The notes beneath the pieces are model-generated. The model was given only the letters and a program-made list of their open reading frames with translations, searched no databases and was not told the DNA's origin. From Flavobacteriales bacterium (GTDB taxonomy: Bacteria; Bacteroidota; Bacteroidia; Flavobacteriales_D; Sanyastnellaceae), in assembly GCA_022428285.1 (NCBI GenBank), contig JAKMCX010000116.1, forward strand, positions 1 through 48,584: a stretch of 48,584 nt of DNA. Reading direction: 5' to 3'. The position numbers and the translations under genes are program-made. Below are positions 1 to 48,584 of the stretch, in pieces (the first letter of the stretch is position 1; every line of letters starts with the position of its first letter).

Positions 1-3000
1 CGGTTGGGTTTTGAATCACCGTGCCATCGTGCTTCACACAGATGTGGTCTAAGAAGAACTGTTGTCCACCGACTTCCAGCTTTTGCACGTTTCCGGTCAG
101 CAACACCGTGCCGGTTTGATAGCCGGGGTAGGCCGAGGTGGTGACCGACATGGTCACGCCAGGGGCCACGGCAGCCGGCATGGTCTCCAGCTCGCCGGTG
201 AGCAGGGCGTGTCCATTGACCTGAAGGTTCTCGATTCCGGCTCCGTCAAAGAACACAAAGCTGACTTCGTTCACGTTCGGAAAGGCCGACATGTCATAGA
301 CTGCCAGGATGTTGCTGGTGGTCAACACTTGCCCCGATCCTACCGTGGGAAGGGCTGGAGTCACAGCGGCCGACCCATAGGTGGCGCCAAACCCGTCAAA
401 GAACATTTCAAATCCGAGTTGGATGTTGTCTTCACTGGCGATGTAAGTGCCGGGTGTGCTCGGTGGAAGTGCGCCCGCGGTCAACAAGTCATGTGAGAAC
501 ACCGCATCACACGTCGTGTCCACATAGGCGGAGGGAGGCACGATGACGATGCCTGGAATGAAGATGTCCGCCGTGATGATGCCAGATAAGACCGTTCCAG
601 AGGGGAAGTTCACAAGGGTTGCACCATTCAGGCTGAGTTGTATGCTGGAGTTGTCTATGACTCCAAAACAATCGAGATTCCAAGAGAAGGTGTAATGTCC
701 AGGAGCCAAGTTCACGCTACCGGTGCTCGAGAAGGGGACGTTTGATCCTGCAGGGCCTTCGGGCATCATGCCGGTGGCAACGACATTTCCGCCGGCATCG
801 GTGATGCTCCATGGACCGGAACTGTCACCATATCCGTCATAGTAGTCGAGCACAAGTTCTTCGGTAGAACCTTCGGGCGCATTGGGCGAAAGCTCCGCGT
901 CGGTCAAGAGGGCCTGACCTACAAACTCAAAGGGCGTCCATTCACTCATGGGGAAGGCGTCTTCCTCCTCAAAAAGCGGAGCCGTGTTGAAGACCTCCAG
1001 GGTCGCTTGGGTGAGGTAATTAAAGTTGTTGGGGCAAGCATGACCGCTCTCCGCAAGGGGGAGGGACGTGCTGCCTGTCAAGGCGAAACTGGCAGCACCC
1101 AAAATTCCATTGTCGTACACAGAGATTTCTTCTCCATCTGCGATGTTGTTTGGCAGGCAATTGTCTGGCCCAGTTGTGAAGAATGAAGAGCCACCGGGCC
1201 CTGCTGTGCCGCTGAGGTTCCATGAATTAAAACCAGCGCCAGCGAGAATTGGGCCGATGGGGATGAGGTCCGCAAAAGCCGGTTCCAATCCTTCAGAACT
1301 GGGATTGAAGCCCAGGTAGGTATCACCCGGGATGTAGGTATCGCCTGGGATATAGGTATCGCCGGGGATATAGGTGTCACCTGGAATCAATGCCGAGGCC
1401 AATTGAACCTGGGGCGTTCCGCTGACCACGATGGCATTGGGGCCTGCTTCTTGGGCTGCAGCCTGCCAGTCTTGTGTGCCATCACCTTCGATGTAGGTTA
1501 TGGGATGGGTCAATTGGGCTTCGAGAAGCCCAAAGCAAGAGGCTTGGTAACTCCCAACGAAGCTGTTTACGGTTTGAGAGGCGACGGATTGAGAAAAGTC
1601 TTCACCTTGGAGAAAGGCCGAAAGAAAAGACGCAGCATCATTGCTGCCGGGAAAGGCAGAGTTGAAGACCATCACTTGTGTGGTGGACGTGATCGATTCA
1701 GGCAAGCCATCGGTTTCCATCGAACAATTGGCCGAATTGAAGGCGAGTTCTGGAATCAAGTCCGTGGCCCAATCCAATGGAATCGGGCCAATACTGAGGC
1801 AGGACTCGCTGTCGCAGACTTCGTAACAGGGGACCGTTTCTCCCTCTTCATAAACCTTCAAGCAGGCCTGCTTGAACAATGTGAATCCAGAGAAACACTT
1901 GATGTAAGACACAGGAAGTCCATCCAAGTCCAAGGGGATGGTCGTCCCATCGCTAAAGCACAATTCCGCATCGTACTGCGCTTCATCGAGTGAAAACAAA
2001 TTCATATCGATGGTGATCGCCGCACGGGTGCCTGAAATTCCACCCCAGCAACCTTGTCCGCAATACAGCCAGAGGTTCAGATCGAACGGTCCGATGCCGC
2101 AAGGTGTGGGGTCGCATACATCAACCGTGAGGGCAGTACTGATGGTCGATGAGGTGCCCATGTCCCACACACAGTATCGGGTTAAAGCGATGGTATAGGT
2201 CCCCGGGGTGGCATAGGAGTGAATGGGGGGGCTATTGAGGCCGACTCCTGAAACAGCGGCAGAACCATCGCCGAAATCCCATGAGTAATGCACTTGCGCC
2301 GGAGGCGTAATGCCCCCCGAGGCTTGCACATCCACGTCGAGGCAATTGACCGTAGAGTTGATGGCATTGGGCAGAGAGCACATTGGGGTGCTGAGTACCC
2401 CGCAGTCGAGCGTGTCCAAGGAAATGATGGACGAAGCGATAGAGTCCTGGAAAAGAGACAGCCCCGCCACTATGGGGTCCGGAATAGAAAATTCAGAGAG
2501 GCCGAGGGGAGCGGTGACCTCATTGATGTTGACCACTTCACAGGGCCCAAAACTACCGGTCATATTTGTGGGGATAATGTCCAAGTCGAACCGGTTCGGT
2601 GAAATGCTGCGCTCACGGTACCCCGTCAACAAGAGGTCAATATTGGGGTCATTGCCCGCCTCAAGCGTGAGCATTTCGGGGTGGTAGACAAAGGGCTGCC
2701 AGCGGTCCTGAGGAAACGGTGCGTAGGCCCAGTTGTTGACCGTCTCTCCTGCCGCCTTGGAAGGGATGCGAAAGGCTATCATGTCACCCAGACTTAGTCC
2801 GGTATCATTGATTGTCCCTGTGAACCGGAATGGAATGTTGCCCAGTTGAGAACCGGAAGCGTCCGTCCAGGGGTGCTCATGGAGGTATCCTCCCAGCACA
2901 AATCCAGCATCACCATCAGCTTCAAGGTCAAAAGCCTTGATGATTTCCATTTGACTTTGCGGCACCGTCACATCAATGGAATAGCCCGATATGAGCGTGC

Positions 3001-3952
3001 CTGTGTTTGGATCCAAAGTGGACAGGGACATTTTTTGGTCTTTGAGGTGGTTCATGGCCAACAGCAAAGGCTGATTGGGACTGCCGAGAATATCGGCTGC
3101 AACCACGCCGTCGTCTTGAGGCGTTCCTGCGGATTCCCAGTAGTTCTTGCCCCATGCATAGCTTCCGTCGTATTGGATTTTCGCCACCAGGGCCCCTTGC
3201 TCATTTTGGCTGTTGATCCCAAATTGGTTGGAGGAACCAATGACCAGCATGCCCGAACCGTCATTGACCACCTTCCCCAAAAAGTCGTAATCGTTCCCGC
3301 CATCCGGAGAGTCAAACTCCAAAGCTCCTTGGAAGCTGAAGCCTGATGGTCCAATCAAGGACCGGACATACAGACCTTTATGCCCGCCGGCCGTAGCTGT
3401 GACGTCACCTGTCCATCCTGCACATGCGATGTGCATTTGGTTCTGAAAACTGTAGAAGTCCAAGCCCAACAACCGGGAGTCCAGAGGGACTTGCGGATTG
3501 CTGCCATTGAGCAAGTAGAAATCAATCAGGTTGCCGCTTCCAGCGTCGACAATCATCATGACGCCACGGTCGCTAAAAGTGCCTGAAGTCGACAAACGGA
3601 CATGCCCGACTGCTGCGATGCTTTGCCCGTTGGTTCCCGGCACCACTTTCATGTCTGAAATGCGCATCAGGAAACCGAAGAAATACTGTTGTTGCCAAAG
3701 CAGGGTCCCGTCGTCTTTTTGACGGATGAGAATGCTGGTCCCTTCTGGAGTGCTGCTTGTGGCTCCAGATGACCCGGAACCAAGGTTGTAATGAGACACT
3801 GCTGCGACCACGCGCTCGGTACCCCAATTGGCATCCACGAGGATGTGGCTGTGATCGAGGTGATCGGGGTGGTGATAAGCCCACTCTTGTTGAGCAGTGA
3901 GTATAAAGCAAGAGCAGAAGGCGAAGAGGAGGTGTATCCTCTTGAAAATCAT
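1..3952 (-). CDS. Giant secreted PKD-domain protein (3' end outside window)
   Basis: One uninterrupted reading frame runs from the ATG at 3952 to the window edge, about 1317 residues without a stop, so the C-terminus is missing. An in-frame ATG at 3964 is an alternative start. The first ~22 residues (MIFKRIHLLFAFCSCF...) form a signal peptide. Residues ~30-430 are repetitive, beta-rich and propeller-like, in the style of cell-surface SBBP repeats. A PKD domain sits at ~520-605 (YSWDFGDGS ... YATPGTYTI), followed by a Cys-rich segment, a tandem IPGDTY repeat at ~854-878 and a region at ~1030-1065 (DYYDGYGDSSGPWSI) resembling one in the protease at the other window end. By analogy with large Bacteroidota PKD proteins, a T9SS sorting domain is expected beyond the edge (inference). 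Surface adhesion or a structural role is plausible; no catalytic motif is visible. Confidence 0.85.
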   Translation of the reverse strand, partial: MIFKRIHLLFAFCSCFILTAQQEWAYHHPDHLDHSHILVDANWGTERVVAAVSHYNLGSGSSGATSSTPEGTSILIRQKDDGTLLWQQQYFFGFLMRISDMKVVPGTNGQSIAAVGHVRLSTSGTFSDRGVMMIVDAGSGNLIDFYLLNGSNPQVPLDSRLLGLDFYSFQNQMHIACAGWTGDVTATAGGHKGLYVRSLIGPSGFSFQGALEFDSPDGGNDYDFLGKVVNDGSGMLVIGSSNQFGINSQNEQGALVAKIQYDGSYAWGKNYWESAGTPQDDGVVAADILGSPNQPLLLAMNHLKDQKMSLSTLDPNTGTLISGYSIDVTVPQSQMEIIKAFDLEADGDAGFVLGGYLHEHPWTDASGSQLGNIPFRFTGTINDTGLSLGDMIAFRIPSKAAGETVNNWAYAPFPQDRWQPFVYHPEMLTLEAGNDPNIDLLLTGYRERSISPNRFDLDIIPTNMTGSFGPCEVVNINEVTAPLGLSEFSIPDPIVAGLSLFQDSIASSIISLDTLDCGVLSTPMCSLPNAINSTVNCLDVDVQASGGITPPAQVHYSWDFGDGSAAVSGVGLNSPPIHSYATPGTYTIALTRYCVWDMGTSSTISTALTVDVCDPTPCGIGPFDLNLWLYCGQGCWGGISGTRAAITIDMNLFSLDEAQYDAELCFSDGTTIPLDLDGLPVSYIKCFSGFTLFKQACLKVYEEGETVPCYEVCDSESCLSIGPIPLDWATDLIPELAFNSANCSMETDGLPESITSTTQVMVFNSAFPGSNDAASFLSAFLQGEDFSQSVASQTVNSFVGSYQASCFGLLEAQLTHPITYIEGDGTQDWQAAAQEAGPNAIVVSGTPQVQLASALIPGDTYIPGDTYIPGDTYIPGDTYLGFNPSSEGLEPAFADLIPIGPILAGAGFNSWNLSGTAGPGGSSFFTTGPDNCLPNNIADGEEISVYDNGILGAASFALTGSTSLPLAESGHACPNNFNYLTQATLEVFNTAPLFEEEDAFPMSEWTPFEFVGQALLTDAELSPNAPEGSTEELVLDYYDGYGDSSGPWSITDAGGNVVATGMMPEGPAGSNVPFSSTGSVNLAPGHYTFSWNLDCFGVIDNSSIQLSLNGATLVNFPSGTVLSGIITADIFIPGIVIVPPSAYVDTTCDAVFSHDLLTAGALPPSTPGTYIASEDNIQLGFEMFFDGFGATYGSAAVTPALPTVGSGQVLTTSNILAVYDMSAFPNVNEVSFVFFDGAGIENLQVNGHALLTGELETMPAAVAPGVTMSVTTSAYPGYQTGTVLLTGNVQKLEVGGQQFFLDHICVKHDGTVIQNPT
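1319..1390 (-). repeat. Tandem 18-bp repeat coding for IPGDTY units
   Basis: Four adjacent 18-bp units (boundaries about 1319, 1337, 1355 and 1373) lie in frame inside the giant secreted protein and encode IPGDTY four times in a row. The copies differ at synonymous positions (for example cacccggga, cgcctggga, cgccgggga). This suggests selection on the peptide rather than a very recent slippage event. The flanking protein is not repetitive. Confidence 0.85.
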
Positions 3953-4127
3953 ATAATAAGGCATGGCAATAGGTGGTTTTCAGAAGGTCGTGATGGCGTT
4001 GTATAAACTCAAAAGACCTAGATGGATTGGGGTATAATCAGTCTTTTTGACCGGCATTCGTTCACTGGATGGGACAATTCCATCCTCTAAATGTGTAGGA
4101 ATAGCCTGACAGAGTCGGTGTCGAATG

Positions 4128-4143
4128 TCATCCGCACGGATGA
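4128..4143. repeat. Perfect inverted repeat downstream of the fatty acid transporter
   Basis: TCATCCG-CA-CGGATGA is a perfect 7-bp-arm palindrome 18 bases past the transporter stop codon, in the 209-base gap before the giant gene. No run of T follows on either strand, so a classical intrinsic terminator is not supported. It may be a weak terminator or a protein site. The rest of the gap shows no ORF and no clear promoter. Confidence 0.4.
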
Positions 4144-4161
4144 TTCCGGTCAAGACCAACT

Positions 4162-5523
4162 TTAGAGAAGGGCGGTCAGCAGCAGGCAGACGGCAAGGCC
4201 TGCACCCAAGAAGCGGACGGTGTAGGGCAAGATGTCCTTGGCGGCCAATCCGGTTATGCCCAGCAAGGGAAGCGCCCAAAACGGCTGAAGCATGTTGGTG
4301 ATTTCGTCGCCATAGGCCATGGCGAGTATGGTGCGGTCGAGTGGCACACCCAAGTCCAGCGCCGCCCGGATGAGCAACGGCCCTTGGACAGCCCACTGTC
4401 CTCCACCACTCGGTACAAACACATTGACAATGCCTGCCGAGAGCACCGTCCATAGTTCAAAAGTCTCGGGGGTTGACAGCCGCACCATGGCCATAGAGAG
4501 GGATTCCACCAAGCCTGTACCCGACATGATGCCCATGATGCCGAAGTAGAGGGGGAATTGAATCAGGATGCCTGAAGTGCCTCCTATGGCTGAATCTATC
4601 GCTCGGAGGAACCGTTTCAGACTGCCGTGGAGCAAGAATGCCAGGCCGAGAAGGGTTTGGTTCGTCCAGTCCGGGTCGATGAACCCCAAACGGGCCGCAT
4701 CGGGGTGGGACAAGGCTGACCGTCCAGCCAAGACCAGCAAAAGCACACCGAAGAGGGTGGGCAGGATGCGCAAGTGAGGAGCGAGTGGAGTTTTGGGGAG
4801 CGGCGCTTCGGTGGGTGGCAGGTTTGGACCCTGCAGGGCTTTCTTGTCTTGCTTGCGGCCGAGCAAATAAGCCGTCACTGCGATGGTGACCATAAGGGCA
4901 CCCGTGACCACGAAGTTGTGGACCGAGAAAACCGTGAGGCCCAACGGCAGGGTGTCCGGTAAGGCCGCAGCTGGAATTCCGGCTATTTCCGCCAAATCGG
5001 CGAAGTGACCTTGCTCGGCGACCTTGATGGGGGCCGAGCCACTCAGCCCGCCGTGCCACACCATCAGCCCGCTGTATCCCGCTGCACCTATGAGACCGTA
5101 GTGCAGGGGCAAGCCACGAGATTGGGCGCGTTCTCCCACTTTTCTGGCCAACACCGCACCGACGATCAGGCCGAGCCCCCAATTGATCCATCCAGCAAGA
5201 CAGGCCACGACCGCCACAGTAGCAGCGGCCCTGGCGTTGGTGGTGCCCGTCATGTCCACTGCCTTGCCGATGATGCGGTCGACGGTGGGGGTAAGGGCCA
5301 AGGCGTGACCAAGCACCAGCATGAAAGCCGCTTGGAATGCAAAAACAAGCAAGGGCCGGTTCCACAAGCCGTCGCGCCACGAGGTGGCCACGGTGTCGAT
5401 GTCAGCCCCCAAAAACAGCGCCGCCACCGCCGTAACGGCCGTGAGACCGAGGGCGATGGCGAGCGGTGATGGTACCCAAGCGAAACGGTCCGCTTGAGGC
5501 TGTGCTTCGGAAGCCGCTTTCAT
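4162..5523 (-). CDS. atoE: Short-chain fatty acid transporter, AtoE family
   Basis: A 453-residue polytopic inner-membrane protein matching the short-chain fatty acid transporter family (AtoE, SCFA_trans). These proteins are thought to import acetoacetate or butyrate-like acids. Family-typical segments are visible: a GWINWGLGLIVG helix near residue 120, a long hydrophobic core with about 12 helices, and a VPSGGGQWAVQGPL motif near residue 380. The ATG at 5523 is chosen because it lies 11 bases after the stop of the DUF3127 gene. The frame stays open further upstream (to 5634) but that part would overlap the DUF3127 gene and lacks membrane character. It is the last gene of a group with purE, the flavin reductase and DUF3127. 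The substrate is inferred from family only. Confidence 0.85.
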   Translation of the reverse strand: MKAASEAQPQADRFAWVPSPLAIALGLTAVTAVAALFLGADIDTVATSWRDGLWNRPLLVFAFQAAFMLVLGHALALTPTVDRIIGKAVDMTGTTNARAAATVAVVACLAGWINWGLGLIVGAVLARKVGERAQSRGLPLHYGLIGAAGYSGLMVWHGGLSGSAPIKVAEQGHFADLAEIAGIPAAALPDTLPLGLTVFSVHNFVVTGALMVTIAVTAYLLGRKQDKKALQGPNLPPTEAPLPKTPLAPHLRILPTLFGVLLLVLAGRSALSHPDAARLGFIDPDWTNQTLLGLAFLLHGSLKRFLRAIDSAIGGTSGILIQFPLYFGIMGIMSGTGLVESLSMAMVRLSTPETFELWTVLSAGIVNVFVPSGGGQWAVQGPLLIRAALDLGVPLDRTILAMAYGDEITNMLQPFWALPLLGITGLAAKDILPYTVRFLGAGLAVCLLLTALL

Positions 5524-5533
5524 GCGGCTTACG

Positions 5534-5926
5534 TCAGAATGGGAGGTCGTCGTCCGAGGCCGCTGGAGTGCCAGGGTTGAATGCTGGGGCAGCAGGGATG
5601 TCAGCAGTAGTTGCGACAGGCTCAGCCTGTCCACCGTCGCCGCCAGAAGGAGCGTCAGCCCCCATCTTCTCTACGCGCCATGCGTTCAAATCGACATAGT
5701 AGCGGTCGTTGTATTCACGGCCGCGGACGTCAAATTTGACCAGCACTTGGTCGCCTTCTTTGATTTGTCCCAATTGGTCAGACTTCTCCTTCAGCGCGGA
5801 AAACTTGACATCGGAGGGGTACTGCTCTGCAGTGGTCACAACGAACTCGCGCTTGTAGAACTCGCTCGTATCGGACTTCCAAACGTCGAACAGACGCTTG
5901 ACAGTCCCTTTCATCTCATAACTCAT
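5534..5926 (-). CDS. DUF3127 protein with SSB-like acidic tail
   Basis: A 130-residue protein matching DUF3127, a small beta-barrel domain found almost only in Bacteroidota and often described as a possible single-strand-binding-like protein. The domain fills residues 1-85 (KRLFDVWKSDTSEFYKREF, VTTAEQYPSDVKF, VKFDVRGREY, YYVDLNAWRVEK). It is followed by a low-complexity Ala/Gly/Pro/Glu linker and ends in DDDLPF, which closely resembles the partner-binding tip of bacterial SSB (DDDIPF). The ATG at 5926 avoids overlap with the flavin reductase gene ending at 5952; an ATG four codons later is possible. The molecular function is unproven. Confidence 0.8.
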   Translation of the reverse strand: MSYEMKGTVKRLFDVWKSDTSEFYKREFVVTTAEQYPSDVKFSALKEKSDQLGQIKEGDQVLVKFDVRGREYNDRYYVDLNAWRVEKMGADAPSGGDGGQAEPVATTADIPAAPAFNPGTPAASDDDLPF

Positions 5927-5951
5927 AGCACAAATATCGCCTCTTCGACCG

Positions 5952-6851
5952 TCAACCAGGGTTGTACGCAAGCAAGGTCATCCACGCCCCGTCCACATCG
6001 GCCTGTTCAAGCCGCCTCCCGGCCTCTTCAAACAAGGCTTTTTCCAGTCCTGCGGCATCGTCTTCGTGCTCCATAAAGACTTCGGAAAGCTCGAGCAGCT
6101 TGTGCTCATTGACGTCGGTTTCATCCGGAAGGGCATGGGCGGAACCGAGCAGTGCCAGCTGGTTGGCGTTGAGCATCCCTGCACCAAGTATTTCCGCAGG
6201 AATCGCGTCAACGCCGATCCCCAGCCCGCCGACCGACGGTTTGGGCAGCTCAAACAAGGCGTCTCCCGAGGCCCGCACGTAGTAATTCCCTCCACACCGG
6301 CCGACCAAGTCCAGGGCATGGGCTTCGGGCTTTCCGGCGGCGTCCAAAACATCTTCAGCGATGTGCACGCGAAGAACTTCGCACACCAGCATGTGTCCGG
6401 CACCCGGTCCTTGTCCCAACTCTACGATTTGAGTCACTTTGCATTCAAAGGCCACCGGGGCTTCTGCTACCCGCGCAGGGGAGACGGCTTCGCAGTCTGC
6501 TGGGGTAAATCCAGCCTTGGCGAATTCGTCCACGTCGGCGGGGTAATCGCTGCTGCTCAATGAGGCCCCTTGAACCATGTCATGGTCCACGAGGTTCACG
6601 ACGATTTCCATGTTCTCCCGGGCATTGGCAAGGGTGTCCTTGACCGTCCCGTCCCGTCCCCTGAGGGTGGGGCCAACCACCATCACCGGGGGGTCGATGG
6701 AGAAAACATTGAAGTAGCTAAACGGTGCGAGGTTGCGGTTGCCGTCAGCATCTACCGTACTGGCCAGTGCGATGGGCCTCGGGGCAACGGTGCCCACGAG
6801 CATGGCGTAGCGTTCCTTGACGGGGTAGTCGGACGGGTTCAGCGTCCTCAT
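5952..6851 (-). CDS. Flavin reductase family protein
   Basis: A 299-residue protein with an N-terminal flavin-reductase-like split-barrel FMN-binding domain (DIM6/NTAB type). The family signature VAPRPIALASTVDADGN is at residues ~20-36, followed by LAPFSYFNVFSIDPP and later GRCGGNYYVR. The C-terminal ~90 residues are helical and charged. The reaction (NAD(P)H-dependent flavin reduction, or FMN-dependent redox chemistry) is inferred from family. The start at 6851 matches the usual family N-terminus (MRTLNPSDYPV). An ATG at 6869 overlapping the purE stop as ATGA would add six residues and suggests translational coupling. The much longer open frame upstream is antisense noise within purE. Confidence 0.8.
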   Translation of the reverse strand: MRTLNPSDYPVKERYAMLVGTVAPRPIALASTVDADGNRNLAPFSYFNVFSIDPPVMVVGPTLRGRDGTVKDTLANARENMEIVVNLVDHDMVQGASLSSSDYPADVDEFAKAGFTPADCEAVSPARVAEAPVAFECKVTQIVELGQGPGAGHMLVCEVLRVHIAEDVLDAAGKPEAHALDLVGRCGGNYYVRASGDALFELPKPSVGGLGIGVDAIPAEILGAGMLNANQLALLGSAHALPDETDVNEHKLLELSEVFMEHEDDAAGLEKALFEEAGRRLEQADVDGAWMTLLAYNPG

Positions 6852-6865
6852 GGTGCGTCCCGCGC

Positions 6866-7372
6866 TCATCCTTTTTGGATCTGACGGCCCTTGGCTTCCA
6901 CGGCATCCACGGTGCCCATCACCTTGTCGCGCAGCCCCTCGGCATAGGCATCGAGGCGCTCGGCGAGGGGGGTGTTGGACGAAGAGAGGATGCGCGCAGC
7001 CAGCAGTCCCGCATTGCGTCCCCCATCCAATGCCACGGTGGCCACTGGAATGCCAGAAGGCATTTGAAGGATGCTCAGGATGCTGTCCCAACCGTCTATG
7101 CTGTTGCTGCTTTTGACAGGAACCCCAACGACGGGGAGGCTCGTCAAAGAGGCCACCATGCCTGGAAGGTGCGCTGCACCTCCTGCTCCGGCTACGATCA
7201 CCCCGATTCCACGGTCTCGAGCAGACCGGGCGTACTCGACCATGCGGTCGGGTGTGCGGTGCGCACTCACAACGGTCATCTCATGTTCTACGCCGAGTTC
7301 CGTGAGGATTTCAGCGGTTTGTTCGAGAATGGGCAAGTCACTTTTGCTGCCCATGATGATGCCCACTTTCAT
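6866..7372 (-). CDS. purE: N5-carboxyaminoimidazole ribonucleotide mutase PurE
   Basis: A 168-residue class I PurE, which converts N5-CAIR to CAIR in de novo purine synthesis. Diagnostic motifs are present: MGSKSDLP at residues ~7-14, VVSAHRTPDRM near 35-45 with the catalytic His, and AGAGGAAHLPGMVASLT near 62-78. Length is normal. The usual partner purK is not next to it. The ATG at 7372 is chosen because MKVGIIMGSKSD is the family start, and it leaves a consensus promoter element ending only four bases upstream. The next gene overlaps or abuts its stop. Confidence 0.95.
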   Translation of the reverse strand: MKVGIIMGSKSDLPILEQTAEILTELGVEHEMTVVSAHRTPDRMVEYARSARDRGIGVIVAGAGGAAHLPGMVASLTSLPVVGVPVKSSNSIDGWDSILSILQMPSGIPVATVALDGGRNAGLLAARILSSSNTPLAERLDAYAEGLRDKVMGTVDAVEAKGRQIQKG

Positions 7373-7376
7373 GGCG

Positions 7377-7384
7377 CAAAGATA
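7377..7384 (-). promoter_or_regulatory. Promoter -7 element of purE (possible leaderless transcript)
   Basis: On the minus strand TATCTTTG, followed by CGCC, matches the Bacteroidota sigma-A -7 consensus TAnnTTTG. It ends four bases before the purE ATG, so initiation at the usual distance would fall at or next to the start codon. Confidence 0.6.
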
Positions 7385-7424
7385 CAAGGGAGCCGAGGCT
7401 TGATGGTTGCGGTGTCGATCCGGC

Positions 7425-8699
7425 TCAGGCGAGGATGGACACCACGCAAGCCGTCAGCAGGCAGGCCACCGTTCCGCCGAGCAAAGCGCGGAAGCCGAGC
7501 TTGGCCAATTCTCCGCGTCGGGAGGGCGCAAGCACTCCGATTCCACCAACCTGAATGCCGATGGAAGCGAAGTTGGCAAACCCGCACAGAACGTAGGTGG
7601 CGATCAAGACGCTGCGCTCATTGACGAAGTCACCCGCTTCCTTCATGTTCATGAGGGTCACGTAGGCGTAGAATTCGTTGATGACGGTTTTTTCGCCCAA
7701 GAGCTGGCCCACGAGCAAGGCGTCTTGCATCGGTACCCCGACCAGCCAGGCGATGGGGGCACCCAAATACCCCAAGAGGAATTCCAAGCTCAGGTCGTCA
7801 AATCGGGTCGTGGCGGCAATGGTGTCGTTGATGCCGGTCCAGCTGCCCATCCAAGCCAGTATGTCGTTGCTCATGTAAACCAGCGCCGTGAACACCAGGA
7901 GCATGACCCCCACGTTGGCAGCGAGGACCAGTCCGTCTCGGGTGCCATTGGTGATGGCTTCCAGAAAGTTCGCGGCATCGGACTTCACCAAACTGACTTT
8001 CTCGGCATTTTGCGGATCCGTCTCCGGCACCAAAAGCTTGGCAGCGGCCACTGCGGCAGGTGCCGAGATCAGGGAAGCGGTCAGCAAGTGGGTGGCGAAA
8101 TAGGCCTGCTTGACGGGGTCATCTCCACCGAGGAAGGCGACATAGGTAGCGAAGACGCTGCCTGCAATGGTGGCCATGCCCCCGGTCATGACCAACATGA
8201 GTTCTGACCGCGTCATGCGGTCCAAGTATGGCCGGATGAGCAGCGGGCTTTCCGTTTGACCGAGAAACACATTTCCGGCCACAGCCAAGCTTTCCGTACC
8301 CGACAGCTTGAGCGTCCGTCGCATCAGCCAAGCAAAACCACGGATGAACAGCGGCAAGATGCCTGCGTGGTGCAAGAGGGCGCTAAAGGCGCTAAAGAAA
8401 ACGATGGTCGGCAGCAAGCGGAACGCAAAATTCTCCAAGCTGACGTCGACTTTGCCCTCCATGCCAAAGCTCCCCAGCAAGAAGTCCGTGCCGCGGTCGG
8501 TGTATCCAATGAGCACCACAAACAGCTCGGCAACATAGGAAAAGGCCTCCTTCACAAAAGGCACCTTCAAGACGAGGATGGCGAGGCCGAATTGAAGGAG
8601 CAGTGCGCCCAAAACGGTGCGCCAAGCCACAGATTTACGATGGGTGGACAGTGCCCACAAGACGGCGGCCAAAAAGGCCATTCCAAAAATGGCCCGCAT
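7425..8699 (-). CDS. nupC: Concentrative nucleoside transporter (CNT/NupC family)
   Basis: A 424-residue inner-membrane protein of the CNT family, which imports nucleosides with H+ or Na+. The two substrate-binding signatures are clear: GQTESPLLIRPYL at ~165-177 and the late segment LIATYVLCGFANFASIGIQ near 365-383, followed by GGIGVLAPSR. Length and helix count (8-10) fit. The start codon overlaps the stop of the upstream bfn gene by one base (TAATG), so the two are probably translationally coupled. Substrate range and coupling ion cannot be read from sequence with confidence. Nucleoside uptake would feed the two deoxynucleoside kinases elsewhere in the window. Confidence 0.92.
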   Translation of the reverse strand: MRAIFGMAFLAAVLWALSTHRKSVAWRTVLGALLLQFGLAILVLKVPFVKEAFSYVAELFVVLIGYTDRGTDFLLGSFGMEGKVDVSLENFAFRLLPTIVFFSAFSALLHHAGILPLFIRGFAWLMRRTLKLSGTESLAVAGNVFLGQTESPLLIRPYLDRMTRSELMLVMTGGMATIAGSVFATYVAFLGGDDPVKQAYFATHLLTASLISAPAAVAAAKLLVPETDPQNAEKVSLVKSDAANFLEAITNGTRDGLVLAANVGVMLLVFTALVYMSNDILAWMGSWTGINDTIAATTRFDDLSLEFLLGYLGAPIAWLVGVPMQDALLVGQLLGEKTVINEFYAYVTLMNMKEAGDFVNERSVLIATYVLCGFANFASIGIQVGGIGVLAPSRRGELAKLGFRALLGGTVACLLTACVVSILA

Positions 8700-9325
8700 T
8701 ATTTGTTGCTTCGGCTATCGATTTCGTCGCGCAGCTTGCCTGCCCGCTCATAGTCCTCCTCCTGAATGGCGCGGTCCAGTTCTTCCTTCAACTCCGTCAT
8801 TTTGAGGGTGCTGAAATTCTCTTTGGAGCCGGCAGCAGCCCCGGTATCCGCGGGGTCATCCAGTCCAAAGGGGTCCTCGGGATTCTCCTCGGGCATCGGC
8901 TTTACCTGCTCCTCTCCTTCGGGAGGAATGCCTGCAATTTTGAGCACTTTTTCGACGCAGTAAATGGGGCAGCCAAAACGCACCGACAACGCCACTGCAT
9001 CGGAAGTGCGGGCGTCAATGGTCTCTTCGATTTCCCCGCCGCCGCAAACGAGGCGCGCAAAGAAAATGCCTTCGACCAAGTCGTAGATGACCACCTCTTT
9101 GAGCTCAATGTCAAAAGACTGACACAAGCTGCTGAACAGATCGTGGGTCAAGGGCCGGCTCGGGGTCATTTTTTCCATCTTGATGGCGATGGACTGTGCT
9201 TCGTACATGCCGATCACAATGGGCAGCTTGCGCTTGCCCTCTACTTCTTCGAGCACCAGGTTGTAAGCGCCTGTTGTGGCGCCGCTCGGCCGGATGTCGA
9301 ATATCACAAGCAGGGATTTTTTCAT
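8699..9325 (-). CDS. Bifunctional nuclease (BFN/DUF151) domain protein with UVR motif
   Basis: A 208-residue protein. Residues ~1-130 form a BFN/DUF151 domain, with LPIVIGMYEAQSIAI near 35-49 and IDARTSDAVALSVRF near 103-117. A Gly/Pro/Asp-rich linker follows, then a C-terminal UvrB/UvrC-type motif at ~175-205 (ELKEELDRAIQEEDYERAG). DUF151 proteins in plants have reported nuclease activity; in bacteria the function is uncertain. The fusion to a UVR motif is common in Bacteroidota. The gene follows etfA by 37 bases and overlaps nupC, so it is probably transcribed with both. Confidence 0.85.
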   Translation of the reverse strand: MKKSLLVIFDIRPSGATTGAYNLVLEEVEGKRKLPIVIGMYEAQSIAIKMEKMTPSRPLTHDLFSSLCQSFDIELKEVVIYDLVEGIFFARLVCGGGEIEETIDARTSDAVALSVRFGCPIYCVEKVLKIAGIPPEGEEQVKPMPEENPEDPFGLDDPADTGAAAGSKENFSTLKMTELKEELDRAIQEEDYERAGKLRDEIDSRSNK

Positions 9326-9362
9326 GACTGGAAAGCAATCGCCGTCAAGGTAGTTGTTTCGA

Positions 9363-10286
9363 TTAGAGCGCCTTGAACGCTTCTGTCAGTTTGGGAACGA
9401 CATCAAAGGCATCGCCCACAATTCCGTAGTCCGCCGCCTTGAAGAAAGGGGCCTCAGGGTCCTTGTTGACCACAACGATCACTTTGGAGCCGTTGACGCC
9501 AGCGAGGTGCTGAATGGCACCGGAAATGCCGATGGCGATGTACAGGTTGGGGCGGATGGCGATGCCGGTCTGGCCCACGTGCTCGTGGTGTGGACGCCAT
9601 CCGATATCAGAAACAGGGCGAGAGCAAGCCGTGGTCGCTCCCACGGCGTCCGCGAGGTCTTCGATCAGACCCCAGTTCTCTGGACCTTTCATTCCGCGTC
9701 CCGCTGAGACGACAAGCTCCGCTTCGGGCAGAGGTGCGCGGCCTCCGGAGCTGGGCGCGGCCGCTTCGAGGATGTTCACTTTGCGCTCACCGAGGTCAGC
9801 ATTGAAGGCTTCAATGGCGGCTGTGCCGGCAGCAGGGGCTGGCATGCCGATGGCGTTGGGGGTCGTGGTGACCACCAATTTGTCCGTGTTGCCTTTGATT
9901 TGAGCGGTGGCTTTACCGCTAAAAACATTGCGGGTGTAGCTGTCTCCTTCTGGAGCGGCCGTAACCCCGGCAACAAGTCCGGCACCCAGGCGCACAGCAA
10001 CCCGGCCTGCAACGGACTTGCCGAGGTGGTCCTGGGCACAGACGACGGTGGAAGCATCCTCTTGCTGTGCTGCAGCAGAGACGAGACGGCCGAGTTGGCT
10101 GTCGTCCAAATCACCTGCGCCTTGCAGCACACGGTTGACCCCTACAGCGCCGAGGCCCCCATCTCCGTTGAGGTCGCCAGATACCACGGCCACGGTTTCA
10201 CCAATTCTTGTGGCAAATCCAGCGGCTTCAAGGCTGGCCTTGGTGGCTTGACCTCCTTTTGTTTGAATGAATGCGATGCACTTCAT
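9363..10286 (-). CDS. etfA: Electron transfer flavoprotein alpha subunit
   Basis: A 307-residue EtfA, the FAD-binding subunit of the ETF heterodimer, which passes electrons from acyl-CoA and other dehydrogenases to the quinone pool. The C-terminal FAD domain is clear: VSAGRGMKG near 190, CSRPVSDIGWRPHHEHVGQTG near 228, IAIGISGAIQHLAG near 258 and NKDPEAPFFKAADYGIVGD near 275. It lies 20 bases after etfB in the same direction, so the two subunits are made from one transcript. The menaquinone that would receive these electrons is made by the operon at 36-43 kb. Confidence 0.95.
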   Translation of the reverse strand: MKCIAFIQTKGGQATKASLEAAGFATRIGETVAVVSGDLNGDGGLGAVGVNRVLQGAGDLDDSQLGRLVSAAAQQEDASTVVCAQDHLGKSVAGRVAVRLGAGLVAGVTAAPEGDSYTRNVFSGKATAQIKGNTDKLVVTTTPNAIGMPAPAAGTAAIEAFNADLGERKVNILEAAAPSSGGRAPLPEAELVVSAGRGMKGPENWGLIEDLADAVGATTACSRPVSDIGWRPHHEHVGQTGIAIRPNLYIAIGISGAIQHLAGVNGSKVIVVVNKDPEAPFFKAADYGIVGDAFDVVPKLTEAFKAL

Positions 10287-10306
10287 GATTTCTTCGCTTT
10301 CGGAAT

Positions 10307-11047
10307 TCAGATGACTTTGGCCTCTTCCCGGAGAAGGCGAACGAGTTCGGCGGGGTTGTCCGCATCGACCAACTTGACGCCCTCCTTTTCTGGAGGAAGC
10401 GCAAAATGCTCGATGCTCGTGCCGGTGGCAGCACCTTGGGCAGCGACCACTTGCAGCGGCTTGGAACGCGCAGCCATGATGCCGCGCATGTTGGGGATGC
10501 GTTGCTCAGCCATGCCCTTGGCTGCACTCAAGACAAAGGCGCCATTGACAGAGATCTTCTCGATGCCAGTGGCGGTCTCTCGGGTCAAGACGGCATGGCC
10601 ATCGGTGTAATCCAGAGACGTCGCCAAAGCGATACACGGCACATCGAGGTGCTCGGCAATCATGGCTGGGACGGCGCTGCTGTTGTGGTCAATGGTTTCC
10701 TTGCCACACAGAATGGCATCAAAAGACTGGCCTTTGGCGTAGGCCGCAATTTCCGCCGCGACCTGCATGGCGTCTTGTGGCTGGGCATCGATGCGCACGG
10801 CTTCATGGGCCCCAATGGCCAGCGCCTTGCGCAGAATGGGATCGCAGTCTGCGCCGCCGACGGAGGCGATGACCACTTTTCCTCCCTGTGCTTCCACGAT
10901 TTCAAGCGCCCTCACCAAGGCATACCATTCGTCGTAGGGATTGACAATGAATTGAACCCCTTCCTCATTGAAGCGGGTGTCCCCATCCGTAAACGCAATG
11001 CGCGTTGTGGTGTCCGGGGCTTTGCTGATGCAGACTAGAAATTCCAT
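10307..11047 (-). CDS. etfB: Electron transfer flavoprotein beta subunit
   Basis: A 246-residue EtfB, partner of the etfA product. Family features include the start MEFLVCISKAPDTTTRI, the nucleotide-domain segment VIASVGGADCDPILRKALAIG near 80-100, and CGKETIDHNSSAVPAMIAE near 124-142. The ATG at 11047 gives the standard N-terminus; the longer open frame to 11137 enters the divergent promoter region and has no family similarity. It heads the etfB-etfA-bfn-nupC group and is divergent from pdhB across 143 bases. Confidence 0.93.
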   Translation of the reverse strand: MEFLVCISKAPDTTTRIAFTDGDTRFNEEGVQFIVNPYDEWYALVRALEIVEAQGGKVVIASVGGADCDPILRKALAIGAHEAVRIDAQPQDAMQVAAEIAAYAKGQSFDAILCGKETIDHNSSAVPAMIAEHLDVPCIALATSLDYTDGHAVLTRETATGIEKISVNGAFVLSAAKGMAEQRIPNMRGIMAARSKPLQVVAAQGAATGTSIEHFALPPEKEGVKLVDADNPAELVRLLREEAKVI

Positions 11048-11072
11048 GCCTTTTGCGGTAAATGCGAGGGAA

Positions 11073-11081
11073 CAAAAATTG
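11073..11081 (-). promoter_or_regulatory. Candidate -7 element of etfB
   Basis: On the minus strand CAATTTTTG ends 25 bases before the etfB ATG. It fits TAnnTTTG with one mismatch at the first T. It is a tentative call based on position and similarity alone. Confidence 0.35.
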
Positions 11082-11155
11082 TCCTTCGAGGCCGCGAAGT
11101 TAATCCCGGATGCCCTGCCAATTCGAAAGGGGTCCATACATGCTTTTCACGCCGT

Positions 11156-11162
11156 AACTTTG
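11156..11162 (+). promoter_or_regulatory. Candidate -7 element of pdhB
   Basis: TAACTTG followed by CGCC lies 28 bases before the pdhB ATG. It is one T shorter than TAnnTTTG but shares the TTGCGCC tail seen at the purE, sucD and menB promoters. Confidence 0.5.
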
Positions 11163-11190
11163 CGCCCCTTAAAAGAAACAGCTGATCAAC

Positions 11191-12171
11191 ATGCGTACCA
11201 TCCAATTCCGTGAAGCGGTGTGCGAGGCCATGAGCGAAGAAATGCGGCGAGATGACCGCGTATTCCTGCTTGGCGAAGAGGTAGCCGAATACAACGGCGC
11301 CTACAAAGCATCCAAGGGGATGCTCGAAGAATTCGGTCCTGAACGCGTCATCGACACGCCGATTGCCGAGCTTGGTTTTAGCGCCATCGCCGTAGGAGCG
11401 GCCATGAACGGCCTGCGTCCCATCGTCGAGTACATGACGTGGAACTTCGCTGTTTTGGCCAGTGACCAAATCATCAACCACGCCAGCAAAATGCTGCAGA
11501 TGAGCGGTGGTCAATTCAGCTGTCCCATGGTGTTCCGCGGCCCCAATGGTCAGGCAGGTCAGTTGGGAGCCACCCACAGCCAAGCCTACGAAAGCCTCTA
11601 TGCCAGTATGCCCGGTCTGAAAGTAGTGACCCCCTTTACCCCCTACGAGGCCAAGGGCCTGCTCAAAGCGGCGATCCGCGATGAGGACCCTGTGCTCGTC
11701 ATGGAGTCCGAGAAGATGTACGGCGACAAAGGAGAAATTCCAGAGGGAGAATTCTTGGTGCCCATCGGCAAAGCCAACGTTCGGCGCGCAGGTTCAGACT
11801 GCACCATCGTGAGCTTTGGCAAAATCCTCAAGACGGTGCACGAAGCAGCAGACGAGCTGGTCAAAGAGGGCATCGAAGTAGAAATCATCGACCTCAGGAC
11901 CATCCGCCCGCTTGACCTGGATACCATCGTAGAAAGCGTCAAGAAGACGGGGCGCCTTGTGGTTGTGGAGGAGAGCTTCCCGGTGGCATCTATTGCTTCC
12001 GAAATCAGCTACCGCATCCAGCGTCACGCCTTTGATTATCTCGATGCGCCGATTCGCCGCATTTGTCAATCTGACACCCCTTTTGCTTTTTCAACTTCCT
12101 TGATCGAGGAAGCCCTTCCACAGGTCGCCGACATTGTGCGTACTGTCAAGGAAGTCAACTACGTGGCGTAA
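11191..12171 (+). CDS. pdhB: Pyruvate dehydrogenase E1 component, beta subunit
   Basis: A 326-residue transketolase-type beta subunit of the 2-oxoacid dehydrogenase E1, which decarboxylates pyruvate using thiamine diphosphate. Typical segments are LGEEVAEYNGAYKASKGML at 25-43, DTPIAELGFSAIAVGAAMNG near 55-74, FRGPNGQAGQLGATHSQ near 115-131 and the C-terminal domain with IIDLRTIRPLD near 229. The N-terminus MRTIQFREAV is standard. The alpha subunit and E2 are not adjacent; a stand-alone pdhB is common in Bacteroidota. The alternative, a branched-chain E1 beta, is less likely given the close fit to PdhB. Confidence 0.93.
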   Translation: MRTIQFREAVCEAMSEEMRRDDRVFLLGEEVAEYNGAYKASKGMLEEFGPERVIDTPIAELGFSAIAVGAAMNGLRPIVEYMTWNFAVLASDQIINHASKMLQMSGGQFSCPMVFRGPNGQAGQLGATHSQAYESLYASMPGLKVVTPFTPYEAKGLLKAAIRDEDPVLVMESEKMYGDKGEIPEGEFLVPIGKANVRRAGSDCTIVSFGKILKTVHEAADELVKEGIEVEIIDLRTIRPLDLDTIVESVKKTGRLVVVEESFPVASIASEISYRIQRHAFDYLDAPIRRICQSDTPFAFSTSLIEEALPQVADIVRTVKEVNYVA

Positions 12172-12180
12172 GAATCAACT

Positions 12181-12188
12181 TATCTTCG
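12181..12188 (+). promoter_or_regulatory. Candidate -7 element of hppA
   Basis: TATCTTCG, followed by CGC, lies ten bases after the pdhB stop and about 50 bases before the hppA start. It differs from TAnnTTTG at one base. It would let hppA be transcribed separately from pdhB. Confidence 0.4.
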
Positions 12189-12237
12189 CGCTCCGAAATA
12201 CCTGAACCTGCCGAACGTTCGGCATCAATTTTTCTAC

Positions 12238-14502
12238 ATGCTAGACACGATCCTTTACCTCGTGCCCGCCTTGGCCATCCTGGGCCTCATTTACATGGTC
12301 GTTCAATCGCGTTGGGTGAAAGCCCAGAGCACGGGCGAACCGCGAATGGCCGAAATCGCCAAGCACATTCATGAGGGAGCACTCGCATTCCTCAGTGCGG
12401 AATACCGCATTCTCGCCGTATTTGTGGTGATAGCCGGGGCCCTTCTTGGGGTGGTTTCCATGCTGGTACCCACCACGCATTGGTTCATTGTTGTGGCCTT
12501 TGTGATTGGTGCTGTTTTTTCTGCCTTGGCCGGAAACATTGGTATGCGGATCGCGACAGAAGCCAACGTTCGGACCACGCAAGCGGCCCGCACAAGTTTG
12601 GCCCAAGCCCTCAAAGTCTCCTTTTCGGGTGGCATGGTGATGGGACTTGGCGTTGCAGGACTGGCGGTGTTCGGTTTGGGGATGCTCTTCATCTTCTTGC
12701 TCAACTTCTTCGCTGATGGTCAATGGCAGGGCGTAGAAAACATGACCATGATCCTCGAAGCCCTCGCCGGCTTCTCTTTGGGAGCAGAGTCCATCGCTTT
12801 GTTTGCCCGTGTCGGCGGCGGTATCTACACCAAGGCCGCAGACGTCGGTGCTGACCTCGTTGGAAAGGTCGAAGCTGGAATTCCGGAGGATGATCCCCGC
12901 AACCCTGCGACCATCGCCGACAACGTAGGAGACAATGTGGGTGACGTAGCCGGAATGGGTGCGGACCTTTTCGGATCCTATGTGGCCACCGTGCTCGCAG
13001 CCATGGTGCTTGGAAACTATGTCATCAATGACATGGGCGGTAGCATCACAGACAACTATGGTGGCATGTCTACCATCGTGTTGCCCCTCATCATTTCCGC
13101 ATTGGGCATTGTCTTCTCCATCCTCGGATCACTGGTGATCCGCGTCAAGGACGGTGCGAAGGAGCCAGAAGTACAGGCCGCACTGAACCGCGGTAACTGG
13201 GGTTCCATCATCCTCACGGCTGTGGCTTGCTATTTCCTCATTGCCAACATGTTGCCCCAGACCCTGCAGATGGATTTCTTCGGTGAAGGCATCCGCACAT
13301 TCAGCAGCATGAACGTCTTCTACTCGGTCATCGTTGGCCTCGTGGTAGGAGCGGCCATTTCGTACATGACCGAGTACTACACCGGTCTTGGCAAGAAGCC
13401 CGTCTTGGGCATCGTGCAGAAGTCATCTACGGGTGCTGCCACCAACATCATCGCCGGCCTTGCTACGGGCATGATTTCCACCTTCGGTCCCGTCTTGCTT
13501 TTCGCCGCAGCGATCTTCATCTCCTATGAGTTTGCAGGCTTCTATGGTGTAGCCATTGCAGCATGCTCCATGATGGCCACTACGGCCATGCAGCTTGCCA
13601 TTGACGCATTTGGGCCCATCGCAGACAATGCAGGTGGCATTGCCGAGATGAGTGAGCTTCCAGAGGAGGTGCGCGAGCGCACAGACATCCTCGACAGCGT
13701 GGGCAACACCACTGCGGCCATCGGTAAGGGATTCGCCATCGCTTCAGCGGCGCTGACGGCCCTCGCCTTGTTTGCAGCATACGTGGAGTTCACAGGCATC
13801 GACGGCATCAACATCTTCAAGGCCAATGTCCTGGCGGCCCTCTTCATCGGAGGCATGATCCCTGTGGTCTTCTCAGCCTTGGCCATGAATTCCGTGGGTA
13901 AAGCGGCGATGGAGATGGTGCAAGAAGTGCGCCGCCAGTTCAAAGAGATCCCTGGGATTTTGGAAGGAACAGGTACGCCAGAATATGGCAAGTGCGTGGA
14001 CATTTCCACCCAAGCAGCGCTCAAGGAGATGATGCTTCCTGGGGCCATGACCATTGCGTTCCCACTCATCATTGGATTGGTTCCCCTGTTGCTGGGCGCA
14101 GACCATGCGTGGGCAGCCGAGACCCTCGGAGGCTACATGGCAGGTGTGACCGTAAGCGGCGTCCTCTGGGCCATTTTCCAGAACAATGCAGGCGGTGCAT
14201 GGGACAATGCCAAGAAGTCTTTTGAGGCTGGCGTTGAGATCGACGGAGAAATGACCTTTAAGGGCAGTGAGGCGCACAAGGCGGCAGTTACCGGTGATAC
14301 GGTAGGCGACCCATTCAAGGACACTTCTGGACCTTCCATGAACATCCTCATCAAGTTGACCTGTCTGGTCGGACTCGTGATCGCTCCTATTTTGGGAGGC
14401 CATGGCAGTGATGATCACGAAGGCCATGACCACGGTTCTATCGAGGCTCCTGCGCCTGAAGCCACTCCTTCGGTTCCAACCGCCTCATTTGAGGAAGCAT
14501 GA
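12238..14502 (+). CDS. hppA: Membrane-bound K+-dependent ion-pumping pyrophosphatase
   Basis: A 754-residue, ~16-helix inner-membrane pyrophosphatase that couples PPi hydrolysis to cation export. The catalytic loop begins [19 protein letters not shown] near residue 218, and [12 protein letters not shown] near 489 has the Ala typical of K+-dependent enzymes (Lys in K+-independent ones). In helix 6 the motif reads D243-L-F-G246-S247, with Gly where the Na+-pumping Thermotoga enzyme has Glu246. Helix 5 instead carries Glu184 in [15 protein letters not shown] recall this arrangement from Flavobacterium-type K+-dependent H+ pumps, so H+ is the likely ion (inference). The C-terminus has a His/Asp-rich tail ([12 protein letters not shown]). 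The stop overlaps the next start as ATGA. Confidence 0.93.
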
Positions 14503-15350
14503 AGGGGGCAGACTTTTTGAACGCCAAGCTGGTCTTGGTGTGTTGTGCAGCCTTGCTCGTCGGATGTGCTTCCGATAACCAAGCCGAGGATGCATCCAGT
14601 GATGGGGCTCAAGACGCCCAAAGCAACGCCGAAGGTGTTGAAGTGGCGGCTGTCGCTGTGGACGAGCCTTGCACATGCTTTGAAAAAGGATTGAGCAGAG
14701 GCCAGCTCAGGTATTGTAGAGAATCGAAGCGGGACGTGTCCTTCCTCGAGGCCTTGCGCAAGTGTGGAAGCTCAGAAGTCGCAGGTGTGAGTGCCATCGA
14801 CAAGATGCCGGGCGATGGTCAATACACCATGAACCCCAAGACCAGTATCATTCAGTGGAAGGGCGAGAAGCTGGGCATGACAGAAATTGGAACCATTCCG
14901 ATTCGCTCATGCACGATCTCTATCCAGAATGAAGGACTGGTGTCGGGCAATGTGGTGGTCGAAATGAACGGCATCAAATCCACCTCTCAGCAAGGTTTAG
15001 AGGCGCGAAATTTGGCAGACCATCTGCGGAGTGAAGATTTCTTCGATGTTGCAAACCACCCCACAGCGGCATTCATTTTCGAATCAGGAAAGTCCGATGG
15101 TCGGGGCGGCCTTGAGTTCCAAGGCAAGCTCAACATCAAGGGCATCAGCAAAGTTGTTTCTGGTAACCTTCGCTTTAGTTCGTCAGATCCACTCGTGACC
15201 ACTGTAAGCATGGCGTTCAATCGGGCGGATTTCGATGTTCGTTATGGCAGCGGGACCTTCTTTGACAACCTGGGTGACGGCTTGATTTCAGATGAGGTCA
15301 TCCTTCAGGTCGCCATGGTCGAAGACTACGAAATGCGGAAGTCCAATTGA
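14499..15350 (+). CDS. YceI-family lipoprotein
   Basis: A 283-residue exported lipoprotein. A signal peptide ends in a lipobox (LLVGC, Cys near residue 23). An acidic low-complexity spacer (~25-50) and a Cys-containing stretch (PCTCFEKG) follow, then a YceI lipocalin-like domain at ~105-280 (YTMNPKTSIIQWKGEKLG, LRSEDFFDVANHPTAAFIFES, FQGKLNIKGISK). YceI proteins bind isoprenoid-like or other amphiphilic ligands in the periplasm. The start overlaps the hppA stop (ATGA), so translation is coupled to the pyrophosphatase. A strong terminator follows. The ligand is unknown. Confidence 0.85.
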   Translation: MKGADFLNAKLVLVCCAALLVGCASDNQAEDASSDGAQDAQSNAEGVEVAAVAVDEPCTCFEKGLSRGQLRYCRESKRDVSFLEALRKCGSSEVAGVSAIDKMPGDGQYTMNPKTSIIQWKGEKLGMTEIGTIPIRSCTISIQNEGLVSGNVVVEMNGIKSTSQQGLEARNLADHLRSEDFFDVANHPTAAFIFESGKSDGRGGLEFQGKLNIKGISKVVSGNLRFSSSDPLVTTVSMAFNRADFDVRYGSGTFFDNLGDGLISDEVILQVAMVEDYEMRKSN

Positions 15351-15375
15351 GCTTCTGACTGCACATCATGTGATA

Positions 15376-15407
15376 CGAAAAACGGCCCTCTAAGGGGCCG
15401 TTTTTCG
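15376..15407. terminator. Bidirectional intrinsic terminator
   Basis: CGAAAAACGGCCC - TCTAAG - GGGCCGTTTTTCG is a perfect 13-bp-arm hairpin with T-runs on both strands. It lies between the convergent yceI and deoxynucleoside kinase genes and can terminate both. Confidence 0.9.
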
Positions 15408-15432
15408 TTTTGGAAAGTTCTGTGCGCCTGGC

Positions 15433-16047
15433 TCAGAACAAGCCGTTCAGTTCTGCGTCCACCTTGGTGATGATTTCGCCCAGCTCCTCCGGGTTCTTCT
15501 CGAAGTCCATGTGGTCCACATTGATCACCAAGACCTTGCCTTTGGTGTAGGTGGATATCCACGCTTCGTAGCGCTCGTTGAGTCGGTTCAGGTAATCCAA
15601 GCGGATGGATTCCTCGTACTCACGTCCGCGTTTCTGGATCTTCTCGACCAGGTTTCCAACGCTGCTGCGCAGGTAGATCAACAAGTCTGGCGGGGTCACG
15701 AAATTCTCCATGAGCTCGAACAACTTGAGGAAATTCTCATGGTCGCGCGATGTCATGAGCCCCATGGACTGAAGGTTTGGCGCAAAGATGTACGCGTCTT
15801 CATAGATGGTGCGGTCCTGCACCATGTCATGTCCACTGGACTTCAAAGCGTGCAACTGTCCGAAGCGCGAAGTCAGGAAGTGTATCTGGAGGTTGAACGA
15901 CCACCGTTGCATGTCCTTGTAGAAATCGTTCAGGTACGGATTGTCATCCACGCTTTCATAGTGCGGAGTAATCTTGTAGTGCTGAGCAAGAAGCCGGGTG
16001 AGGGTTGTTTTGCCGGAGCCGATGTTGCCTGCGATCGCGAGGTGCAT
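15433..16047 (-). CDS. Deoxynucleoside kinase (first of two)
   Basis: A 204-residue dNK-family P-loop kinase, which phosphorylates deoxynucleosides in the salvage pathway. The Walker A is GNIGSGKTT at residues ~7-15, with DNPYLNDFYKD near 34-44, the DRTIYEDAYIFA segment near 77-88 (DRxxxED) and a lid motif KRGREYEESI near 142-151. The ATG at 16047 gives the standard start (MHLAIAGNIGSGK); the open frame extends to 16095 without similarity. A second family member is at 28020-28664, and Bacteroidota usually carry two with different base preferences. A TACCTTG element about 20 bases upstream (minus strand, 16074-16068) may be its promoter. Confidence 0.9.
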   Translation of the reverse strand: MHLAIAGNIGSGKTTLTRLLAQHYKITPHYESVDDNPYLNDFYKDMQRWSFNLQIHFLTSRFGQLHALKSSGHDMVQDRTIYEDAYIFAPNLQSMGLMTSRDHENFLKLFELMENFVTPPDLLIYLRSSVGNLVEKIQKRGREYEESIRLDYLNRLNERYEAWISTYTKGKVLVINVDHMDFEKNPEELGEIITKVDAELNGLF

Positions 16048-16106
16048 GTTCGTGCGTTTGGGACCGGCAAGGTAGGGGGAGCCAAGGCTTCCCACAATGA
16101 GCGGCG

Positions 16107-17654
16107 CTACGGATGCACCTCTGTTTGGCCAAAATTCATGGCCGAAACCTCCTCAACCCACCGCGGAGTCATGGACAGCCGCGGAACCTTGTGCTGACCA
16201 CCCAGTTTTCCTTTCTGTTTCAACAGGTTTTCGAACGTCCCTGTTGAAGCCCATTCAACCAAGGGCGCATCGAGGACCAAGTCACCGGTGCGTTTGGCGT
16301 CGTAGTCCGAGTTGAGGGCACGCAATTGACGGTCCAAAGCCGCCGAAAACAGGGCCGCCTCCGTGGGAGTCGATGCCCCCTTTCCGGGCTCGATCACCCA
16401 GTGGTGACGTCCCTTGGTGCCCGCCATTCCAGGGCGTGCACAGGCCGTCCAATCCCGGATCTCCATCCCGAATTGACGGCTGGCGTGCGCCAAAGCCACA
16501 TTGGCATCTCCTACCATCAATTCTTCCCCCGCCAGGTTGAGGTAGGACTGGGTCCTTCCGCTCACGCGGATTCGGAAAGGGGTGAGGGATGTGAAGCGGA
16601 CCAGGTCGCCGAGAACATAGCGATGCAGACCGCCATTGGTAGAAACCACAAGGGCGTAATCGCGGTCCAGTTCTACGTCCTCCAGGCCCAAGGTATCGGC
16701 ATGTGGATGCGCCAAAATATCATCGCCTGGCGCGAAGGGGATGAATTCATAGTGAATGCCGTAGTCCAGCATCAGCAGCATGTCATCGGCCCCTAAGCGG
16801 TCTTGGATGCCAAAGAATCCCTCGCTGGCATTGTAGGTTTCGATGTAGTGGATGCCCGCAGGCATCATCCGGTCAAAAGCGCTGCGGTAGGGGTCAAAGG
16901 AGACCCCACCATGCATGTAGAGTTGCAAATGCGGCCACACCTCACCAAGGTGCGATTTGCCCGTGCGCTCCAGGATGCGTTCCAGCAACACTTGGGTCCA
17001 GCTGGGTACACCTGCGATGATGCGCACATCTTGGTCGATGGTCGTCTCGGCCATGCGCTCAATCTTCTCCTCCCAAGAGGCCATCAGGGCAATGGCCCGC
17101 GCCGGAGTGCGTCGAAACTCGCACCACCACGGTAGGTTGTTGATGATGATGGCGCTCAGGTCACCCGTCAAGACCCCGTTATCGGCCTCTTCGGCACGGC
17201 CTGTGCCACCAACGATCAAGTGGCGTCCTCCGTAGAGGCGGGCCTTTGGAACCGCGTCTACATACATCGCCAGGAGGTCCTTGCCGCCCTTGTAATGGCA
17301 CTTCTCCAAGGCGGCTTCGGTCACGGGTATGAATTTGCTGCGGTCGGTTGTGGTTCCGGAAGACTTCGCATTCCACTTGACGGCCCCGGGCCACATGACA
17401 TTGGGTTCACCGTTTCTGGCGGCCTCCAGCCACAGCTTCATGCCATTGTAGTCGCGCAGGGGAACGCTCCGTTTGTAGGCATTGAGGCCCATCTGCGGCG
17501 TGACGCCGTGCTCCATCCCAAAGCGCGTTCGGGAAAGCGCCTCGATGTGGTCGCGAAACACCTCTTCCTGAACTTCTTTGGGGTATTTCTTGAACAGCGC
17601 AATCTGATGCAGGCGCTTGCGGATAAACCAACTGAATACAGTGTTGACGGGCAT
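16107..17654 (-). CDS. GH3 auxin-responsive-promoter family protein (acyl-adenylate enzyme)
   Basis: A 515-residue protein of the GH3 family in the ANL adenylating superfamily. The ATP-binding signature is KSSGTTTDRSKFIPVT near 97-112, followed by YETYNASEGFFG-type residues (YIETYNASEGFF near 278) and the C-terminal GDLVRF segment near 342. Plant GH3 enzymes join amino acids to jasmonate or auxin; the bacterial members, common in Bacteroidota, have no settled substrate. The upstream 144-residue hypothetical is five bases away, so both are probably cotranscribed. It does not look like a phytohormone gene by context. Confidence 0.88.
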   Translation of the reverse strand: MPVNTVFSWFIRKRLHQIALFKKYPKEVQEEVFRDHIEALSRTRFGMEHGVTPQMGLNAYKRSVPLRDYNGMKLWLEAARNGEPNVMWPGAVKWNAKSSGTTTDRSKFIPVTEAALEKCHYKGGKDLLAMYVDAVPKARLYGGRHLIVGGTGRAEEADNGVLTGDLSAIIINNLPWWCEFRRTPARAIALMASWEEKIERMAETTIDQDVRIIAGVPSWTQVLLERILERTGKSHLGEVWPHLQLYMHGGVSFDPYRSAFDRMMPAGIHYIETYNASEGFFGIQDRLGADDMLLMLDYGIHYEFIPFAPGDDILAHPHADTLGLEDVELDRDYALVVSTNGGLHRYVLGDLVRFTSLTPFRIRVSGRTQSYLNLAGEELMVGDANVALAHASRQFGMEIRDWTACARPGMAGTKGRHHWVIEPGKGASTPTEAALFSAALDRQLRALNSDYDAKRTGDLVLDAPLVEWASTGTFENLLKQKGKLGGQHKVPRLSMTPRWVEEVSAMNFGQTEVHP

Positions 17655-17659
17655 GGCGG

Positions 17660-18094
17660 TCAGTTGGGGTCGATCCTGTGAACGTCGTTGTTGGATTCCT
17701 CGATGCTGTTCTTCACCTGTCGCAACCGCAAGGCGATTTGCACCCAGATGCCATTGACATCGGGGTCTCCCCGCATGAGCCTTGCGAGGGCTTCTTCGTC
17801 ATTGTCTGCGGTCAAGGCCATGTCCGCCAATGTTCCGCTGCCGTGCTGTCGCAGCCATTTCACAGCAGTCTTTTCTCCTTCTGCTCCCTCGAGCAGGGCC
17901 ATCAGGAAGTCGTGTCCATGGTGGCGCAGCCAGGCCCTAGAAGTAGGCTCGTTGTGCAATGCGTGGCAAAACACCCCCAGCTCGGGATAGTCCGAACCCA
18001 TGAGCCAATCGCGCAAGGGCTCTTGTCCAGATATGGCTTCTGTCCATGCGAGGAGCACTTTGGTGGGGTAGGCGGGCAGGGACGGCGGCTTCAT
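17660..18094 (-). CDS. Hypothetical protein upstream of GH3 gene
   Basis: A 144-residue soluble, mostly helical protein that I do not recognise. It is rich in Trp, His and Leu (RAWLRHHGHDFLMALLEGAEG, then KWLRQHGSGTLADMALTAD) and ends in a charged tail. Two similar helix pairs around residues 50-75 and 78-100 hint at an internal HEAT-like repeat. No signal peptide or membrane segment. The ATG at 18094 is chosen because the upstream extension to 18199 would run across the divergent intergenic region. Five bases separate it from GH3, so a shared role is possible but untested. Confidence 0.7.
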   Translation of the reverse strand: MKPPSLPAYPTKVLLAWTEAISGQEPLRDWLMGSDYPELGVFCHALHNEPTSRAWLRHHGHDFLMALLEGAEGEKTAVKWLRQHGSGTLADMALTADNDEEALARLMRGDPDVNGIWVQIALRLRQVKNSIEESNNDVHRIDPN

Positions 18095-18205
18095 TGAGAT
18101 GTGAAAGTTGCCACCTTTTCTGCATTCGGGAAACATATGGGAGGGGTTGTGGGGTTCTTTTGTACGAGCTGCCCATGAACCTGTACCAATAGGGAGCACA
18201 ACAAC

Positions 18206-19417
18206 ATGGACGCATCCCCTGCAGCACCTTCATCATTGGCCCAGTCAATGGAGCCTCCGGTCAAGGTTTATGACCGCGCTTTTTTTCTGCTGTGCGGCGG
18301 AACGGTGCTGTTCATGGCCAGCTTTGGAATGCTCCTGCCCGAACTGCCAGCGCACCTGGCCCAAATGGGCGGGGAACAGTACCTCGGCGGCATCGTAGGG
18401 ATGTTCACCTTGGCCGCTTTTCTTTCGCGCTTTCTGAGCGGGCGGATTGCCGATCGGGCCGGGCGCCGCAAGGTCATGCTCATCGGTTCGGCGGTCACTG
18501 CATTGGCCGGTTTCGGGTACATCGTGGCAACCAGCATCGTCACTTTTATGGCGCTTCGGTTCTTTCATGGCCTCTCGACGGGGTTCAGGCCTACAGGCAC
18601 GAGCGCCATGTTGACCGATCGCATCCCCAAAAACAGAAGGGGAGAGGCGCTGGGGTATTTGGGCGTAGCGGGCAATGCCGGCATGGCTTCCGGTCCGGCT
18701 TTGGGGAGTTGGCTCACCGTGGAATGGGGCATAGAATGGATGTTCGTAGCCTCGGCCTTGTTGGGGATGGCGAGCATCTTGTTCACCTGGCCGTTGGAGG
18801 AGACGCTTCCGGGGGCACGTCCCGTTCGTTCGTCTGATTTGAACCCCTTCAAGGGCGCCCTCATTGACCCTCAAGCATGGCCCGCTGCTGTGGTGCTGTT
18901 GCCGGTCGCTTTGGCTTTTGGTGTCTACCTGACGATCACCCCGGACTTTGTGGATCATTTGGGCTACGTGTACAAAGGGTCTTTCAATACCATCATCGTG
19001 GCGAGTTCTATTTCCATGCGCTTCATCGCGGGACGCATGAGCGACCGTTACGGGCGCATCCCCATGATGTTGGCAGGGACATTGTTGCTCGGAATTGGGA
19101 TGGTGCTGTTGGGTTCCGCAGAGACCAAGACGATGGCCACCATAGGGGCGTTGGTTTATGGTGCGAGCATTGGGATCAACATGCCCACCGTGTTCGCTTG
19201 GACCGCGGACCTCGCCCAACCGGGACAAATTGCGGTGGCCTTGGGGACCATGCTCATGGCCCTTGAAATTGGCATTGGAATCGGTGCCGTGGCATCTGGA
19301 ATGCACTTCCAAGGCGACGTAGCGCGATTACCGGAATTGTACTACATGTCAGGGTTGGGTGCGTTTTTGGCTGCGATTGCCCTGATTCCGCCCCTTCTGA
19401 TGGGCAAAAGATCCTGA
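18206..19417 (+). CDS. Major facilitator superfamily transporter
   Basis: A 403-residue, 12-helix MFS permease. The motif A loop between helices 2 and 3 is visible as SGRIADRAGRRKVMLIGS near 76-93, with a second copy AGRMSDRYGRIPMM near 275-288. GPALGSWLT near 165 resembles the antiporter motif C region. The fold and loop motifs suggest a drug- or metabolite-H+ antiporter, but the substrate is not predictable. It is divergent from the GH3 pair and followed by a short coiled-coil gene. Confidence 0.88.
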   Translation: MDASPAAPSSLAQSMEPPVKVYDRAFFLLCGGTVLFMASFGMLLPELPAHLAQMGGEQYLGGIVGMFTLAAFLSRFLSGRIADRAGRRKVMLIGSAVTALAGFGYIVATSIVTFMALRFFHGLSTGFRPTGTSAMLTDRIPKNRRGEALGYLGVAGNAGMASGPALGSWLTVEWGIEWMFVASALLGMASILFTWPLEETLPGARPVRSSDLNPFKGALIDPQAWPAAVVLLPVALAFGVYLTITPDFVDHLGYVYKGSFNTIIVASSISMRFIAGRMSDRYGRIPMMLAGTLLLGIGMVLLGSAETKTMATIGALVYGASIGINMPTVFAWTADLAQPGQIAVALGTMLMALEIGIGIGAVASGMHFQGDVARLPELYYMSGLGAFLAAIALIPPLLMGKRS

Positions 19418-19500
19418 ACGGTGTTTCATCAAAAATGGACCCTTGATAAACTTCGGTTTCTCTCAGGGGCAAGGGTGCAGCGGTCGCGTAGCTTGACCTC

Positions 19501-19812
19501 ATGAGCACGAAAGACATGGCAACGCAGGAGTCCATCGAAGTCAATTCTGTCGGGGGAGTTGACAGTACTAAGGCCGGCCCATTGACCCCGAGCCCGTTGG
19601 ACATAGAAATGCCCGACAACTCAGAGGTTCAGTCCATGCGCCGTGAGTTGGCCCGCGATTTCGTGACGCTCAAGCACACCATCTCTCAATTGCGCTCAGA
19701 GCGCGATCGGCTCTCTGTCGAGAACCGCGACTTGAAGATGCGCTTGGCCGCCATCGAGACGGACTACACCAACCTCTTCTCTTACGTAGAGGGCCGCAAA
19801 GCCGAGGCTTAA
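19501..19812 (+). CDS. Small coiled-coil protein
   Basis: A 103-residue cytosolic protein of unknown function. Residues 1-40 are polar and probably disordered. Residues ~44-95 form a heptad-patterned helix (RRELARDFVTLKHTISQLRS, then VENRDLKMRLAAIETDY), which suggests a dimeric coiled coil. A TAGCTTG element five bases before the ATG resembles the short promoter form seen at pdhB. The stop codon overlaps that of fabD on the other strand in the palindrome TTAA (19809-19812). Acidic and Met-start context look like a real gene, but no family is recognised. Confidence 0.7.
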   Translation: MSTKDMATQESIEVNSVGGVDSTKAGPLTPSPLDIEMPDNSEVQSMRRELARDFVTLKHTISQLRSERDRLSVENRDLKMRLAAIETDYTNLFSYVEGRKAEA

Positions 19813-20693
19813 ACCACGGCTGCAGAAGCCGTAGGCAAGCTGCGGTCGACCTTTTTGAAAAGGCCTTGGAGCACCTTTCCGGGGCCCACTTCTACCACTT
19901 CTTTTACGCCCTCTGCTACAAACCACTCCATGGTTTGGGTCCACCGCACAGGCGCGGTCAATTGGGCAATCAGGTTCTGACGGATGACTTCCGGGTCCGT
20001 TTCGGGAGTGGCATTGACGTTTTGCACCACCGGACACTTGGGGCGCTGAATCGAAGCGGACTCCAATGCTTGCGCCAAACGTTCACGGGCGGGTTCCATA
20101 AGCGGTGAATGGAATGCTCCACCGACCGGCAGCATCAAAGCGCGGCGCGCTCCTGCCTCCTTCAAGGCTTCGCATGCGGCCTCGACCGCAGGCACTTCAC
20201 CAGAAATGACCAGTTGTCCGGGACAATTGTAGTTGGCGGCCACAACGATGCCCTCTGTTTCTGAGCAAACCTGCTCTACAACGTGGTCTTCAAGCCCCAA
20301 TATCGCGGCCATCGTAGAAGGGGTTCGTTCGCAGGCTGCCTGCATTGCCAGAGCCCGCTCACTCACCAGTTTCAGGCCTTCTGCAAAGTCCAATCCGCCG
20401 GCAGCTACCAGCGCGCTGAATTCGCCCAGGCTGTGTCCTGCGACAAAAGCGGGGTCAAAACCCGCCCCCATGCCTTCGGCGAGAATGACCGAGTGCAAGA
20501 AAATGGCGGGCTGGGTGACTTTCGTTTGCTTCAGATCGGCATCCGATCCTGAAAACATCACTTCAGCGATGTCAAACCCCAGCACATCTGCCGCTTCGGC
20601 AAAACGATCGCGGGCAAAGGCATGGCCGTCAAAAAGATCTTGACCCATGCCTGAGAACTGGGCGCCTTGCCCAGGGAAAACCATGATTTTCAT
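19809..20693 (-). CDS. fabD: Malonyl-CoA:ACP transacylase FabD
   Basis: A 294-residue FabD, which loads malonate on acyl carrier protein for fatty acid synthesis. MVFPGQGAQFSGMGQDLFDG at residues 3-22 and the nucleophile motif GHSLGEFSAL near 87-96 (Ser in GHSLG) are diagnostic. AFHSPLM near 197 holds the catalytic His, and QLTAPVRW near 249 closes the domain. Length is standard. It is not in a fab cluster; accA, which makes the substrate malonyl-CoA, is 14 kb away. Its 3' end overlaps the small coiled-coil gene by four bases. Confidence 0.95.
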   Translation of the reverse strand: MKIMVFPGQGAQFSGMGQDLFDGHAFARDRFAEAADVLGFDIAEVMFSGSDADLKQTKVTQPAIFLHSVILAEGMGAGFDPAFVAGHSLGEFSALVAAGGLDFAEGLKLVSERALAMQAACERTPSTMAAILGLEDHVVEQVCSETEGIVVAANYNCPGQLVISGEVPAVEAACEALKEAGARRALMLPVGGAFHSPLMEPARERLAQALESASIQRPKCPVVQNVNATPETDPEVIRQNLIAQLTAPVRWTQTMEWFVAEGVKEVVEVGPGKVLQGLFKKVDRSLPTASAAVV

Positions 20694-20697
20694 GGGG

Positions 20698-20705
20698 CCA
20701 AATTA
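20698..20705 (-). promoter_or_regulatory. Candidate -7 element of fabD
   Basis: On the minus strand TAATTTGG, followed by CCCC, ends four bases before the fabD ATG. It is close to TAnnTTTG but one base short. As at purE, the mRNA leader would be almost absent. Confidence 0.4.
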
Positions 20706-20737
20706 CGGCCACCCTCATTCAGTCAGCGGCCTCAGGT

Positions 20738-21721
20738 TCACAATGTATAGGAGACCCCAATGGAGAGCACTTCTTTGAATTGGGTTCCCGGTCCCAAAAC
20801 GGCAGGAATGGTGGTGACGACCCCTTGGTCGTTGACTTCCGTTCGCGCGGGCTCTTTCTCCAAGGTCACATCGTCGTCATAAATCAGGTGCATGCTGATG
20901 GTGGTGCGCAAGGCCTCGTTCACCTTCAGTTCCAACAGTCCGGTCCAGTTGACGTCCACATTGCCCGGTTTGTTGAGGTAGTTGGAGAACAGGTCAATTT
21001 GGTGTGTCCAAGTGATGTTTTCCATGAGCGTTGCGGAAAGGTTCCAGCGGATGTAACCGCCGAGCTCCAGCCTAGAGTGTTGCCCAGCATCGACACCAAA
21101 TGCTCCGGCGGCGGACAATGTGTCGTCCATCAAAACGGTCAGTTTTGCAGTGGCGGGGGCAAAGAAAATCTTGCTGTTCTTTCCAGCTTTCGGCGCCAAA
21201 CCAGCCGCCGCTACCAAGTAGCCCGGAGACAAGAAGTCAGAAATGCGTTGGTCCTTGTCGGGCAACCCGTCGACGAGGTTGTAACCGGGCAGGATTTGAG
21301 TGCGGGCGTCGACCAAAATGGAAAGTCTGGCATCTTTCAATGCGCGTTGCATCGCGGTATTCCATTGACCAGTGAGGATGAGCCTGTCGTCGGTTTTGCG
21401 CCATCCACCTTGCTGGCGGAGCAGTCCGAGGGCGGCATCGAAGCCCCAGCTAGAGCTGCGTGGGCCGCGTTCACGGCTCTGCGCGAGGTTGCACAGTGCG
21501 GTAAAAGCCACAGAGCTCTCGCCACCACCTGCCCAATTGGTCAATGCCGTTTGGCTCAGGTTCATTCCAAGCGTGCCTTTGAAGGTCTCGACTGTATCGA
21601 GCGGATTCTCATCCGTGACCATCACTGCTCGCTCCACCTGTGGTACTGCCATTTGGCCATTGGCATGAATCCCGAGGGTGGACAAGGCGATAGAGTAAAG
21701 GAAAATGCGTAGGTTCATCAT
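20738..21721 (-). CDS. DUF3078 outer-membrane beta-barrel-like protein
   Basis: A 327-residue exported protein of the DUF3078 family, known almost only from Bacteroidota. A signal peptide (NLRIFLYSIALSTLGIHANG) spans residues ~2-22. The family core follows: LSQTALTNWAGGGESSVAFT near 55-75, then alternating beta strands rich in Trp/Tyr, ending in LSIGVSYTL, a terminal amphipathic strand with a final residue pattern like outer-membrane barrels. The function is not established. Two adjacent ATG codons (21721, 21718) could both start it. The gene is upstream of fabD on the same strand with a 44-base gap, but fabD has its own candidate promoter. Confidence 0.82.
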   Translation of the reverse strand: MMNLRIFLYSIALSTLGIHANGQMAVPQVERAVMVTDENPLDTVETFKGTLGMNLSQTALTNWAGGGESSVAFTALCNLAQSRERGPRSSSWGFDAALGLLRQQGGWRKTDDRLILTGQWNTAMQRALKDARLSILVDARTQILPGYNLVDGLPDKDQRISDFLSPGYLVAAAGLAPKAGKNSKIFFAPATAKLTVLMDDTLSAAGAFGVDAGQHSRLELGGYIRWNLSATLMENITWTHQIDLFSNYLNKPGNVDVNWTGLLELKVNEALRTTISMHLIYDDDVTLEKEPARTEVNDQGVVTTIPAVLGPGTQFKEVLSIGVSYTL

Positions 21722-21817
21722 GGGGCTCTGAGGATGAAGGCGCGAAGTTGCAAGCAATAGTTTGTAGTCGCTGTGGGATTGCGCTGTTCTTGTGCTAAAT
21801 TATATGGAACACCCGTC

Positions 21818-22393
21818 ATGAATCGCTTTTGTTTGCTCGTGACAGCATTCTTGCTGTGCCACACCGATCACCTCTCCGCACAAACCGCGGATGGTGCTGC
21901 TACAGGCGTAGAGCTCTGTGATTGTCTTCCAGCTGACTCCTACCTGCTCGTGAAGAAAACCAAGTTCGTTCCTGGAACTACCCAGGTCCTATACACGAGC
22001 AACATTGAGGTGCTGATCACATTTTTGGGCGCTTATGGCCATGTCGGACCGCACCCCATGAATTTGAGCTGGCCCAACGATTTGGCGGTGGGGTCCGCAG
22101 ACCTCACGAATGTGCTGAGCGGCTTCAATTATTATCCTTCGTTCGAATCCACTTTGTGCAATTGGGAGGTGATGAATGTGGCCAGCCACGGATGGATTTT
22201 GGAGCAAATTGGAGCGTCGGGTTACTCCGAAGCCTATGTCCATGAGTCCACTTATGATGAGTTTGATTTGGGCAACGAAACGTATGGTCAGTGTTTGCTC
22301 AATAGTTTTGATTTAGAAATGGTCTATCTGCCTGATTCTGTGGTTCGTTTGAGCTTCGTGAGGAAGTTTTTGGGCAACCCTGGGTCCGATTGA
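21818..22393 (+). CDS. Secreted hypothetical protein with paired cysteines
   Basis: A 191-residue exported protein that I do not recognise. The N-terminus MNRFCLLVTAFLLCHTDHLSAQ is a signal peptide with cleavage likely after SAQ. The mature part has a CDC motif near residue 34 and two further Cys that may form disulfides. It is acidic and rich in Tyr and Asn, suggesting a beta fold. The start at 21818 is chosen for the signal peptide; an upstream in-frame start at 21773 would bury it. No neighbour explains its role; the TonB receptor follows after 117 bases. Confidence 0.65.
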   Translation: MNRFCLLVTAFLLCHTDHLSAQTADGAATGVELCDCLPADSYLLVKKTKFVPGTTQVLYTSNIEVLITFLGAYGHVGPHPMNLSWPNDLAVGSADLTNVLSGFNYYPSFESTLCNWEVMNVASHGWILEQIGASGYSEAYVHESTYDEFDLGNETYGQCLLNSFDLEMVYLPDSVVRLSFVRKFLGNPGSD

Positions 22394-22397
22394 TCCG

Positions 22398-22424
22398 CTG
22401 CTTCTGTGGAAAACATTGAAGCAG
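22398..22424 (+). repeat. Hairpin in the leader of the TonB receptor gene
   Basis: CTGCTTC and GAAGCAG form perfect 7-bp arms around a 13-base loop just after the secreted hypothetical. A second short hairpin (ACCTC ... GAGGT) follows at about 22430-22446. There is no T-run, so this could be a weak terminator or a leader structure for the receptor gene. Confidence 0.35.
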
Positions 22425-22510
22425 AAATACCTCGAAAAGGGGAGGTGTAATTCACAAGTTTCATTGGAGGTTTGTGGCGCTATTTAGAACGCGTCCAAAT
22501 AAGGGCCACG

Positions 22511-24949
22511 ATGAAAACGCCGCATCTCCGATTTCCATTCTTACTGCTGTTGTGCATGTCTCCTTTCTGGGGCCTTTTTGGCCAGTTGGAGGTGCGCATT
22601 GTCGATGCAGATGGACGGGGTATTCCAGGGGCTGCGCTGATCTCTGATCAAGGCGCTGGATATGTGACCGATGCAGACGGGGTGATCGTTTTTGAAGACA
22701 GCACCCAATGGGGCCAGTCTGGCGTTTGGCGCATGCGCTGCTTGGGATTTGGGGACAGAAGGTTGTCCGCCCAAGACATCCAACGCGGCGGGACTTTTCG
22801 AATGGAAGAATCCGTTTTGGACCTTCCACAGGCCCTCGTCGAGGCAGTCTCACTCACCGGAGGACGTCCAATGGGGGTTCCTGGATCAGTCACTGTTTTG
22901 TCGGCCAAGGCGCTGAGGCGCCAAGGCGATGTGGACATCAGCAGGGCATTGCGTTCTGTACCCGGCGTCTACATCCAAGAGGAAGACGGATTTGGTTTGA
23001 GGCCCAACATCGGGCTGCGTGGCAGCGGCTCAGAGCGCAGCAGCCGGATTTCGATACTCGAAGACGGAATTCCCATTGCGCCTGCCCCCTACACGGCACC
23101 CAGTGCCTACTATTTCCCTTCGGTGGGCCGGATGAATGGCATCGAGGTCATGAAAGGAGCGAGTCAGATTGCGCACGGTCCCAATACCGTTGGTGGCGCC
23201 ATCAACTTCATCAGCACCCCCATTCCTTCCGTGTTGTCCGGAAGGGTGGATGGCCGCATTGGTCAGTTCGGGACAGGGCGCCTGCATGTTCATGTAGGTG
23301 ATGGCTCAGGGCGCTTTGGCTGGATGGTGGAGGCGCTGCAGGCGGGCAGTGCGGGTTTCAAAGAACTGGATGGAGGAGGAGCCACGGGGTTCGATAAGCT
23401 CGATCTGCTCGGCAAGCTGCGCTGGCGCTCCGCTGATGGGGCCCAATACCCGCAGCGCATCGAACTGAAAGTCGGCCGCGTCGGAGAGGAAAGCCACGAG
23501 ACTTATGCCGGGCTCCTTCCCGAAGATTTCGAGGTGTCTCCCTACAGGCGCTATGCCGGAAGCCGCCGCGACGTTATGAATGCCCAGCAGCAGCAAGCCT
23601 TGCTCACGCATGTATTGGACTTTGGTGCGGGGTGGCGCTGGACAAACCGCGCCTATGCCACCAAAGTGGACAGAAACTGGTACAAGGCTGATCGGGCTGC
23701 TGGCCTCTCGGGAGAGTGGGTCAAGCTGGGCGCACTGCTTTCTGGCGAAGACCAATCCGATGCGCAGGAGGAGGCGGTCGGCGTCTTCAGGGGCGGAGAG
23801 CCAGGAACGGTGAGGCTCAAGGCCAACAACCGCGCCTACCATGCCCGCGGAACAGAGTCTCGGCTGACTTGGGAAGGCCAGGCTGCCGGCTGGCAGCGCT
23901 TTGAGGCCTCCTTTCGATGGCACGCGGACGGCATGGACCGGTTCCAGTGGGTAGACGATTGGCAGATGGTGTCGGGACAGTTGGTGGCCCCAGAGCTTGG
24001 AACCCCGGGCTCGGAGTCCAATCGCCTCGAATGGAGCCGGGCCGCAGCGGGATATGCGCGGGCCAAATGGGGGCGCAAGGGCTGGTCGTTGATTCCTGGA
24101 GTGAGGGTAGAGCACATCCTCGCGGGACGGGACGATTATGGAACAGCAGATGTGGAGCGAACAGGGGCAGACATCGAAAAGAGACGCAACACGACGACGG
24201 CGTGGTTGCCGGGCGTTGGATTCCAAAAGAACCTAGGCCCGGAATGGAGCTTGTTTGGCGGTGTGCACCGGGGTTTTCTGCCGCCGGGAAGTGCAGAGGA
24301 TGTGGAGCCGGAATTTGCCTGGAGCCATGAGCTGGGAGCGCGCTGGCTGCGGTCTCGGGCCGAACTGTCTGCTGTGGGCTTCGGTCATTTCGGTCGGAAC
24401 CTTCAAGGCTCTGACTTTGCCTCCAGTGGGGGCTCGGGGGATGGCGAAGTGTTTACAGGAGGCTCCACCCAGGTATTTGGGGTCGAAACCATGTTGAATT
24501 TGACCAATGGTGTCAACCCCATTGAGGGACACCGCTTGGAATTGGGCCTCACCTACACCTTTACCGATGGGCGTTTCTCGACCGCGTTCGAGAGCGACTA
24601 CGATGCGTGGGGTTCAGTAGAGGTGGGGGATGAGTTGCCTTACCTCTCCCGCCATCAAGGAGCGCTGCGTTTGGGCTGGGCCCGTGAATCGTGGTCGGTT
24701 GATGCCGCTGCCCGAAGCACCCAAGGCATGCGCACAGAGGCAGGCCAGACACCGCTGCAGGATGCGTTCACTGTGGGAGGCAGCACAGTGCTGGACTTGA
24801 CGGCCCGGTGCACGCTCAAAAATGGATTTGCCTTGGAGGTTTCCGCCCGGAATCTGACCGACGCTGTCTATGTAGCCTCCGCGCGGCCTGCTGGCTTGCG
24901 CCCCGGTATGCCCCGCACCATCACCGGAGGTTTCAACCTCAGTTTCTGA
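22511..24949 (+). CDS. TonB-dependent receptor, FecA-like
   Basis: An 812-residue outer-membrane receptor. Signal peptide residues 1-25 end at GLFGQ. A carboxypeptidase-regulatory-like beta domain spans ~25-100, and the plug ~105-240 has VTVLSAKALRRQGDVDIS, GLRPNIGLRGSGSERSSR and ILEDGIPIAPAPYTAP. A 22-strand barrel ends in GGFNLSF. The plug text closely resembles the Fe(III)-dicitrate receptor FecA group, so a ferric chelate is a plausible ligand, though not provable from sequence. There is no N-terminal signalling domain and no adjacent SusD, so it is not a glycan SusC. The start at 22511 gives the signal peptide. The last 11 bases overlap the convergent CIA30 gene. Confidence 0.9.
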   Translation: MKTPHLRFPFLLLLCMSPFWGLFGQLEVRIVDADGRGIPGAALISDQGAGYVTDADGVIVFEDSTQWGQSGVWRMRCLGFGDRRLSAQDIQRGGTFRMEESVLDLPQALVEAVSLTGGRPMGVPGSVTVLSAKALRRQGDVDISRALRSVPGVYIQEEDGFGLRPNIGLRGSGSERSSRISILEDGIPIAPAPYTAPSAYYFPSVGRMNGIEVMKGASQIAHGPNTVGGAINFISTPIPSVLSGRVDGRIGQFGTGRLHVHVGDGSGRFGWMVEALQAGSAGFKELDGGGATGFDKLDLLGKLRWRSADGAQYPQRIELKVGRVGEESHETYAGLLPEDFEVSPYRRYAGSRRDVMNAQQQQALLTHVLDFGAGWRWTNRAYATKVDRNWYKADRAAGLSGEWVKLGALLSGEDQSDAQEEAVGVFRGGEPGTVRLKANNRAYHARGTESRLTWEGQAAGWQRFEASFRWHADGMDRFQWVDDWQMVSGQLVAPELGTPGSESNRLEWSRAAAGYARAKWGRKGWSLIPGVRVEHILAGRDDYGTADVERTGADIEKRRNTTTAWLPGVGFQKNLGPEWSLFGGVHRGFLPPGSAEDVEPEFAWSHELGARWLRSRAELSAVGFGHFGRNLQGSDFASSGGSGDGEVFTGGSTQVFGVETMLNLTNGVNPIEGHRLELGLTYTFTDGRFSTAFESDYDAWGSVEVGDELPYLSRHQGALRLGWARESWSVDAAARSTQGMRTEAGQTPLQDAFTVGGSTVLDLTARCTLKNGFALEVSARNLTDAVYVASARPAGLRPGMPRTITGGFNLSF

Positions 24950-25535
24950 CGTCTGATGCGCCTGAAAAGCGCATCCAGTCTACTTCAAGCCCGAAGTCGC
25001 CGGCTTTGCCATCGTACTTCATAAAACCCATCCGCAGCACGGCAGACAAGTCTCCCCAAGTCCAGATTTTGGGGAGTTCCCCGGTCATGGCGCTGCTTTT
25101 CTTGAGCTTGGAAAATGGAATGGTCACTTCGGTCCATTCATTCTGAACCTCAAAGTTGGTCTTCCAATACGGCATCCACCACTTCTCGGAAACTTCCATC
25201 GTCAAGGTGAAGTCATCTGCTGCGCCCGTTGTGGTTCTGCAGCGGAGGGTGACCGATTCGAAGCCAGACAGGTCGCGCTCCCTCCAAGGGGATCTCACCG
25301 AGCTAAAGCCGCCGTTGTTCTCTAACGAGACCGTGCCTTCCCAAGACAGGCTTGACTTGCTGTATTTGATGTTGCACTTGGAGCGCCCGCCCATCACGTC
25401 GTCGTTGAGTCCCCTCCAAGTGGAGAGGTCGTTTTTGCCAAAGTCCAGCAGTGGAGACATGTTTGAATCGGGGTTGACGCTGGCAGGGAGGATCAACGCC
25501 AAGGCCAGCATGGAACGTAACGTCAAGAGAAGCAT
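24939..25535 (-). CDS. CIA30-family exported protein
   Basis: A 198-residue protein with a CIA30 domain (complex I intermediate-associated protein 30 fold, a galactose-binding-like beta sandwich) at ~28-190. Typical features are WRGLNDDVMGGRS near 39, WEGTVSLENNGGFSSVRSPW near 60-80 and a C-terminal VDWMRFSG. An N-terminal hydrophobic stretch (MLLLTLRSMLALALILPAS) indicates export, unlike the mitochondrial protein. In bacteria such proteins have no proven role in complex I. The ATG at 25535 is preferred over a TTG at 25550. It follows mnmE by 31 bases. Confidence 0.82.
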   Translation of the reverse strand: MLLLTLRSMLALALILPASVNPDSNMSPLLDFGKNDLSTWRGLNDDVMGGRSKCNIKYSKSSLSWEGTVSLENNGGFSSVRSPWRERDLSGFESVTLRCRTTTGAADDFTLTMEVSEKWWMPYWKTNFEVQNEWTEVTIPFSKLKKSSAMTGELPKIWTWGDLSAVLRMGFMKYDGKAGDFGLEVDWMRFSGASDVRN

Positions 25536-25566
25536 GCCCTTAGAACCCAACCCGGGCGGGACAGGT

Positions 25567-26982
25567 TCATTTGCCGATGCAGAAGTTGCCGAAGATGTGG
25601 TCGAGCAGGTCGTCCGGGGTCACCGCTCCTGTGATGCGCCCGAGGTGTTCCAGTGCTTCCTTGTGGTCGACCGCAAGGAGGTCGCCACTCAATCCGGCTT
25701 CAAGGCCATCCAAAGCCCTTTGCAGTGCTTCGCGCGTGCGCTGCAAGGCTTCCCTGTGGCGCAGGTTCGTCACGAGGATTCGGTCTCCGGCCAGCGCGCT
25801 GCGGTAGTCGCGGCCCAACCGCTGTTCCAGTGCTTCCAAACCACGGCGTTCCTCGGCACTGATGGCCAGGACTTCTTCGGCGCCATCAGGGCACCATCCA
25901 TCGGGGGCCGGAGAGAGGTCGGTTTTGTTGACCAAGGCCAATACCACACCAGCAGGTTCGCCGAGTTCTTGGGCGGCTTCTTTGAGGCGTTGGGCAGCCT
26001 CACGGACCTCGGTTTCGGCAGCTTGCCGTCCTTCTGGGGTGGACAGGTCCCGCGCATCCAGCAGATACAGGGTGAACCGCGCCGAGGCCGCTTTGGCCCA
26101 GGCGCGCCGGATGCCCTCCACTTCAATGTCGTCGGTGGTGTCTCGCAGGCCAGCTGTATCGATGAACCGGAACCGAATGCCTTCCAAAGTCAGCACTTCC
26201 TCCAACGTATCTCGGGTCGTTCCAGGGGTGTCAGAAACGATGGCGCGCTCCTCGCGAAGCAGGGCATTGAGCAAGGTGGATTTGCCCCGGTTTGGTGCTC
26301 CGAGTATGGCCACGGGAACCCCCTCGGCAATAGCGCGTCCGGTGGAGAACCCGTCGAGCAATTGGGCAATGCGGTCCAGCAGGCTGTTGACGTGCTTGCG
26401 GTAACCATCGCGGTCTACGAATTCGACGTCTTCTTCGCCAAAATCGAGCTCCAATTCCATCAGGGCTGCATATTCAATGAGGGCCTTGCGAAAGGCATTG
26501 ATCTCATCGCTGAATCCGCCGCCGAGCTGCTGTATGGCCAACTGGTGGGCGCCTGCATGCTCGGCATCGATCAAATCACCAATGGCTTCGGCCTGCGCGA
26601 GGTCTCGCTTGCCATGCAAGAAGGCGCGCTGGGTAAATTCACCAGGCAACGCTGGGCGGCAACCGGCATCCACGAGGCACTCCATCAAACGCTGAGCGAT
26701 AAAAGGGCTGCCGTGAATGTGGCATTCGACAATGTCCTCCCCGGTAAAGCTCTTTGGGCCACGGAAGGGGAGCAGCAGTGCTTCGTCGAGGGGCTTGTCG
26801 CCGTCCTTCAAGAGGCGGAGTGCTGCACGTCCCGGCGGACAAGATTTGAGGCGGCCCTCACACAGGCCATCCACCACGGGCCAAGCTTGTGGCCCACTCA
26901 CGCGAACAACGGCAACGCCGCCGCGTCCTGGCGGGGTGGAAAGGGCGCAAATCGTGGTTCCGTCGAGGGGGTGTGCGGGCAT
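25567..26982 (-). CDS. mnmE: tRNA uridine-5-carboxymethylaminomethyl modification GTPase MnmE
   Basis: A 471-residue GTPase which, with MnmG, modifies the wobble uridine of certain tRNAs. The N-terminal folate-binding domain starts TICALSTPPGRGGVAVVRVS. The helical and G domains follow, with G1 GAPNRGKST near 229, G2/G3 DTPGTTRD and DTAGLRDT near 250-280 and G4 NKTDL near 344. The protein ends with the invariant FCIGK, whose Cys is needed for catalysis. Length is standard. It is divergent from sucD across 107 bases. Confidence 0.96.
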   Translation of the reverse strand: MPAHPLDGTTICALSTPPGRGGVAVVRVSGPQAWPVVDGLCEGRLKSCPPGRAALRLLKDGDKPLDEALLLPFRGPKSFTGEDIVECHIHGSPFIAQRLMECLVDAGCRPALPGEFTQRAFLHGKRDLAQAEAIGDLIDAEHAGAHQLAIQQLGGGFSDEINAFRKALIEYAALMELELDFGEEDVEFVDRDGYRKHVNSLLDRIAQLLDGFSTGRAIAEGVPVAILGAPNRGKSTLLNALLREERAIVSDTPGTTRDTLEEVLTLEGIRFRFIDTAGLRDTTDDIEVEGIRRAWAKAASARFTLYLLDARDLSTPEGRQAAETEVREAAQRLKEAAQELGEPAGVVLALVNKTDLSPAPDGWCPDGAEEVLAISAEERRGLEALEQRLGRDYRSALAGDRILVTNLRHREALQRTREALQRALDGLEAGLSGDLLAVDHKEALEHLGRITGAVTPDDLLDHIFGNFCIGK

Positions 26983-27008
26983 GGGGGGAAATTAGCCCTT
27001 ACCCCCCA

Positions 27009-27038
27009 TTGATGGAGGGCGAGCCGGCGTTACTTTTG
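27009..27038 (+). promoter_or_regulatory. Promoter of sucD
   Basis: TTG at 27009-27011 and TACTTTTG at 27031-27038 are separated by 19 bases, as expected for Bacteroidota -33/-7 elements. The -7 matches TAnnTTTG exactly and is followed by CGCC. It lies 51 bases before the sucD ATG in the mnmE-sucD divergent region. Confidence 0.7.
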
Positions 27039-27089
27039 CGCCGGCTTCAAAGCCGCTATCGACATCATTACCCCCGTTAAGCCGACACC

Positions 27090-27974
27090 ATGAGCGTTCT
27101 CGTCAACAAGGATTCCCGCATCATCGTCCAAGGATTCACTGGTTCCGAAGGCACCTTCCATGCCAGCCAAATGATCGAGTACGGCACCAATGTTGTGGGC
27201 GGCGTCACGCCAGGCAAAGGCGGGCAGAGTCACCTTGACCGCCCCGTATTCAACACCGTGGCCGACGCAGTGAGTGAAGCGGGAGCCGACACGAGCATCT
27301 TGTTTGTGCCTCCAGCGTTTGCGGCAGACGCCATCCTCGAGGCTGCCGACGCAGGCATCAAGGTCATCATTTGCATCACCGAAGGCATTCCGGTGGCGGA
27401 CATGGTGAAAGTGAAGGCCCATTTGGACACCATGGAGGACTGCACGTTGGTCGGTCCAAACTGTCCAGGTGTGATGACAGCTGGAGAAGCCAAAGTGGGC
27501 ATCATGCCCGGCTTCATCTTCAACCCCGGCCGGATCGGCATTGTGTCCAAGAGTGGAACGTTGACCTACGAAGCGGTGGACCAAATCACCAAGGCGGGTC
27601 TGGGACAATCCACGGCCATTGGCATTGGTGGAGACCCCATTATTGGGACCACAACCTTGGAGGCGGTGCAGCTGCTCATGGCCGACGGAGACACCGATGG
27701 CATCATCATGATCGGTGAGATCGGCGGCGACTTGGAAGTCAAGGCGGCCCGTTGGATCGCCGAAAATGGCACCAAGCCAGTGGTGGGATTCATCGCGGGG
27801 GTCACAGCACCAAAGGGCCGCACCATGGGCCACGCGGGAGCCATTGTGAGTGGAGAAGAAGAGAGTGCTGAAGCCAAGAAGGCGGTGATGCGCGATTGTG
27901 GCATCCACGTGGTGGACAGCCCTGCTCAGATCGGTTCCAAGATGGTGGAGGCCTTGAAGACGGTCAACGCCTGA
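27090..27974 (+). CDS. sucD: Succinyl-CoA synthetase alpha subunit
   Basis: A 294-residue SucD, which with SucC interconverts succinyl-CoA and succinate with nucleotide phosphorylation in the TCA cycle. The CoA-binding Rossmann start is [15 protein letters not shown] near 12-26. GPNCPGVMT is near 123, SKSGTLTYE near 150, and the active-site His lies in [13 protein letters not shown] near 247-259. Length is standard. sucC is not adjacent, a split common in Bacteroidota. It has its own promoter and ends 45 bases before the convergent kinase gene. Confidence 0.96.
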
Positions 27975-28019
27975 GGCCCCCTTCAATTCAGATTTATCGA
28001 AGACGGAGGTCGCCCTGCT

Positions 28020-28664
28020 TCAGGGCTTGACCTTGTGCACCCCAACCTTCCAAGGTTGGCTGGCGATGTCCATGATCTTGCCCATGTCTTCAGGACGGGC
28101 CACAAAGTCGATTTCGGAGGTGTCTACCCAGATGACCCGGCTCCCCCTGGCGTGCTTGAATTGACGCTCGTAAGCCTTCTCGAGCCGAGCGAGGTAGTCG
28201 GTGTCGATGTCCTGCTCGTAGCTGCGGCCACGCGCTGCAATTTGCGCCTGCTGACGCTCTGATCCCGGCTTGAGGTAGAGGATCAGTTCGGGCTGTGGCA
28301 TGCCCTCGGCCATCACGTCGTAGAGGTTGCGGAACAGCTGGTACTCGGTTTTGGGCAAGGTGATTTTGGCGAACAGGTCGCTTTTGGCAAACAGGTAGTC
28401 GGCCACCAAGGCATCGCGAAACAAGGTGCGCGCAGACAAGGCCGCCTTGACCTGTTTGTAGCGTTGGGCGAGAAAGCTGAGCTCAACCGGGAATGCGTAA
28501 CGCGCCGGGTCCAGGTAGAACTGTTCCAGAAAAGGATTGTCTGCAAAAGGCTCCAGCAGGGGCTCAGAGCCAAGGGCTTCGGCGAGGGCTTTGGCCAACG
28601 TGCTTTTGCCTGCTCCAATGCCGCCTTCGATGACAATGTGTCGATATGGAATCCGGTTGCTCAT
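28020..28664 (-). CDS. Deoxynucleoside kinase (second of two)
   Basis: A 214-residue dNK-family kinase for deoxynucleoside salvage. Walker A is EGGIGAGKST near residues 13-22, DNPFLEQFY near 43-51, with FRDALVADYLFAKSDLF near 85-101 in place of the DRxxxED element of the first kinase, and a lid ARGRSYEQDI near 147. The ATG at 28664 overlaps the folK stop (ATGA); the codon at 28670 is TTG. It is only distantly similar to the kinase at 15433-16047, so different base preferences are likely. The folK-dNK pair is a common Bacteroidota neighbourhood. The stop codon lies in a small GCCCTG-CTT-CAGGGC hairpin (28012-28026). Confidence 0.88.
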   Translation of the reverse strand: MSNRIPYRHIVIEGGIGAGKSTLAKALAEALGSEPLLEPFADNPFLEQFYLDPARYAFPVELSFLAQRYKQVKAALSARTLFRDALVADYLFAKSDLFAKITLPKTEYQLFRNLYDVMAEGMPQPELILYLKPGSERQQAQIAARGRSYEQDIDTDYLARLEKAYERQFKHARGSRVIWVDTSEIDFVARPEDMGKIMDIASQPWKVGVHKVKP

Positions 28665-29161
28665 GGCCAAGGCGCAATTTGGGGCACATCTGTCGGAAGG
28701 TCAGCCAAACATTCGGCCACCGTCCTTCCGTCGTTTGGAATGCGCTGCACAGGGACGAGGTCGGCCAAAGGTTGGAGGACAAATCGGCGCTTCAGCATGC
28801 GGGGGTGGGGGATGCTCAAGTCGGGCAGGTCTATGGTGCGGTCGCCCCACAATACAATGTCCAAGTCAATGGGGCGAGAGGTGTAGCCTTCCGGTTGGCG
28901 GATGCGGCCCATCTCTTGTTCGATGTCCAGCAAGGCCAGCATCACCTGTTCGGGCTGGTCTGCCCCATCGCCATTCAATGCGACCTCAGAGATGCGGTTC
29001 AAAAAGTCGGGCGTACCCGGAGCCATGCCAATGGCCGCTGTGCGGTAAGTGGGAGAGACCCGAACCACGGGACCGAGGCGCAACGAGATGCGTCTGTCGG
29101 CTTCTTCGAGGTTGTTGATCCTGTCGCCAAGGTTGGATCCGGTTGCAATGTGAATGCGCAC
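28661..29161 (-). CDS. folK: 2-amino-4-hydroxy-6-hydroxymethyldihydropteridine pyrophosphokinase
   Basis: A 166-residue HPPK, which pyrophosphorylates the pterin in folate synthesis. The start IATGSNLGDRINNLEEA and the signature EQEMGRIRQPEGYTSRPIDL (central RPIDLDI) with catalytic Asp pair are diagnostic; PHPRMLKRRFVLQPLADL follows near 121-138. It starts with GTG at 29161, since no upstream ATG gives the family N-terminus. Its stop overlaps the second deoxynucleoside kinase (ATGA). Confidence 0.93.
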   Translation of the reverse strand: MRIHIATGSNLGDRINNLEEADRRISLRLGPVVRVSPTYRTAAIGMAPGTPDFLNRISEVALNGDGADQPEQVMLALLDIEQEMGRIRQPEGYTSRPIDLDIVLWGDRTIDLPDLSIPHPRMLKRRFVLQPLADLVPVQRIPNDGRTVAECLADLPTDVPQIAPWP

Positions 29162-29247
29162 AGCTCAAAGGTCGTGTTCTGAGCTCAATCCTTGGGCTCC
29201 AATGCCTTTCCATTTGGAAGCGCAGGATGACAATATGTGTAAAATCA

Positions 29248-29270
29248 GGTACTTTGTATTGCACAGTACC
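29248..29270 (+). promoter_or_regulatory. Palindromic candidate operator at the padR promoter
   Basis: GGTACT - 11 bases - AGTACC is a perfect inverted repeat. Its left arm overlaps TACTTTG (29250-29256), a likely -7 element lying 40 bases before the padR ATG. PadR regulators usually repress their own operon through such inverted repeats, so this is a good candidate autoregulatory site (inference). Confidence 0.5.
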
Positions 29271-29296
29271 AAGCATTGAATGTATCCTTGCACCTC

Positions 29297-29638
29297 ATGA
29301 CGAAAGAAACAGCAGCATCGACGGCGCAAATGCGCAAAGGCGTTTTGGAGCTGTGTATCCTCAGGGTTCTGCGTCAAGGAGAGGCTTACACGTCCGACAT
29401 CGTCGCAGCACTTCAGGCTGTAGACCTGTTGGTGGTTGAAGGCACGATCTACCCATTGCTCACCCGCATGAAGAATGCGGAGACCCTGACTTATCGCTGG
29501 GCAGAAAGCGCCTCTGGCCCGCCCCGGAAGTATTACAGCATGACGCCACAAGGCGAAAATGTCCTCGAAGAAATGGAGGCGGCATGGGACCAATTTGTGG
29601 ATTCCGTGAACTCCCTGTCCCAGCCCAATCAAGATTGA
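29297..29638 (+). CDS. PadR-family transcriptional regulator
   Basis: A 113-residue winged-helix regulator. The PadR core is typical: MRKGVLELCILRVLRQGEAY near 12-31, VVEGTIYPLLTRMKNAETL near 47-65 (recognition helix), then the wing SGPPRKYYSMTPQGENVLEE. It is short, lacking a long C-terminal domain, as in PadR proteins that control PspC/envelope-stress modules in Bacteroidota. The ATG at 29297 is chosen over an in-frame TTG at 29276. It sits six bases before the PspC gene, so it probably represses or senses the same operon. Confidence 0.9.
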   Translation: MTKETAASTAQMRKGVLELCILRVLRQGEAYTSDIVAALQAVDLLVVEGTIYPLLTRMKNAETLTYRWAESASGPPRKYYSMTPQGENVLEEMEAAWDQFVDSVNSLSQPNQD

Positions 29639-29644
29639 ACAACC

Positions 29645-30439
29645 ATGGTCGAAACACGCAACATATCACTCGGTGGACTTTTGTTTCATGTGGAATTGCC
29701 CGCTTACACGCAGCTCAAGGATTACCTGTCTGACTTGAGGCAAGTGCTGCGCGGAACAGAAGGCAGGGAGGACGTACTTCAAGAAGTGGAGTACCGATTC
29801 GCAGAGTTGTTCACCGCATTCATGGAAGGCTCTCACCGCGCTGTGGTCACGCTGGACGATGTGGAGAAGGCCTGCGCTCAACTGGGTGCGCCCAGTGAGT
29901 TTAGGGGGCCAGAAGACCAAGAAGGGCCTTCGGCGAAGAAGTCCACCCAAGGCCCAAAGAACCGGCGCTTGTTCCGCGATCCAGACGACCGCATGGTCGC
30001 CGGTGTCGCGGCCGGCATTGCCCACCGGGTTGGTTTGGAGCCCATTGTGATTCGGGCCCTGTTCATTGTTTTGGTCATTGGCCCCGGAATCGGACCGTTG
30101 CTCTATGGCATTCTTTGGGCCATCATGCCCAAGGCCAAGTCGGCCAGCGATCGCCTCGCGATGAAGGGGGATCCGGTCACCTTGGACGCCATAAAAGAAA
30201 CCGTCGAAGATCAACTGCTCAAAGCCAAAGCGGAGTTTGACAACCCCAAGTCAACGCAGCGCTTCCGTGCGGGTTGGAGCCGCTTCATTTCAGATCAACT
30301 GCCTCGGTTTTTGAAAGGGCTTGCCCGCACTTTAGGGTGGTTTGCAGTGGCATTGGCTGTGGTCCTCTTTTTGGCCCTTTTGGGCTTGTTGATTTCAGCC
30401 GTGGTGACCGGCGTCTGGAATTTCAGATTCGTGTTTTGA
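29645..30439 (+). CDS. PspC-domain membrane protein
   Basis: A 264-residue protein. Residues ~1-85 form a helical cytosolic domain (LSDLRQVLRGTEGREDVLQE, EKACAQLGAPSEF) typical of PadR-linked PspC proteins. A PspC domain lies at ~106-165 (RRLFRDPDDRMVAGVAAGIA, then two hydrophobic segments ending LLYGILWAIMPKA). A C-terminal transmembrane helix spans ~227-255. PspC in other bacteria senses envelope stress and recruits PspA/B; here no PspA is adjacent. The gene follows padR by six bases and is probably coregulated. Confidence 0.87.
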   Translation: MVETRNISLGGLLFHVELPAYTQLKDYLSDLRQVLRGTEGREDVLQEVEYRFAELFTAFMEGSHRAVVTLDDVEKACAQLGAPSEFRGPEDQEGPSAKKSTQGPKNRRLFRDPDDRMVAGVAAGIAHRVGLEPIVIRALFIVLVIGPGIGPLLYGILWAIMPKAKSASDRLAMKGDPVTLDAIKETVEDQLLKAKAEFDNPKSTQRFRAGWSRFISDQLPRFLKGLARTLGWFAVALAVVLFLALLGLLISAVVTGVWNFRFVF

Positions 30440-30492
30440 ACAGCTGGCCCCGCATTTGACCCATTTTCTCATCTCAACCCTTTCATTTTTCT

Positions 30493-30517
30493 CAACTTTG
30501 CTTCCCTTCTGGGAAGC
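30493..30517 (+). promoter_or_regulatory. Candidate promoter and hairpin upstream of sppA
   Basis: CAACTTTG (30493-30500), one mismatch from TAnnTTTG, is joined to a perfect inverted repeat GCTTCCC-TTCT-GGGAAGC at 30500-30517. The start codon of sppA is 23 bases downstream. With no T-run after it, the hairpin looks more like an operator or leader structure than a terminator for pspC. Confidence 0.4.
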
Positions 30518-30540
30518 GAATCACACCCCCCACACCACTC

Positions 30541-32460
30541 ATGAATTTCGGAAAACAATTCCTCGCCAGTTTACTCGGCTCCACACTCGCCTTGGTCATC
30601 GCTGGATCGCTGCTCATTTTCATTTTTGTTGGGGCCCTCGTTGGAGGCCTGGCATCTGCCTTTGAAGGTTCAGGCGATGGTTCAGAAATGGACTTTGAAT
30701 TTGGTTCGGACATCGATGAGGGGTCTGTTCTTCTGTTGACGTTCGATGCGCCGCTGGCCGAGCGGGGGATGGAGTTGCCCTTTACCCTCCAGTTCGGTTC
30801 TATGGAGCCCGAAACCCAGATGGGCCTCAATCACTTCTTGGCCGACATGGAGCGCGCTGCGGAGGACGACAACATCGAAGGCATATTGATTCAAGCGGAC
30901 ATGATCTCCGGATACCCATCCATGTTGGGTGAAGTGCGCGATGCCTTGGCGGAATTCAAGGCTTCTGGGAAATGGATCGTCGCTTGGAGCGAGATCTACA
31001 CCCAAGGCGCGTATTGGATGGCCACCGTGGCCGATGAGGTGTATCTGCACCCCGAGGGCGGAATGGACATGCGCGGCATGGGCATGGAAACCACGTTTTA
31101 CAAGCGCATGCTCGAAGACCTGGGTGTAGAAATGACCGTCGTGCGCGGTCCAGACAACACTTACAAGAGTGCGGTTGAGCCGTACTTGAGAAATGACCTG
31201 AGCGAAGCCAACAAGGAGCAGCTCATGGCATTGCTTGAAGATTTTTGGGCCCGCATGGGCGGAGACATTGCCGCTTCAAGGGGCATGACCATGGAAGCCC
31301 TCGATGGGCACATCAACAACTTGAGCATTCGTGTTCCCTCCGATGCCATGGAGCTGGGGTTCGTGGATGGCTTGATGTATGAAGACGAATTGCACGCCCT
31401 GCTCCTCGAGAAAGGAGCGGCCGAGGACGAAGATGAACCGAGCCATGCCATGCTTGCGGGCTATGGTCAATACCACAACCCCGATTCTTTTGAAGACCTG
31501 ATTCAGGGGCTTCAAATCGAATTGGGTGGCGGTGATCAGGACGACGAAGAGGACAGCGAAGAGGAGGACGACGCCAGCGCCGAGGCCAGTGCAGTGGCCG
31601 TGGTGTATGCCGTTGGCGCGATCGAGAGCGGTGAAGGCGACGATGCCACCATCGGTTCTGACCGCATTGCGGGCGCGCTTCGCGAAGCCAGGTTGGACCC
31701 CGAAGTGGGCGCCGTTGTGTTGCGCGTGAACTCCCCTGGGGGCAGCGCCTTGGCCAGCGATGTGATTTGGAGAGAAACCGTCTTGCTCAAGGAAGCAGGA
31801 AAGCCCCTGGTGGCTTCTATGAGTGACTTGGCTGCAAGCGGAGGATACTACATCAGCTGCGCGGCAGACCACATTTTGGCCCAGCCCAACACCATCACTG
31901 GCAGCATCGGTGTGTTTGGCGTTTTGCCCAGTGCAGGCAAGCTGCTCAAGGAGCGCATCGGGCTTGATTTTGATGGCGTGAAGTTGCACGACCATGCCGA
32001 CGCGGCTTCTATGCACACGCCCATCCAAGGGCAAGCCCTGGCCGCCGTCAATGAGTCCGTCACCAAGATTTACGATTCCTTCATCGGTCGCGTGGCAGAA
32101 GGGAGGGGCATGTCAGTAGAGTCGGTGGATGCCGTGGCCCGTGGCCGCGTCTGGACTGGCCAAGACGCCATGGACAAAGGATTGGTCGACGGCATGGGCA
32201 ACCTGCAGGATGCCATTGAGATGGCGGCCGACATGGCCAGCTTGACCGACTTTGATTTGATGGAGTTCCCAGAGCCCATTGACCCCTTCGAGAAGTTCAT
32301 TTCCGACTTCACCGGAGTGGCCCAAATGTCGGCCATGGCGGAAGCCGCAGGTGTGCCCGATGATGCCGTTCAGGCCATGATGGAGGTGGAGGCGTTTGTG
32401 AACCTGAAGGCGCAAGACCGCGTTCAGGCCCGCTTGCCCTACCACATTCGGGTGTACTGA
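30541..32460 (+). CDS. sppA: Signal peptide peptidase SppA (protease IV, 67-kDa type)
   Basis: A 639-residue membrane-anchored Ser-Lys protease that degrades cleaved signal peptides. An N-terminal anchor helix lies at ~10-40. Two S49 domains follow. The general base is Lys209 in NTYKSAVEPY and the nucleophile is Ser433 in DLAASGGYYIS, matching the E. coli catalytic pair in order. The domains are joined by a very acidic stretch (~331-350, QDDEEDSEEEDDASAE) that is unusual. The stop overlaps the next gene (TGATG), giving coupled translation. Confidence 0.93.
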   Translation: MNFGKQFLASLLGSTLALVIAGSLLIFIFVGALVGGLASAFEGSGDGSEMDFEFGSDIDEGSVLLLTFDAPLAERGMELPFTLQFGSMEPETQMGLNHFLADMERAAEDDNIEGILIQADMISGYPSMLGEVRDALAEFKASGKWIVAWSEIYTQGAYWMATVADEVYLHPEGGMDMRGMGMETTFYKRMLEDLGVEMTVVRGPDNTYKSAVEPYLRNDLSEANKEQLMALLEDFWARMGGDIAASRGMTMEALDGHINNLSIRVPSDAMELGFVDGLMYEDELHALLLEKGAAEDEDEPSHAMLAGYGQYHNPDSFEDLIQGLQIELGGGDQDDEEDSEEEDDASAEASAVAVVYAVGAIESGEGDDATIGSDRIAGALREARLDPEVGAVVLRVNSPGGSALASDVIWRETVLLKEAGKPLVASMSDLAASGGYYISCAADHILAQPNTITGSIGVFGVLPSAGKLLKERIGLDFDGVKLHDHADAASMHTPIQGQALAAVNESVTKIYDSFIGRVAEGRGMSVESVDAVARGRVWTGQDAMDKGLVDGMGNLQDAIEMAADMASLTDFDLMEFPEPIDPFEKFISDFTGVAQMSAMAEAAGVPDDAVQAMMEVEAFVNLKAQDRVQARLPYHIRVY

Positions 32461-33011
32461 TGGCAGAAGGCCACCGTGCAACCGCCATGAAGGATTTGCC
32501 GCGCTTGTCGGCAGAAGCCTTCGCGGCATCCGACAAGATGCCATTGCGCTTTGTGTTGGACCAGATCCGCAGCGCCCAAAATGTGGGTTCTGTGTTTCGC
32601 ACGGCAGATGCTTTTCGGTTGGAGGGGTTGGACCTTTGCGGGTACACCCCACGACCGCCCCACCGCGACATTCTCAAGACGGCCCTTGGCGCGACCGAGC
32701 ATGTGGCTTGGGAAGGCCATGAGCACACGGTAGAAGCCATTCAGGGGCTTCAATCCAAAGGGTACAAGGTCTTGGCCTTGGAGCAAGCCAGCGGAGCGAC
32801 CACATTAGAAGATTGGGCGCCGGTGCCACAAAGCCGTTGGGCCGTCGTGCTTGGCAACGAGGTCCGCGGTTGCAGTCCAGAGGTGCTCTCCGCTGTGGAT
32901 GGCGTCTTGGAGATCCCTCAGTTTGGCGTCAAGCACAGTTTGAATGTGTCGGTGGCTGCCGGCATGGTGTGCTGGCAGGCGTTCAGGTCATTGGGCCCAC
33001 CCCGCGCTTAA
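32460..33011 (+). CDS. SpoU-type RNA 2'-O-methyltransferase (TrmH family)
   Basis: A 183-residue SPOUT methyltransferase. Motif 1 is DQIRSAQNVGSVFRTADAF near residues 34-52, motif 2 is VVLGNEVRGCSPEVLSAVD near 124-142, and motif 3 is IPQFGVKHSLNVSVAAGMV near 147-165, which forms the knotted AdoMet site. It lacks an RNA-binding extension, as in short TrmH-type tRNA Gm methylases. Whether tRNA or rRNA is the target is not certain. It overlaps the sppA stop and is followed by a strong terminator. Confidence 0.88.
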   Translation: MAEGHRATAMKDLPRLSAEAFAASDKMPLRFVLDQIRSAQNVGSVFRTADAFRLEGLDLCGYTPRPPHRDILKTALGATEHVAWEGHEHTVEAIQGLQSKGYKVLALEQASGATTLEDWAPVPQSRWAVVLGNEVRGCSPEVLSAVDGVLEIPQFGVKHSLNVSVAAGMVCWQAFRSLGPPRA

Positions 33012-33070
33012 AGGTCCTCGACCCGAAGAGCAGCCAAGTCAGAGCGGCACCAACTCAAAAAGGAGCCAAG

Positions 33071-33107
33071 AAAAAGCCCCGGTCCGCAAATGCGGCCGGG
33101 GCTTTTT
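33071..33107. terminator. Bidirectional intrinsic terminator
   Basis: AAAAAGCCCCGG pairs with CCGGGGCTTTTT, with an inner CCGC/GCGG stem and AAAT loop and one bulged T. It has A/T runs on both sides. It lies between the convergent methyltransferase and lipoprotein genes and probably stops both. Confidence 0.92.
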
Positions 33108-33126
33108 TGAATGGGGTATTCGCAGC

Positions 33127-34830
33127 TCAGTCGAGATCGCGGAACTCCAGGTCGGAGCTCGCTTTTCCTGAGAGGCCAGCGTCCTTTTGGACAGCCATGT
33201 CGCGGTGCTGCTTGGCTTCTGCGCTGTTGCCGAGGCGGGCATTGGCGATGGCCAAAACATAGTGGGCCACTGCAGACTCATCGCCTGAGTTGTTCAAGAT
33301 GGTCTTGGCGCCGTTGGCGTCGCCGTTCAACAACTTGGCCAATGCGGCATTCACGGTGTTCTCACCGCTAAAGTTTGAGACAGCTTGGCTGTAGTTGCCT
33401 TCTTGGATGGCCAAAATGGCCTTGTTGTACTTCACGGCATCACCGGCACCGGAAGCGCTGGAGAACATGCGCTTGGCATCAGAGAGGTTGCCCTTCATGC
33501 GGGCTACAGCGCCGAGGTTGTTGTTGATGATGGGGCTGTCACCACGCTCATCGGCTGCCATGAAACGGTCAGCGGCTTGGTTCAGCTTGCCCATATCCAT
33601 GAGGCATACACCTTCGTTGTTTGGAGCGCGCCAATCACCACTGTGCACACGGCTGGCTGCTTCATACACCTTCAGCTTGTCCTCATTGGATTCAAACAAC
33701 GTTGCGGCGTAGAGCACTTCTTCTACCGTCAAAGTGTCTGGGTTGGACATCGCGAGATCCTTCAGCTCCTCGTCAGAGTAACCTTCAATGTCGTATTGGA
33801 GGGTGATCATCGAGCGGCGCAAGGCAGGAAGGATCTCCTTTTCGATTTCCTGGTAGGTCTTGGCGATGTTCTTGATCTCTTCCTCGCGGCGGTTCTTGTC
33901 GTTGTACATGGACAACACCCGAAGGATGAGGTCCTTGTCTTCGATGTTGGAGGCGCGCATGAGCGACTGGAAGCCTTCCCAGTCTTCACCTTTCGGATTG
34001 TTCCCGAAGAATCCATCCTCGGTGTCAATCTTGGCCCGCTTGAGCAATTTTGCGACGGCGGCATTGGCGCTTTCGGCGCGCTCCAAAGCGAGGTCTTCGT
34101 TCAAGGTGATTTCACCCTCGGGAGAAGCATAGGCGCTGACAGCAGTGCGCTTGAGCATAACACTGTCGTGGGCCGCAGCAAAAGAGAGGAATTCCTTCAT
34201 CTCCTTCATGTCTTCGTCCCTCAGCTCGGCGGAGCGGACATTCGAGCGGTTGTAGTCGTAGTTGATCTCAGCTTCTTGGGTATAAGACACCACGCGCTGG
34301 AAATCATCTTCTCCCATCACAAACCGGTCGTCAGACTGCACCCAATTCGGGGTGGTGATCACACCGTCGCCGAGCACCACAGGGGTGAAGTCCATGGACT
34401 TGCTGCCCATGGTACCGCTGATGCGCAGCTCGAGTCTGGCGCCATCCTCCATGCCTTCTTGGTAGGGCACAGATGCGCTGTAATCAAAAGACTTGGCGGA
34501 CTTGAAAGGCACCACCATGTAGTTTCCAGCGGCATCTTCTCCTTGGAAGCCCTGCGTTTCGAAAGCAGCTTCACCGCCGTCCCACACGAGAACCGGCGTG
34601 GCTTCGATGATGGCTTTTTTGGCGAAATACTTCTCGGGGAAGGTTCCAGAAAGGCTCAATGCGACCTCGCCACCCTGCATGATGAGGGGTTCGGGGTTCA
34701 TAGAGAGGTTCAATTCTTCGATGGCCTTGTCCATTTTACCCAGTCCTCCGCAGCCTGGAAGGGCGAGGAGAAGAGCGAGTGCTGGAAGGAGGAAAGCCAG
34801 AGTTTGGCGAAGGGGGTACTGCATTTTCAT
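33127..34830 (-). CDS. TPR/OmpA-like lipoprotein
   Basis: A 567-residue exported lipoprotein. The signal peptide ends in a lipobox (ALPGC near residue 25). After an N-terminal beta region, residues ~190-300 resemble an OmpA C-terminal peptidoglycan-binding fold (FLSFAAAHDSVMLKRTAV then SAYASPEGE and LALERAESANAAVAKLL). The C-terminal third consists of TPR-type helices (NNEGVCLMDMGKLNQAADRF, NNNLGAVARMKGNLSDAKRM, NKAILAIQEGNYSQAV). This points to an outer-membrane lipoprotein that ties the envelope to peptidoglycan; no specific role is known. The ATG at 34830 is used for the signal peptide; a second in-frame ATG lies two codons on. A consensus promoter is 16 bases upstream. Confidence 0.8.
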   Translation of the reverse strand: MKMQYPLRQTLAFLLPALALLLALPGCGGLGKMDKAIEELNLSMNPEPLIMQGGEVALSLSGTFPEKYFAKKAIIEATPVLVWDGGEAAFETQGFQGEDAAGNYMVVPFKSAKSFDYSASVPYQEGMEDGARLELRISGTMGSKSMDFTPVVLGDGVITTPNWVQSDDRFVMGEDDFQRVVSYTQEAEINYDYNRSNVRSAELRDEDMKEMKEFLSFAAAHDSVMLKRTAVSAYASPEGEITLNEDLALERAESANAAVAKLLKRAKIDTEDGFFGNNPKGEDWEGFQSLMRASNIEDKDLILRVLSMYNDKNRREEEIKNIAKTYQEIEKEILPALRRSMITLQYDIEGYSDEELKDLAMSNPDTLTVEEVLYAATLFESNEDKLKVYEAASRVHSGDWRAPNNEGVCLMDMGKLNQAADRFMAADERGDSPIINNNLGAVARMKGNLSDAKRMFSSASGAGDAVKYNKAILAIQEGNYSQAVSNFSGENTVNAALAKLLNGDANGAKTILNNSGDESAVAHYVLAIANARLGNSAEAKQHRDMAVQKDAGLSGKASSDLEFRDLD

Positions 34831-34845
34831 GAATCGTATCGCGGG

Positions 34846-34853
34846 CAAAAGTA
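34846..34853 (-). promoter_or_regulatory. Promoter -7 element of the TPR/OmpA-like lipoprotein
   Basis: On the minus strand TACTTTTG matches TAnnTTTG exactly, followed by CCCGC, and ends 15 bases before the lipoprotein ATG. It allows transcription separate from accA upstream. Confidence 0.55.
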
Positions 34854-34872
34854 AGTGTTCCTTAAACGCCAA

Positions 34873-35826
34873 TCAGGCCTGAACAACCCCCATAGAAGAG
34901 AACTTTCTAATACGGGCATCGATGCGTTTGTCGGGGTTCTGTACTCGGAGTTTGCGGAGGTGCTTTAAAATCTCTTCTTTGACGGAGGCAAATGCCGCCT
35001 CCCGGTCATTGTGAGCACCGCCCAAAGGCTCGGGGATGATGCCATCGATGAGCTTGTTTCCAAGCATGTCATCGGCGGTCAGCTTGAGGGCCTCTGCGGC
35101 CTTCATTTTGTGGTCCCAGGAGCGCCACAAAATGCTCGAGCAGGACTCCGGCGAAATGACCGAATACCAGGTGTGCTCCATCATGAGGACGCGGTCACCA
35201 ATGCCGATGCCCAATGCGCCGCCCGAGGCGCCTTCTCCAATCACCACACAGATGACAGGGACACGCAACTGCATCATTTCGATCAGGTTGCGGGCAATGG
35301 CTTCGCCTTGTCCCCTTTCTTCAGCTTCCAGTCCAGGGTATGCTCCAGGGGTGTCAATCAGGCAGATCACAGGCCGGTTGAACTTCTCGGCCAACTTCAT
35401 CAGGCGCAGGGCCTTGCGGTAGCCTTCTGGGTTGGCCATGCCGAAGTTGCGGTACTGGCGCAACTTGGTGTTGGCTCCTTTTTGCTGGCCGACAAACATC
35501 ACGGGGAGGTCGTCGATCATGCCCAAACCACCGATCATGGCTTTGTCATCCTTGCAATTACGGTCGCCATGGAGTTCCATGAAACGGCCGCCGGTGAGGG
35601 ATTCGATGTGATCCAGGGTATAGGGACGGTCGGGGTGCCGCGAAACTTGAACCCGTTGCCAAGGGGTCAGGTTGGCATAAATCTCCTCGCTGATCGCCCC
35701 GATTTTTTGCTCGAGGTCGGCCACAGTGCTCTGCATGTCGACCTGGCCTTGACCATCGATGTCCTGGGCTTGTTCGAGCTGTTCGCGCAATTGGCGGATG
35801 GGCTCTTCGAAATCGAGGTAGTTCAT
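34873..35826 (-). CDS. accA: Acetyl-CoA carboxylase carboxyltransferase alpha subunit
   Basis: A 317-residue AccA, part of the carboxyltransferase that makes malonyl-CoA for fatty acid synthesis. [19 protein letters not shown] is the standard start. [17 protein letters not shown] is near 59-75, [20 protein letters not shown] near 151-170 and [20 protein letters not shown] near 193-212 (oxyanion region). [13 protein letters not shown] near 224 is typical. Length is normal. It has its own promoter with a palindrome just downstream, in the gap behind rdgB. FabD, at 20 kb, uses the product. Confidence 0.96.
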
Positions 35827-35850
35827 CTGGATGTTTCCTCAGTCTAAGCT

Positions 35851-35879
35851 CTGCACAGTGCAGAACTTATACAAACCTA
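35851..35879 (-). promoter_or_regulatory. accA promoter with candidate operator palindrome
   Basis: On the minus strand TAGGTTTG (35879-35872) is an exact -7 element. Nine to twenty-one bases further on is a perfect palindrome, CTGCAC-A-GTGCAG (35851-35863), extending to T...A on both sides. It would overlap the transcription start region, a typical repressor position. The cognate regulator is unknown. Confidence 0.5.
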
Positions 35880-35921
35880 AGTTCAGATGTCGAGTCTGAC
35901 GAAGGTCTCAATGAATCATTG

Positions 35922-36509
35922 TCAACCGCCGTTCTTGAGTTTCGCGACCATGGCCCTTACGGCTTTGCCGCGGTGACTGATGCGGTTCTTTTCCTCTGCA
36001 TCCATTTCGGCAAAGGTTGAAGTGGCACCGTCTGGAACGAATACTGGATCATAGCCAAATCCGTCGGCGCCGCTGCGCTGCAAAGCGATGGCACCAGGAC
36101 ACAATCCTTCAAAGGTTTGGGTCCCCTCGTCAGAGGTCAAGGCGATGACGGTTTTGAAGCGGGCACCGCGGTCGGATTCATTCCGAAGGGCATCGAGCAG
36201 CTTGTCCATGTTGGCATTGGCGTCCTTTTCTGGGCCGGCATATCGCGCGGTGTAGACGCCTGGTGCTCCATCCAGGGCATTGACTTCCAGTCCGGTGTCG
36301 TCTGCAAAGCAATCCACGCCATAATGGGTTTTCACATATTCCGCCTTTTGGATGGCGTTGCCTTCGATGGTCTCTGCCGTCTCGGGAACGTCCTCGTGAC
36401 AGCCGATTTCATCCAGTCCCACTACCGTGAACTGGGCTGCGAGGAGTTCGGCGATCTCCTTGACCTTTCCGGGGTTCCTTGTGGCAAATACGAGGCGGGG
36501 TAGCGTCAT
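35922..36509 (-). CDS. rdgB: XTP/dITP diphosphatase (HAM1/RdgB)
   Basis: A 195-residue HAM1 family enzyme, which removes non-canonical purine nucleotides such as XTP and dITP. Family motifs are FATRNPGKVKEIAELL near 8-23, DDTGLEVNALDGAPGVYTAR near 69-88 and DGFGYDPVFVPDG near 146-158, with the final ISHRGKAVRAMV near 177. The ATG at 36509 gives the standard start. It follows menE by 20 bases, so it may be carried on the tail of the menaquinone transcript. Confidence 0.94.
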   Translation of the reverse strand: MTLPRLVFATRNPGKVKEIAELLAAQFTVVGLDEIGCHEDVPETAETIEGNAIQKAEYVKTHYGVDCFADDTGLEVNALDGAPGVYTARYAGPEKDANANMDKLLDALRNESDRGARFKTVIALTSDEGTQTFEGLCPGAIALQRSGADGFGYDPVFVPDGATSTFAEMDAEEKNRISHRGKAVRAMVAKLKNGG

Positions 36510-36529
36510 GGGGCGAAGATGCAAAGGCT

Positions 36530-37591
36530 TCAGGTGCGGCGGACTTTCCCTGAAGCGGTTTCTTTAAAATGCGGCTGAAATTCTACTGCGCGTGGCCGGG
36601 CATTGCCCGCATCGGAGAGGGCGTCGAGAACTGCGGCCGCCAGGTTGCTGTCGTTTGGACCTTCCACCACCAGCGTGACGCAGGCTCCGAGGCTGTGGTC
36701 CGGCCTTCCGGTTACAAACCACCTTCTGTCGCCCAATGCGCGCTTCAACTGGGCAGACCACTGCCGTTCCAGTGCCGCGGGGTGGAGTTTGAGTCCTCCG
36801 GAATTGATGACATCGTCGAGCCTGCCCAGCCATCGAAATTGACGCCCACCAGCGGCTTCCGAGGCAGGTGCAGGCAGAATTTCAACGGCATCTTTTGTGA
36901 CCAAGCGCTGCACGCCACGCCGGGGGATGTCGAGGATCAAGGCCCCTGAAGCCGAGGTGCCAATTTCGACGCCGGGCAAGGTTGTATAGGCCTCTGTACC
37001 CAAGGTGCGCGTGGCCACATGCGTCAAGGTTTCCGTCATTCCGAAGCCATGATAAATGCGGCATTCAGCTCGAAGTGCGGCTTGTGCCAAGGTCGCTTCG
37101 AGGTCTGGAGAAAGCGGCGCACCGCCCAGGAGCAGGGTGGAAAACCGGTTGAGTTGACCGGAGTCCACAAGGTGCCTTGCTTGCATAGGCGTGGCCACAG
37201 CGAAGTGGTAGCGTCCGTGCGGGGCAGGAGCGGGTGGGACAGCAGGAGCGGCGGCAGGCCTTGATACGGTCAGGTCCCAGCCCAATGCCAATGCCCGCCA
37301 GACCATCATGCGCCCGCCTGTTCCTTCGGCAGGCAGCGCAGACCAAGCCGCTACCGTGGAAACGGCAGGGTTGTCCAGCTCGAAATGCTGTGCTGTAGCC
37401 TTGGCGGAGGCGAGGACGGCTTCCGCAGAAAACCGATGCTCCACAGGGTGGCCTGTTGATCCCGAAGTGATTGCCGTTGGGCATGCCTTCGTCCATTGGT
37501 CTTTGGCGGCAAGAAAGCCCGCGGTCCACGCAGCATCTCCAGACGGTGCGTGCACACGGCCTTCCGCTGAGATGCGCCAAGATTCGCTCAT
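36530..37591 (-). CDS. menE: o-Succinylbenzoate-CoA ligase
   Basis: A 353-residue acyl-adenylate-forming enzyme of the ANL superfamily; by context it is MenE, which joins o-succinylbenzoate to CoA. The ATP motif TSGSTGHPVEH is near 42-52, with YHGFGMTETLTHVATRT near 179-195, and the hinge RLDDVINSGGLKLHP near 257-271. A C-terminal Lys is in SGKVRRT. It is about 100 residues shorter than E. coli MenE because the N-terminal part is trimmed, as usual in Bacteroidota. The start overlaps the menC stop by four bases (ATGA). Confidence 0.9.
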   Translation of the reverse strand: MSESWRISAEGRVHAPSGDAAWTAGFLAAKDQWTKACPTAITSGSTGHPVEHRFSAEAVLASAKATAQHFELDNPAVSTVAAWSALPAEGTGGRMMVWRALALGWDLTVSRPAAAPAVPPAPAPHGRYHFAVATPMQARHLVDSGQLNRFSTLLLGGAPLSPDLEATLAQAALRAECRIYHGFGMTETLTHVATRTLGTEAYTTLPGVEIGTSASGALILDIPRRGVQRLVTKDAVEILPAPASEAAGGRQFRWLGRLDDVINSGGLKLHPAALERQWSAQLKRALGDRRWFVTGRPDHSLGACVTLVVEGPNDSNLAAAVLDALSDAGNARPRAVEFQPHFKETASGKVRRT

Positions 37592-38682
37592 GAAAGAATG
37601 GACGTGATGTCCCAGGTGTGCGGACCAGGGATGGCCTCACTGCCCGGTTGCGCGATGCGGAGGGTGCCCCCTTCCACCACCAATGGCGAGGGGATGTTTT
37701 CTGTAAAAAGGCTGCCCGTTCCCAGCCCTTGGGGAATCTTGGTGGCCTCTTCTAGCGTGGCGTCCGCCGCCCATTGTGCAATGGCGTTCAGGCCAATGTT
37801 GCTTTCCAATGCACTGGTTGCCCACCACTGGGCTCCGACTTCTGCAGCGAGGTCAATCCAGTGGTTGGCTTCGACCAGACCGCCAATCAAACTCGGTTTC
37901 AAGATGACAAAGGCCGGTTGGATCACATGCAACATGTTGCGGCGCAGCGTGGTGTCATGCACACCGATCAATTCCTCATCGAGGGCAATGGGGATGGCAG
38001 AATCCGAGCAGATGGTCTGCATCTTCTTCCATTGTCCAGGACGCACGGGTTGTTCCATGCTGTGAATGTCAAACGCAGCCAACCGCTCCAGTTTGCGCAA
38101 GGTCACAGCGGTGTCGTTATCGTCTAAACCGCCATTGGCGTCGAGGCGCAGGGTCACTTGGTCGGAAGGGGCCATGGCGCGAATGGCGCGCAGGCATTCC
38201 AATTCTTGCTCGAAGTCCAATGCCCCAACCTTGAGCTTGAGGGTGTCAAAACCACGCTCGATCAAGGACGCAGCTTGGGCGACCATACTGTCGGGGTCGC
38301 CCATCCAGATCAGGCCGTTGATGGGGATGGGTTGGCCTTCTGTAAAGGGGCCGGGAAACAACGTTCGGTCGCCATCGTTGAGCAAGTCGATCAACGCCGT
38401 TTCGGCGGCAAACCGGACCGCAGGGTACTGCAAGCTCATGGCTTTGGGGTCGAGCGTGCCAGAAGCCGCCAATTTCTTGAGCTCCATCCTTGCCCTGGGC
38501 ACACTTTCAGGGGAAAGCCCTGGAATCAAGCTGCATTCGCCGATTCCAATGCGGCCATCTTCGTCGACATCTTGGGCCACGACAAAGAAGCTCGGTTTGT
38601 CCGAAAGCACGCCGCGGGACGTGCCAGCAGGCTGTTTGAACTGAAGCGTGCGCTCTACAATGCGGATGTCAAAACCTGTCAT
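37588..38682 (-). CDS. menC: o-Succinylbenzoate synthase
   Basis: A 364-residue enolase-superfamily enzyme, which dehydrates SHCHC to o-succinylbenzoate. The active-site set is visible: LKLKVG near 144 (Lys-x-Lys), LRLDANGG near 176 (metal Asp), HSMEQPVRPG near 205 (Glu), ALDEEL near 232 (Asp) and FVILKPSLIGG near 256 (second Lys). N-terminal capping domain is normal. Start and stop overlap menA and menE as ATGA, so translation is coupled through the operon. Confidence 0.93.
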   Translation of the reverse strand: MTGFDIRIVERTLQFKQPAGTSRGVLSDKPSFFVVAQDVDEDGRIGIGECSLIPGLSPESVPRARMELKKLAASGTLDPKAMSLQYPAVRFAAETALIDLLNDGDRTLFPGPFTEGQPIPINGLIWMGDPDSMVAQAASLIERGFDTLKLKVGALDFEQELECLRAIRAMAPSDQVTLRLDANGGLDDNDTAVTLRKLERLAAFDIHSMEQPVRPGQWKKMQTICSDSAIPIALDEELIGVHDTTLRRNMLHVIQPAFVILKPSLIGGLVEANHWIDLAAEVGAQWWATSALESNIGLNAIAQWAADATLEEATKIPQGLGTGSLFTENIPSPLVVEGGTLRIAQPGSEAIPGPHTWDITSILS

Positions 38683-39590
38683 GCGGTGGCGCTCAAAAAG
38701 AAGAACAAGGAAATGGCGAAGGTGCTCAGTGCTATTTTTTTGAGTTCACCGTCCAGCTCGGCAGGGTCTTGCGTGCGGAAGACCAAAGCCAGGTGTTTGA
38801 TGTGAACCAATCCAAACAACCCGTACCACAGCTTTCCGTGCCACGGACCGTCGGCATCCAGTGCCCAAAACGCCAACAGGGCAGTCCAGGCGCCGCCCAC
38901 CAGCAGCGCATGGTACACTTTGCCCCGGTCAAATCCCATGCGCACGACCAGGGTGTGTTTCCCTGTGGCCGCATCCGATACATGGTCTCTCAAGTTGTTG
39001 AGGTTGAGTACAGCTACGCTGAGCAGTCCGATGCTCAAAGCAGGCAGGAGCCACATGGCGTCAAAGGTTCCAGCAATGAGTGCTGCAGTGCCCGCTACCC
39101 CTGCCACCCCAAAGAAGGCCAGCACACTGATGTCGCCCAAACCGCTGTATCCATAGGGGCGGTCACCGGCGGTGTAGGTGTAAGCAGCGCCGATGGACAG
39201 CACCCCTGTGCCGATCCAAAAGAGCACGGTCGTGATGTGGTCTCCGGCAGCCATCAGCACTGTAGCGATGCCCACCGACAAGGCCAGTGCCGCAGTCGCG
39301 ATCGTGGCCCGTTTCATTTGGGCAGGCGAAATGCGGCCAGAGGCGACCGCCCGGTCGCTGCGTTGGTGGCCTTCTGCGCGGTCTGCGCCGTTGGCAAAGT
39401 CACCCAAGTCGTTGGCAAAGTTGGCCAGCACTTGAAGCAAGATGACCGTGGCCAAACAACCGGCAAACAGAGGTCCGAAGCGCGCCTGCGGAACGCCCGA
39501 AGCCGCAGCCAATGCCCCGCCGGTCAAGACGCAGGCGCTGGCCAAGGGCAGTGTGCGCAGCCGCGCAGCCTGTATGAAGTCTCGAAGCAT
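38679..39590 (-). CDS. menA: 1,4-Dihydroxy-2-naphthoate polyprenyltransferase
   Basis: A 303-residue UbiA-family integral membrane enzyme which prenylates and decarboxylates DHNA to demethylmenaquinone. The first Asp-rich motif is NFANDLGDFANGADRAEG near 62-79 (NDxxD), the second DHVSDAATGKHT near 202-213. About eight to nine hydrophobic helices are present. It follows menB by five bases and precedes menC with a four-base overlap. The side-chain length cannot be read. Confidence 0.93.
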   Translation of the reverse strand: MLRDFIQAARLRTLPLASACVLTGGALAAASGVPQARFGPLFAGCLATVILLQVLANFANDLGDFANGADRAEGHQRSDRAVASGRISPAQMKRATIATAALALSVGIATVLMAAGDHITTVLFWIGTGVLSIGAAYTYTAGDRPYGYSGLGDISVLAFFGVAGVAGTAALIAGTFDAMWLLPALSIGLLSVAVLNLNNLRDHVSDAATGKHTLVVRMGFDRGKVYHALLVGGAWTALLAFWALDADGPWHGKLWYGLFGLVHIKHLALVFRTQDPAELDGELKKIALSTFAISLFFFLSATA

Positions 39591-39595
39591 GTTCC

Positions 39596-40420
39596 TCAGG
39601 GGAACTTGGGGTACTGTTGGAAGTCGGGGTCCCGCTTTTCGAGGAAGGCGTTCTTGCCTTCTTGGGCCTCTTCCATCAGGTAGTACATCAAGGTGGCGTC
39701 TCCGGCGAACTCCATCAGTCCTGCTTGGCCGTCAAGCTCGGCGTTGAGGCCGCGCTTGATCATGCGGATGGCCAATGGGGAACGCTTCATGATCGTTTTG
39801 CACCATTTGACGTAAGTCTCCTCGAGCTTCTCGAGTGGGACCACCGTGTTGACCAGGCCCATGGACTCGGCTTCCTTTGCCGAATACTGCTCACAGAGGA
39901 ACCAGATCTCGCGGGCTTTCTTTTGACCCACATGGCGGGCGAGGTAGCTCGATCCAAACCCAGCATCAAAGCTGCCCACCTTGGGGCCGGTTTGGCCGAA
40001 AATGGCGTTCTCAGAAGCGATGGTGAGGTCGCACACCACGTGCAACACGTGACCGCCTCCGATGGCATAACCATTGACTGCTGCAATCACAGGCTTGGGC
40101 AAGGAGCGGATTTTCTTGTGCAAATCCAGCACATTCAAACGGGGCACCCCATCGCCTCCGATGTAGCCACCCGTGCCCTTCACATTTTGGTCTCCGCCAC
40201 TGCAAAAGGCCTTGTCTCCGGCACCCGTTAACACCACAACGCCGATGTCCTGGCGCTCTCTCGCGATGTCCATGGCCTCGAGCATCTCCATGTTCGTTTC
40301 TGGGCGAAACGCATTGTAGACCTGCTGGCGGTCAATGGTGATCCGGGCAATGCCCTCGCAGAATTCAAACCGGATGTCCTCGAAGGGCTGAATTTGTTCC
40401 CACTGTCTTGCGTTCGCCAT
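39596..40420 (-). CDS. menB: 1,4-Dihydroxy-2-naphthoyl-CoA synthase
   Basis: A 274-residue crotonase-fold enzyme that closes the naphthoquinone ring from OSB-Co[15 protein letters not shown] near 78-91 forms the oxyanion region, [20 protein letters not shown] near 112-131 the second. [20 protein letters not shown] near 138-157 with its Asp is MenB-specific. The start at 40420 ([15 protein letters not shown]) matches the family; an ATG at 40477 would add 19 residues. It has its own candidate promoter inside the menD stop region. Confidence 0.94.
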
Positions 40421-40496
40421 GTTTTGCGCTTTGGAGATTGACAACGCCGGGGCCATGGATGTTCTGATGGAGGCCATGAAGCCACCGGCACGGGCG

Positions 40497-40504
40497 CAAA
40501 TTTA
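40497..40504 (-). promoter_or_regulatory. Candidate internal promoter of menB merged with menD stop
   Basis: On the minus strand TAAATTTG, followed by CGCC, matches TAnnTTTG. Its first three bases are the TAA stop codon of menD (40504-40502). It would drive menB-menA-menC-menE-rdgB separately from the upstream menI-menF-menD part. Confidence 0.5.
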
Positions 40505-42214
40505 CACGCAGACGGCCTCCATGTAGCGGGCATATGCCGTTGCACTTTCCGCACCGGGGGTGAGGATTTCCAAAACTTGGGGTGCAGGAGATGGGGCCCA
40601 CCAATTGCGCAAGGCCGCTTGCAGTTCCGCTTCATTGTGGATGCGCTGGTGAATCAGGCCGTGCAGTTCACAAAGGGGACGCAGGTCTGTTGAGTGCTGC
40701 CACTCGAAGTGGCTTTCCAAAAGTCCCGTTTCCGCCGGACCATCAATCCATCTAAAAATTCCACCACCACCATTGTGGATCACAGCAATCCGGAGGGCCT
40801 TGGGCAGGGGTTGAATGTGAAAGGCGTTGGCGTCGTACAAGAACCCCAGCTCTCCCGTGATGAGGGCGGTAGGGCGCCCAGCAAGGGCAGATCCGACAGC
40901 GGTGGAGTTGCAGCCATCGATGCCGGCCACTCCTCGGTTGGACCAAGGGTGCGGGTCACTGCCTTCGAAGAGCTGTGCATAGCGCACCGGAGTCGAGTTG
41001 CCCAGGTGCAAGTCCCAACCTTTGGGCAGGGCCTGATGCAGGCAGCGGTGTGCCCGCAAATCACTCCATGGTGCAGCATCCAAGGCCGCGTTGTGCGCAG
41101 CACGCAGTCCATCTTCTAGGTCCCACCAGGTGCGTTGCCATGCTTCAACGTCGTCGGCTATGGCGCTGTCATTCGCCGGCTTGAAAGCAGCTGCTCCGGC
41201 CTCAAGGGCGGCGCCTACATCGCAGAGGACAGCACGGGGAGGGCGCGCAAAGGCTTGGGGTGCCTCTCCCGACGGTCCCAAGTGGAGGTGTTCAAAGTCA
41301 AGGGTGGCGAGGGCATCCCGCAAGCGTCTGGACACCAAGGGCGCGCCAAAGGTGACCACCAGGTCCGGTGCCAGGTCTTGCAGTGGGCGCCCGCTCTTTT
41401 GCCACGCAGTCAGCCAACGGTCGCAGGCAGATATGGCGGGAACGCCCGGTGCAAAAAGGCCGCTGGTGTTGTCGCCGGCAATGAGCGCGAAACTTCCCCA
41501 GGACCTGAGGGGTTCGGCAGAAAGGGGCACAGGCTGCGTGCCACCGAGCAGGAGCACTTTTTCTCCGGAGTTTACCGCTGCTTCCAAGCGGGATTTAAAC
41601 CAATCCGGCGGGGCTTTCGGGGCCCGGTTCCAGTTTGGCCCTGCGGGTTGGGAAGGGCGAAGCAGGGCGCTGTCCGCTTTCTGTTGCGGTTTTTCTGTTG
41701 GGTAAAGGGGAACGTCAAACGGACAATTGACGTGGATGGGACCTTGGTGCAAGGCCTGGGCCATGTCTTGGAGCATGGATTGGCCGGCGTCTCCTTCTGG
41801 ATGGTCCCAAATGAAAGACCCGCTGACCTGTTTCGCATGAACCCCGTCTTGAACGAGGGTTTGGCTTTGCCAGGTGTCGTGGGCTCCGTGAGGGCGGTCT
41901 GCGGTCAGGCTGATGAGCGGCAGTCCGACGCGGTGCGCTTCGGCAAGCGCGGGGCCGTGGTTGAGTGCTGCTGTGCCACTGGTGCAGCATGCGGCTACAG
42001 GTTGCTGAAGCGCCAACGCCATGCCCATGGCGTGGTGGGCGGCTGACCGTTCGTCGAGCGCCACCACCACTGGGGTGCCGAGTTCGACAAAGGCCTGAAT
42101 CAAAGGGGCATTGCGAGATCCTGGGCTCACCACCACTGCTCCTAGACCGTTCTTCGACAGTCCCGCAGCGAGCACCCTGGCCGATTCCAGCGCAGGTGAC
42201 CCTGAGGCTGTCAT
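40502..42214 (-). CDS. menD: SEPHCHC synthase MenD
   Basis: A 570-residue thiamine-diphosphate enzyme, which adds 2-oxoglutarate to isochorismate. The N-terminal segment VVSPGSRNAPL near 33-43 and ERSAAHHAMGMAL near 80 with the catalytic Glu are MenD-like. TSGTAALNHGPALAEAH near 99-115 and LISLTADRP near 119 follow. The ThDP-Mg motif is ITGELGFLYDANAFH near 453-467. Length is standard. The start overlaps menF as ATGA. Confidence 0.95.
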   Translation of the reverse strand: MTASGSPALESARVLAAGLSKNGLGAVVVSPGSRNAPLIQAFVELGTPVVVALDERSAAHHAMGMALALQQPVAACCTSGTAALNHGPALAEAHRVGLPLISLTADRPHGAHDTWQSQTLVQDGVHAKQVSGSFIWDHPEGDAGQSMLQDMAQALHQGPIHVNCPFDVPLYPTEKPQQKADSALLRPSQPAGPNWNRAPKAPPDWFKSRLEAAVNSGEKVLLLGGTQPVPLSAEPLRSWGSFALIAGDNTSGLFAPGVPAISACDRWLTAWQKSGRPLQDLAPDLVVTFGAPLVSRRLRDALATLDFEHLHLGPSGEAPQAFARPPRAVLCDVGAALEAGAAAFKPANDSAIADDVEAWQRTWWDLEDGLRAAHNAALDAAPWSDLRAHRCLHQALPKGWDLHLGNSTPVRYAQLFEGSDPHPWSNRGVAGIDGCNSTAVGSALAGRPTALITGELGFLYDANAFHIQPLPKALRIAVIHNGGGGIFRWIDGPAETGLLESHFEWQHSTDLRPLCELHGLIHQRIHNEAELQAALRNWWAPSPAPQVLEILTPGAESATAYARYMEAVCV

Positions 42215-43230
42215 GGTTCCCAGTGGACGATGGGGTCCAACACAGACCTCAGTTTATTGCGGGTCTCGGCCCATTCAGCCGCCGCATTGGATGCCGCAGT
42301 GATGCCGCCGCCTGCATAAGCTGTCATGATGCCCCCGCGCAGGTGTGCGCAGCGCAGATTGACGAAATAAGAAAGGTCCTCACCTTCTTCCATGCCAACC
42401 CAGCCGGTGTAGTAAGCCCGGTCGTGGGTTTCGTACTCAGAGATAAAGTCAAGGGCCTCGGTTCTAGGAGTGCCGCCAACGGCAGGGGTGGGGTGAAGGG
42501 CCTGAATCACCTCCTCTAGGGGACGGGTTGCTTCGAAGTCCACCCATGTTCGGAGGTGCTCAATTGGACCGTATTGTATGGTTTGACGCTCGCTCGTGCG
42601 GATGTCTGCACAACCGCTTTGCTGCAGGGCTTGCAACGCGCCTTCGGTCACCAAGTCCTGTTCTTCGCGCTCTTTTTCGGTCCAAGGGTCGGACACATCG
42701 CCCATATGTGCCATGCGGGTTCCCGCGAGACAGGCGGTGCGCATCTGGGGCCATTTCCCCTTGATCAAAGGCTCGGGTGAGGAGCCAAACCAGGTGCCCA
42801 CCTCGGGGTTTGAAAAGGCCCAGCTAAAGGACTCGGGATGGGCCAGGGCCAGCCGCCGGACGATGTCCATGGTGTCCAAACCTTCCACCTCCACATTCAG
42901 CAGGCTGGACAGCACCACCTTCTTGAGGGGGCCTTCGGACATGGCATGCTGCGCGGACTTGATCCAGTCGGCGTGTTCGCTTTGAGCAGTTCCGTCGATT
43001 TTCCGCGCCCGGCTTTTGACAGATGGCCGGGCATCGCGCACCAGCACTTCTTCATTTTGTGGGCGTCCACGCAGGACCAACTCCGAACGGTCTTTGGCCC
43101 GTTCCCAAGGGTGCAGCCTAAAGCACATGCTGCCTGCACCGTCGGGAACCAGCCTTTCCATGTGGAGGTTCCCTGGCCGGTGAAACAGAACTTCGGTTTC
43201 AGGGTCTTGAATGTGACGTTCTGCCATCAT
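42211..43230 (-). CDS. menF: Isochorismate synthase
   Basis: A 339-residue chorismate-binding enzyme which makes isochorismate, the first committed step of menaquinone synthesis. The C-terminal core is clear: FGSSPEPLIKG near 168-178, HPTPAVGGTPRTEALDFI near 246-263, YYTGWVGMEEG near 272-282 and AEWAETRNKLRSVLDPI near 318-334. Compared with E. coli MenF (about 430) it lacks much of the N-terminal domain, as in many Bacteroidota members. ATGA overlaps with menI and menD support operon coupling. A siderophore-type EntC role is unlikely here. Confidence 0.93.
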   Translation of the reverse strand: MMAERHIQDPETEVLFHRPGNLHMERLVPDGAGSMCFRLHPWERAKDRSELVLRGRPQNEEVLVRDARPSVKSRARKIDGTAQSEHADWIKSAQHAMSEGPLKKVVLSSLLNVEVEGLDTMDIVRRLALAHPESFSWAFSNPEVGTWFGSSPEPLIKGKWPQMRTACLAGTRMAHMGDVSDPWTEKEREEQDLVTEGALQALQQSGCADIRTSERQTIQYGPIEHLRTWVDFEATRPLEEVIQALHPTPAVGGTPRTEALDFISEYETHDRAYYTGWVGMEEGEDLSYFVNLRCAHLRGGIMTAYAGGGITAASNAAAEWAETRNKLRSVLDPIVHWEP

Positions 43231-43646
43231 CCAGCGGGATTTGGGTTGGGAATCAACATCACGGTCAGGCGGCTGGTGCAGATGGCCCTGCCTTCCCCGT
43301 CCACGATCTCAATGTGCCAGACGTGCAGTTTCCCGCCTTCGTGGTGAAGACGTGCTGTTCCGGTGACCCAACCTGATTTGACCCCGCGCAAGTGGTTCGC
43401 GTTGACCTCGATGCCAACGGCAGCTTTGCCTTGAGGGGCCCCAATGAAGTGGGAGCCGACCGACCCCAATGTTTCTGCCAGAACGACGCTGGCGCCTCCG
43501 TGCAGCAGGCCGTAGGGTTGATGGGTCCGAGCATCGACGGGCATCTTGCCCACGACGGTCCCGTGCTCGACGGAGATCAATTCCAACCCCAAGGACGCAC
43601 TGATGGTATTGCGGCCCAAGGCTTTGAGTTGTTCCGCATCGGGCAT
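43227..43646 (-). CDS. menI: Hotdog thioesterase, probable DHNA-CoA hydrolase
   Basis: A 139-residue PaaI-type hotdog thioesterase. The motif HQPYGLLHGGASVVLAETLG near 42-61 carries the HGG signature and catalytic acid, with GIEVNANHLRGV near 77-88. The position at the head of the men operon suggests it releases CoA from dihydroxynaphthoyl-CoA (inference from context and family). A GTG at 43676 would add ten residues; the ATG at 43646 fits relatives better. The stop overlaps the menF start (ATGA). If the promoter at 43681-43688 is used, this ATG leaves a 30-base leader. Confidence 0.85.
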   Translation of the reverse strand: MPDAEQLKALGRNTISASLGLELISVEHGTVVGKMPVDARTHQPYGLLHGGASVVLAETLGSVGSHFIGAPQGKAAVGIEVNANHLRGVKSGWVTGTARLHHEGGKLHVWHIEIVDGEGRAICTSRLTVMLIPNPNPAG

Positions 43647-43680
43647 GGCCGATGCTGGAGAATCCTCTTTCTTCACCCTG

Positions 43681-43688
43681 CTAATTTA
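43681..43688 (-). promoter_or_regulatory. Candidate -7 element of the men operon
   Basis: On the minus strand TAAATTAG matches TAnnTTTG with one mismatch and lies 34 bases before the menI ATG. Confidence 0.4.
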
Positions 43689-43762
43689 ACGGTGGTATGC
43701 ACGGATTACCGTTTGAGGTCCATGGATGTGACAAGCCTGTGGTGGACGGTTGTCAATTTTTT

Positions 43763-43778
43763 TTTGCCTCGAGAGGCA
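43763..43778. repeat. Perfect palindrome in the rsmG-menI gap
   Basis: TTGCCTC-GA-GAGGCAA has 7-bp arms and abuts a run of nine T on its + strand left side (43756-43764). Because the T-run precedes the hairpin on + (and is a run of A after it on -), it is not a standard terminator for either strand. A second hairpin (GCGGCC ... GGCCGC, 43812-43831) nearer rsmG may end that gene. The remaining part of the 243-base gap shows no convincing gene. Confidence 0.4.
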
Positions 43779-43889
43779 ACGGATGCATTTCGTGTCGTCT
43801 ATACACTGGATGCGGCCCTTAAAAAGGCCGCGTCGGTTTCAAAATCCTTGCAGGTTTCGGAGGGGGCAGAAATGTCCCCTTCATTCTTT

Positions 43890-44594
43890 TTAGAGCGCCA
43901 CGTGCAGGAGTTTTTTGGTTTCAAACCAAGGGTCTTGCAGCACATCGGACAAGGACCATTCCAACACAGGGTCCTTTACTGGAGCGAGTTCTGACTTGAG
44001 GTCACCCCCTTTCAGATAGAGCACTCCGTTGGACAATCCGTGTCGGTGGTCCTCTGCCATCAGAGGCCGCACCCAACTCAGGAATGGGGCCATTTTGGTC
44101 ACAGCACGGCTCACTACAAAGTCAAATGGAGGGAGGTCAGTGAGCGTTTCCGCCCGGGCCCATGTGCCTTCCACGTTGTCCAATTCCAGCGCTTGGGCGA
44201 CGGCATTGACCACCTTGATCTTCTTGCCGATGGAGTCGCACAGGGTAAAGTGCGTTTGGGGAAACAGGATGGCCAAAGGGAGCCCCGGAAATCCGCCTCC
44301 AGTCCCAACGTCGAGAATGCGCGCCCCCGCTTCGGGCCGGAACACCCGGGCCATGGAAAGGCTGTGGAGCACATGTCGGGTGAAAAATGCGTCGATGTCT
44401 TTGCGGGAAATCACATTGATCTGCGCATTCCACTCTCTAAACAAGGGGCCCAGCATGGCCAGCTTGTGCCGCTGGGCATCTGAAAGCGCGGGAATGGGCG
44501 TCCCAAAGTCGTGACAGTCTACCGACAGCTTGGCCAGCAGGTTGTCGACTTCCCGAAAGTCTGTTTTGGTAGGGGCCACTTTAGAACTGGTCAC
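43890..44594 (-). CDS. rsmG: 16S rRNA (guanine-527-N7)-methyltransferase RsmG
   Basis: A 234-residue AdoMet-dependent methylase (GidB). The AdoMet site is ARILDVGTGGGFPGLPLAIL near 90-109, followed by FTLCDSIGKKIKVV near 116-129, and FVVSRAVTKMAPFLSW near 158-173 is typical. It starts with GTG at 44594, within the end of the sigma-factor gene (14-base overlap); a GTG five codons later is also possible. There is no parA/parB neighbour, unlike the classical gidB context. Confidence 0.9.
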   Translation of the reverse strand: MTSSKVAPTKTDFREVDNLLAKLSVDCHDFGTPIPALSDAQRHKLAMLGPLFREWNAQINVISRKDIDAFFTRHVLHSLSMARVFRPEAGARILDVGTGGGFPGLPLAILFPQTHFTLCDSIGKKIKVVNAVAQALELDNVEGTWARAETLTDLPPFDFVVSRAVTKMAPFLSWVRPLMAEDHRHGLSNGVLYLKGGDLKSELAPVKDPVLEWSLSDVLQDPWFETKKLLHVAL

Positions 44595-45213
44595 GGTCTG
44601 TCTCGAGCACGCCAGCGAGGATGTCCCTGGCCCGAAACAACTGAGCTTTTACAGTGCCGAGGGGCAGGTTGAGCTCTGCAGCGATTTCGTCGTAGCTGAA
44701 CTCTTCGAAGTAGCGCAGCTCGACCAAACGCCGGTAGCGGGGCTTGAGTTGGGCCACCACTTCACGCATGCGGTTCACGCGCTGCTGCTTCTCCAAAGAT
44801 TGACCAGGATCGAGGCCGTCATCGGCCACCTGAATTTCCATGGTATCGCCCTCAGCATCGGTGAAGCCCTTGTCAAGACTGAGGGCTTTGATGCGCTTCT
44901 TGCGAATGAAGTCGATGGCGCCATTCGATGCGATTTTGAAGAGCCAGGTCGAAAAAGCGAATTTGGGGCTGTACTGTTTGAGTCTCCTGAACGCCTTGCC
45001 AAAGGTTTCGATCATCAGGTCCTCAGCGTCGTCTTGGCTGTTGACCATTTTCAACAGCATGTAGTAAATGGGCTCCCGGTACCGCTCCATCAATTCTGCA
45101 AACGCAGCTTGATCATGCTTGTCCAAAGCCCTAGAAATAAGACCGAAGTCATACTTCGCCTTGTCGGAAAGGTGGTCGATTACGACCTGCTTGTCGGTGC
45201 CCGCTGCGTCCAT
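44581..45213 (-). CDS. ECF-type RNA polymerase sigma factor
   Basis: A 210-residue sigma-70 family protein of the ECF type. Region 2 is LMERYREPIYYMLLKMVNSQ near 41-60, then DDAEDLMIETFGKAFRRLKQ near 61-80 and FSTWLFKIASNGAIDFIRKK near 86-105. An acidic linker follows (~115-135). Region 4 is ELRYFEEFSYDEIAAELN near 164-181 plus GTVKAQLFRARDIL. No anti-sigma gene is adjacent. Similar single ECF-like factors are conserved in Bacteroidota, where they may serve general functions. The start overlaps the glycosyltransferase gene by 34 bases. Confidence 0.9.
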   Translation of the reverse strand: MDAAGTDKQVVIDHLSDKAKYDFGLISRALDKHDQAAFAELMERYREPIYYMLLKMVNSQDDAEDLMIETFGKAFRRLKQYSPKFAFSTWLFKIASNGAIDFIRKKRIKALSLDKGFTDAEGDTMEIQVADDGLDPGQSLEKQQRVNRMREVVAQLKPRYRRLVELRYFEEFSYDEIAAELNLPLGTVKAQLFRARDILAGVLETDRDQF

Positions 45214-46406
45214 GTCGGCGATGAGGTGAAAGCGTTACGCACAGTGGCGGTGGCGAGCAGCATCCAACGAATTGGACCCCACAGGAGGCATTGCCACCAT
45301 GGAAATGCATCCTTGCCCCACACCTGCGAGAACAACGACAAGGTAAACGCACGAACGACAGCGGCAAGGGTCATGGCCGCAACCGGTATCCAAACAAACT
45401 TGTGCAAAAGGCCAAGTGGGGCGGCAACAGCAGCGGCAACGATCAGTAGGTCGAGCAAAGCGTCAAGACCCAGTATGCGTCGTGTGCCGCGTCTGTAGCG
45501 GCCCGCAGTGGAAAGGTGCCGCCGCTTCCGTTGCCATCCATCCTTCCAGTCAGAGGCGGGCAAAACACGGTTCAATGCAGCTTCGTTAGGCGGTTGAACC
45601 ATGCCAATGCGCAACTGGGACCGGACCGCGTCTTGGACAAAAAGGTCGTCGTCACCGCTGGCCAGATCGGCGTGCGCATCGAAGCCGCCGACCTTTTCCC
45701 ACGCCGACCGGTGGTAAGCGATGTTGCGCCCCACCCCCATGTAGGGGCGGTTTAAAAGGGCTTCACCGCTGTATTGAAAGGCCACGCGGACCGCATCAAA
45801 GCCCAGGAGGGCTGGGCCGCCATCGGGCAGGCAAATCCCGAGGGCCATGTCCAGCTTCAGTGGTCGAGGGGCGGAAGGGCGCTCCAGCGGTTTCTGCGCT
45901 GTCAAAGACTGGGCCATGGACGCCGCCCAGAAGGGTTGTGGCCTGCAATCGGCGTCGGTCATCACCAGCACCTCATGCTGTGCAGCCCGAATTCCTGCGG
46001 CCAAGGCGTCTTTTTTTCCGGGTCTGGTCTTGTCGTGATGGACGACGGTGAGCTGGGCGTCTTGGGCCTCCAATCCAGTCAGCCATTCTCGGGTGCCGTC
46101 CTGGGAGCCGTCGTCGACCACCAGCCATTCGACAGACCAGTGGTCTGGAAACTGTTGTCCGCGCCAAAAGGCCCAGTTTGACTGCAGCATGGCCAGGTCA
46201 TTGTGGGCACAGACAATCAGGGTGACGCCTGTATTGGGGTTGCGGGGCACTGCACTTGGTGCGGGAGGAGACACGGCGGGGTGGGGCGTCTCCAAGGGGA
46301 GGGCTCCGCGAGACAAGGCCCGGTGCCATCGCCAATCCCATGCAATTCTAAAAGCGGCTGGTAGGGCGGCCATAGCTGCAGCCCCGATGTCCCACAGGGC
46401 CGCCAT
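45180..46406 (-). CDS. Membrane-associated family 2 glycosyltransferase
   Basis: A 408-residue GT-A type glycosyltransferase. The N-terminal part has a short hydrophobic segment; the catalytic domain begins GVTLIVCAHNDLAMLQS near 59-75. VVDDGSQDGTREWL near 95-108, VMTDADCRPQPFW near 146-158 (metal-binding Asp pair) and SGDDDLFVQDAV near 249-260 follow, with a basic WQRKRRH stretch resembling the QxxRW acceptor motif. Two C-terminal transmembrane helices (LDALLDLLIVAAAVA and MTLAAVVRAFTL) anchor it. The sugar and acceptor are not known; polysaccharide synthesis is likely. It lies just after a small lipoprotein gene and overlaps the sigma factor. Confidence 0.85.
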   Translation of the reverse strand: MAALWDIGAAAMAALPAAFRIAWDWRWHRALSRGALPLETPHPAVSPPAPSAVPRNPNTGVTLIVCAHNDLAMLQSNWAFWRGQQFPDHWSVEWLVVDDGSQDGTREWLTGLEAQDAQLTVVHHDKTRPGKKDALAAGIRAAQHEVLVMTDADCRPQPFWAASMAQSLTAQKPLERPSAPRPLKLDMALGICLPDGGPALLGFDAVRVAFQYSGEALLNRPYMGVGRNIAYHRSAWEKVGGFDAHADLASGDDDLFVQDAVRSQLRIGMVQPPNEAALNRVLPASDWKDGWQRKRRHLSTAGRYRRGTRRILGLDALLDLLIVAAAVAAPLGLLHKFVWIPVAAMTLAAVVRAFTLSLFSQVWGKDAFPWWQCLLWGPIRWMLLATATVRNAFTSSPTWTQRAPTSRS

Positions 46407-46407
46407 G

Positions 46408-46827
46408 TCAGGGGCTGTAGGTGTAGTCGAGGCGTTCCGGCCAGCCGTCTACCGCTATGCGCACAACCGGCTGCGCAGGGTCCCTGAAGCGCCTGAGGTC
46501 AAACGCTTGTCGCGAGGTGATGAGCGCTTTCCCCATGTCGCCATTGGCGTTGTGGGTGATGCGCAAAGGCTGCTGTCTGGGCAAGGACTTCGTGGCCACA
46601 CCATCGGAGATCAAGGCGAAATCATGGTCGCGAAATCCCCCGCCATAGCGAAGCTCCGCAATCAGGCTGTCCGACTCAACATGCAATGCCACGATGGTGA
46701 ACGGAGACGAAGGAGGCGTCTCTGCGGCGATCCCGGCCGAAGTTTCAGCAGCGTTCAGCCCTTCTTTTTGGGACGAACAGCCGCTGCTCAAGAGGGCCAA
46801 AAGGAGGAGGGGCAGAAACGAACGCAT
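46408..46827 (-). CDS. Small hypothetical lipoprotein
   Basis: A 139-residue exported lipoprotein with a lipobox (LLSSGCSS, Cys near residue 17). The mature part is a predicted beta-sandwich-like region (TIVALHVESDSLIAELRYGG, then HDFALISDGVATKSLPRQQP) and ends with RLDYTYSP. I recognise no family. Similar small lipoproteins in Bacteroidota resemble a protease-inhibitor-like or YtkA fold, but I cannot assign one. One base separates it from the glycosyltransferase gene, so both are probably cotranscribed. Confidence 0.7.
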   Translation of the reverse strand: MRSFLPLLLLALLSSGCSSQKEGLNAAETSAGIAAETPPSSPFTIVALHVESDSLIAELRYGGGFRDHDFALISDGVATKSLPRQQPLRITHNANGDMGKALITSRQAFDLRRFRDPAQPVVRIAVDGWPERLDYTYSP

Positions 46828-46833
46828 GGTGAA

Positions 46834-48584
46834 TCAACGGAGCAGACAACGAACGGCGTATGTCGCATCCTCCGTGGTGACCCGAAAGACCACCCAGCCT
46901 CTGGGGAGGTCAGCAACATCTAAGGTTTGCCTGCCAGAAGAGGCGCGGATAGCACTGGAGAGCGCACGGCCGAGGGCGTCAAATGCTTGAATGAGGGCCC
47001 CCTCGGGTATGCCGTCGAGCTGCAACGATGCGGTGGCTGGGTTGGGCCAAATGCGCAACGCGCCGGCCCCTTGCTCATCGACTGACATGGCATTGGTGCA
47101 GAATTGTTCCAAGTCGGAGTCATTGAAGGCCCCACCTGTGTAGACCACATCCCCCTCTGGGTCAAGCACAGAAAAACTGCCTTCACCATAGTCACAGCAC
47201 ATACCGTCCCCGTAACTGTCGTCTACTTGCAAAATGTAGCAGCCCTCTTCAAGGCACAGCGGGATGGTCACAACGGTGCCGTCCTGACCGTCTTCATAGG
47301 GACCGCCTGAGTAGACCACGTTGCCCAGTCTGCGGAGCTCCCAAGTGGTCTCACTTCCGTAATCATCGAGCACCAATTCAAACGTAAAGTCAAAGGTTTC
47401 CCCAGCAAATGCAGTGAATTCAATGATGGCAGTGTCATTGAAGCTGTTTTCGTCTTCTTGGCCGTTGACGGTGACCACGTAGACCTCGACTTCTGTGGAG
47501 CCGTCCATGGCAGGAATGCCAGGCAAGGCGATCACTTCGTTCTCATACTGCTCCAGGTTCCCACTCCAATTGACCGTTTGCTCAGCGCCGGAATCTACCG
47601 TGTAACCGATGACCGCCGATGTGAGCGGGGAGGAGCCAAAGTTGCTCAGTGCCACTTCAATGGTGACATCTCCACCGCCACAGAGCACGCCATCGGGCGC
47701 GCTTGCGATGCCCACGCCCATGTCGAGGTCAAAGCTGGTTACGCAACCTGCGCTGGGGTATCCATCGAGCACTTCCACGCCCAATCCAAGCGGGTCTAGA
47801 TGTTCGGTGATCCCGTTGTTAAAACTCACGCCCATGCGTCCATAGTAGTCGAATTGACCGTTGTTGACGTTGCCGGAGCAAGCAGCGGCCCCGCCGTACA
47901 GCTGGCCTATGATGCGGTGGTTTTGGTCAAACAAAGGCGAACCCGATGACCCGCCTTCTGTTACGCCATCTTCCCACGCATCGATCCACCAAACAGCCGC
48001 GCCTGCAGCATTGTCGTGGTAGGGGGCGTCCTCCTCGATGCAGATTTTTTTGAGGTCCCCAGCGGGGTGGTGAATGCCCGTTGCATTTTGAACGTTTTCG
48101 ACATCGGTGCCGTCCCAACCTGCATAGAACACATTGTAGTTCGCTGGAGGAGTTTCATCGAGGAGCAACAGGCCGAAATCGGAAGCACTGTTGCTGGTCA
48201 GCAATTCTGAGCCGCTGACGCTTTGGTTGGTCGGGCCGGAGTTGCCCTGACATCCCTCGGTTTCGTGATTGAAGTAAAACGTCCAATTTCCGACGTTGCC
48301 GCCGAGGCAGTGGTTGGCGGTCAAGAAAAGGGGCGCGCCGTCTTGGGCCGTGTTGTTGACCAGTGCGCCTGTGCACACCGCAAATCCACCTTGCACAATG
48401 AGTGCTACCGAGCGCTTTTCACACTGCCACGTTGCCCCCTCAGGGCAATTGACATTGATGTTACAGTCGCCACTGTTGCCAAATGGCCCACGCTGCGCAT
48501 CAAGGCCGTCTGCAACAACAGCGGCTTTTCCAGCAATATCGCGATAGGCGTGCACCACTTGATCCACGCGAAGCGCTACAGCAT
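46834..48584 (-). CDS. Lysyl-endopeptidase-like secreted protease with T9SS tail (5' end outside window)
   Basis: The frame is open to the window edge, so the N-terminus is missing; 582 residues are visible. The protease domain is of the S1 type close to lysyl endopeptidase: CTGALVNNTA with the His box FLTANHC, the Asp segment SDFGLLLLDE and the Ser box EGGSSGSPLFD. A CARDB-like domain follows, then a domain with SYGDGMCCDYGEGSFS. The last ~70 residues are a type A T9SS sorting domain (RIWPNPATASLQLDG ... LPRGWVVFRVTTED) ending YAVRCLLR. It would be exported by Sec, passed over the outer membrane by T9SS and possibly attached to the surface. Cleavage specificity is inferred. Confidence 0.88.
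   Translation of the reverse strand, partial: AVALRVDQVVHAYRDIAGKAAVVADGLDAQRGPFGNSGDCNINVNCPEGATWQCEKRSVALIVQGGFAVCTGALVNNTAQDGAPLFLTANHCLGGNVGNWTFYFNHETEGCQGNSGPTNQSVSGSELLTSNSASDFGLLLLDETPPANYNVFYAGWDGTDVENVQNATGIHHPAGDLKKICIEEDAPYHDNAAGAAVWWIDAWEDGVTEGGSSGSPLFDQNHRIIGQLYGGAAACSGNVNNGQFDYYGRMGVSFNNGITEHLDPLGLGVEVLDGYPSAGCVTSFDLDMGVGIASAPDGVLCGGGDVTIEVALSNFGSSPLTSAVIGYTVDSGAEQTVNWSGNLEQYENEVIALPGIPAMDGSTEVEVYVVTVNGQEDENSFNDTAIIEFTAFAGETFDFTFELVLDDYGSETTWELRRLGNVVYSGGPYEDGQDGTVVTIPLCLEEGCYILQVDDSYGDGMCCDYGEGSFSVLDPEGDVVYTGGAFNDSDLEQFCTNAMSVDEQGAGALRIWPNPATASLQLDGIPEGALIQAFDALGRALSSAIRASSGRQTLDVADLPRGWVVFRVTTEDATYAVRCLLR

Follow-up and report, generated by a model that had tools for sequence, protein, structure and literature searches.

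A DUF3127 gene with the layout of an SSB protein

Why a protein of the DUF3127 family should end in the kind of acidic peptide that closes bacterial single-stranded DNA-binding proteins (SSBs) is the question raised by the gene at positions 5534-5926 of the window, i.e., the whole stretch of 48,584 nucleotides analyzed here (contig JAKMCX010000116.1 of a Flavobacteriales bacterium). The initial annotation had described a small beta domain, a flexible linker and a final DDDLPF that together reproduce the SSB layout. This layout is present: the minus strand of the interval is a single open reading frame of 130 codons plus stop, starting with Met and ending in SDDDLPF, with predicted strands in residues 3-87, a 36-residue linker and the tip. 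The strand had been left unstated; the gene is on the minus strand, and the plus-strand frame across 5534-5926 is likewise open but encodes no DDDLPF-ending protein. In Pfam, residues 4-86 match PF11325 (DUF3127) with 88.3 bits against a cut-off of 27, over profile positions 1-85 of 85. The features of the locus are as follows.

5534..5926, minus strand: DUF3127 coding sequence including the stop codon, 130 aa (P0002), from the reading frame and Pfam
5663..5926, minus strand: residues 1-88, predicted SSB-type OB fold (AlphaFold2 model; Foldseek and VIA matches to SSB and PriB), with b1 at residues 3-17, b2 at 24-32, b3 at 39-45, a helix at 47-54, b4 at 60-72 and b5 at 75-87 in the model
5555..5662, minus strand: residues 89-124, linker predicted to be disordered, variable in length and sequence (pLDDT 51-71; conservation mostly below 1 bit; no K/R)
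5537..5554, minus strand: residues 125-130, C-terminal DDDLPF tip resembling the SSB C-terminal docking peptide (homolog endings and conservation)
5952..6881, minus strand: flavin reductase (PF01613, Pfam 67.9 bits), upstream of DUF3127

The linker contains no lysine or arginine and is rich in G, P, A, S, T, Q and N. As the flavin reductase gene lies on the same strand and ends 25 nt before the DUF3127 start, the two may share a transcript. The genome to which the window belongs carries one DUF3127 gene, two PF00436 SSB genes and one PriA gene.

The acidic PF tip is a trait of the family

A scan of the 2.69-Mb genome for codons spelling D-D-[L/I/V/F/M]-P-F-stop gave a single match, the DUF3127 gene. 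Conservation of the tip across the family, the check that the initial annotation had proposed, was examined in 192 loci from bacterial genomes: 31 from the phylum sample (including the window), 40 lower-ranked ones from the same sample, 80 from named genomes, 28 from another order of the window's class and 13 more from a gammaproteobacterial order. A PF C-terminus was found in 191/192 of these homologs, a set in which 4 proteins are identical to another member, the phylum-sample loci are a subset of the matches (the 30 best-scoring and 40 lower-ranked listed ones), and the named loci are the best 80 of 586, ranked by a query that contained the tip. The same ending was found in 65/80 homologs from viral contigs and in 5/5 from phage records. 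At least two acidic residues occupy positions -6 to -4 in 184 of the 191 PF-ending bacterial proteins, and position -3 is L in 145, I in 19, V in 17, M in 6, A in 3 and S in 1. The retention of PF in 191/192 bacterial versus 65/80 viral copies suggests selection within the host.

A control was drawn from 2,195 distinct other open reading frames at the homolog loci; 20 end in PF, several of them phage primase-helicases, and only 2 end in [DE][DE][LIVMA]PF, figures that are rough because the frames were called mechanically and some run off a contig end. In the 110-row alignment A3, F130 (4.00) and P129 (3.95) rank behind W83, Y36, Y76 and P37 only, and most linker positions fall below 1 bit. The PF ending is present in 101/110 rows of A3, which, like A2, leaves out L132 and L150 (frames without a PF end) and proteins shorter than 80 or longer than 180 aa. 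The tip is thus a trait of the DUF3127 family, beyond chance, and the refuting case named in the initial annotation, a tip that varies across the family, does not hold.

Among the 15 viral-contig homologs without a PF end, 4 stop right behind the OB domain, with no linker or tip (L157, L187, L191 and L206), and the others have endings such as PFA, PFS, PIF, LLF or LPW. The sole bacterial exception, from a Flavobacterium MAG (L132), has a frame that continues 7 residues beyond DDLPF, through either a lost stop codon or an assembly error.

The DUF3127 body is predicted to be an SSB-type OB fold

AlphaFold2, run with the 110-row alignment, gave block-mean pLDDT values of 91-97 for residues 1-90, arranged as b-b-b-helix-b-b, and low-confidence values of 51-71 for the tail (residues 91-130). 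When this model was compared with the PDB by Foldseek, 49 of the 50 listed rows were SSB, mtSSB or PriB (best E 6.3e-6), the odd one being the Trypanosoma protein 3k80. With VIA, a comparison confined to Foldseek's best 1000 chains, all 50 listed rows belonged to these three proteins. The top VIA match is 5odn_D, the SSB of Salinibacter ruber (Z 13.0, rmsd 1.7 A, 87 residues), an organism of the Bacteroidota/Rhodothermota group. PriB chains follow within 1 Z (3klw, 12.7; 1woc, 12.6). What had been described as a small beta domain is therefore, according to a confident model, an SSB-type OB fold, which goes further than the earlier guess. Conserved aromatics are expected in a nucleic-acid-binding OB fold, and several are kept over the 110 rows: Y36 in 106, an aromatic at 72 in 109, Y or W at 76 in 110 and W83 in 109, although matching them to the ssDNA-stacking positions of SSB would rest on a weak profile alignment.

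The sequence relation to SSB is another matter. The window protein has no PF00436 match in Pfam up to E 1, and only 3/110 homologs match PF00436 at E <= 0.01 (best 7e-4), which is not above the unrelated IF3_C (4/110). A profile of the OB domain alone matches the Bacteroidota SSB profile with a probability of 3.7% (P 0.012), and the value reaches 91% once the linker and tip are included. Similarly, the window protein's weak matches to two other phage SSB families disappear without the tail. Among four OB-only queries, L140 alone weakly matches a further phage SSB family (E 0.01); the L143 query consists of the C-terminal 89 residues, so the tip takes part in its matches to other phage SSB families. 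PDB sequence searches yielded no convincing relative, either with the single protein (best 2cfb, E 0.007) or with a 22-row profile (best 6s6b, E 0.77). Proof of homology to SSB from sequence alone thus fails in Pfam, in the profile comparison, in the OB-only phage-family search and in the 110-homolog test, and by sequence the DUF3127 OB domain stays outside Pfam's SSB family. A shared OB fold is by itself no demonstration of function.

DUF3127 coexists with the main SSB

A DUF3127 gene is present in 171/296 genomes of the phylum sample. Among the 73 sampled genomes of the window's class, G292 alone lacks it, and it was detected in 115/149 genomes of another order of that class. PF00436 SSBs are present in 293/296 phylum-sample genomes, including 169 of the 171 with DUF3127. 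As nearly every genome of this sample thus has a PF00436 protein, DUF3127 is an addition to the main SSB, and with 171/296 against 293/296 it is not itself the main genomic SSB. Replacement of the canonical SSB by DUF3127 in some lineages was considered and rejected: of the three genomes without a PF00436 match, just G024 and G220 carry DUF3127. Two to four DUF3127 matches per genome were seen in G525, G290, G045 and G460, and in G460 two copies stand in tandem, about 110 bases apart.

Outside the phylum, DUF3127 was found in 14/95 genomes of a gammaproteobacterial order and in 2/398 Pseudomonadota genomes, one of which is the sample center; a general Pseudomonadota gene is ruled out by these frequencies. 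In a DUF3127 tree computed with the tip excluded, the gammaproteobacterial copies form two separate supported clades (L313-L326, L087, L120, L130 and L143), and they were probably acquired by transfer. Their carriers include records named Haliea salexigens, Mangrovimicrobium sediminis and Amphritea opalescens. Homologs L077 (Opitutaceae MAG) and L101 (Nitrotoga MAG) possibly derive from misbinned contigs.

Gene neighborhoods on chromosomes and in phages

On bacterial chromosomes, the neighbors of DUF3127 are mostly other than repair genes. The view that the neighborhood gives no hint of a role holds in part, but the loci are not wholly silent. A flavin reductase homolog is near DUF3127 in 54/80 named loci, in 8/31 short phylum loci (including the window) and in 2/20 wide diverse loci, and dnaN is adjacent and divergent in G230 (L004/L270), G238 (L016) and L140. 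Behind dnaN, both G230 and L140 have a dnaQ/ExoX-like exonuclease gene, coaBC and a RecN-like gene; in L140, rho and recR lie on the other side. A general dnaN link is ruled out by 28 further loci of G230's order, none of which shows it; these loci span 1.5 kb per side, and in 4 of them a contig end removes more than 0.1 kb, or close to that. The priA gene adjoins DUF3127 in 1/20 diverse Bacteroidota loci (L286). The dnaN and priA links are scattered rather than general.

The window protein matches PHROG_4932, named 'single strand DNA binding protein', with E 1.7e-24 (residues 3-130 versus 1-117 of 117), and the match holds for residues 1-90 alone (E 4.8e-23). The family had been called uncharacterized in the initial annotation; this does not apply to its phage members, which already bear the SSB name in PHROGs and in NC_ phage records. 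It should be noted that 'single strand DNA binding protein' is an annotation name for a putative function. A tblastn search detected homologs in 120 phage records, and 108 of these carry the name of a Flavobacterium, Polaribacter or Cellulophaga phage. Five were inspected: within ten genes of DUF3127, phage Gundel_1 encodes NinG; morran9-1 a ParB-like protein, a primase/helicase and NinG; phi13:2 RecT and a DnaA-like protein; Fpv5 a replication initiation protein, RusA and a DNA polymerase; and phage 11b Erf. At 80 IMG/VR loci, with clusters identified by their representative, NinG was found in 22 and Erf in 21, and clusters for primase/helicase, RecE-like exonuclease and NinB/Orf each occur at 7 to 11 loci. 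These neighbors point to ssDNA transactions.

No PF00436 match above the cut-off was found in 30 viral records with DUF3127 (5 phage records and 25 IMG/VR contigs, many of them maybe fragments), a figure that stands without a baseline from phages lacking DUF3127. The lone sub-threshold match (G577, E 3.9e-4) overlaps the DUF3127 gene by coordinates. An SSB of Pantoea phage AAS23 is reported to have both SSB and DUF3127 domain hits (PMC8004638). Literature searches on SSB in Bacteroidetes/Bacteroides, on DDDIPF or naming PF11325 returned nothing, and those on Flavobacterium phages returned nothing on the DUF3127 family as judged by title and abstract opening; residue names sought in the text of PMC9917605 were not found there.

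The primase/helicase that phages with DUF3127 encode also ends in PF, in 8/8 complete viral copies (L173, L200, L203, L210, L211, L222, L226 and L177), with endings such as DDNSDVPF and DENAEIPF, two being PPF. The primase/helicase of Flavobacterium phage morran9-1 (L035:7444-9270) is likewise PF-ending.

The tip tends to match that of the host SSB

All of the 30 best-scoring Bacteroidota SSBs end in DDLPF, which is also the commonest DUF3127 ending, and the main SSB ends in DDDIPF in 16/16 paired gammaproteobacterial genomes. We compared position -3 of the two proteins in 60 genomes, a non-random set in which the I/V genomes were sought by their DUF3127 tip, their SSB tips being then unknown, and the remaining ones were taken where the coordinates of both genes were at hand. 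Both residues are I/V in 29 genomes and both are L in 19; 5 are discordant, with I/V in DUF3127 and L in the SSB in 4 genomes and the opposite pairing in one, and the other 7 fit none of these classes. For G290, which has two DUF3127 genes, L239 alone was used, and G266 was omitted for lack of its DUF3127. The I/V group comprises gammaproteobacteria, Verrucomicrobiota/Kiritimatiellota MAGs and the Bacteroidota families f22, f24 and f27, and the discordant genomes are three with DHDVPF and one with EDDVPF of family f23, and Alloprevotella. In the order of Amphritea, position -3 is I or V in 14/14 DUF3127 homologs.

The raw Fisher test for this pairing gives p 1.3e-9 over the 60 genomes, uncorrected for kinship. 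Supported branches of the DUF3127 tree provide only 4 independent pairs, of which 2 agree, none oppose and 2 are silent (p 0.5). A statistically secure covariation of tip and host was therefore set aside. With so few independent pairs, the agreement at position -3 suggests tuning to host partners and fits with it, short of proof.

The window organism itself does not follow this trend closely in its acidic residues, as its main SSB (G000:C153, L002) ends in MDASKLPF, with fewer acids than the DDDLPF of its own DUF3127. The SSB of a relative (G045) ends in the more acidic QGDDDLPF. In the second SSB of the window organism (G000:C7, L003) the tip is absent. The DUF3127 of a Pseudomonadota genome outside the 60-genome set (G692, L401) ends in NDDLPF, with the L at -3 of the Bacteroidota type, which likewise counts against the agreement; it may be a recent transfer or part of a misbinned contig.

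Proposed role and alternatives

RecO, RecQ, RecJ and others are candidate partners of the DUF3127 tip, as is PriA, which was found in the window genome. For E. coli SSB, the last Phe is reported to be buried in a hydrophobic pocket of the partner, where a basic lip contacts the carboxylate and a basic ridge contacts the Asp residues; deletion of the Phe or of the tip is reported to abolish binding in vitro and to be lethal (PMC10164576). The features that such a docking site would recognize are retained in DUF3127: a free C-terminal Phe, the Pro, a hydrophobic residue at -3 and preceding acids. A precedent for coupling them to another OB fold is an engineered PriB-SSBc fusion, which is reported to bind ssDNA better than PriB and to stimulate PriA further (PMC8509808). 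DUF3127 looks like a natural counterpart of such a PriB with an SSB tail. From the retained tip features and this precedent we infer ssDNA binding plus partner docking, and we consider it likely, with a probability of roughly 70%, that DUF3127 is an auxiliary SSB-like protein whose predicted OB fold would hold ssDNA and whose tip would dock SSB partners. The OB fold would bind ssDNA probably as an oligomer, and the free C-terminus would dock by placing its last Phe in the pockets where host replication and repair proteins take up the SSB tip. DUF3127 might thereby recruit partners to particular ssDNA sites or pass on ssDNA from the main SSB, which it would supplement rather than replace, and phages would employ it as their own SSB alongside their annealing and replication genes.

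Another explanation, which we regard as unlikely, is that of a tip-bearing adaptor or competitor, whose OB domain would have a protein or RNA as its ligand instead of ssDNA and whose tip would sequester SSB partners or shift them elsewhere. OB folds often bind ligands other than ssDNA, this one fails to join PF00436 by sequence, and its tip is almost as conserved as the most constrained domain positions, so that selection may act chiefly on partner binding. However, the nearest solved folds among the listed matches are the ssDNA-binding SSB and PriB, the phage copies sit among ssDNA-processing genes, and the aromatics at 36, 72, 76 and 83 are kept. Still less probable is a PriB-like primosome part of Bacteroidota that would act with PriA in replication restart and carry an SSB tip in addition. 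The closeness of the PriB chains to SSB in VIA, the gain of the PriB-SSBc fusion in ssDNA binding and PriA stimulation (PMC8509808) and the priA gene at L286 are in its favor. Yet PriB itself is reported to lack the SSB tail (PMC8509808), the priA adjacency is just one in 20, and use by phages apart from a PriA neighbor suits an SSB better.

It is very improbable that the tip is a by-product of SSB ancestry, kept for stability or for covering the protein's own DNA site and not for partners. Acidic tails are able to compete with ssDNA for the OB site, which would fit such a role, but the terminal residues are retained beside a linker that varies, the tip matches the host SSB variant in most pairs (few of them independent), and the stricter retention of PF in bacterial than in viral copies suggests selection within the host.

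Relation to known systems

The auxiliary SSB-like reading places DUF3127 next to several known proteins. It resembles bacterial SSB (PF00436) in its predicted OB fold, disordered linker and acidic PF tip, and differs from it in a shorter OB domain (88 residues versus 104 in the PF00436 profile), in the missing PF00436 match of the window protein and in its coexistence with the main SSB. The phage protein named as an SSB in PHROG_4932 belongs to the same family over nearly the full length, whereas the host DUF3127 is a gene of 171 of the 296 sampled genomes. PriB has a small OB fold of the same SSB type (Z up to 12.7) but is reported to lack the SSB C-terminal domain (PMC8509808), unlike the tip-bearing DUF3127.

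A further likeness is found in phage T7. Its ssDNA-binding gp2.5 and its primase-helicase gp4 have acidic C-terminal tails ending in Phe. The DUF3127 phages show an analogous tailed pair, DUF3127 and the primase-helicase, although with endings like those of host SSBs (...[VILP]PF).

If the auxiliary reading is true, a gene that is conserved and mostly single-copy in a major phylum of the gut and the environment gains a concrete and testable role, and two proteins serve the SSB-tip clients of Bacteroidota. This would bear on repair, replication restart, phage replication and recombineering in Bacteroidota and would be relevant to inhibitors that target SSB-tip pockets. A broader picture, to which we would give somewhat less than even odds, is that most Bacteroidota have two ssDNA hubs, the main SSB and a DUF3127 with a host-matched handle; that phages and transfer spread the latter into gammaproteobacteria and Verrucomicrobiota/Kiritimatiellota, with the tip retuned between L and I/V; and that phages equip both their DUF3127 and their primase-helicase with this handle, in the manner of the T7 replisome. 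Host-plasmid annotations at present say just 'DUF3127 domain-containing protein' (3/5 matches).
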